Source: a virus
Virus record (IMG/VR): IMGVR_UViG_3300031952_000112
Coordinates: 1 to 27,512 of that record
DNA: 27,512 bases
Reading direction: 5' to 3' (one strand)
In this document: one piece after another, positions 1 through 27,512 of the stretch
Layout: each line of letters begins with the position of its first letter
Position numbering within the stretch: position 1 is the stretch's first letter
Translations under genes and position numbers: made by a program
The notes under the pieces: model-generated
Database searches by the model: none
Told to the model about the DNA's origin: nothing
What the model saw: the letters and a program-made list of their open reading frames with translations, nothing else

Positions 1-2225
1 TATTGGTCGATTGGGTCGACCACTGGATCAGCTGGTGGTGGAGGTCCAGCCGATGGATCATTAGTGATATCTGGTGGGCCACTAGATGGATCGTGCACGC
101 CTGGATTATTGCCATTTTTATCCATATCTGGTGGATTATCATTTCTGCCACCCTGGCCAGGACCACAATGAACCACCTTTGAGTCAACTGGACCCTTCTT
201 ACTCTTAGTTGGGTCACATCCCCTTTCCTTGTCAAAATCTTCCGGCTTAAGAGGATTGCATTCCATCGGAGATGGCGATTTGGGAGATGGAGACCCACCA
301 CATGGAGGCGCTGACCCAGCGGGGTGCCTCGGCATCTGTATGGCCCTATGTGTACCGCACATCTTATCAGTATAGAAATCTTTAGTCCTTAGCACTGGGC
401 CAGCTCTAACTTCAGCACCACGAATGTTGACCTGGCCACCAGCCAGCATATCAATGTTACCACCAGCTTTCATTTGGATATTACCAGCCGCAATGATTTC
501 TACGTCCTTTTGTGCAAATATTTGTACACTCTTTAAACCATTGCGTATGATGATATAATCAGTCGAATCGTTTATACAGATATATTTCTTTTTCTTTCTA
601 TCTCTCCAAATTGCAAAATCATTATCCTTGGATAGCCATATGCCTCTATCGTCGGCGTCCTTCATCTCAGTCCACGTACCACCGCACGATTCCTTTCCGC
701 CACTATCGCGCATTTCTATGCCCTGACCCTTCGGGGTCTTAAGCCGAACATATTTGTTTCTCTCATCTAGGACTAAATGGAATGAATATTTTTCAACATT
801 AAGACCCTTGAATGTCTTAAGAGCCCATGGCACTCTTTTATATGGCCCGTCAAATTCCCTCGATATTGTCTGCGGCGGTTTGGTTGTTAGGCATGCATAG
901 TCCCACTTCTGGTTAAGCTCTAAGCCAATACCGTTTGCGGTGTACATCGCCCATCGTTGAAGTTCATCTTTTAAATTGAATTCACAACCAAAGTGATAGC
1001 CGTCTCTTCTACCACCGATAAAAATACCATTCCCAAATGGTTTTTCCTTATTTTGTGGGTCTTTTGGGTCTGACCCAGCATCATCTGCGGCAAACACTAA
1101 TTGCCACGGTGTGCACCAATACCATCCTCTAGCATCCCCCTGGCCATCGCCCCATTGTTCATCATTAAACGGTTTAGTGCCAACATCGGATTTATTTAAT
1201 CTCTTAATGAAATTATTCTTCTCAAGATCGGCGCCCTTGGACCACGATCGCATATATGTGCCGTCCTTAGTCGCCATCCTAATCCATAACTGATTTTTCT
1301 CATCTTTACCATCAACATCAGTCAAGTCTTTTACGCCATCAAATTCTCCTGGTCTCGATTTCTTATATCCAACATCTCTCATCTCTAGCTTATGACCAAA
1401 GCGAGTTCTCCATTCTATTCTGCGCTCGTCATATCCCTTTGGCTCTCCTTCCGACAGCATCTTCTGGAAATATTTCCACCTGCTAATTTCAAAATCTTCA
1501 TCTTTATCAAAATCGCCGTCGAATTCATTCTTCCATTTATATCCAACATCAGACATCGTCATGAAATTCCCATATTTTGATATGTGCGCCATCAATTTGA
1601 AATCTGGCTTGTTCTCTTCTGGTGGCTTCACCGAGGCTTTATATTCACCTTGTGAGACTGGGTCTGTTCCAACTGGTGCTGGTTTCTCGGCGTGTTCCTT
1701 CGGGAAGAATCCAACGGCACCCATGAAGAATAAGTTACCATATCTGTCCTTAAGACCGGTGTTCATCGGCCTTTCGTCTTTTGGAAGATAATCCTCATCA
1801 TAGTCATTTGGTGAACCGGCTGGTTCTCCCCTTTCATTTACAGCCAATTGTGTCTTACCATAAATTGACTCTAGTGTATATAGTTTCCTTCTGGTGGGGT
1901 TTGCGGCTCCGGTCCACATTATGCCATAAGGATGACCTTTTTCAAAATTCACCCATACCCAATCGCCCTTACAAATACATGGCCAGAAACCAGCTCTCTT
2001 ACCACCAGCTGGAGGGGCTGGAATTGCCCATGGACATTCCTCGGGCTTTAGATCCTCATTGTGTAATTCTGGAACTTGAACTCTTACCCTATGCATTCTC
2101 AGAGGATCATTAGTCTCAACTACTTTGGCTCTATACCAACCCTTGAATTTTTCTGGTAGTTCTTTGACACGATCGCCAAAGAAGTCATTCCATATTTTAT
2201 CGACTTTGGTAACGCCGCCGCTCAT
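1..2225 (-). CDS. Baseplate central spike protein, gp5/phage baseplate V-like (partial, runs off left edge)
   Basis: An open frame of 741 codons reads from the ATG at 2225 to the window edge without a stop. Residues about 25-100 look like the OB-fold of gp5/VgrG-type spikes: a GWYRAKVVE strand, then RMHRVRVQVPEL, then GDWVWVNFEKGHPYGIMW. The middle holds repeated strand units (RYGNLFFM, SKYGNFMTM, RFGHKLEMRDVGY) like those that precede the trimeric beta-helix of such proteins. A beta-helix signature (GNIQMKAGGNIDMLAGGQVNI) lies near residue 570, and a Pro/Gly/Asp-rich tail follows. No T4-type lysozyme insert is visible. The start overlaps the stop of the upstream gp53-like gene (ATGA) and has a GGAGAG ribosome site. 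In the virion it would form the membrane-piercing needle below the hub. The C-terminus, which may bind a PAAR-like tip, is not in the window. Confidence 0.85.
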   Translation of the reverse strand, partial: MSGGVTKVDKIWNDFFGDRVKELPEKFKGWYRAKVVETNDPLRMHRVRVQVPELHNEDLKPEECPWAIPAPPAGGKRAGFWPCICKGDWVWVNFEKGHPYGIMWTGAANPTRRKLYTLESIYGKTQLAVNERGEPAGSPNDYDEDYLPKDERPMNTGLKDRYGNLFFMGAVGFFPKEHAEKPAPVGTDPVSQGEYKASVKPPEENKPDFKLMAHISKYGNFMTMSDVGYKWKNEFDGDFDKDEDFEISRWKYFQKMLSEGEPKGYDERRIEWRTRFGHKLEMRDVGYKKSRPGEFDGVKDLTDVDGKDEKNQLWIRMATKDGTYMRSWSKGADLEKNNFIKRLNKSDVGTKPFNDEQWGDGQGDARGWYWCTPWQLVFAADDAGSDPKDPQNKEKPFGNGIFIGGRRDGYHFGCEFNLKDELQRWAMYTANGIGLELNQKWDYACLTTKPPQTISREFDGPYKRVPWALKTFKGLNVEKYSFHLVLDERNKYVRLKTPKGQGIEMRDSGGKESCGGTWTEMKDADDRGIWLSKDNDFAIWRDRKKKKYICINDSTDYIIIRNGLKSVQIFAQKDVEIIAAGNIQMKAGGNIDMLAGGQVNIRGAEVRAGPVLRTKDFYTDKMCGTHRAIQMPRHPAGSAPPCGGSPSPKSPSPMECNPLKPEDFDKERGCDPTKSKKGPVDSKVVHCGPGQGGRNDNPPDMDKNGNNPGVHDPSSGPPDITNDPSAGPPPPADPVVDPIDQ

Positions 2226-2557
2226 AATTCTCTCCACACCGATGGTCTATTCGGCGCTTCAATAACGCTACCAGCTACTGGCCAGCCATCGAACGGATTT
2301 TCGACATTATTGAAAATCAACAGCACCCATTTAAAAATCGTCGTACCATATATATCATTGGATATTAGATCTGGCCTGCCAGCTCTACTGCCGTTGATTT
2401 CTATTTTAATAATGTTATTGGTGCCAAGCTTATCTCTATCAAGGAAATCAAATCTCTTCATCATGGCTGGTGTAAGATGGCTATTATATTGTATAAGCTC
2501 GGTAAGCTTAAATCTCGATGTCGATTTAAATATTGTGCTATCTGTAAAGATGGCCAT
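2222..2557 (-). CDS. Baseplate wedge protein, gp53-like
   Basis: A 111-residue protein. The ATG at 2557 is chosen over a GTG three codons upstream because the GTG overlaps the AGGAG ribosome site, which sits at ideal distance from the ATG. The central pattern (RPDLISNDIYGTTIFKWVLL, then NNVENPFDGWPVAGSVIEAP) matches the small T4 gp53/LysM-like wedge proteins, in which an R-P-D-[LI]-[IS] strand and a Y-G-[TN] turn precede a hydrophobic helix and a final G-x-x-[IL]-x-x-P strand. Its start overlaps the stop of the tube-fold gene (TAATG) and its stop overlaps the spike start (ATGA), so the three are probably translationally coupled. Its expected role is to link baseplate wedges around the hub. 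Confidence 0.65.
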   Translation of the reverse strand: MAIFTDSTIFKSTSRFKLTELIQYNSHLTPAMMKRFDFLDRDKLGTNNIIKIEINGSRAGRPDLISNDIYGTTIFKWVLLIFNNVENPFDGWPVAGSVIEAPNRPSVWREL

Positions 2558-3174
2558 TAATACCACTCCTTAAGTGGCTTTTGCACAGCCGATTCAATAT
2601 CTTGCTTTGCTTTCTCATTTCTATCAAAGATTCTCGTGTACATCATAAGATTCATAGTAACAGTAGCCTTCTGGTGGTATGCTTTACTGCCATCAAGTAT
2701 AATCTCATCACTATATGAAACGCTTGCATCCAGCACGCGCCATGTACTAATTTGCCCTTGCGCGAATGGAGCAACTTCATACATCCTAACTTGCAACAAT
2801 GGAGACATGGCCTTTTGCTGTCCGGCTACAATATCACGATAAAAATAACTCATGACCGTATGGACGGCGCTAGATACGCCAGCGACATTCCACGCTCCTC
2901 CTGTAACGACATATGTTAACTCCACAGTCATATTTGTTCCCTTAGATCCCTTCCAGACAGCAACTGGCTCATATGCATCTGAATCTTGCTCTTCATAATT
3001 TCCAGCTTTAGAAGTTGTTTTAACCCTTGGAGGAAACTGCAACGGAATTTTTTTACCGAGTACCTGGGTTGAAGGATCGCTACCACCAGGAAATCCATCA
3101 ATGGGATCTGGTGGCATCATTGTTAAAGACACTGCGTTTAATATATCAGTGTCAGCTTTAATTTTACTAAACAT
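2557..3174 (-). CDS. Baseplate/tail protein with probable tube-like fold (gp48/gp54 or XkdP-N type)
   Basis: A 205-residue protein with AGGTGA just upstream of the ATG. The order of segments (LQFPPRVKTTSKAGNYEE, EPVAVWKGSKGTNMTVELTYVV, a YFYRDI helix, LLQVRMYEV, TWRVLDASVSYSD, KATVTMNLMMYTRIF) is the alternating strand layout of small baseplate proteins that carry the tail-tube fold and cap the tube at the baseplate. This is a family-level impression, not a specific match. It lies between the tape measure and the gp53-like wedge gene, a normal place for a tube-initiator or LysM-type baseplate protein. No LysM repeat is visible in the C-terminal 40 residues, which are helical and charged. Confidence 0.5.
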   Translation of the reverse strand: MFSKIKADTDILNAVSLTMMPPDPIDGFPGGSDPSTQVLGKKIPLQFPPRVKTTSKAGNYEEQDSDAYEPVAVWKGSKGTNMTVELTYVVTGGAWNVAGVSSAVHTVMSYFYRDIVAGQQKAMSPLLQVRMYEVAPFAQGQISTWRVLDASVSYSDEIILDGSKAYHQKATVTMNLMMYTRIFDRNEKAKQDIESAVQKPLKEWY

Positions 3175-3181
3175 AGGTCAC

Positions 3182-6100
3182 CTACCAAGCCGAAACGGCT
3201 GGCCCAAGTTCTGATGGTCTTTCAGATATCTTCGGCAAATGCTCCTCGAGTATGGCGACGATCTTCTTAGCCTCATCGCTATTCTTCAATATTGATATTA
3301 TTTCTGCTAATGGCGCTGATAATTTAGCGAACTTCTCAACAAGTTCTTTTAATTCTCTCTCTCCCTTAGATTCTCGCCCCATCTCTTGGTCAATGGTCGT
3401 GCTAACTGGACTAGCTCGTTCTGGTGGAACACCAGTAATGGCATATTTAATTTGCTCAAGTGGTGTCATCACTTCCGATATGTCAGTCGGCTTTTTAGCG
3501 CCACCACCAACCATTTTATTAATGTCAGCTATTGGATCTAATAACCTATCAAAGAACCCTCCAATTATTGGGAACTGTGACATGGCCGATTTGCCAATCT
3601 TCATAAATTGCGGAGCAACCATCGCTACGTATGGTAACGCAGCCCGGACAAGTTTATCAATTCCTAATAGCCCAGATCCGCTTAATTTACCTTTAGCCCA
3701 CGTAGCGGCTCTACCAATTAGTGGTATCTTCTCTGCTACTCCAAGGACGCCCGACACTGCAGCCTTGGCCCCCTGAGCGATATACTTAAATGGATGAGCT
3801 GCAACATCAGCAATTTTGACCAAAATGTTAAAAAAGTCCTTGACTACACCAATTAAAACCTTAAATGGCGATATAATAGCAGACCCAATTGAACTCAAAA
3901 GCCCAATGAAACCTTTAACTCCATATGATATAAGTTTAAATATTGCAAGCAATGGGAGCAGAGCAACTTTGATTGTTATTTTAACAATATCATAAAAGAA
4001 CTTGAAACCTTGTATTAATTTCCCTATCGGAGTCATACAGAAAAATATGGCTTTGGTGACTTTCCAAATATAGTCCCCAATAGACCCGAATACTCCACCA
4101 ACTACTTTTAACGAAGGAGACTTAAACACTGAGATGAGCGCCTTCATCGCGCCGATCAGCAATTTTACCGGTAGCATTATTATCCAGATAGCAGCCTTAA
4201 GAGGAAGCAATGCTACCTTCACTAACCACGTTGTGGCCGAAGTTATTGATGTTAGTACGCTGCCCCATGATTTACCAGCACTAGCACTACCAAATATAGC
4301 TTTCTTTAGCTCGCCCCATGCTTTAGACAATTCATCTAGAACATCTTTAAGTGGCTTAATAGTTGCTTTCCATGCATCACCAAATCCCTTTTTTATGGCC
4401 CCAGCCACATCTTTAATTGCACCCCATATTCTACCAAATATCTCATATATTAGCTTACCCGCCCATATAATTGGCATTAACACAATTCCAGCCACAAATT
4501 TTAACGCTTTAAATGCCACACCAAGCAAAACCACGGTTGCCACAATGGTTATAAGCGGTAGCATAATTGGAGCCAGCGAAGTGATAAACATCAAACCAAG
4601 GGCCATCACTATATCAAGCACCACAGCTGTTGCAGCATATATCATCATTTCGACTGCGCCCAACTTCTCGAGTATATTCATGAAGAAACTAGTTGCCTTA
4701 ATTATTGGATTTAAGACCATAAATATCGTCGAGAATACCTTCGATAGTGGTTTTAAAGCCTTGACCATTATTGCCATTATTGGCTCAAGCATGCGGATAA
4801 ATTCTTGCTTGATCGTGGTCAGAGATTGTTTAAATGAATCATTTATCTTCTTCGATTTCTCCATCTCAGCATATTGCTGCTTGAGTTTCTTATTTAGACC
4901 CTCCACCCCACCCTCTGCTTTTGCCATCTTATGCATCATGTCAATTTCAGCTTCGCTAACGCCATAAATCTTAGCGATTATAGACTTCTGAGCAGCATTC
5001 ATCTTATCCCAGTTAGCAGTTCTCTTAACAAGTTCAGTACCAACATAAGCCATTCTATCCTGCAAATTAGTGAATTGCTTACCAAGCGCACCAGTCAATA
5101 TTGACGTTTTACTCCAGACGTCGGTTACAGCCTCCATAATTCTCTTTGCGTTTTCGGCTGATCCTCCGAACTTCTTAAATTGCTCGGTCAATACCATCAT
5201 TGACGATGCGTATTGTTCAACAGCTTCGTCTCCAAATAGAGCTACAAGTTTAGACGCCTTCGAGGTCATATCGCTAAGAATCTCACCGGCCTCTGCTGAA
5301 CTTAAGCCCAATCTTTCCATTCCTGATACAATGACATTTAACGATTTGGTCACACTAGTAGTGTTCTTTGTTAAACCAACCACAGTTCTGGTGAAATCTG
5401 CAGTTGTCTTTTCGCTGATTCCCGTGGCTACGCTAAACTTAGCGACTGTTTGACTAATTTCCCTATATTGTCTGCCAGTGGCTACTGTACTCATGCCAGA
5501 CTCAATTACCGCCTTGGTAAACTTAATTGCTTCTTCACCTGTCAACCCGAGGCTTGACCTTAAATCCTGCGATGCGTCAACAGCATCGTGTATTGAGCCT
5601 ACCGCTCGATATGTGGTGGTCCTAAACGCATCTTCAACTTCCATGAATTCTTCATAAGCATGTTTAAGTAGTACCATCGAAGCACTTACAAAGTTTCCTG
5701 TTTTGGCGGCATCGATGAACGCCTGGGTTACTTGAGCTTCCTTTGGCAACAGTGCTTCCAACGGCGTAAGCAACAATGTCCATGCTGCTTCGGATAATTT
5801 AATGGCTGCATACGCAACTCCCAATGGCCCTGCAACGGCTCCAGCTGCCGCACCAGCGGTACCCATGGCCGCACCAGCTCCCCCGGTGGCTGCACCCATT
5901 TTGGCCATTGCGCCGCCAGCCTTACCTGCTGTAGTACCAAGGCCACTCATAGATTTGGACGCGATACCACTCGCATTGGCCACAGTCTTGCTGCTACTAG
6001 ATGCTGAAGATCCAATATCGTTGAAAGATTTAATAGTTGCATGACTTGCCTTACGGTATGTCGTACCAGATTTCCCAAACGATTGGGACATTTTAACCGC

Positions 6101-6847
6101 TGATTCACCAGTTTTCCCACCCTCTTTAATTATAGTCTTGTTATTTTTTGTTAACTCAGATCCAATATCGCCAATGGATTCATTAGTAGTTTGACTCGCT
6201 TTTGATATTCCATTGCCGTTTTTCGCAAATAGCTGCGACAATTTGGACATAGATTGTGGCATCTGCGTGCCAGTTGCCTTCAAGAACCCACGCGATGCAC
6301 CGAGAAATCCTGAAAATGCTTGGCTCATCTTCGAGCCAAAGAGGCTTTTAGTTAGACCTTCTGCACCTTCAGTAAAATTTTCCCATTCAGTGTTCTCTAT
6401 AGTTTCCCTAGTGCTATCGAGTTTATCATTAAAATCTTCGAGCTTCTCCCTAGCCTCCTGAGCTTGATCGCTATACTCACCAAAAGCATTCTCCATCTCA
6501 ATGACTTGAGTTTTAAGACCTTCTATTCTATCTCTACAAAATGAGGCATATTTGTCGAAATCTTGAAGTGATCCAGACGCACCCTTAACTCCTCTCTCTA
6601 ATGCACGAAATTCTTTGTTGAAATTACCCAAAAGCTTTTTCTGAACTTCTGCCATATGAGAACTACTTTTGGTTACGTCATTGAATTGCTCTATGGCTCT
6701 ACTATCAACCTTAATTTCCATACCCTTTGATAATATATTTTGTATATTGATAGCCTGGGCCTCTATGCCCTTCAACGCCTCAACGGCTGGCCCGGCATTG
6801 AGCTTAAATTCAACACCAAGAGCATAAACGTTTAAATCACCTGGCAT
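3182..6847 (-). CDS. Tail tape measure protein
   Basis: The longest gene in the window (1221 aa). Residues 1-155 are charged and helical, likely coiled coil. Residues 202-301 hold a 50-residue tandem repeat. Residues 300-350 are an Ala/Gly-rich hydrophobic stretch, and residues about 690-1010 carry many hydrophobic, probably membrane-active helices (for example 735-800, 875-905 and 965-1005). The C-terminal 80 residues are charged again. This architecture, size and position are typical of tape measures, which set tail length, fill the tube and exit into the host envelope on injection. At the usual ~0.15 nm per residue the tail would be near 180 nm (inference). The start overlaps the hub gene's end by 11 nt and has an AGGA ribosome site. 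No lytic domain was recognised. Confidence 0.9.
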   Translation of the reverse strand: MPGDLNVYALGVEFKLNAGPAVEALKGIEAQAINIQNILSKGMEIKVDSRAIEQFNDVTKSSSHMAEVQKKLLGNFNKEFRALERGVKGASGSLQDFDKYASFCRDRIEGLKTQVIEMENAFGEYSDQAQEAREKLEDFNDKLDSTRETIENTEWENFTEGAEGLTKSLFGSKMSQAFSGFLGASRGFLKATGTQMPQSMSKLSQLFAKNGNGISKASQTTNESIGDIGSELTKNNKTIIKEGGKTGESAVKMSQSFGKSGTTYRKASHATIKSFNDIGSSASSSSKTVANASGIASKSMSGLGTTAGKAGGAMAKMGAATGGAGAAMGTAGAAAGAVAGPLGVAYAAIKLSEAAWTLLLTPLEALLPKEAQVTQAFIDAAKTGNFVSASMVLLKHAYEEFMEVEDAFRTTTYRAVGSIHDAVDASQDLRSSLGLTGEEAIKFTKAVIESGMSTVATGRQYREISQTVAKFSVATGISEKTTADFTRTVVGLTKNTTSVTKSLNVIVSGMERLGLSSAEAGEILSDMTSKASKLVALFGDEAVEQYASSMMVLTEQFKKFGGSAENAKRIMEAVTDVWSKTSILTGALGKQFTNLQDRMAYVGTELVKRTANWDKMNAAQKSIIAKIYGVSEAEIDMMHKMAKAEGGVEGLNKKLKQQYAEMEKSKKINDSFKQSLTTIKQEFIRMLEPIMAIMVKALKPLSKVFSTIFMVLNPIIKATSFFMNILEKLGAVEMMIYAATAVVLDIVMALGLMFITSLAPIMLPLITIVATVVLLGVAFKALKFVAGIVLMPIIWAGKLIYEIFGRIWGAIKDVAGAIKKGFGDAWKATIKPLKDVLDELSKAWGELKKAIFGSASAGKSWGSVLTSITSATTWLVKVALLPLKAAIWIIMLPVKLLIGAMKALISVFKSPSLKVVGGVFGSIGDYIWKVTKAIFFCMTPIGKLIQGFKFFYDIVKITIKVALLPLLAIFKLISYGVKGFIGLLSSIGSAIISPFKVLIGVVKDFFNILVKIADVAAHPFKYIAQGAKAAVSGVLGVAEKIPLIGRAATWAKGKLSGSGLLGIDKLVRAALPYVAMVAPQFMKIGKSAMSQFPIIGGFFDRLLDPIADINKMVGGGAKKPTDISEVMTPLEQIKYAITGVPPERASPVSTTIDQEMGRESKGERELKELVEKFAKLSAPLAEIISILKNSDEAKKIVAILEEHLPKISERPSELGPAVSAW
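5945..6244 (-). repeat. Tandem 50-residue repeat inside the tape measure gene
   Basis: Residues 202-251 and 252-301 of the tape measure align with exact 50-residue register: K[LM]SQxF, then KAS[QH]xT, then a helix ending in DIGS, then a Lys/Ser/Thr-rich run. A partial earlier copy begins with KMSQAF at residue 173. Each full unit is 150 bp. Confidence 0.7.
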
Positions 6848-8072
6848 TTGGTCCTACCTTTTTGGCTGCAGCATCGAAGTCGAGACGATTGATGAATAAA
6901 TCTGTCCTCCAAAATTTCGGCGTAATCGTATGGTAAAAACTAGTCACAAGCCAGTGACCTGCCAGAAAATATGGCTGACCATCAAGCCCTATCCACTGTA
7001 ATGTAATTGTAGAAACGCCAAGATCTAGTGGGTCGGAAAATACGCGATCACCGTGTATTGCAACCCTCATTCTCATAATGTAGCCAAGCATGTTGAGAAA
7101 TTCTAATCTAGCTCTACCATCTATATAATCTTTATATGGTATACCAACGTTACCAGCTGATTCTTCGGGAATCGCTGGCGCAAATGTGCTAAATATTTTC
7201 GATGAGGTCTTAAACCCCCTATCCTGCCCAAATTTAGTGTTCGATTTATTACCAGTGTTCTTATCGTATACCTTTGCTTTTTCTTTCTCGGTAACTGTGT
7301 CGATATAATAGCCTGATATCGCTGACATTCCGGCTGTATGCTCTTCTGAATGCAATACATGTGTGAAGTTATCTAGCATAATTTCAAAATCTAATGTGTC
7401 GCCAGGCCCAGCATCTTTTTGAGAAACAATCAGCAAACCAAGATCTTTGCTATTAAGCCCATATTCTTCCTTAATAACAATTCTATCATCCTTAGAGTTA
7501 ACCACCCATTTAGTTTTATTGGGCGTTAGCGGTGATGACCAGTCAAGCAACGACAAAATGAACGTCTTCGGATCCTGCCTCATCATCCACCAATTACCTT
7601 TAACATTATCTATGGTTTTAGTGACCTCGACATTACCAATGCCATTTTCAGAGCATACTTTCTTAATCACATCAGAAACAGATCCCTCATAATATTTTCC
7701 ATCTGATTTACCTCTACTTAATAACCATGTTGGTGGGTCAATGGCTATAAATTCAAGAGATGCGAGTTCGCCTTCGCCTTTACCATACAAGTTAATCATA
7801 TACGCTATTCTATCTTCTGTTTGGTTCTCTTTTTCTGATTTCCACTCAAAATGAAAAGTGACTTTAACAGGTTCATTTCTTGCTTTTTTCAAATAATAAA
7901 GATCAGTAATCTTCTTAAGTAAATTAAAGAAGGGGTCTCTCAGCCTAGCTCTAACAATATATCCATTGTTGATTGCTGCTCTCCATTCAAGCCTGGTGTA
8001 ATATGGTGCTACATCGATATCCTCAATTACAAGCTTGGTCCAAGTCGCATATCCAGTCTTAGGCTCACCCAT
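6837..8072 (-). CDS. Baseplate hub protein, gp27/gpD-like
   Basis: A 411-residue protein. The N-terminus (KLVIEDIDVAPYYTRLEWRAA, then VRARLRDPFFNLLKKI) resembles the first beta-barrel of gp27/gpD hubs. The central segment (PTWLLSRGKSDG, then GSVSDVIKKVCSENGI, then WWMMRQDPKTFILSLLDWSSP) matches the conserved hub theme in which a 'secretion helix' is followed by an M-x-Q-x-x-x-T-x-x-[FI]-[LI] helix. The C-terminal barrel ends with FLAGHWLVTSFYHTITPKFWRTDLFINR, a common closing strand set for hubs. It forms the trimeric platform between tube and spike. Its ATG overlaps the stop of the 92-aa gene (TAATG) and its end overlaps the tape measure start, so it sits in a coupled hub/tape-measure unit. 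Confidence 0.75.
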   Translation of the reverse strand: MGEPKTGYATWTKLVIEDIDVAPYYTRLEWRAAINNGYIVRARLRDPFFNLLKKITDLYYLKKARNEPVKVTFHFEWKSEKENQTEDRIAYMINLYGKGEGELASLEFIAIDPPTWLLSRGKSDGKYYEGSVSDVIKKVCSENGIGNVEVTKTIDNVKGNWWMMRQDPKTFILSLLDWSSPLTPNKTKWVVNSKDDRIVIKEEYGLNSKDLGLLIVSQKDAGPGDTLDFEIMLDNFTHVLHSEEHTAGMSAISGYYIDTVTEKEKAKVYDKNTGNKSNTKFGQDRGFKTSSKIFSTFAPAIPEESAGNVGIPYKDYIDGRARLEFLNMLGYIMRMRVAIHGDRVFSDPLDLGVSTITLQWIGLDGQPYFLAGHWLVTSFYHTITPKFWRTDLFINRLDFDAAAKKVGPNAR

Positions 8073-8350
8073 TAAATTGTTCTCTCTTCTATTATAGAAT
8101 ATCTACCACTCTTCAGTTCAGTTAATGCCACACCATACGATGCAAGATGCAATTTCAACCACTCGCTAAGAACTCCCTGGTCCATCGAATTTAGTTTCGC
8201 CGCATTGTCGCGAATTTTCTTAACGCAACTATCGCTCAATTTATCAGATCTAAGGCATATCAATTGCCCGTCCTTCCCAACACCGACAGCAAGTACAACA
8301 GATGGTTTCTTATTCTTCCCAGCCCAATACTCGATATTCAGCAAGCGCAT
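8072..8350 (-). CDS. Hypothetical protein (92 aa), tail module
   Basis: A small protein with an AGAGGT ribosome site in front of its ATG. It has a strand-rich N-terminal half (SVVLAVGVGKDGQLICLRS), a central helix, and a charged C-terminus. No family is recognised. It lies directly upstream of, and overlaps, the hub gene. Small hub-assembly factors occupy such positions in T4-like phages, so an assembly role is possible but rests only on context. Confidence 0.7.
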   Translation of the reverse strand: MRLLNIEYWAGKNKKPSVVLAVGVGKDGQLICLRSDKLSDSCVKKIRDNAAKLNSMDQGVLSEWLKLHLASYGVALTELKSGRYSIIEERTI

Positions 8351-8356
8351 TTCTAC

Positions 8357-8367
8357 CTCTATTTATA
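8357..8367 (-). promoter_or_regulatory. TATAAATA-like element (T4-late-promoter-like), uncertain
   Basis: TATAAATAGAG is read on the minus strand just before the 92-aa gene. It contains the T4 late promoter octamer TATAAATA exactly. It lies only 7 nt from the start codon and overlaps the ribosome site, so if used it would give an almost leaderless transcript. It may be fortuitous. Confidence 0.25.
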
Positions 8368-8379
8368 TTTGAGATAGGA

Positions 8380-9408
8380 TTACCTAGAGCGTCGAAGTGC
8401 TATGAGTGATTTGAGCGTGGCGGGCTTCATGAGGTCTTGAACGGCTTGTCTTGGGTCTAGACCGGCCTTTTTCATATCATTCCAGTCTTTATGTGGATCT
8501 GGCGGGACAGAATAAAAAATTTTACCATCAAAATATGGTTTCAATACATTATAATTGGCCCATATTGAGCTCAATCCTGCCTTAATACCATGAGCGTCTG
8601 GTTTATCATTGTCAGCACCCAATATAACATAACCTGGATTTAACGCTAATGCCTTACGGACCTGCTTGGCAGACAATATTGCGCCGCCCATAGCGACAGC
8701 CCCGAAGCCTATATTAATTGAATCAATGATCGATTCCACTATTATTAGTGGACCACCGGGCTCGACAAAATCGAATCCATATAAGAAATCAGATTTAACT
8801 ACGCCAATGTTTTCCGATGGGAACATAAATCTTTTGTTGACGATCTCCCTACTTTGCCAATATACAACCATACCAAATTCAACATATGGGAATATAACCG
8901 TTGTATTGTCATAGTGTATAAAATAACGTTTAACCTCTTCGGTTGTGATACCTCTATACGATAAATATCCAAATGCTACTCTCCGCGCAGCGGTACCGTC
9001 ATCAATATCAATTCTCCTAGCCCCATCTGGCAACTTTAATTCTATTTCCTCTGGTAAGTCTTCCTCTTCGTGTTCATTCCTATTTTCTCTTAGCCAATCT
9101 TTTGGGTCAACCTTAACTCCACTAATCTCTTTCAAGGCTTCAAAGAATGTAATCCCCTTATATTCTTGCACCAGTTTGATAAAAGAACCATCGTGCCCTT
9201 GGTGACCAGGACGCCAATCATGAACCCAAAATCCCTTTCTTTTACCGTCACCCGCCTTGATTTCTTTCTCGACTAGACTAACATTATAGTGACTGCCTGA
9301 GTCACCCCACGGATTTGGCATTACTATCTCTTGGCCACCTTTTCTAATTTTATAATTAGTGAAATGCTTTTCGACCCAGGCTAATATCATTTGACCATTA
9401 AGTTTCAT
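8380..9408 (-). CDS. TOPRIM DNA primase-like protein with degenerate zinc domain
   Basis: A 342-residue protein. Residues 213-285 form a TOPRIM core: the glycine-preceded acidic strand IIVESIIDS (Glu225), GAVAMGG, and YVILGADNDKPD with Asp266 and Asp268. KDWNDM (307-312) matches the KDxND motif of DnaG-type primases and phage TOPRIM proteins. Residues 55-95 (WRPGHQGHDGSFIKLVQEYKG, then FFEALKEISG) have the layout of the helix after the CHC2 primase zinc ribbon (G-x-x-GD-x-x-x-F-[VI] and F-x-EA), but the metal-binding cysteines are absent. Expected role: primer synthesis, or another TOPRIM phosphotransfer. There is no clear ribosome site before ATG 9408. Sitting inside a tail-gene block is unusual for a primase. 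Confidence 0.75.
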   Translation of the reverse strand: MKLNGQMILAWVEKHFTNYKIRKGGQEIVMPNPWGDSGSHYNVSLVEKEIKAGDGKRKGFWVHDWRPGHQGHDGSFIKLVQEYKGITFFEALKEISGVKVDPKDWLRENRNEHEEEDLPEEIELKLPDGARRIDIDDGTAARRVAFGYLSYRGITTEEVKRYFIHYDNTTVIFPYVEFGMVVYWQSREIVNKRFMFPSENIGVVKSDFLYGFDFVEPGGPLIIVESIIDSINIGFGAVAMGGAILSAKQVRKALALNPGYVILGADNDKPDAHGIKAGLSSIWANYNVLKPYFDGKIFYSVPPDPHKDWNDMKKAGLDPRQAVQDLMKPATLKSLIALRRSR

Positions 9409-9421
9409 GTGGTATAAAATA

Positions 9422-9784
9422 CTATATAGGTCTATCTTGTGGGCTCATAGGCGTTGGTGCAGAGGCATTTGGATAATTGGTCATCGATGGCATCGTTGAC
9501 TGCGCGTTCATAAGCAATCTCCAGGTATCCCTCATATTTTCTGGCAAGTGATTGAATGGGTATTGATCAGAATATAGTACGTTAAGTTTTATGCCACCTT
9601 TTCGCTTACGTTTACCCTCAACTGCGAGTGCGTGTTGGAGAGGCGGCTCCTGTCTAAACGCATAGACTTTTCTGTCGACATCATGCCCGACAAGTTGGCT
9701 AAACTCTGGTTTAGGAAGTAATACATTCTGTGGGATTGGAAGATCTTTAGATAAGAAGCCAGATTTTTCACGTTTCTTCTTCAT
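9422..9784 (-). CDS. Hypothetical protein (120 aa)
   Basis: Starts at the ATG that overlaps the preceding TGA (TGATG). The N-terminus is very basic (KKKREKSGF). A proline-rich centre and a basic cluster (EGKRKRKGGIK) precede a short W-containing helix (PENMRDTWRLLMNAQ), and the C-terminal 25 residues are Pro/Ser/Asn-rich and probably disordered. No family is recognised. Translational coupling to the 262-aa gene suggests a shared structural or assembly role. Confidence 0.65.
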   Translation of the reverse strand: MKKKREKSGFLSKDLPIPQNVLLPKPEFSQLVGHDVDRKVYAFRQEPPLQHALAVEGKRKRKGGIKLNVLYSDQYPFNHLPENMRDTWRLLMNAQSTMPSMTNYPNASAPTPMSPQDRPI

Positions 9785-10572
9785 CAAGAAACGTCCATTG
9801 ACATATCATCTGATACCCTAGACTCACCATTTGGAAGAGCCAAGGTTATGCGATACTTATATGTTCCTATCAGGAATTTAGTGGTATCTATCCTATATTG
9901 TATTACAAATGGATTCGATCTATAGCTTCCTTGCCTCAAACCAATTCTAGCCAGGTCATTTTCTACAAGCACTTCGCCATTCATCGTCTCAATATGAATA
10001 TATGGTTGCAGCATTGGTATAAGTGGTATTATCCTATTATAATCAAAATCATACAGCGGAAGCGGCATCAGACCAACTTCCATAGTTCTAACTTCTGGTT
10101 TCTTGAAATGCTTATCTAGTGCCTCAAACCCAACCCTGAGCGTAACTAGCTCATCGTCAACATACCAGTTGTCTGGATACGCCCAGAATCTATTGCATTG
10201 AGATACCCACCCAGACTCATCTTCATCGCCGCCAAGTGATACCTCACCAGGTGCACCAATGAATCTCCACACATCAAAATAAATATCTGGCACCACAAAT
10301 TCATTCGGTATTAAGAATGGCAAAATATATCTACCAGGTTGGAAGCTACCACCAGAACCTTCAGCGATCCTCAAAATTGGATATGGGTATTGTGGATCAT
10401 CGGGCAGTGGAATGACAATTGATAACTCTAGATTTTCGTCTTTAACTGCAGTACGATATATATCAACCCTACGAATTGCAAATGGATCTGTAGGAACGCC
10501 ATTGTGATAAAACGTAACGTCTAGATTAACTATATTACCAACCCTACCTGATATTCTATTATATTCTGACAC
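9784..10572 (-). CDS. Beta-rich structural protein, tail/baseplate (unrecognised)
   Basis: A 262-residue protein starting at GTG 10572 with a strong AGGGGGA ribosome site. It is almost entirely beta-strand in character, with immunoglobulin-like patterns at both ends (GNIVNLDVTFYHNGVPTDPF near the start, FLIGTYKYRITLALPNGESR near the end). Such proteins decorate tails or connect baseplate parts. It has no signal peptide, membrane segment or catalytic motif. The family is not recognised. Its place between the gp26-like gene and the hub gene supports a tail or baseplate role. Confidence 0.65.
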   Translation of the reverse strand: MSEYNRISGRVGNIVNLDVTFYHNGVPTDPFAIRRVDIYRTAVKDENLELSIVIPLPDDPQYPYPILRIAEGSGGSFQPGRYILPFLIPNEFVVPDIYFDVWRFIGAPGEVSLGGDEDESGWVSQCNRFWAYPDNWYVDDELVTLRVGFEALDKHFKKPEVRTMEVGLMPLPLYDFDYNRIIPLIPMLQPYIHIETMNGEVLVENDLARIGLRQGSYRSNPFVIQYRIDTTKFLIGTYKYRITLALPNGESRVSDDMSMDVS

Positions 10573-10590
10573 GGCATCCCCCTAACAAGT

Positions 10591-10600
10591 CTCTATATAT
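10591..10600 (-). promoter_or_regulatory. Late-promoter-like AT element upstream of the 262-aa gene, uncertain
   Basis: GATATATAGAG on the minus strand, about 19 nt before the GTG start, shares 9 of 11 positions with TATAAATAGAG near 8360. It leaves room for the AGGGGGA ribosome site. Confidence 0.2.
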
Positions 10601-10619
10601 CTTTGATTAGCCGTGTAGA

Positions 10620-10802
10620 CTATATTGGTGGCTTACCTGGTGTGGCGTCTCTATGACTTTCTGGCGGGGCACCGCGTTTATTTTGCTTATCGTGTTCTTC
10701 TTGAATTCTATTAACCCACCATTTCCTATCTTCGGCATTCATTTGATTTTGTTCAAATAGTGATAATCCACCATGATGTTTAAGCGCAAATGATTGTCCC
10801 AT
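10620..10802 (-). CDS. Small tail/baseplate assembly protein (60 aa), possibly expressed by frameshift from the gp26-like gene
   Basis: A compact protein with FALKHHGG, a turn, then an acidic/basic helix EDRKWWVNRIQEEHDKQ and a Pro-rich tail. A tiny protein directly after a gp26-like gene and before the tape-measure region recalls the second member of tail assembly chaperone pairs. That is inferred from position, not from a clear match. No Shine-Dalgarno sequence lies at useful distance before ATG 10802. The same frame is open upstream for 26 more codons, overlapping the end of the gp26-like gene, and reads plausible protein (ESLENEYWSH). It may therefore be made by reinitiation or as a +1/-2 frameshift extension. 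Confidence 0.6.
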   Translation of the reverse strand: MGQSFALKHHGGLSLFEQNQMNAEDRKWWVNRIQEEHDKQNKRGAPPESHRDATPGKPPI

Positions 10803-10815
10803 ATGGGACCAATAT

Positions 10816-11784
10816 TCATTCTCTAGACTTTCCGGACTCCGTTGGGCGAAAAAAGCTTTCTGTGATAGGCAGATCCATCGTCATCGTATTACCACAATCT
10901 GGGCACGTAACTTCGATCGACGTATCGATACCAGGCGAATTCTCCTTCAAGAATTCTCTGATTGTGGCCGTGTCCTTAGCGTGCATTCTTTCGACAAATT
11001 TCTCTATCTTATCGGGGCTTTTATCGCCCATCGCGTCAACCATGACCATTCTTAGGTTCTCTTCGATTGTCTTATCAAGTGTTTGCAATTCTTCAACTTG
11101 TGGCATCCTCGTTGTGCGAGATCTTACTCTGGCGGTTGGCCTTAGAGTCCTTTTAATTTGCTTCTGATTCATCATCGCATTAAGGTCATATCCCCTAAGC
11201 AACCTTATACTAACCCAAAATTCCTGCTTAAGCTGCTCAGATACAAATGGAAGGACGACCTTAAATGGCTCCAAACCAATATCTGGATTTGGCTTAATGA
11301 TTGTCGACCTCAACGTATTCATATCATATGATTCTGTCCAGGTTTTTCCGCATTCCTCTTTGCTGCATTCAACTAGGAACTCATACATATTGCCGTACGT
11401 GATACCCCTCAGATAGTACAGCATGAAAATTCTATCGCCAACCAATAGATTTAAATGATCAAAGTCATTCGGGAGTCTTACGCAGCTCTTCAGGATATAG
11501 TCAAACGACTTACCAGTCTGCGCAAGCCTTGGAGTAGCCAGAATCTTATCTGTCTGAATTCCCCATGCACGCACTTCTACTGTGCCGTTAGGTACGGCGC
11601 CACCATAATAAACTCCCTCACTCGGAAGCTTAATAGATTCCCAAGGAATTAATTGCTCAGTCGGCCTACTAAGAAAATCATCTAGTAACGATTTCTGCTC
11701 GGCTATCGACTGATCTTTGGAGGGTAGTTCGTCGCCTTCATCTTTAGCCTGCGGTCTGGCGATTCTCTTCTCTTTGTCTGGCAT
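10816..11784 (-). CDS. T4 gp26-like baseplate hub/tail assembly protein
   Basis: A 322-residue protein with ribosome site GGAGA. Residues 50-85 (KLPSEGVYYGG, VPNGTVEVRAWGIQTDKIL) and the following helix/strand region resemble the T4 gp26 baseplate family. Two Cys pairs, C140/C145 (CSKEEC) and C294/C297 (CPDC), likely make a split zinc ribbon, and the C-terminus ends with DLPITESFF, a familiar ending for this family. The disordered, charged N-terminus is about 40 residues. In T4, gp26 belongs to the baseplate hub pathway. In other myoviruses, genes at this place ahead of the tape measure act as assembly chaperones. It is followed by the 60-aa ORF in another frame. Confidence 0.65.
   Translation of the reverse strand: MPDKEKRIARPQAKDEGDELPSKDQSIAEQKSLLDDFLSRPTEQLIPWESIKLPSEGVYYGGAVPNGTVEVRAWGIQTDKILATPRLAQTGKSFDYILKSCVRLPNDFDHLNLLVGDRIFMLYYLRGITYGNMYEFLVECSKEECGKTWTESYDMNTLRSTIIKPNPDIGLEPFKVVLPFVSEQLKQEFWVSIRLLRGYDLNAMMNQKQIKRTLRPTARVRSRTTRMPQVEELQTLDKTIEENLRMVMVDAMGDKSPDKIEKFVERMHAKDTATIREFLKENSPGIDTSIEVTCPDCGNTMTMDLPITESFFRPTESGKSRE
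10847..10856 (-). promoter_or_regulatory. Candidate slippery site (six-T run) near the end of the gp26-like gene
   Basis: GCTTTTTTCG on the minus strand sits 10 codons before the gp26-like stop codon, inside the window where the frame of the 60-aa ORF is already open (open from 10880 downward). Slippage of +1 or -2 here would join the two frames. The site is not a textbook -1 heptamer. Confidence 0.25.
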
Positions 11785-11805
11785 ATATATTCTCCAATTA
11801 GTTAA

Positions 11806-11817
11806 CTCTATTTACTA
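11806..11817 (-). promoter_or_regulatory. Late-promoter-like element before the gp26-like gene, uncertain
   Basis: TAGTAAATAGAG shares the 9-mer TAAATAGAG with the element at 8357-8367. It lies 22 nt upstream of the start codon with the GGAGA ribosome site between, a workable geometry. It sits in the 71-nt gap after the second tube gene, one of the few real intergenic gaps in the block. Confidence 0.3.
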
Positions 11818-11855
11818 TTGAAACATACAAAACGCGCAAAACATATTAGTTTTGG

Positions 11856-12422
11856 TTAGTTTCCCCACGACGCTACTCGGCTGGCGGTTGACGCCACCGC
11901 TATATCCCCTGTATTCGGATATTCTATCCAGTCATATGATATCGTGACAGTAAGAAGTTTGAATTCACTACTGTCATATAATAATTCGCCATGGTTTATC
12001 ACTTTAGGCCAGGCATTGATAAATTTCCATGCATTATCGGATTGTTCACCCTTACCATCGGTAAGATATAATATAACAGTATCCTTATAGTCGTTAGCCA
12101 TCCCAATTCCTTTTTGTGGATCCCATACCTTATTTTGCCAAGATCTGACCTTAGGTTCAAGACCTATCAAATCATAAAATGCAACTACCAAATCGCCGAA
12201 TGCTGGTCTGGTAGCGAATTTATATGGTATAGAGCCTCCGAGAACATTGTGTTCTTCAAAGGCTATGGTTGGCATAGTAACAGATTTGGCAAATAGCAAG
12301 TCATCCGTTCCGATAGCCCCAGCTGGCCCAAACTTAAATATTCTCCAACGATGTGCCCTCTTTATATCCTTATTGATTTTAACTGACTCTTTTTCAGAGC
12401 CTTCAATTATAAATCCCGGCAT
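11856..12422 (-). CDS. Tail tube protein paralog 2 (gp19-like)
   Basis: A 188-residue protein starting at ATG 12422, right after the stop of the first tube gene (TAA, one base, ATG). This start is chosen because MPGFIIEG parallels MPGFNIEG of the neighbour. Shared marks with paralog 1: an RAHRWR/RKHRWT strand, then a [KR]P/MP-x-[IV]-[AK]-FEE turn, then PAFGDLVVAFYD versus TEWEPLTIAFYD, then [IL]N[AV]WP followed by a final strand ending in Y-D. These fit the gp19-type tube fold. Codon use is more AT-ending (many ATA, TTT and AAA codons) than in paralog 1. It may be a minor tube component, a terminator-proximal ring, or a baseplate-proximal initiator. Confidence 0.75.
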   Translation of the reverse strand: MPGFIIEGSEKESVKINKDIKRAHRWRIFKFGPAGAIGTDDLLFAKSVTMPTIAFEEHNVLGGSIPYKFATRPAFGDLVVAFYDLIGLEPKVRSWQNKVWDPQKGIGMANDYKDTVILYLTDGKGEQSDNAWKFINAWPKVINHGELLYDSSEFKLLTVTISYDWIEYPNTGDIAVASTASRVASWGN

Positions 12423-12423
12423 A

Positions 12424-12951
12424 TTAGGTCTTGCTCTCGCGTGTAGCGCGATCATACCTCAGTATGATCTCAACAGTCTGAATCTCAGTGTTTGAGTAGT
12501 CAAGATCTTGCCAGTTAGTTGCCTGTGGCCATACATTCAGAAGGGTCCAAGCTTCCTTTATGGTGCCAGCGCCATCGTGCATGTTGATTGTAGCTCTTTT
12601 GTTCTTATATTCACTTGGCGGAGCAACTGTGACTGCTGGGATGTTGACAACCTTCTGCACCCAATCATACACGAATTTGCTGACGTCTGGGCTTTGCTCA
12701 GCATCGTAGAATGCAATCGTAAGCGGCTCCCACTCCGTCCTTCCGGCGAAGTAGGCGCGCTCTTGATCATGATGCATTACTGCTTCTTCAAACTTCACAC
12801 TTGGCCTAGCAGCCTTCTGCAGGTACAGTGTAGCCTTGTTCGATTGATTAACATCGTTAGCGATTACCATCGTCCAACGATGCTTTCTTCTGAGTTCAGT
12901 CACTGCGTTGGGGCCATCGGCCCACGCGCCTTCAATGTTAAATCCTGGCAT
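12424..12951 (-). CDS. Tail tube protein, probably the major one (gp19-like)
   Basis: A 175-residue protein with ribosome site AGGAGC. It shows the gp19 pattern: MPGFNIEG start, KHRWTMVI strand, SVKFEEAVMHHD turn, TEWEPLTIAFYDAE, a long helix (DVSKFVYDWVQKVV), NMHDGAG, LLNVWPQATNWQDLDYSNTEIQTVEIILRYD. It lies directly downstream of the sheath gene, as in most myoviruses. Its codons are richer in C/G third positions, like those of the sheath gene, which suggests selection for high expression. Stacked hexamers of this protein would form the inner tube. Confidence 0.85.
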   Translation of the reverse strand: MPGFNIEGAWADGPNAVTELRRKHRWTMVIANDVNQSNKATLYLQKAARPSVKFEEAVMHHDQERAYFAGRTEWEPLTIAFYDAEQSPDVSKFVYDWVQKVVNIPAVTVAPPSEYKNKRATINMHDGAGTIKEAWTLLNVWPQATNWQDLDYSNTEIQTVEIILRYDRATRESKT

Positions 12952-12985
12952 CTGTGTAGCTCCTAAATCTCCGCGTTATTTTTGA

Positions 12986-15844
12986 CTATTGCGTCTGGGT
13001 GACAACTACCCCACCAGCCGCCAGGACTTCTTCTGCGGCGAAACTCTGTTCGGTCCTGAGCACAACCAGATTAAGCACAATGAATTCGGCGGCGCGTGTT
13101 GGCTTCAGAAAGACCGATACCCAGAGCTCATTGCGATCAATACGCTCCGGGGTGTTGTTGGTCTCATCGCATACCACCTTGTATGCCGTCAGCCCTCTCC
13201 TTGCCATAACGTCGCTCAGCAGCGGGCTGATCGTGTTGGTCACCAGCAGCCTGAGGAACTTATCGTTCGGCTCGAAGAGGAAGAATCTCAGAGTCCTTAT
13301 CAGGATCTTCTTCAAGTAAATCAGAAGCATCCTGACATTAACCCTGTCAAGCGCCGAATCCTTGCGCTGTAGGGTCCTCTGACCCCACACCGTGATCCCG
13401 TCCTGCGGGAAATTCACGATCGGGTTGACGGCGTTATTATATCCGTAGAGAAGATCGCGTTCGCCCTGCGTCGGATTGTACTCAAGGTCAAGCGCCGTCA
13501 GCAACCGCCCCCTGTTAAGACCAGCAGGGGCGAACCACATTTCCGCCACTCTAGATGTCCTTGCTATCACTCCCGCAATAAACCCAGATGGCGGAATGAA
13601 GATCTCGCCGCTGTTGAACTGGTCAAATATCTTGGTCCAAGACCAGTAGAGAGCGCCGTAGCTTGAATTAAGAGCAGCTGTTAGGTCGCTCAGGAGCATC
13701 CCATTGTGCCAGTCCACCACCTGTTGCGGCCTCAATCCGAATGGCGGGTCAATGATGTACAGGCAGTCGCCACGGCCTTCGCACAGCTGCAGACCCTGTG
13801 CAATAACTGCGCCGGAGCTATTGCCCGGAACCACTAGAAGCGTAATATCGTACACTTCTGGGTTCTCGAATGCGTACATGCCCGATGCTAGCGACGGGTT
13901 GCCAATAATGGCGCTATCAAGGTAGGAGCTAAATGCAGGATCTGCTGGGATGCCATTAGCTCCACCATCGAAAGTCTCAGTATTGAACAACCCAGGCATC
14001 CTGAGTTCGAGTGTGGTTGGATCTGTTGGGTCATTGCCGAGGTATGTCGGCCTCTCTTCCCAATTGATCCACTTATTACCATTAATGCCACCAATGGTGG
14101 TGCTTGGGTTTATTAGATTGGCGATGTATCTGTCATTAGTTGGATCGAAACTAACATCGTCAATCCGCTCAACCTCAATCCCTGATAGATCTCTGATCTT
14201 GATGGTATAAACGCTTGGTTGGTTATTGAACTGCTCGAGCGCCATCACAAAGTTGTTGATCCATGTGCCAGGCGATTGAGCCACAAAGAACCCGACAATA
14301 TTCTGATAGAACGCAGAGTCCGATGCGCATTCATCGCTACCAGGATCAGTCTCGCACGATAGCGGTGTTGATGGGTCAAGAGCCCCAGGAGTCGGCATAA
14401 TCACCCTTGGATCGGTAAATGGGCGGTATGGAACCGAGTAGGGGTAAGGAACATCAAGTTCTTCTGAGAGCCTAAGCGTCTTAATGTGGCTATAATCAGC
14501 CATCATTCTAAGTTGATCGAACTGATGGCCAACAACCGTAGCGGCCACCACCAAATAATCATCATCAGTGATTTGTATTGCAAACGATTCATAATATCTC
14601 TCACCAGCCTTGACCCCACCATTGTTTAGATAATTGGCCATAATAGCTGGTGATATCCCAACCCCAACCGGGATCGAAACGGCGAGATCTACCGTCGCAT
14701 CCGCGCCGACACACAAGAAGTCAGCTCTATTCTTCTGCGTGTTGATGTTATAAGGTCCAGTATCCTGGCCAACCACGTGACTACGCGGCATATCGTATGC
14801 CCACTTCGAGATACCGACCTCAAGGCACCAAGCCTCAGTATCAACAACCTGGATCCTCTCACCGGCAGTATCGGTCCTAATCCAGATGTTGCCAGAAATC
14901 GCCACTGCTTTGAAATCTACACCGGCACCAACCAGAAGGTTGATTGCATCGGCGAATAAGCTAGGATCGGTGAACGTGGTGCCGTCTACAAATGCGAATA
15001 TGCCCTGAGAGACGCCTTCCACCTCAACCTCAAACGACCTATTATCTGGACGGGCCTTCCAGCAGAACGAATCGCTCGCCTCGATTGGAGAGGAACCAGT
15101 CACTATGATCTCGCCAATCAGGCAGCTATCATCGTCTCCGGACCCGATAGCGATCGGCATTGACGTGCCAGGATCTACGCTCTCCACGATTGAGCCAGAT
15201 CCAATCACCTTACCGTCGCTATTTCTGATGATTTCGTATTCTGCACCATCAACCGTTGAGCCAGACGAAACGTCTGGACCCTTGGTGATTAGAATGCAGA
15301 ACGAGTCATCTATGGCCCCGCAATATGCATCGCTAAGGCCAGTCCCGACAAAATTAATCGTCGCATTCGTCGGGCCGAGTGTCGTACTCTCATCGACATC
15401 ATTGAATTCGATATCATATACATCGGCTGCATGAAACACGACGGGCGCCAATGTTGTCGGTGACCTGAGCTGAATCTTGCCAAAATCGATTCCGCTAAAG
15501 ATAGCGATCCTTCCCCAGCCATGACCCTTTGCTCCGCTGGTATCAATGCAAATATCAGCCAATTCTTCTGACTGACCTTCGTCGCATTCAATACCAACTC
15601 TCAATATCCAGGCTCCATTCCCTTCCTCAAGGTATGCAAGAGCTGCATACCCGAGATTGGATTCTGGGAATGGATTCCCGAATTGATCGATGAATTGATC
15701 GGCATTTGAGACGAATGTGGGGATGTTTATCGGCCCCTTATTCGCCGTGCCGATGAAAGCCGGGATAACATCGCTCACGTTAGCTGGCAGTACGCTGAGG
15801 TCGATCTCTCGCGGAAAGACCCCAGGGCTCAGGAAGACCGCCAT
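12986..15844 (-). CDS. Tail sheath protein (gp18-like), large form
   Basis: A 952-residue protein with a strong GGAGG ribosome site. The N-terminus (FLSPGVFPREIDLS, VIPAFIGTANKGP, then a Phe/Gly-rich segment and YLEEGNGAWILRVG) is the classic sheath opening, with the strand that swaps into neighbouring subunits. The C-terminal third holds the conserved core: FIPPSGFIAGVIART, then APAGLNRGRL, then YNNAVNPIVNFPQDGITVWGQRTLQRKDSALDRVNVRMLLIYLKK and a closing beta hairpin. T4 gp18 is about 660 aa, so roughly 300 residues of extra, Asp/Ser/Gly-rich beta domain lie in the middle (about 100-550), presumably exposed on the outer surface. Codon use is noticeably GC-ending compared with neighbouring genes. 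It contracts to drive the tube through the envelope. Confidence 0.93.
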   Translation of the reverse strand: MAVFLSPGVFPREIDLSVLPANVSDVIPAFIGTANKGPINIPTFVSNADQFIDQFGNPFPESNLGYAALAYLEEGNGAWILRVGIECDEGQSEELADICIDTSGAKGHGWGRIAIFSGIDFGKIQLRSPTTLAPVVFHAADVYDIEFNDVDESTTLGPTNATINFVGTGLSDAYCGAIDDSFCILITKGPDVSSGSTVDGAEYEIIRNSDGKVIGSGSIVESVDPGTSMPIAIGSGDDDSCLIGEIIVTGSSPIEASDSFCWKARPDNRSFEVEVEGVSQGIFAFVDGTTFTDPSLFADAINLLVGAGVDFKAVAISGNIWIRTDTAGERIQVVDTEAWCLEVGISKWAYDMPRSHVVGQDTGPYNINTQKNRADFLCVGADATVDLAVSIPVGVGISPAIMANYLNNGGVKAGERYYESFAIQITDDDYLVVAATVVGHQFDQLRMMADYSHIKTLRLSEELDVPYPYSVPYRPFTDPRVIMPTPGALDPSTPLSCETDPGSDECASDSAFYQNIVGFFVAQSPGTWINNFVMALEQFNNQPSVYTIKIRDLSGIEVERIDDVSFDPTNDRYIANLINPSTTIGGINGNKWINWEERPTYLGNDPTDPTTLELRMPGLFNTETFDGGANGIPADPAFSSYLDSAIIGNPSLASGMYAFENPEVYDITLLVVPGNSSGAVIAQGLQLCEGRGDCLYIIDPPFGLRPQQVVDWHNGMLLSDLTAALNSSYGALYWSWTKIFDQFNSGEIFIPPSGFIAGVIARTSRVAEMWFAPAGLNRGRLLTALDLEYNPTQGERDLLYGYNNAVNPIVNFPQDGITVWGQRTLQRKDSALDRVNVRMLLIYLKKILIRTLRFFLFEPNDKFLRLLVTNTISPLLSDVMARRGLTAYKVVCDETNNTPERIDRNELWVSVFLKPTRAAEFIVLNLVVLRTEQSFAAEEVLAAGGVVVTQTQ

Positions 15845-15977
15845 CTTATCCTCCGTATTTCAATTCTCTGATATACGTTTGATTGAACCATTACAAAGGT
15901 CTAGCTAAGTTACTTTTGCCGCAATACATATGCATTATCTATGGTATATGGAAGATCGAGGTTGATAATGGGGCGTG

Positions 15978-16268
15978 TTATGCTTCTTGGGTCTTAACCT
16001 TGCCTTCTGATACCTTGATTCTTCCAGCCTTTTGCAGGTTAACAATTTGCTCTTGGCGTAACCTGTTCTTGGGGAATTGGCTGGATTTCCCACGGAATAG
16101 CGGAACAGTTTGTTCGCCAGCAAGGAAGTCTATGCCAACTGGCGACTTTAATTGAATATTAATCGCTTGACGAGATACGTTATGGATCATGGTATATTCT
16201 TCTTGATTCTTTTCCTTTTTTAATTGCCTAATCTCGCGCTGAGTTAGCGGCCTGCTCTTCTTAATCAT
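15978..16268 (-). CDS. Hypothetical protein (96 aa) between tail terminator and sheath
   Basis: The ATG at 16268 is preferred over an ATG 12 nt upstream because GAGGA lies at correct distance from it. The N-terminal 30 residues are highly charged (SRPLTQREIRQLKKEKNQEE). A strand-rich centre (QAINIQLKSPVGIDFLAG) and a basic helix (RLRQEQIVNLQKAGRIKV) follow. No family is recognised. A small gene between the gp15-like and sheath genes is plausibly a tail-completion or sheath-assembly factor, by context only. A 133-nt gap follows before the sheath start, with no clear terminator. Confidence 0.65.
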   Translation of the reverse strand: MIKKSRPLTQREIRQLKKEKNQEEYTMIHNVSRQAINIQLKSPVGIDFLAGEQTVPLFRGKSSQFPKNRLRQEQIVNLQKAGRIKVSEGKVKTQEA

Positions 16269-16269
16269 T

Positions 16270-17136
16270 TCAATCCTCATCAGTTGGATTCACATTATCT
16301 ACTAACGTGGAAACGTTCAGGCCGCCTCTTTCATTAAAATCTGCAACGTCTAGGATTGCGCCAGATGACTCAACAACAATTCCGACACGACCAAGAATAG
16401 TTGGCATAATCTTTTCTGGTAGAGGCAACCATGCTTCCCACGTTGTGGTCATATCGTATCTAACCTTAGCTAATTCTTCAGCACCAATATCAATATCGCT
16501 GCTATTTGTGATTTCGCTAATCTTACCTCTTATATTGCCTTTCAGAGTCTCAAATTCAACCATCAATTCGGCAAATGGGTTAAATCTAGTCACGATTTGA
16601 TATGTTGCGTATTCAACATCTCTCTTCCTTTCAGCCCAAATCGTCATTGCATAATCGACCATACATGGCCATGGCCTAAATACCATCGCAACTCTACTAC
16701 CATCTCCAGCCACAAACCTTTGTGCCATTGGCCTATATGGCGGTGAATATCTTGTTGGGTCCCATCTAAAGCCAGATCTATTGATCGACATCACCGGTAG
16801 CGTTATTCTGTTCGCATGCAGATCTTGCTTCCAAAATAACAACGTTTTATCGCCACCAGCGATTCTTACCGTCATTTCGCGCTGATTATCTTCTGTTGGA
16901 ATAATTATACCAGTAAAGTATTTCTTGATCCCCTCATCTATGGCATGAAACCCCTTAGGCAATATTGTTCTTACATCAACTGGCGTCACAAGGTTAGTTG
17001 GGTCATATGTAATAGTTGTGTCTTTGCTAAGATCGGGATGGCCAGGGATTTGTTGTGGAATAGATGGATTCGGCTCGTATACGGCCCCAGCCGTATCTTG
17101 CTTCCTTGGTTTTGATGTAAAATCGTATATTGGCAT
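16270..17136 (-). CDS. Tail terminator / sheath stabiliser, gp15-like
   Basis: A 288-residue protein. The series of segments follows the order seen in T4 gp15: REMTVRIAGGDKTLLFWKQD, then ITLPVMSINRSGFRWDPTRYSPPY, then MVFRPWPCMVDYAMTIWAERKRDVEYATYQIVTRFNPFAEL, then KVRYDMTTTWEAWLPLP. In gp15 these are the 'LPRINLHLVDFSYN', 'Y-N-P-S-P-I-K-M-x-Y-x-L-x-I-x-T-[RK]' and 'R-x-I-E-W-S-L-x-F-E-V' elements. It would cap the finished tail and join it to the neck. The start overlaps the preceding stop (TAATG). Its first residues (MPIYDF) resemble those of the gp14-like protein (MPIYNF), but this may only reflect similar entry strands. Confidence 0.7.
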   Translation of the reverse strand: MPIYDFTSKPRKQDTAGAVYEPNPSIPQQIPGHPDLSKDTTITYDPTNLVTPVDVRTILPKGFHAIDEGIKKYFTGIIIPTEDNQREMTVRIAGGDKTLLFWKQDLHANRITLPVMSINRSGFRWDPTRYSPPYRPMAQRFVAGDGSRVAMVFRPWPCMVDYAMTIWAERKRDVEYATYQIVTRFNPFAELMVEFETLKGNIRGKISEITNSSDIDIGAEELAKVRYDMTTTWEAWLPLPEKIMPTILGRVGIVVESSGAILDVADFNERGGLNVSTLVDNVNPTDED

Positions 17137-17579
17137 TATTTATCAATCTTATTCTTAACAATTTGGCCGATCTCAATCTCTAGTGACGATTTTAGCCTAG
17201 TCCATGGTTTGCAGCCATACACCTCAATCATCCTGCCAGACCGCTCAATTTTATCTTGGTTAACCGCGCCCTGAGCATCAACCATCACAGTAGCTGTTCT
17301 CTTAAATTCATCATCTCTTGTGATTGATTGGCTCAAAAGCTTAGCCAGACTTTCCGGATTTTCCGTCTCAGCAAATTTATCACCAGTAGATGGGTCTATG
17401 ATCTCTTCACCGTCTGGACCCCTTAGTGGCCATAACGTCATACACTCGCCCATATATGCCTGCTCAACAAATTGCTTAGAATGCTGAGCTAGTATCGATG
17501 CGGTATCATCAAGCAGCTTCACAACGCTATTGTGAATGGCTTTCATAACATCTTCAGCACTCATGTCCTTTGGCATCAT
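17136..17579 (-). CDS. Hypothetical neck-region protein (147 aa)
   Basis: Begins with two overlapping ATGs at 17579 and 17576 that overlap the gp14-like stop. It is mostly helical at the N-terminus (DMSAEDVMKAIHNSVVKLLDDTASILAQHSKQFVEQAY) with a mixed C-terminal half ending in a strand/helix (SRTRLKSSLEIEIGQIV-like). The pattern is compatible with HK97-gp10/neck-type adaptor proteins, but no specific motif supports this. It lies between the gp14- and gp15-like genes, so a connector or tail-completion role is likely from context. Confidence 0.65.
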   Translation of the reverse strand: MMPKDMSAEDVMKAIHNSVVKLLDDTASILAQHSKQFVEQAYMGECMTLWPLRGPDGEEIIDPSTGDKFAETENPESLAKLLSQSITRDDEFKRTATVMVDAQGAVNQDKIERSGRMIEVYGCKPWTRLKSSLEIEIGQIVKNKIDK

Positions 17580-18166
17580 TCGTGCCTGATTTTGATGGCC
17601 TTATCGCCAGTGAGCAATTCGGTCATCGCAGTGTAATACAACCATCTGTACATGAAATTCCCAGAATCATAAGCATTTAGGACTCTGAAAAAGAATTGCC
17701 TTGGTTCTTGAGCAAGCATTGAGAATGCTGCGCCATAAGGAACCCTAATAACATCGCCAAGTACAATTAATTTATCGGCAAATTTCCTCAGAATGGCAGC
17801 TCTACTAAAGATGATCTTTAATTTTAGTGGATTATCAATTCCCCACCTAGTATATTCATAAGAAACAGTATCTACTTTAATATAGGCTTTAATATCTGAT
17901 CCGCTTGTGTACAATGGATCAGCATCTTCATCCCAGACTTCTTTGTCCTCATTATCTCCTTTTGGTATCTTCTTGAAGACCGTAACCCAAGCTCCACTAA
18001 GATTGATTAACTCCTCGGCCATTGTCTCAGCATATCCAAGATCTGGTTTATCATGATTGAACAACGATAATTGAGAAAACTCTTTTTCAATATCGCTTCT
18101 CATGTCTGGCACTGCGCCAGCACTAGATACTTGGACATTCCTTGGATTAAAGTTATATATTGGCAT
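17576..18166 (-). CDS. Neck protein, gp14-like
   Basis: The ATG at 18166 (MPIYNFNP) is chosen because an AGGAC ribosome site precedes it; starting earlier would overlap the 815-aa gene by 30 codons. The protein has 196 residues. GYAETMAEELINLSGAWVTVFKKI followed by a strand-rich centre and LGDVIRVPYGAAFSMLAQEPRQFFFRVLNAYDSGNFMYRW matches the T4 gp14 plan (an [LI]-x-[DE]-x-L-x-x-[ED] helix, then G-D-x-I-x-[FV]-P and an F-[YF]-x-[LV] strand with a 'G-[KN]-F-x-[YH]' ending). In T4, gp13 and gp14 form the neck ring above gp15. The reading is moderately supported. Confidence 0.6.
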   Translation of the reverse strand: MPIYNFNPRNVQVSSAGAVPDMRSDIEKEFSQLSLFNHDKPDLGYAETMAEELINLSGAWVTVFKKIPKGDNEDKEVWDEDADPLYTSGSDIKAYIKVDTVSYEYTRWGIDNPLKLKIIFSRAAILRKFADKLIVLGDVIRVPYGAAFSMLAQEPRQFFFRVLNAYDSGNFMYRWLYYTAMTELLTGDKAIKIRHE

Positions 18167-20600
18167 CAAACAGTCCTGCAGCACCACACTTTGTGGCAAG
18201 TTCAATAATTTCGTCGTATTTGTCTCGCAACACGGGCCTACCACTAATTATAGCATCCCATATGATTGAAATTGATTCGGCAACAACCTGTTTGTCTTCA
18301 CCTGACGTCATCATCTTTTGAAGGTGCTCTATTACGGTTGGTGATACTGAATTCATGCGCTCATTAAACGTCTTCCTAATTTTAAGCATGTTCATTTTTA
18401 TTGTTGGGCTATAGCCACTTAAGGCCGAGTTATCATTAAGCAAAATTGCTGACCAGCAACTATATGATTTTGGATTGAATATGTCTATCGACTCGCTAAC
18501 TGGCACAACACGCAAAATCTTCGTTATCGGAGCAGATTCACATAGCAGGAGATCAAAAAACTCATCGGCTTTCATAATGTCGCGATTACTAGACGATTCA
18601 GTCGTATTGTTCTTAATCATTTTGATACTATGATATGCCCTTTTGGCGTCCGTCGATCCCAAATCAGCAACAATAGAGGCCGCAATATGATCAATCACTT
18701 CATTATATCCAAACTTATCTTCACATAGCATCGAGCTAACAAATTGGTGTATACACTCAGATAAATTTATTATGTCTTCTGGATCAAGGCTGTCCAAAAT
18801 GTCTAATGCCGCTACGGCATCTTTGGAATCCAATCTATCGAAATTAAACGGCACCTTAAATCTACCAAGACTGTCCATATATTTCTGAACCGCCAATTCG
18901 GCAGTTGACTCGTCAACACCAACCGCATCAGCATATGACTTTATTGTCTCGTCCCAATATGGATATTTAGACCCAGGATATCGCATCAAATATTTCTCTT
19001 CTTCCTTAGCCTTCCTCGCTATATCTTCTCTTCCCTTAATTTTAGCAATGTATTCAGGAGACTCTTTATACTTAGCTGAGGCTTTCTCTGATCTCTCTTT
19101 CCTTTTAACAGCAGAAAATCCCTTTACGTGCCCAATGATGTCAGACCACTCTTGTGGTTTGTTCTCCAGCGGCGGCATAGTAGTTTTCATTTTAGATGCA
19201 AGTTTGGATTCGCTACCATATTCTTCTTCAGCTTTGGCCAAGAGATCGCCAACCTTCATTCCTTGTGGTAGACCCTCTGGATAATGTGTCTTAACAAACC
19301 ATTTAATATATCTTGGATCAACAGGGCCTGTCCACTCACCTTGTTCAGTAAACCACCATGGCGCAATGTCCTGAACATTGTCTATCTCGAGCGCGCCAAG
19401 CAGAGCTTTAATGTCTGGAGTGCCAGTTAGTTTGTCGGTAACATCATCTATATCGCGTGGATCGGCGTGTGCGATCGGATATGAAATCTCAAACTTGGGA
19501 AGACCTAAATGCTCACCGTATCTCTTGTCTTCGACGCGACCAGTAACATAAAACGATCTGTTGCTATCGACCCATCTTCTAAATTTATTATGATTTATCT
19601 CTTGTTGCGGCGATATATTTTCAATTCTTGACCATTGAATTTCTTCTCTATCTTCAATACCAAGAGGTGGCCATGCATCTATCTTGAAGTAAGGAAGTGA
19701 TTGCTTGTTTTTATCGATTATCTTGCGTAATTTTTCAAAAACCTCCCTATTTGTTTTACCAAGTGATTCAACAGAAATGACTATATGTCTTCTAATATCA
19801 TTCGTCTCCGCATCTTCGTCTTCGGATTTAGCAGGCGTTGGCACGGGCGCTGCGGGAGTGGGGGAGGCGACCTTCTTCGCAAGCGCGTCCCGCTCGCGGG
19901 CGGCTCTAGCAACATCGATTCCAAACTTGTCATTTTTATCCCTAAAGCCCGCACCAAGAGGTGTCCTAGCACCATGCTGTGGATTAAATGGTTCTAGAAT
20001 ATTCCATATCCACGTTACAATCAGTTCCCATGGAGATGGCGCTTGCTTGGCAATGCGTTGGTTGTATTTGCCACTTCCAGCTGGCCGAGTATCTTTGTAT
20101 ATTTCGATATCAGCCCAATTCCATCCTTTGCACGATTTTTTACCGGTGGCGGGGCACATCACCAGTTTATCTGCCGTGCCATCGTCGATATGCTTTTTAA
20201 GTATTCCTTTGACATATCCAATATCTTCTTCGGCAGTCTCTGATTTTCTCTCTTTAGATAGTGTTGCCTTTTTATCACCACCCCCAGCTCCCAATGCTAA
20301 AACTTGTCGTTGGAATTGCAGATCTTTTTCTAATTCTTCAATCCTATCTTTTAAAGCCAATCCGATCGTAACTTTCCCACTACCACCACACAATTTGCAG
20401 TCGCGCCTTGGTTCTTCACCTCTGACCGTAGCCTTATCTAGACCATAAACGTTGATGAAAGTCTCACTCTCTCTATTATCCTTGTCTTCCGGTACTCTAG
20501 GCTCAATGAACATGACGGTATAGTCATCTACATCTTCGGTCATTAGGGAACCGAATCTCTTTTGAACTTCAAACAGCAATTCTTTTTCCGCATTATTCAT
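18153..20600 (-). CDS. Large unrecognised protein (815 aa) in the neck module with Cys motifs and N-terminal MTED
   Basis: Coupled to the 129-aa gene (TAATG, ribosome site AAGGA). Residues 20-23 read MTED, near a hydrophobic helix. Cys68/Cys71 lie in CKLCGGSGK, a single DnaJ-like CxxCxGxG unit, and Cys149 and Cys157 (MCPATGKKSC) may complete a zinc site. A coiled-coil-like stretch spans about 80-100, an Ala/Pro linker about 245-262, and a beta/alpha domain about 268-380. A Lys/Glu-rich helix follows near 505-550, and the last 250 residues are all-helical, like a HEAT-type bundle. No enzyme motif is recognised. T4-like phages usually have gp13 and gp14 adjacent, and here this gene separates them. 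It may be an internal virion or connector-associated protein. Function unknown. Confidence 0.75.
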   Translation of the reverse strand: MNNAEKELLFEVQKRFGSLMTEDVDDYTVMFIEPRVPEDKDNRESETFINVYGLDKATVRGEEPRRDCKLCGGSGKVTIGLALKDRIEELEKDLQFQRQVLALGAGGGDKKATLSKERKSETAEEDIGYVKGILKKHIDDGTADKLVMCPATGKKSCKGWNWADIEIYKDTRPAGSGKYNQRIAKQAPSPWELIVTWIWNILEPFNPQHGARTPLGAGFRDKNDKFGIDVARAARERDALAKKVASPTPAAPVPTPAKSEDEDAETNDIRRHIVISVESLGKTNREVFEKLRKIIDKNKQSLPYFKIDAWPPLGIEDREEIQWSRIENISPQQEINHNKFRRWVDSNRSFYVTGRVEDKRYGEHLGLPKFEISYPIAHADPRDIDDVTDKLTGTPDIKALLGALEIDNVQDIAPWWFTEQGEWTGPVDPRYIKWFVKTHYPEGLPQGMKVGDLLAKAEEEYGSESKLASKMKTTMPPLENKPQEWSDIIGHVKGFSAVKRKERSEKASAKYKESPEYIAKIKGREDIARKAKEEEKYLMRYPGSKYPYWDETIKSYADAVGVDESTAELAVQKYMDSLGRFKVPFNFDRLDSKDAVAALDILDSLDPEDIINLSECIHQFVSSMLCEDKFGYNEVIDHIAASIVADLGSTDAKRAYHSIKMIKNNTTESSSNRDIMKADEFFDLLLCESAPITKILRVVPVSESIDIFNPKSYSCWSAILLNDNSALSGYSPTIKMNMLKIRKTFNERMNSVSPTVIEHLQKMMTSGEDKQVVAESISIIWDAIISGRPVLRDKYDEIIELATKCGAAGLFDANI

Positions 20601-20989
20601 TAGAAGATTCCTTTTAGGGGGATTCCTCTACATAATTCTTCAAGTGATTTTTCTTTCCCCTCTTCCTCTGATGGCGTTGGGGCTTTGGCTATATTTCGTA
20701 AAACCTGATACCAATCTGGCACCCACAACACGCACGGGTCATCGCAGATACTTGGGTCTGGTGGTGGGCCGCTTGGAAGCACGAAATATACTTCCCTTGG
20801 GTTAGTTTGAAACTCTATGGTTGAACCAGGAATGGCATCAAGAGCATCGGCTAGATCAACAATCGAGGAGTTGAATTGCATATTGGCGGCCAAGGTTGGC
20901 GATGTGAATGACGATATGGGCTCACATCCTGGGACAATAAGCTTATTGCCCCTTAACACTCTCAGTTTGTTTTTAATGGTGATTGACAA
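20600..20989 (-). CDS. Hypothetical protein (129 aa), paralog of the 83-aa gene at 26923-27174
   Basis: The best start is TTG 20989, because no ATG lies in the first 36 codons and the N-terminus then aligns with the 83-aa paralog. Shared features are an L-x-I-[IV]-x-G strand near residue 16, a helix ending in IPGS, and a C-terminal DWYxxLRxxAK. This copy has a 30-residue extra Pro/Cys-rich loop (SGPPPDPSICDDPC) before the DWY motif and an acidic tail after it. The family is unknown. The gene sits between the two neck genes, so a head-tail joining role is possible. Confidence 0.65.
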   Translation of the reverse strand: MSITIKNKLRVLRGNKLIVPGCEPISSFTSPTLAANMQFNSSIVDLADALDAIPGSTIEFQTNPREVYFVLPSGPPPDPSICDDPCVLWVPDWYQVLRNIAKAPTPSEEEGKEKSLEELCRGIPLKGIF

Positions 20990-21004
20990 CTGAGTCTGCG
21001 TGGC

Positions 21005-21763
21005 TCACCACAGTTCAATTCCGAGTGGCTCTCCCTGATTTATCGCGAATTCTACGACTTTCTCATATTCTTCCTGGCCCTCCTTGGCCATGGCCTCGCC
21101 ATCGAAGTTAATCGTTCCGCCATCCGGAGCCGGAATACCACCAAATTTCCTGCGGGTATTACCAAGAGCAATCTTTATTTGAGCCAAGACTGCCCTGTAA
21201 GTAATTTCTCTAGCCTGAGGCGACCTAAATTCGTCAACAGATGGCACATATTCAATAATCACTGGGTATGTGCTCTTCGGGGCTGGATACAACCTTATTG
21301 TATCGCCACCAAGTTCGCCAGTCTTTTTTCTGTAGTCCCACTGACCCTCTGTTCCCAATATGCGTTGTGAGAACTTCCTATAAGAAAGAAGGAGGTGATA
21401 GTCAACTAGTAAATTCTGAATTCCAGAAATATTGCCAATATTAAACAAGAAACTTTCCGCACTAAATATTTCATCAATCCTAGTTGTCGAGGGGTCCCAA
21501 GACACTGATCTTATCCAATAAGCATCGGGAGGTACTGGATATTCACTCTGAAGAGGAATCGTGTTGAAGAACGCAAAACGCTCTTCGAGGGGTGCATATC
21601 TAATAATAAAATCACCGGTCGATCTCAGCACTTGTTCCATTTGCGCTTCGCCAATTTCGACTAGGATCGTTGGGTGTCCTAGTTGCGACAGCACATGGAA
21701 CTTGAGCGGGTTGCTGTCAACCTTAAGAACTATTGGCAACTGATTTGGTGATAATATCGCCAC
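21005..21763 (-). CDS. Neck protein, gp13-like
   Basis: A 252-residue protein starting at GTG 21763 with ribosome site TGAGGT. LSQLGHPTILVEIGEAQMEQVLRSTGDFIIRYAPLEE is the typical gp13 opening (LG-x-P-x-[IV]-x-[VI]-[END]-[LIV]-x-x-x-Q-[IM]-x-x-x-[LI]), followed by a strand with PVPPDAYWIRSVSWDP. SGIQNLLVDYHLLLSYRKFSQRIL is the central helix. YRAVLAQIKIALGNTRRKFGGIPAPDGGTINFDGEAMAKEGQEEYEKV matches the C-terminal 'A-x-x-K-x-x-[LW]-G-x-x-R-x-K-[FY]-x-G-[VI]-x-[LA]-P-G-G' plus final helix. It joins portal and tail with the gp14-like protein. Confidence 0.75.
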   Translation of the reverse strand: MAILSPNQLPIVLKVDSNPLKFHVLSQLGHPTILVEIGEAQMEQVLRSTGDFIIRYAPLEERFAFFNTIPLQSEYPVPPDAYWIRSVSWDPSTTRIDEIFSAESFLFNIGNISGIQNLLVDYHLLLSYRKFSQRILGTEGQWDYRKKTGELGGDTIRLYPAPKSTYPVIIEYVPSVDEFRSPQAREITYRAVLAQIKIALGNTRRKFGGIPAPDGGTINFDGEAMAKEGQEEYEKVVEFAINQGEPLGIELW

Positions 21764-21778
21764 AGTAACCTCAATTTA

Positions 21779-22300
21779 CTAAATCACATTCATATGGTAT
21801 TTATATTGAAATTGCTTGTCCACGTTACTATCATTATAAACATCTTCATAATCGACGTTTAATCGATCAACAACCACCGTGGCATCAGAGCCATATTTGG
21901 ACTTTAGATCATTATGAACTTTATCAGCCGCTTCTTTATTATCAAATCCAACTTCAAATCCAAAATAATTTTCGCCTGTTATTGTACCAAATTCAGACCA
22001 TGTCAGAAGCGTACCACGCTTCTTAAGCTCATGTCGCTTTACTAAATCCCATCCTATAACCTCAAAATAGTACACCTCAATGCTCTTCAGCATAGCTGGA
22101 ACCGAGATCTTCAATTGCCATGGGCCATATTCTGCTGATTCTTTAGCCTGCTTTTCAGAATAAAACTTGCATTCGCTATTTGGGCACTCAACGTTAGAGA
22201 ACCCAATATACGCTCTTTTGTTTCCACATGATGGGCATGCAGCTTCTGCTAGCACATCCGGGTCTTCGGTAATCAATCTAGCTATATCTCTTGGGTCCAC
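21779..22300 (-). CDS. Zinc-ribbon protein (173 aa) with IARLITEDP N-terminus
   Basis: Starts at GTG 22300 with AGGA ahead of it. Residues 6-14 are IARLITEDP, identical in sequence and position to the start of the double peptidase at 25540. A four-Cys zinc ribbon follows: C22/C25 (CPSC) and C39/C44 (CPNSEC). The remaining 110 residues are mixed alpha/beta with aromatic strands (KSIEVYYFEVIGWD, NYFGFEVGFDNKEAA). The family is unrecognised. The gene overlaps the end of the upstream 184-aa gene's region by only a short gap (10 nt). The N-terminal motif could be a capsid-targeting, prohead-protease-cleaved tag, which would place this protein inside the head. Confidence 0.7.
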   Translation of the reverse strand: MDPRDIARLITEDPDVLAEAACPSCGNKRAYIGFSNVECPNSECKFYSEKQAKESAEYGPWQLKISVPAMLKSIEVYYFEVIGWDLVKRHELKKRGTLLTWSEFGTITGENYFGFEVGFDNKEAADKVHNDLKSKYGSDATVVVDRLNVDYEDVYNDSNVDKQFQYKYHMNVI

Positions 22301-22309
22301 AACTATCCT

Positions 22310-22864
22310 TTATTTAGTCGGGAATGATCTGAACCTTCTCTTGAATATGGCGCCATATTTAACACCATCATATTCTATGAAAAAGATTTCATTTAGCCAT
22401 GAGCTTGCAGCTTCAAGATGCGTCTTCAACCAATAGACTTCTCTGTCTATCTTATCGAGCACATCCTGCCCCCAGCTCGTTGACCCACCAGTGGGACCAG
22501 ATCTTACTGCCGTTGGTTCCCCCGGATATGTTCCGCTATGAATGATGTGTGGATATGTGGTAGGATTGACATTTGGACTCTGCAGCCTATCAACTTCTAA
22601 GAACCCATATACGGTTACCCTAGCTGGTGATTGCCCAACCTGCACAGTAAAAGCTGTGGGTTTAGCAATATTGAAACCAGCGGTTTCAAGATCGCGCTCG
22701 ATAAAAGCAGCAACTCTTTCTCCATCGCGCATATAAACGCCCCTAGAGCCATCTATATGCGATGGAACAACACGCGAGTAAATCTTAAACTGAACATGCT
22801 TCGTCGGCTGCCCAGAATTGACACCCTGGGCTAGACGATCGGTGGAGTAATGAACTAGAGGCAT
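22310..22864 (-). CDS. Hypothetical protein (184 aa), first gene of the minus-strand structural block
   Basis: A good AGGAG ribosome site precedes ATG 22864. Strand-rich, with a FKIYSRVVPSHI strand, a GVYMRDGERVAAFIERDLETAGF helix, then PTAFTVQVGQSPARVTVYGFLEVD, a Pro/Gly/Thr-rich loop, and a C-terminal helix plus IFFIEYDGVKYGAIFKRRF. No family is recognised. It is the leader gene of the structural block, facing away from the PLD-like gene, so its upstream region likely carries a promoter (see 22885-22892). Confidence 0.65.
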   Translation of the reverse strand: MPLVHYSTDRLAQGVNSGQPTKHVQFKIYSRVVPSHIDGSRGVYMRDGERVAAFIERDLETAGFNIAKPTAFTVQVGQSPARVTVYGFLEVDRLQSPNVNPTTYPHIIHSGTYPGEPTAVRSGPTGGSTSWGQDVLDKIDREVYWLKTHLEAASSWLNEIFFIEYDGVKYGAIFKRRFRSFPTK

Positions 22865-22884
22865 ACTATATCTCCTATGACTTC

Positions 22885-22892
22885 AGTTTATA
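22885..22892 (-). promoter_or_regulatory. TATAAACT, late-promoter-like element before the structural block
   Basis: On the minus strand this octamer differs from T4 late TATAAATA at two positions. It lies about 21 nt from the start codon with AGGAG in between, in the 73-nt divergent gap that also serves the PLD-like gene on the other strand. It is a candidate start for the whole minus-strand operon. Confidence 0.3.
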
Positions 22893-22937
22893 TTTGAACG
22901 ACTCGAAGGATTGGGTATTTTATTGGCGGAGGTGCTT

Positions 22938-23513
22938 ATGTTCATCACACAAAAAGATCACAATCAATATCTAAAGAAACTAATCATAGAAAAACCAGAT
23001 GAAGTAATGATAGCAACATACAATATATATGCTGGAATCCTTCACGACGGGGAAGATGCGCACTCGTGGGGAGAAAAATATCATAGCGACGCTCACGAAA
23101 TCCTAGATATGCTATGCGACTGCAAGAGGGTCAGAATAATTGTCGGAACGCCACCGTTATCGTTGTGTAAGGCTGGTTGCGAAGACTGCATAGCAAAGCA
23201 GTATAAGTCGGCTACAAGGCTGTCCAAGCATGCGCTAAAATGGCCGAAATATCAATGGAAATATACTGGTGATTTTCATTTGAAATGCTACTTGTTCAAG
23301 AAAGATGGTATCATGAAAGGAGTCATTGGTGGTAGAAACCTTTCAGATAGCAACTGGGTTGACGTAACCTTCAATATAGATGACAAACATTGCAAAGTAA
23401 TCGAATACCTATTTAACCAATCGTGGGATAAGTCAACCGACATTACAATTGAGAATTTAGAGTCAAGTATTATGAAGCAAGTGGAAGAAGCTAGTTGGTC
23501 GTCTAACAAATGA
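22938..23513 (+). CDS. Phospholipase D/HKD-like nuclease
   Basis: Starts at ATG 22938, five bases after a perfect GGAGG; an earlier in-frame ATG lacks this. The protein has 191 residues. His114-Leu-Lys116 (FHLKCYLF) followed by GVIGGRNLSDSNW (131-140) matches the HxK...G[GS]xN part of the PLD superfamily. The usual HxKx4D Asp is slightly displaced (Asp123). There is one HKD motif, so a dimer would make the active site, as in the Nuc/BfiI-type endonucleases. Cysteines at 60, 62, 77, 81 and 84 form a CxC...CxxxCxxC cluster that could bind a metal and is not a standard part of the fold. It is transcribed opposite to the structural block. A role in host DNA degradation or phage defence is inference. 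Confidence 0.7.
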   Translation: MFITQKDHNQYLKKLIIEKPDEVMIATYNIYAGILHDGEDAHSWGEKYHSDAHEILDMLCDCKRVRIIVGTPPLSLCKAGCEDCIAKQYKSATRLSKHALKWPKYQWKYTGDFHLKCYLFKKDGIMKGVIGGRNLSDSNWVDVTFNIDDKHCKVIEYLFNQSWDKSTDITIENLESSIMKQVEEASWSSNK

Positions 23514-23866
23514 ATGCTGAGACAACCGAGCACACGCAATGTTCTGCGATATCTCTCTTAGCAGATTATTTATTAACCCGAGGAATTAAGTCATCATATG
23601 TTTCTGGATATTTCCCATCAGAATCAATCTGTGATTTTATTAGGGTATATATTTCCGATCAATATATATTATCATTATTCTTAAGCGGCACATATGATAG
23701 CGATGCTGTTCCAGACGATAAAGTGATAATTGCTAGAGTTGATTACCAAATTCACAATCAAATAATACATGGAACAATATTAACGCATATTAATTATCAT
23801 GATCCAAAATCATTCGAATTAATAGCCGACGCCATAGAGTATGGGAGATTCACACCAGAAGACTAA
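23510..23866 (+). CDS. Hypothetical protein (118 aa) downstream of the PLD-like nuclease
   Basis: ATG overlaps the PLD-like stop (ATGA), so the two are coupled. The protein has an N-terminal hydrophobic helix (ISLLADYLLTRG), an acidic-strand centre (YILSLFLSGTYDSDAVPDDKVIIARVDYQ) and an acidic C-terminus. No family is recognised. Its stop codon overlaps that of the opposite-strand zinc gene by three bases. Being locked to the nuclease gene suggests it helps or controls it, but that is inference from position. Confidence 0.65.
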   Translation: MNAETTEHTQCSAISLLADYLLTRGIKSSYVSGYFPSESICDFIRVYISDQYILSLFLSGTYDSDAVPDDKVIIARVDYQIHNQIIHGTILTHINYHDPKSFELIADAIEYGRFTPED

Positions 23867-24534
23867 AATATTTCTTTGGGGCCGCGCATCCCAAATTTGC
23901 CTCTACCCTTCGGCGGTGGTCCCAGATGATACTTCTGGTCGTGATGTTCTTTGCATAAGATACCAGGCTTAAGCAGTTTAGCAGCTAAATTCTGCGCAAT
24001 ATTGAGCGGCAGATTTCTATGGGTTAGATCATCAATATATTCCCTTACATAATGATTCCAGTCTAAGTCGCTTGGTGGTATGTCCATTCCACACTTAGAA
24101 CAATAATATTTAATCTCTGGATCGCCACACAATCCTGGCTTGCCATCAATAACTGTCGGCGCTTTGCATGATAGGACTGGTCCAGTTTTAGTAGTTTCCT
24201 GGCCAACTTCAGCTGGTGAGGGAACCACACTCACAAGCGCTGGCAGTGGGGCCATGTTTATGTCATGTTTTTCCTTTAAATGAGATGGTACATCAATACC
24301 GGAAATGGCGCACATACTATCGATATTTCCCCTCTGCTGAGAGGTAAGCTTTTGATTTCCTGCCATCTCTCTAGCACAGATGTCGCATATATATTGTGTT
24401 GCTTGATAATTAGTTGCGTCAGTTGGGCGTTTTCCTCTTGATCGTCTAATGTGTGGGGCGTAATAATTGGTAACTATATCTTCTGTTATAACCCCATTTA
24501 AGATTGTACACTCATATAAGATTGATAGCTTCAT
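23863..24534 (-). CDS. HNH-like zinc protein (223 aa) with N-terminal ITED
   Basis: Ribosome site GAGGA precedes ATG 24534. Residues 16-19 read ITED. A CxxC (ICDIC) is followed at a distance by a Cys and HLKEKH (H-x4-H), a possible zinc finger. The C-terminal domain reads CSKCG, then DLDWNH, then an Asn/Leu-rich stretch, then LCKEHHDQKYH. This is the order of an HNH endonuclease with zinc knuckles (CxxC, the [DW]-N/H-H pair, a central Asn, then CxxHxxxK). The usual DHI is replaced by DWNH, so catalysis is not certain. The middle is Pro/Val-rich. It could be an HNH nuclease or a zinc-bound structural protein. Confidence 0.55.
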   Translation of the reverse strand: MKLSILYECTILNGVITEDIVTNYYAPHIRRSRGKRPTDATNYQATQYICDICAREMAGNQKLTSQQRGNIDSMCAISGIDVPSHLKEKHDINMAPLPALVSVVPSPAEVGQETTKTGPVLSCKAPTVIDGKPGLCGDPEIKYYCSKCGMDIPPSDLDWNHYVREYIDDLTHRNLPLNIAQNLAAKLLKPGILCKEHHDQKYHLGPPPKGRGKFGMRGPKEIF

Positions 24535-24552
24535 ATTATCCTCTACAATCTT

Positions 24553-24560
24553 TATTTAAA
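24553..24560 (-). promoter_or_regulatory. TTTAAATA, late-promoter-like element before the zinc/HNH-like gene
   Basis: On the minus strand, differs from TATAAATA at one position, about 19 nt before the start, leaving the GAGGA ribosome site free. Confidence 0.3.
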
Positions 24561-24577
24561 TTTGCCACAACAAATAC

Positions 24578-24606
24578 TTGACAGAAAGGCTTCGAGCGTA
24601 TATAAT
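24578..24606 (+). promoter_or_regulatory. Consensus sigma70-type promoter for the structured RNA and tRNA cluster
   Basis: TTGACA (24578-24583), exactly 17 nt, TATAAT (24601-24606). Both hexamers match the consensus exactly with optimal spacing. Transcription would begin near 24613 and run rightward through the three hairpins and the first tRNA cluster. No other consensus promoter was found in the window, so this region is probably read strongly by unmodified host RNA polymerase, early in infection. Confidence 0.85.
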
Positions 24607-24612
24607 AACGAC

Positions 24613-24891
24613 GTAAACGAGAGATGTATTTAAAAAGCAGCCAGACGTATTTTACGCAAAGATAGATAAACGACTGAGGCTTCAAATGCGATCCTTACGG
24701 TCAATTAGAAAAACATGGCAAGAAGCAACGCCCTCGTGCGTGCGCTTCGACGCCATGTCCCCATTGGCTGGTAAGCATTACAACCAGCTTACCAGCCCGA
24801 GGGGATCGGGGCCGTAAGGGAATCCTGGGAATCTGGTAGAAAGAAAACAGGACCCCTTGCGGCTGAAAGGCTTCAAGGGGTCCTGGCGTTT
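24613..24891 (+). ncRNA. Candidate structured noncoding RNA upstream of the tRNAs
   Basis: This 367-nt gap has no credible gene. After the promoter, about 100 nt of A-rich sequence precedes three strong hairpins. HP1 (24713-24758) has stem ACATGGC/GCCATGT with inner GAAGC/GCTTC and ACG/CGT. HP2 (24758-24805) has an 11-bp stem GGCTGGTAAGC/GCTTACCAGCC, extended by TCCCC/GGGGA below a small internal loop. HP3 (24848-24885) has a 12-bp stem CAGGACCCCTTG/CAAGGGGTCCTG. Base composition is clearly richer in G+C than the surrounding genes, which fits RNA structure constraint. It may be a phage small RNA or the processed leader of the tRNA transcript. It does not look like a tmRNA, RNase P RNA or known riboswitch by eye. 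Confidence 0.55.
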
Positions 24892-24894
24892 TAC
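24848..24894 (+). terminator. Long hairpin followed by GCGTTTT: possible terminator of the ncRNA
   Basis: Perfect 12-bp stem with a 14-nt loop followed after two bases by a short T run (TTTT) ending at 24892. The T tract is short and the tRNA-Gly begins about 10 nt downstream, so the element could be a partial terminator, an RNase III site or a tRNA-leader processing stem. Confidence 0.35.
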
Positions 24895-24901
24895 AGACAA
24901 T

Positions 24902-24975
24902 GCGGCTGTAGTTCAGTGGTAGAATGCGAGGTTTCCAACCTTGTGATGTGGGTCCGATTCCCGCCAGCCGCACCA
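24902..24975 (+). tRNA. tRNA-Gly (UCC), CCA encoded
   Basis: Acceptor GCGGCTG pairs with CAGCCGC, anticodon stem CGAGG/CCTTG, loop TTTCCAA with UCC at 24934-24936. Discriminator A followed by encoded CCA. Reads GGA/GGG. Confidence 0.93.
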
Positions 24976-24982
24976 GGTTAAA

Positions 24983-25051
24983 GGGCTGCGCTCCGGGGAG
25001 CAGATTCGGCTCCAAACCGAGTCTAGCGAGGATCGACACCTCGGCAGCCCG
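24983..25051 (+). tRNA. tRNA-Trp (CCA), compact D arm
   Basis: Perfect 7-bp acceptor stem (GGGCTGC/GCAGCCC), anticodon stem TTCGG/CCGAG, loop CTCCAAA with CCA at 25012-25014, and a perfect T stem CGAGG/CCTCG. The D region is only 15 nt between acceptor and anticodon arm, folding as GCTC-CGGG-GAGC directly after the acceptor, without the normal U8-A9 linker. The T loop begins with A instead of T54. Discriminator G, no encoded CCA. It could be functional but non-canonical, or decaying. Confidence 0.75.
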
Positions 25052-25053
25052 CT

Positions 25054-25129
25054 GGGCCTGTAGCTCAATTGGGAGAGCGCTGGCTTTGCAAGCCAGAGGT
25101 CGCCGGTTCGACCCCGGTCAGGTCCACCA
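25054..25129 (+). tRNA. tRNA-Ala (UGC), CCA encoded
   Basis: Acceptor GGGCCTG pairs with CAGGTCC and contains the G3-U70 wobble that identifies alanine tRNAs. Anticodon stem CTGGC/GCCAG, loop TTTGCAA with UGC at 25087-25089. Normal D and T arms, CCA encoded. Confidence 0.95.
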
Positions 25130-25170
25130 GCTCTTGAACGGGTTCTTTGACAGTTTGCCCACGGCCAAAC

Positions 25171-25186
25171 ACGGCATGAGTGCCGT
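25171..25186 (+). other. Small hairpin between tRNA genes
   Basis: ACGGCA-TGAG-TGCCGT, 6-bp stem with tetraloop, in the 104-nt spacer between tRNA-Ala and tRNA-Asp. Likely a processing element; no gene is seen in the spacer. Confidence 0.4.
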
Positions 25187-25208
25187 AGGCCATCAGCGTA
25201 TGAAGACC

Positions 25209-25231
25209 AAGGGCCGGGCTATCCGGCCCTT
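25209..25231 (+). other. Strong hairpin just before tRNA-Asp
   Basis: AAGGGCCGG-GCTAT-CCGGCCCTT, 9-bp GC-rich stem followed by only TC before the tRNA. It resembles a terminator but lacks a T tract, so a processing stem is more likely. Confidence 0.45.
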
Positions 25232-25233
25232 TC

Positions 25234-25304
25234 GGGGCTATAGTGTAGTGGTAGCACGCGAGCCTGTCGAGTTCGTAGTAGGGGATCGTAACCCCTTAGC
25301 CCCG
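25234..25304 (+). tRNA. tRNA-Asp (GUC)
   Basis: Acceptor GGGGCTA/TAGCCCC, D stem GTG/CAC, anticodon stem CGAGC/GTTCG, loop CTGTCGA with GUC at 25266-25268, T stem AGGGG/CCCCT. Discriminator G, as expected for Asp. The T loop is ATCGTAA, with A where T54 is normal, as in the neighbouring tRNA-Trp. No encoded CCA. Confidence 0.9.
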
Positions 25305-25344
25305 CTAAAAATCAAACGTATTATAAATGCAGAGATTAAAGAAA

Positions 25345-25524
25345 ATGAAACTAACAATATTAAGTGAAGACGGTGCTATACAAGCATTGGCCAATAAATA
25401 TGGAGAATGGATTAAAAACGGTTATGAAGATAGGCAAAGTAGATTAGATGCTCTTCTTAGCAACGCCTCCACACAAATCCGCGAGAAGGTGAAAAGTCTA
25501 ATAAAACATAGATTCAAAGAATAA
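25345..25524 (+). CDS. Small hypothetical protein (59 aa)
   Basis: The ATG at 25345 (MKLTILSEDG) is preferred to one six codons upstream, since neither has a clear ribosome site and a weak AGATTAAAG lies in front of this one. The product is mostly a charged helix (ALANKYGEWIKNGYEDRQSRLDALLS, then REKVKSLIKHRF). The N-terminus, ILSED at residues 5-9, loosely resembles the ITED tags of other genes here. It lies between tRNA-Asp and the double peptidase and may be cotranscribed with both. Confidence 0.5.
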   Translation: MKLTILSEDGAIQALANKYGEWIKNGYEDRQSRLDALLSNASTQIREKVKSLIKHRFKE

Positions 25525-25539
25525 TGACTTGTGAGACTC

Positions 25540-26922
25540 GTGAAAATAAATCAAATAGCCAGGCTAATAACTGAAGACCCAAATATATCAGTTAAATATC
25601 GTAATTATGATAGATTGTTGGCAGATTTTGGCAGAGAAGCAACAAGATTGGGTCTTGAAACGCTAAATATTGGAAACGTCGATGGCCTTCCTATAATGCT
25701 GGCGAAGCCGGTCAAATCAATAAATGGTTTAAACAATTTAATGGTCATAGCTGGGTTCCACGGAGAAGAGCCAGCAGCTGTTCTTGGTGCAGTTAGATTT
25801 TTAAAACGTGCGCCGAATAATACATTAAAACACATTAACTTTTCTATTATTCCAACAATCAACCCATACGGATTTATCAACGCTACAAGATATGGTAAGA
25901 GCAACAAGTCAACCAACCAAGTATATGATGGTGACAAATCAGACCCATCAGAAAATTGTAAAATATTACTAAAAAACGACAAGTTAATCAAAGAACTATC
26001 AAAAAACGGTATGTTGGACTTGCACGAAAATACAGATGTAGGCGATGAATTCTACGTTTATACCAATGCGAGTGAAGATAGAGAAGATCGTTCACCAGCC
26101 AGTGATTTGGCTGAGATAGCTAGATTAACGGCTCTACGACATTTCCAGCAAAGACCTGATGGGCACTACAAGGACACTAACCCTGGCAAAGCAGTGTACG
26201 ACATAAAGGGCGGAATAGTTTGGAACTCCCACGATGGATCATATGACGACTATATTGGTAAGATAAATCCAACGCTTATATTGGAAACACCAGCAAAAGA
26301 TGATGATAAATTAGAATCTAGAATGGCTGCGCACGAAGATCTAATTAATGCGATCGTTGCGCATCTAAGCACTGACTTGAATGACTCAAGCATAATGATG
26401 CTACCAAAATCGCACCAAACAACGAGCAATAGTTGCGGTGGTGCTTGCCTTAGATCTATCATGCGATATTATGGTATTGACATTCCGGAGCACAAAGTTA
26501 ATGAGTTGGCCAAAATATCGCACGAAGGTATTGACCCAGAAATGATAACGTCAGCAGCCGCAAAGTTTGGTCTAAAATCCAAAATATTCCAAAATTGGAA
26601 TATTAATGGTATTAAAAAATTCCTAAATAAGAAAATACCAGTTATAGTTGGAATAGTCGCTTGGGGCCATGACGACAAAGATTACTCTAAAGACGATGAT
26701 GGCCACTATGTTGTGGCAACAGGATATGATAAGTGCCGAATTTACTTTGAAGACCCATCAATTAAAGATAACGACAATAGCAAGGGATTCCTAAGTTGGC
26801 TTGAATTTTACTATAGATGGCACGATGTCGATGGAAAAATGATTGGCATTCCAATATGGAGTGACAATAAAATCAATAAAGTTTTATCTAAGAACAAAAT
26901 AAAGCTTATACGCATTCCATAG
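25540..26922 (+). CDS. Two-domain peptidase: M14 zinc carboxypeptidase-like plus C39-like cysteine peptidase
   Basis: A GTG at 25540 is chosen over one three codons upstream because it places IARLITEDP at residues 6-14, exactly as in the 22300 gene; 460 aa. Domain 1 (about 45-280): GFHGEEP with His74 and Glu77, NPYGFINATRYG, LDLHENT with His162 as third zinc ligand, and LILETP with Glu249 as likely catalytic base. This is the succinylglutamate-desuccinylase/carboxypeptidase layout. Domain 2 (about 285-440): a Gln293-containing lead into NSCGGAC (Cys299), then DGHYVVATGYD (His389) and FEDP (Asp405), the papain-like C39_2 arrangement. All key residues of both sites look intact. Targets could be peptidoglycan stem peptides or host/phage proteins. 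The tag hints at packaging in the head (inference). Confidence 0.8.
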   Translation: MKINQIARLITEDPNISVKYRNYDRLLADFGREATRLGLETLNIGNVDGLPIMLAKPVKSINGLNNLMVIAGFHGEEPAAVLGAVRFLKRAPNNTLKHINFSIIPTINPYGFINATRYGKSNKSTNQVYDGDKSDPSENCKILLKNDKLIKELSKNGMLDLHENTDVGDEFYVYTNASEDREDRSPASDLAEIARLTALRHFQQRPDGHYKDTNPGKAVYDIKGGIVWNSHDGSYDDYIGKINPTLILETPAKDDDKLESRMAAHEDLINAIVAHLSTDLNDSSIMMLPKSHQTTSNSCGGACLRSIMRYYGIDIPEHKVNELAKISHEGIDPEMITSAAAKFGLKSKIFQNWNINGIKKFLNKKIPVIVGIVAWGHDDKDYSKDDDGHYVVATGYDKCRIYFEDPSIKDNDNSKGFLSWLEFYYRWHDVDGKMIGIPIWSDNKINKVLSKNKIKLIRIP

Positions 26923-27174
26923 TTATTTAGCAGCCGCTCTTAATATCGCATACCAATCTTCAGGCGGAGAAACCTGATAAGCTGGTAGCTCGACGCAATC
27001 CGCGTCGTCCTTATGAATACCAATTTTCACCACTTTAGAACCAGGTATGAGACTTATGACCTGGCTCGACGTTAGCTTAGTTGGGTATAAAATCTGCCCG
27101 TCTGGTATAGAGACAAATCCGTTAATTATCGGAAGTCTCTGAACAGTAGTCGGATAGGTTGCAGTAGCGATCAT
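26923..27174 (-). CDS. Hypothetical protein (83 aa), short paralog of the 129-aa neck-region protein
   Basis: Starts at ATG 27174 with AGAGGTG just upstream, not the GTG two codons earlier. Strand-rich N-terminus (LPIINGFVSIPDGQILYP), a helix-strand LTSSQVISLIPGSKVVKIGI, and a C-terminal PPEDWYAILRAAAK. The IPGS and DWYxxLRxxAK motifs are shared with the gene at 20600-20989. Its stop directly abuts that of the double peptidase, so the two are convergent. Its upstream region is only 34 nt from tRNA-Phe; a TATAAT on the minus strand there has no good -35. Function unknown. Confidence 0.65.
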   Translation of the reverse strand: MIATATYPTTVQRLPIINGFVSIPDGQILYPTKLTSSQVISLIPGSKVVKIGIHKDDADCVELPAYQVSPPEDWYAILRAAAK

Positions 27175-27208
27175 AAACACCTCTTAAAACTCATTATATT
27201 TTTGTTTT

Positions 27209-27279
27209 GGGTCGGTAGCTCAGTGGTCGAGCACACGGCTGAAGACCGTGCCACGGGAGTTCGATTCTCCCCCGGCCCA
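27209..27279 (+). tRNA. tRNA-Phe (GAA)
   Basis: Acceptor GGGTCGG/CCGGCCC, anticodon stem CACGG/CCGTG, loop CTGAAGA with GAA at 27241-27243, T stem GGGAG/CTCCC with normal TTCGATT loop. Discriminator A, no encoded CCA. Confidence 0.93.
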
Positions 27280-27285
27280 TCAAAC

Positions 27286-27360
27286 TGGCTCGTCGTCTAA
27301 TCGGTAGGACCGCAGACTCTGGATCTGCGTATTGAGGTTCGAACCCTCACGAGCCAACCA
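27286..27360 (+). tRNA. tRNA-Gln (CUG), CCA encoded
   Basis: Acceptor TGGCTCG/CGAGCCA, anticodon stem GCAGA/TCTGC, loop CTCTGGA with CUG at 27319-27321, T loop TTCGAAC. Reads CAG. CCA follows discriminator A. Confidence 0.93.
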
Positions 27361-27364
27361 GCGA

Positions 27365-27435
27365 GGGGGTGTGGTGAAGAGGGATCACACGACAATGGCA
27401 TTGTCGAGTCGAGGGTTCGATTCCCTCCATCTCCA
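27365..27435 (+). tRNA. tRNA-Ala (GGC)
   Basis: Acceptor GGGGGTG/CATCTCC with a G3-U70 wobble, D stem GTGA/TCAC, anticodon stem CGACA/TGTCG, loop ATGGCAT with GGC at 27397-27399, T stem GAGGG/CCCTC with loop TTCGATT. No encoded CCA. Reads GCC/GCU. Confidence 0.82.
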
Positions 27436-27438
27436 TTA

Positions 27439-27509
27439 GGGTCCGTGGTTCAGCGGGAGAACGCCAGCTCCGCAAGCTGGAGACGCGAGTTCGATTCTCG
27501 CCGGGTCCA
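27439..27509 (+). tRNA. tRNA-Ala (CGC) with C33
   Basis: Acceptor GGGTCCG/CGGGTCC with G3-U70, anticodon stem CCAGC/GCTGG, loop TCCGCAA with CGC at 27471-27473. Position 33 is C instead of the near-universal U. T stem GCGAG/CTCGC with TTCGATT. No encoded CCA. Reads GCG. Confidence 0.8.
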
Positions 27510-27512
27510 TAA

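What the first reader, a model, noticed from the sequence alone, without database searches (positions are those of the whole stretch)
25540..26922. Fusion of an M14-like carboxypeptidase and a C39-like cysteine peptidase in one phage protein
Both active sites look complete (His74/Glu77/His162/Glu249 and Gln293/Cys299/His389/Asp405). I know of no standard phage protein with this pair. A zinc carboxypeptidase that trims stem peptides plus a papain-like peptidase would be a compact wall-modifying or host-protein-cleaving tool, and its N-terminal tag suggests virion association.
Basis: partly seen in the sequence, partly recalled or inferred. Interest (0 to 1): 0.62.

Follow-up and report, generated by a model that had tools for sequence, protein, structure and literature searches.

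The report
Head-packaged double hydrolase of phage
A large tailed phage carries one protein that joins a zinc amide-hydrolase to a papain-like cysteine protease behind a short leader resembling a capsid-packaging tag, so it is probably loaded into the virus head and injected with the DNA to cut host molecules.

Summary
The ORF is real (25540-26922; GTG at 25531 also possible), and both domains are confirmed by profiles and structure prediction. The N-terminal half is an M14-superfamily hydrolase of the AstE/AspA type. Its closest functionally tested relatives are Shewanella N-acetylornithine deacetylases, not carboxypeptidases, and the canonical carboxylate-anchoring Arg is Gln127. The C-terminal half is a C39-type papain-like peptidase with an intact Gln/Cys/His/Asp set. 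No second M14-C39 fusion was found, but the two genes occur separately in 11 IMG/VR contigs and two huge-phage genomes, often a few kb apart. The C39 domain belongs to an all-phage clade whose members carry T4-like capsid-targeting leaders or are fused to portal proteins; another phage clade includes MuF fusions. In the window, IARLITEDP starts this protein and an unrelated zinc-ribbon protein, with different codons; the related [ILVM][ILVM][ST]ED occurs in five N-termini and nowhere else in 7,827 residues. Best reading: a head-packaged, prohead-protease-trimmed, injected effector; C39 would cut a host protein (GG sites, as in the toxin Cpe1, are a guess) and the zinc domain would hydrolyse an amide. 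Virion location and substrate are inferred. Wall degradation is not supported.

The parts
25531..26922 (+). fused gene: leader + AstE/AspA-M14-like hydrolase + C39-like cysteine peptidase (460 aa from GTG 25540, 463 aa from GTG 25531)
25555..25581 (+). IARLITEDP, core of the proposed capsid-targeting/prohead-protease tag; predicted cleavage after the Glu (inferred)
   Evidence: same nine residues at the N-terminus of 21779-22300, encoded by different codons; model residues 1-16 pLDDT <50
25600..26373 (+). zinc hydrolase domain, M14 superfamily, AstE/AspA type (residues about 21-278)
25759..25770 (+). zinc ligands His74 and Glu77 (HxxE)
   Evidence: invariant columns
25915..25920 (+). Asn126-Gln127, in place of the Asn-Arg substrate-carboxylate motif
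   Evidence: alignment: NR/DR in L004, L005, L083, L108, L109, L077, L080; NS in L001/L021/L022
26023..26025 (+). zinc ligand His162
   Evidence: Arg in L005 only
26284..26286 (+). catalytic Glu249
   Evidence: invariant
26395..26919 (+). C39-like papain-fold peptidase domain (residues about 286-460)
   Evidence: member of a supported all-phage clade
26416..26436 (+). oxyanion Gln293 and nucleophile Cys299
26704..26754 (+). catalytic His389 to Asp405
25345..25524 (+). small ORF directly upstream on the same strand with a tag-like N-terminus MKLTILSEDG
21779..22300 (-). 173-aa zinc-ribbon protein with the same leader MDPRDIARLITEDP
18153..20600 (-). 815-aa protein of unknown function with N-terminal FGSLMTEDVDD
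23863..24534 (-). 223-aa cysteine-rich protein with N-terminal GVITEDI

Best explanation
The protein is a virion-internal effector. Its N-terminal leader (about 12-15 residues, IARLITE|DP) works like the T4 capsid-targeting sequence: it takes the protein into the prohead core, and a gp21-type (S77) prohead protease cuts after the Glu. The mature two-domain enzyme stays in the head and enters the host with the DNA. There the C39 domain cleaves one or more cytosolic host proteins (a Gly-Gly site is the best guess from its nearest structural relatives LahT, PCAT1, ComA and the bacterial toxin Cpe1). The AstE/AspA-type zinc domain hydrolyses an amide bond on the same or a coupled target (an N-acyl or aminoacyl conjugate, or a freshly made C-terminus). 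Both would act in the first minutes of infection against host defence, or for takeover. Shown here: both domains and their catalytic residues, the shared tag, the recurrent link of the C39 domain to head proteins, the co-occurrence of the two genes. Inferred: packaging, cleavage, injection, activity, target.
For: Fold and catalytic residues. Tag in the window: [ILVM][ILVM][ST]ED occurs 5 times in the first 28 residues of 29 genes and 0 times in the other 7,827 residues (nominal P 7e-6; motif chosen after seeing it); IARLITEDP is shared by two otherwise unrelated proteins with only synonymous codon differences. Tag in relatives: stand-alone C39 genes begin MLEFRQWFEA, MGKFRSFLEA, MSFRQYIAEK, MLNFRGWFME and the like, the pattern of T4-type leaders; 13 of 39 phage homologues have the strict motif, 0 of 45 cellular ones (nominal P 1e-5). 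Neighbours of the pair in huge-phage locus L001 also begin with YSTYINEA, YNTYINEG, FKTYNED. S77 protease above cut-off in 6 of 14 records, beside a coiled-coil scaffold-like gene and a probable major capsid protein beginning NARFLNEA. Related C39 domains are fused to Phage_portal (L091, L098, L103, L105, L106) and Phage_Mu_F (L089, L102). The window's C39 falls in a 96/90-supported clade of 25 phage rows with the tagged and several portal-fused ones. Functional pairing: separate M14 and C39 genes 2-6 kb apart in L001, L005, L021, L022, L083; 9 of 25 C39-bearing IMG/VR contigs also have the M14 gene, against 0 of 23 S77-selected contigs with either gene. Precedent for the target type: Cpe1, a ComA-like toxin, cuts GyrB/ParE at GG (PMC12136450; fold match 9l5u Z 15). 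T4 IPI and Alt are head-packaged effectors (PMC9958956).
Against: The window has no capsid or prohead-protease gene, so the phage's own protease was not seen. T4 leaders have aromatic residues (YQEFIAE, from my own knowledge) that this tag lacks; only the core with the Glu agrees. Asp after the Glu is unusual next to the A-X-E-type sites described (PMC5694885). The motif tests were made after the motif was noticed. Not all phage C39 homologues are tagged, and the stand-alone M14 genes in L001/L021/L022 have no clear tag. Gln127 could mean that the zinc domain has lost its original activity.
Confidence: 0.5

Rival explanations
1. Reversal of ATP-grasp-type conjugation: the two domains together remove an aminoacyl or short-peptide modification, or degrade a small peptide, made by RimK-like ligases in the host, rather than cutting a protein at GG. 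Delivery could still be by the head.
For: A Pelagicoccus gene cluster joins RimK, AstE_AspA_cat, a C39-type protein, a second RimK-like ATP-grasp, GCS2 and FGase. A Pseudomonadales protein fuses FGase to C39. Closest tested relative of the zinc half is an N-acetylornithine deacetylase. DUF3335, a C39-like family, is often fused to GNAT domains that may be peptide ligases (PMC10318531).
Against: The Pelagicoccus C39 is only distantly related, one cluster was looked at, and FGase-C39 was seen once in 294 genomes of its order. No ATP-grasp partner is known in the phage. C39 folds best onto Gly-Gly endopeptidases.
Confidence: 0.2
2. Peptidoglycan or muropeptide hydrolase: trims stem peptides at entry or lysis.
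For: MpaA (murein tripeptide amidase) and PeiR (pseudomurein endoisopeptidase) are among the fold matches; weak match of the C39 half to an 'endolysin' PHROG (E 2e-4).
Against: No signal peptide, transmembrane segment or wall-binding domain seen; tag and relatives point to the head; the gene is not in a lysis cassette but between tRNA clusters beside another tagged ORF.
Confidence: 0.08
3. Head-maturation protease: the enzyme acts inside the prohead on phage proteins and never on the host.
For: C39 domains fused to portal and MuF proteins sit in the head; jumbo phages process many head proteins (PMC5694885).
Against: S77 proteases already do this job in the relatives; presence is patchy among S77 phages (0 of 23), which PMC7824862 takes as a mark of host-directed peptidases; a zinc amidohydrolase is not needed for it.
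Confidence: 0.1
4. The leader is not a capsid tag but another sorting signal (for example for a phage nucleus) or a shared leader of other function; the enzyme is made during infection and works in the cytoplasm.
For: The LITED core is only partly like T4 leaders; no virion data exist.
Against: Relatives' leaders match the T4 pattern closely and several of these phages have S77-type head modules; portal/MuF fusions.
Confidence: 0.12

Closest known systems
T4 internal proteins (IPI, IPII, IPIII) and Alt
   Same: short N-terminal leader with a Glu cleavage site, enzyme or inhibitor carried in the head and injected (mechanism inferred here)
   Different: unrelated domains; T4 leader has aromatic residues; packaging not shown here
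MuF polymorphic toxins and polyvalent proteins (PMC5576092, PMC5512222)
   Same: effector domains carried by head proteins; related C39 domains are fused to MuF and portal in IMG/VR contigs
   Different: the window protein has no MuF or portal domain; a text search of the two papers found no C39, papain or carboxypeptidase entry
Cpe1 papain-like interbacterial toxin (PDB 9l5u)
   Same: ComA/LahT-like papain fold with Cys-His-Asp, delivered into bacteria
   Different: delivered by bacterial secretion systems; no zinc domain; target of the phage enzyme unknown
Shewanella SO_3749-type N-acetylornithine deacetylase (NCBIfam NF052223; PDB 2qvp, 3ieh, 3b2y)
   Same: fold and zinc site of the N-terminal half
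   Different: 108 bits against a cut-off of 400; Asn-Arg motif is Asn-Gln; host enzyme is a metabolic single-domain protein
Stand-alone M14 and C39 genes of huge phages LR756501/LR756503 (735 kb) and LR756511 (595 kb)
   Same: same two domains in one genome, 3.5 kb apart in LR756501
   Different: separate genes; 28-41% identity

Membership tests
Peptidase C39 / C39_2 (papain-like clan) | profile match above curated cut-off | tested here: met
   57.4 vs 22 bits and 46.8 vs 24 bits
Peptidase C39 / C39_2 (papain-like clan) | Gln-Cys-His-Asp catalytic set | tested here: met
   Q293, C299, H389, D405 aligned with invariant or near-invariant columns
Peptidase C39 / C39_2 (papain-like clan) | cleavage after Gly-Gly | not testable with these tools
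   no enzyme assay
M14 metallocarboxypeptidase | Pfam Peptidase_M14 above cut-off | tested here: not met
   16.7 vs 21.6 bits
M14 metallocarboxypeptidase | zinc ligands HxxE...H and catalytic Glu | tested here: met
   H74, E77, H162, E249
M14 metallocarboxypeptidase | Asn-Arg that binds the C-terminal carboxylate | tested here: not met
   Asn126-Gln127
AstE/AspA-type amidohydrolase (PF24827) | profile above cut-off | tested here: met
   30.8 vs 25 bits
AstE/AspA-type amidohydrolase (PF24827) | hydrolysis of an N-acyl amino acid | not testable with these tools
   no assay
NF052223 N-acetylornithine deacetylase | equivalog cut-off of 400 bits | tested here: not met
   108 bits
T4-type capsid-targeted internal head protein | N-terminal leader shared by unrelated proteins of the phage | tested here: met
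   IARLITEDP in two proteins, related motif in five
T4-type capsid-targeted internal head protein | S77 prohead protease in the same phage | tested here: inconclusive
   present in relatives; window too short to hold it
T4-type capsid-targeted internal head protein | presence in virions and cleavage after Glu | not testable with these tools
   needs proteomics
MuF toxin / polyvalent protein | MuF, portal or large multidomain carrier in the same polypeptide | tested here: not met
   only the two hydrolase domains found

The most novel reading that the evidence does not exclude
Large tailed phages use a so far undescribed class of head-delivered cysteine-protease effectors (C39 type), loaded by T4-like leaders or by fusion to portal/MuF proteins, that works with a zinc amidohydrolase to dismantle a host target at injection; in this phage the two partners became one polypeptide, which shows that they act on one pathway.
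Probability: 0.4. Interest if true: 0.78.

Novelty: new variant of a known kind. Interest (0 to 1): 0.57.

Why it matters
Head-packaged proteins reach the host before any phage gene is expressed, so they are the first counter-defence. Protease effectors of this kind are poorly known in phages. The fusion links two enzymes that are separate genes elsewhere, which makes the pathway testable, and the leader gives a simple sequence rule to list further injected proteins in huge phages that cannot be cultured.

Tried and rejected
Search of IMG/VR with the whole protein alone: no relative. A second M14-C39 fusion was looked for with a joint alignment in genome contigs and viral contigs and by tblastn in phages and plasmids: none; plasmid hits are M14 genes only among the rows listed. 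The 220-431 match in L076 looked like a fusion of the same kind but is FGase-C39; a check of 294 genomes of the order found no second one. Full-length alignment of P0001 with single-domain relatives misaligned the M14 rows, so the halves were modelled apart. A broad leader regex on whole loci gave only a modest excess over internal control windows; a stricter test on the C39 family was used instead. Literature: no paper found that joins C39 peptidases and huge phages or ejection proteins; the amidoligase paper PMC3268129 is not held.

Full report
Observation. The window holds an open frame of 460 codons from GTG 25540 (or 463 from GTG 25531) to TAG 26922. Pfam places Peptidase_C39 at residues 291-410 (57.4 bits, cut-off 22), C39_2 at 293-406, and AstE_AspA_cat at 65-166 (30.8 bits, cut-off 25); Peptidase_M14 is below its cut-off. 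phmmer against PDB sequences gives three Shewanella 'putative metallopeptidases' at E 1e-18 to 1e-20 over residues 21-280. The halves were modelled separately (pLDDT 84 and 87). The first half matches 2qvp, 3ieh and 3b2y with TM about 0.8. The second matches LahT, PCAT1 and ComA double-glycine peptidases with Z 18-20, then a C39-like Bacillus protein, the Cpe1 toxin pair 9l5u (Z 15) and a CDI toxin (Z 14.5).

What the zinc half is. It is in the M14 superfamily but nearer to AstE/AspA-type amidohydrolases. NCBIfam's best match is NF052223, N-acetylornithine deacetylase of Shewanella, at 108 bits against a cut-off of 400; SO_3749 was shown by cross-complementation with E. coli argE to have that function (PMC3219624). 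That the PDB proteins, NF052223 and SO_3749 are the same family is my inference from genus, length and model name. Zinc ligands and catalytic Glu are kept, as is Arg117, but the Asn-Arg pair that holds the substrate carboxylate in most of the family is Asn-Gln here and Asn-Ser in L001/L021/L022. The name carboxypeptidase is therefore not safe.

Relatives. The protein as a whole has no relative in IMG/VR, but each half does. The huge phages LR756501/LR756503 (735 kb) have a free C39 gene and a free M14 gene 3.5 kb apart, and LR756511 (595 kb) has both about 26 kb apart. In IMG/VR the two genes lie 2-6 kb apart in L005, L021, L022 and L083. Of 25 contigs chosen for C39, 9 also carry the M14 gene (two pairs are near-duplicates); of 23 contigs chosen only for an S77 prohead protease, none carries either. 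The control contigs are shorter in sum (about 1.6 vs 4.0 Mb), so this is support, not proof.

Link to the head. (1) Most stand-alone C39 genes in the window's part of the tree start with a leader such as MLEFRQWFEA, MGKFRSFLEA, MSFRQYIAEK or MLNFRGWFME, the form of T4 capsid-targeting sequences (T4 form from my own knowledge); cellular homologues start at the domain or with what looks like a secretion signal. (2) In L001 the neighbours of the pair begin YSTYINEA, YNTYINEG, FKTYNED. (3) S77 proteases occur in several of these records, next to a coiled-coil scaffold-like gene and a probable capsid protein that starts NARFLNEA or NARYLNEA; the similarity to the tag, AR(L/F)(I/L)(T/N)E, is my observation. 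(4) Related C39 domains are C-terminal fusions to Phage_portal in five contigs and to Phage_Mu_F in two. (5) The window's C39 lies in a supported clade of 25 phage rows with tagged and portal-fused members; the MuF fusions and one portal fusion lie in another phage clade.

The tag in this phage. IARLITEDP is at the N-terminus of the fusion and of the zinc-ribbon protein at 21779-22300; the 27 bases differ only at synonymous positions, so the peptide appears to be under selection. A related motif is at the N-terminus of three more proteins, including the small ORF just upstream. It occurs nowhere else in 7,827 residues; the motif was defined after the first cases were seen, so the P value is nominal. 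In the model residues 1-16 are disordered, as expected of a removable leader.

Mechanism. T4 packs IPI and Alt in its head, cuts their leaders with gp21 and injects them; IPI inhibits the GmrSD nuclease and Alt modifies RNA polymerase (PMC9958956). By analogy the fusion would be loaded, trimmed and injected. Papain-like enzymes of the ComA/LahT fold can be potent bacterial effectors: Cpe1 cuts GyrB and ParE at Gly-Gly (PMC12136450). I therefore take host-protein cleavage as the most likely role of the C39 half, with GG sites as a guess. The zinc half would act on an amide of the same or a coupled target. A rival with real support is the reversal of ATP-grasp conjugation: in one Pelagicoccus cluster RimK, AstE_AspA, C39, a second ATP-grasp, GCS2 and FGase stand together, and one Pseudomonadales protein fuses FGase to C39. 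A zinc amidohydrolase and a C39 domain have thus been joined at least twice, by different zinc domains.

Known or new. Head-delivered effectors are known (T4 internal proteins, MuF toxins, polyvalent proteins). A text search of the polyvalent-protein and MuF-toxin papers found no C39, papain or carboxypeptidase entry, the jumbo-phage survey mentions papain-like peptidases only as NlpC/P60, and literature searches found no link of C39 to huge phages or ejection proteins; the library holds only open papers. I rate it a new variant of a known kind. Confidence in a head-carried, injected effector is about 0.6; with a protein-cutting C39 as the main activity about 0.5.

Limits. The window is a 27.5-kb fragment with tail, baseplate and head-tail adaptor genes but no capsid or protease gene; no protein data exist; the contig sets are fragments, and the genome and viral scans use short conserved patterns, so distant fusions could be missed.

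Noticed in passing
L089:8186-10603, L102:8339-10357 (IMG/VR): MuF proteins with a C-terminal C39 domain; L089 also seems to hold an intein (LAGLIDADG) between the two.
   Followed up: partly
L091, L098, L103, L105, L106: Phage portal proteins with a C-terminal C39-type peptidase domain.
   Followed up: partly
L009, L011, L015: Two C39 genes close together in the same phage; where both starts are visible, one has a capsid-tag-like leader and one does not.
   Followed up: no
L076:1505-2845: Bacterial fusion of N-formylglutamate amidohydrolase with a C39 domain (Pseudomonadales).
   Followed up: partly
L192:3234-10968: Pelagicoccus gene cluster: RimB-like protease, RimK, AstE/AspA, PPK2, C39, RimK-like, GCS2, FGase.
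   Followed up: partly
IMG/VR record of L085, 26353-26970 (-): M14-like domain inside a 2837-aa open frame in a contig that also has a C39 gene; looks like a large multidomain phage protein.
   Followed up: no
window 12986-15844: Tail sheath of 952 aa in which mainly the C-terminal part is conserved; large additional region before it.
   Followed up: no
window 8380-9408: DNA-primase-like gene lying inside the tail/baseplate gene block.
   Followed up: no
window 22938-23513: 191-aa protein with HLKCYLF and GGRNLSDSNW, resembling a phospholipase-D-type HxK motif; no Pfam match.
   Followed up: no
window 24902-25305 and 27208-27509: Eight tRNA genes in two groups that flank the fusion gene.
   Followed up: no
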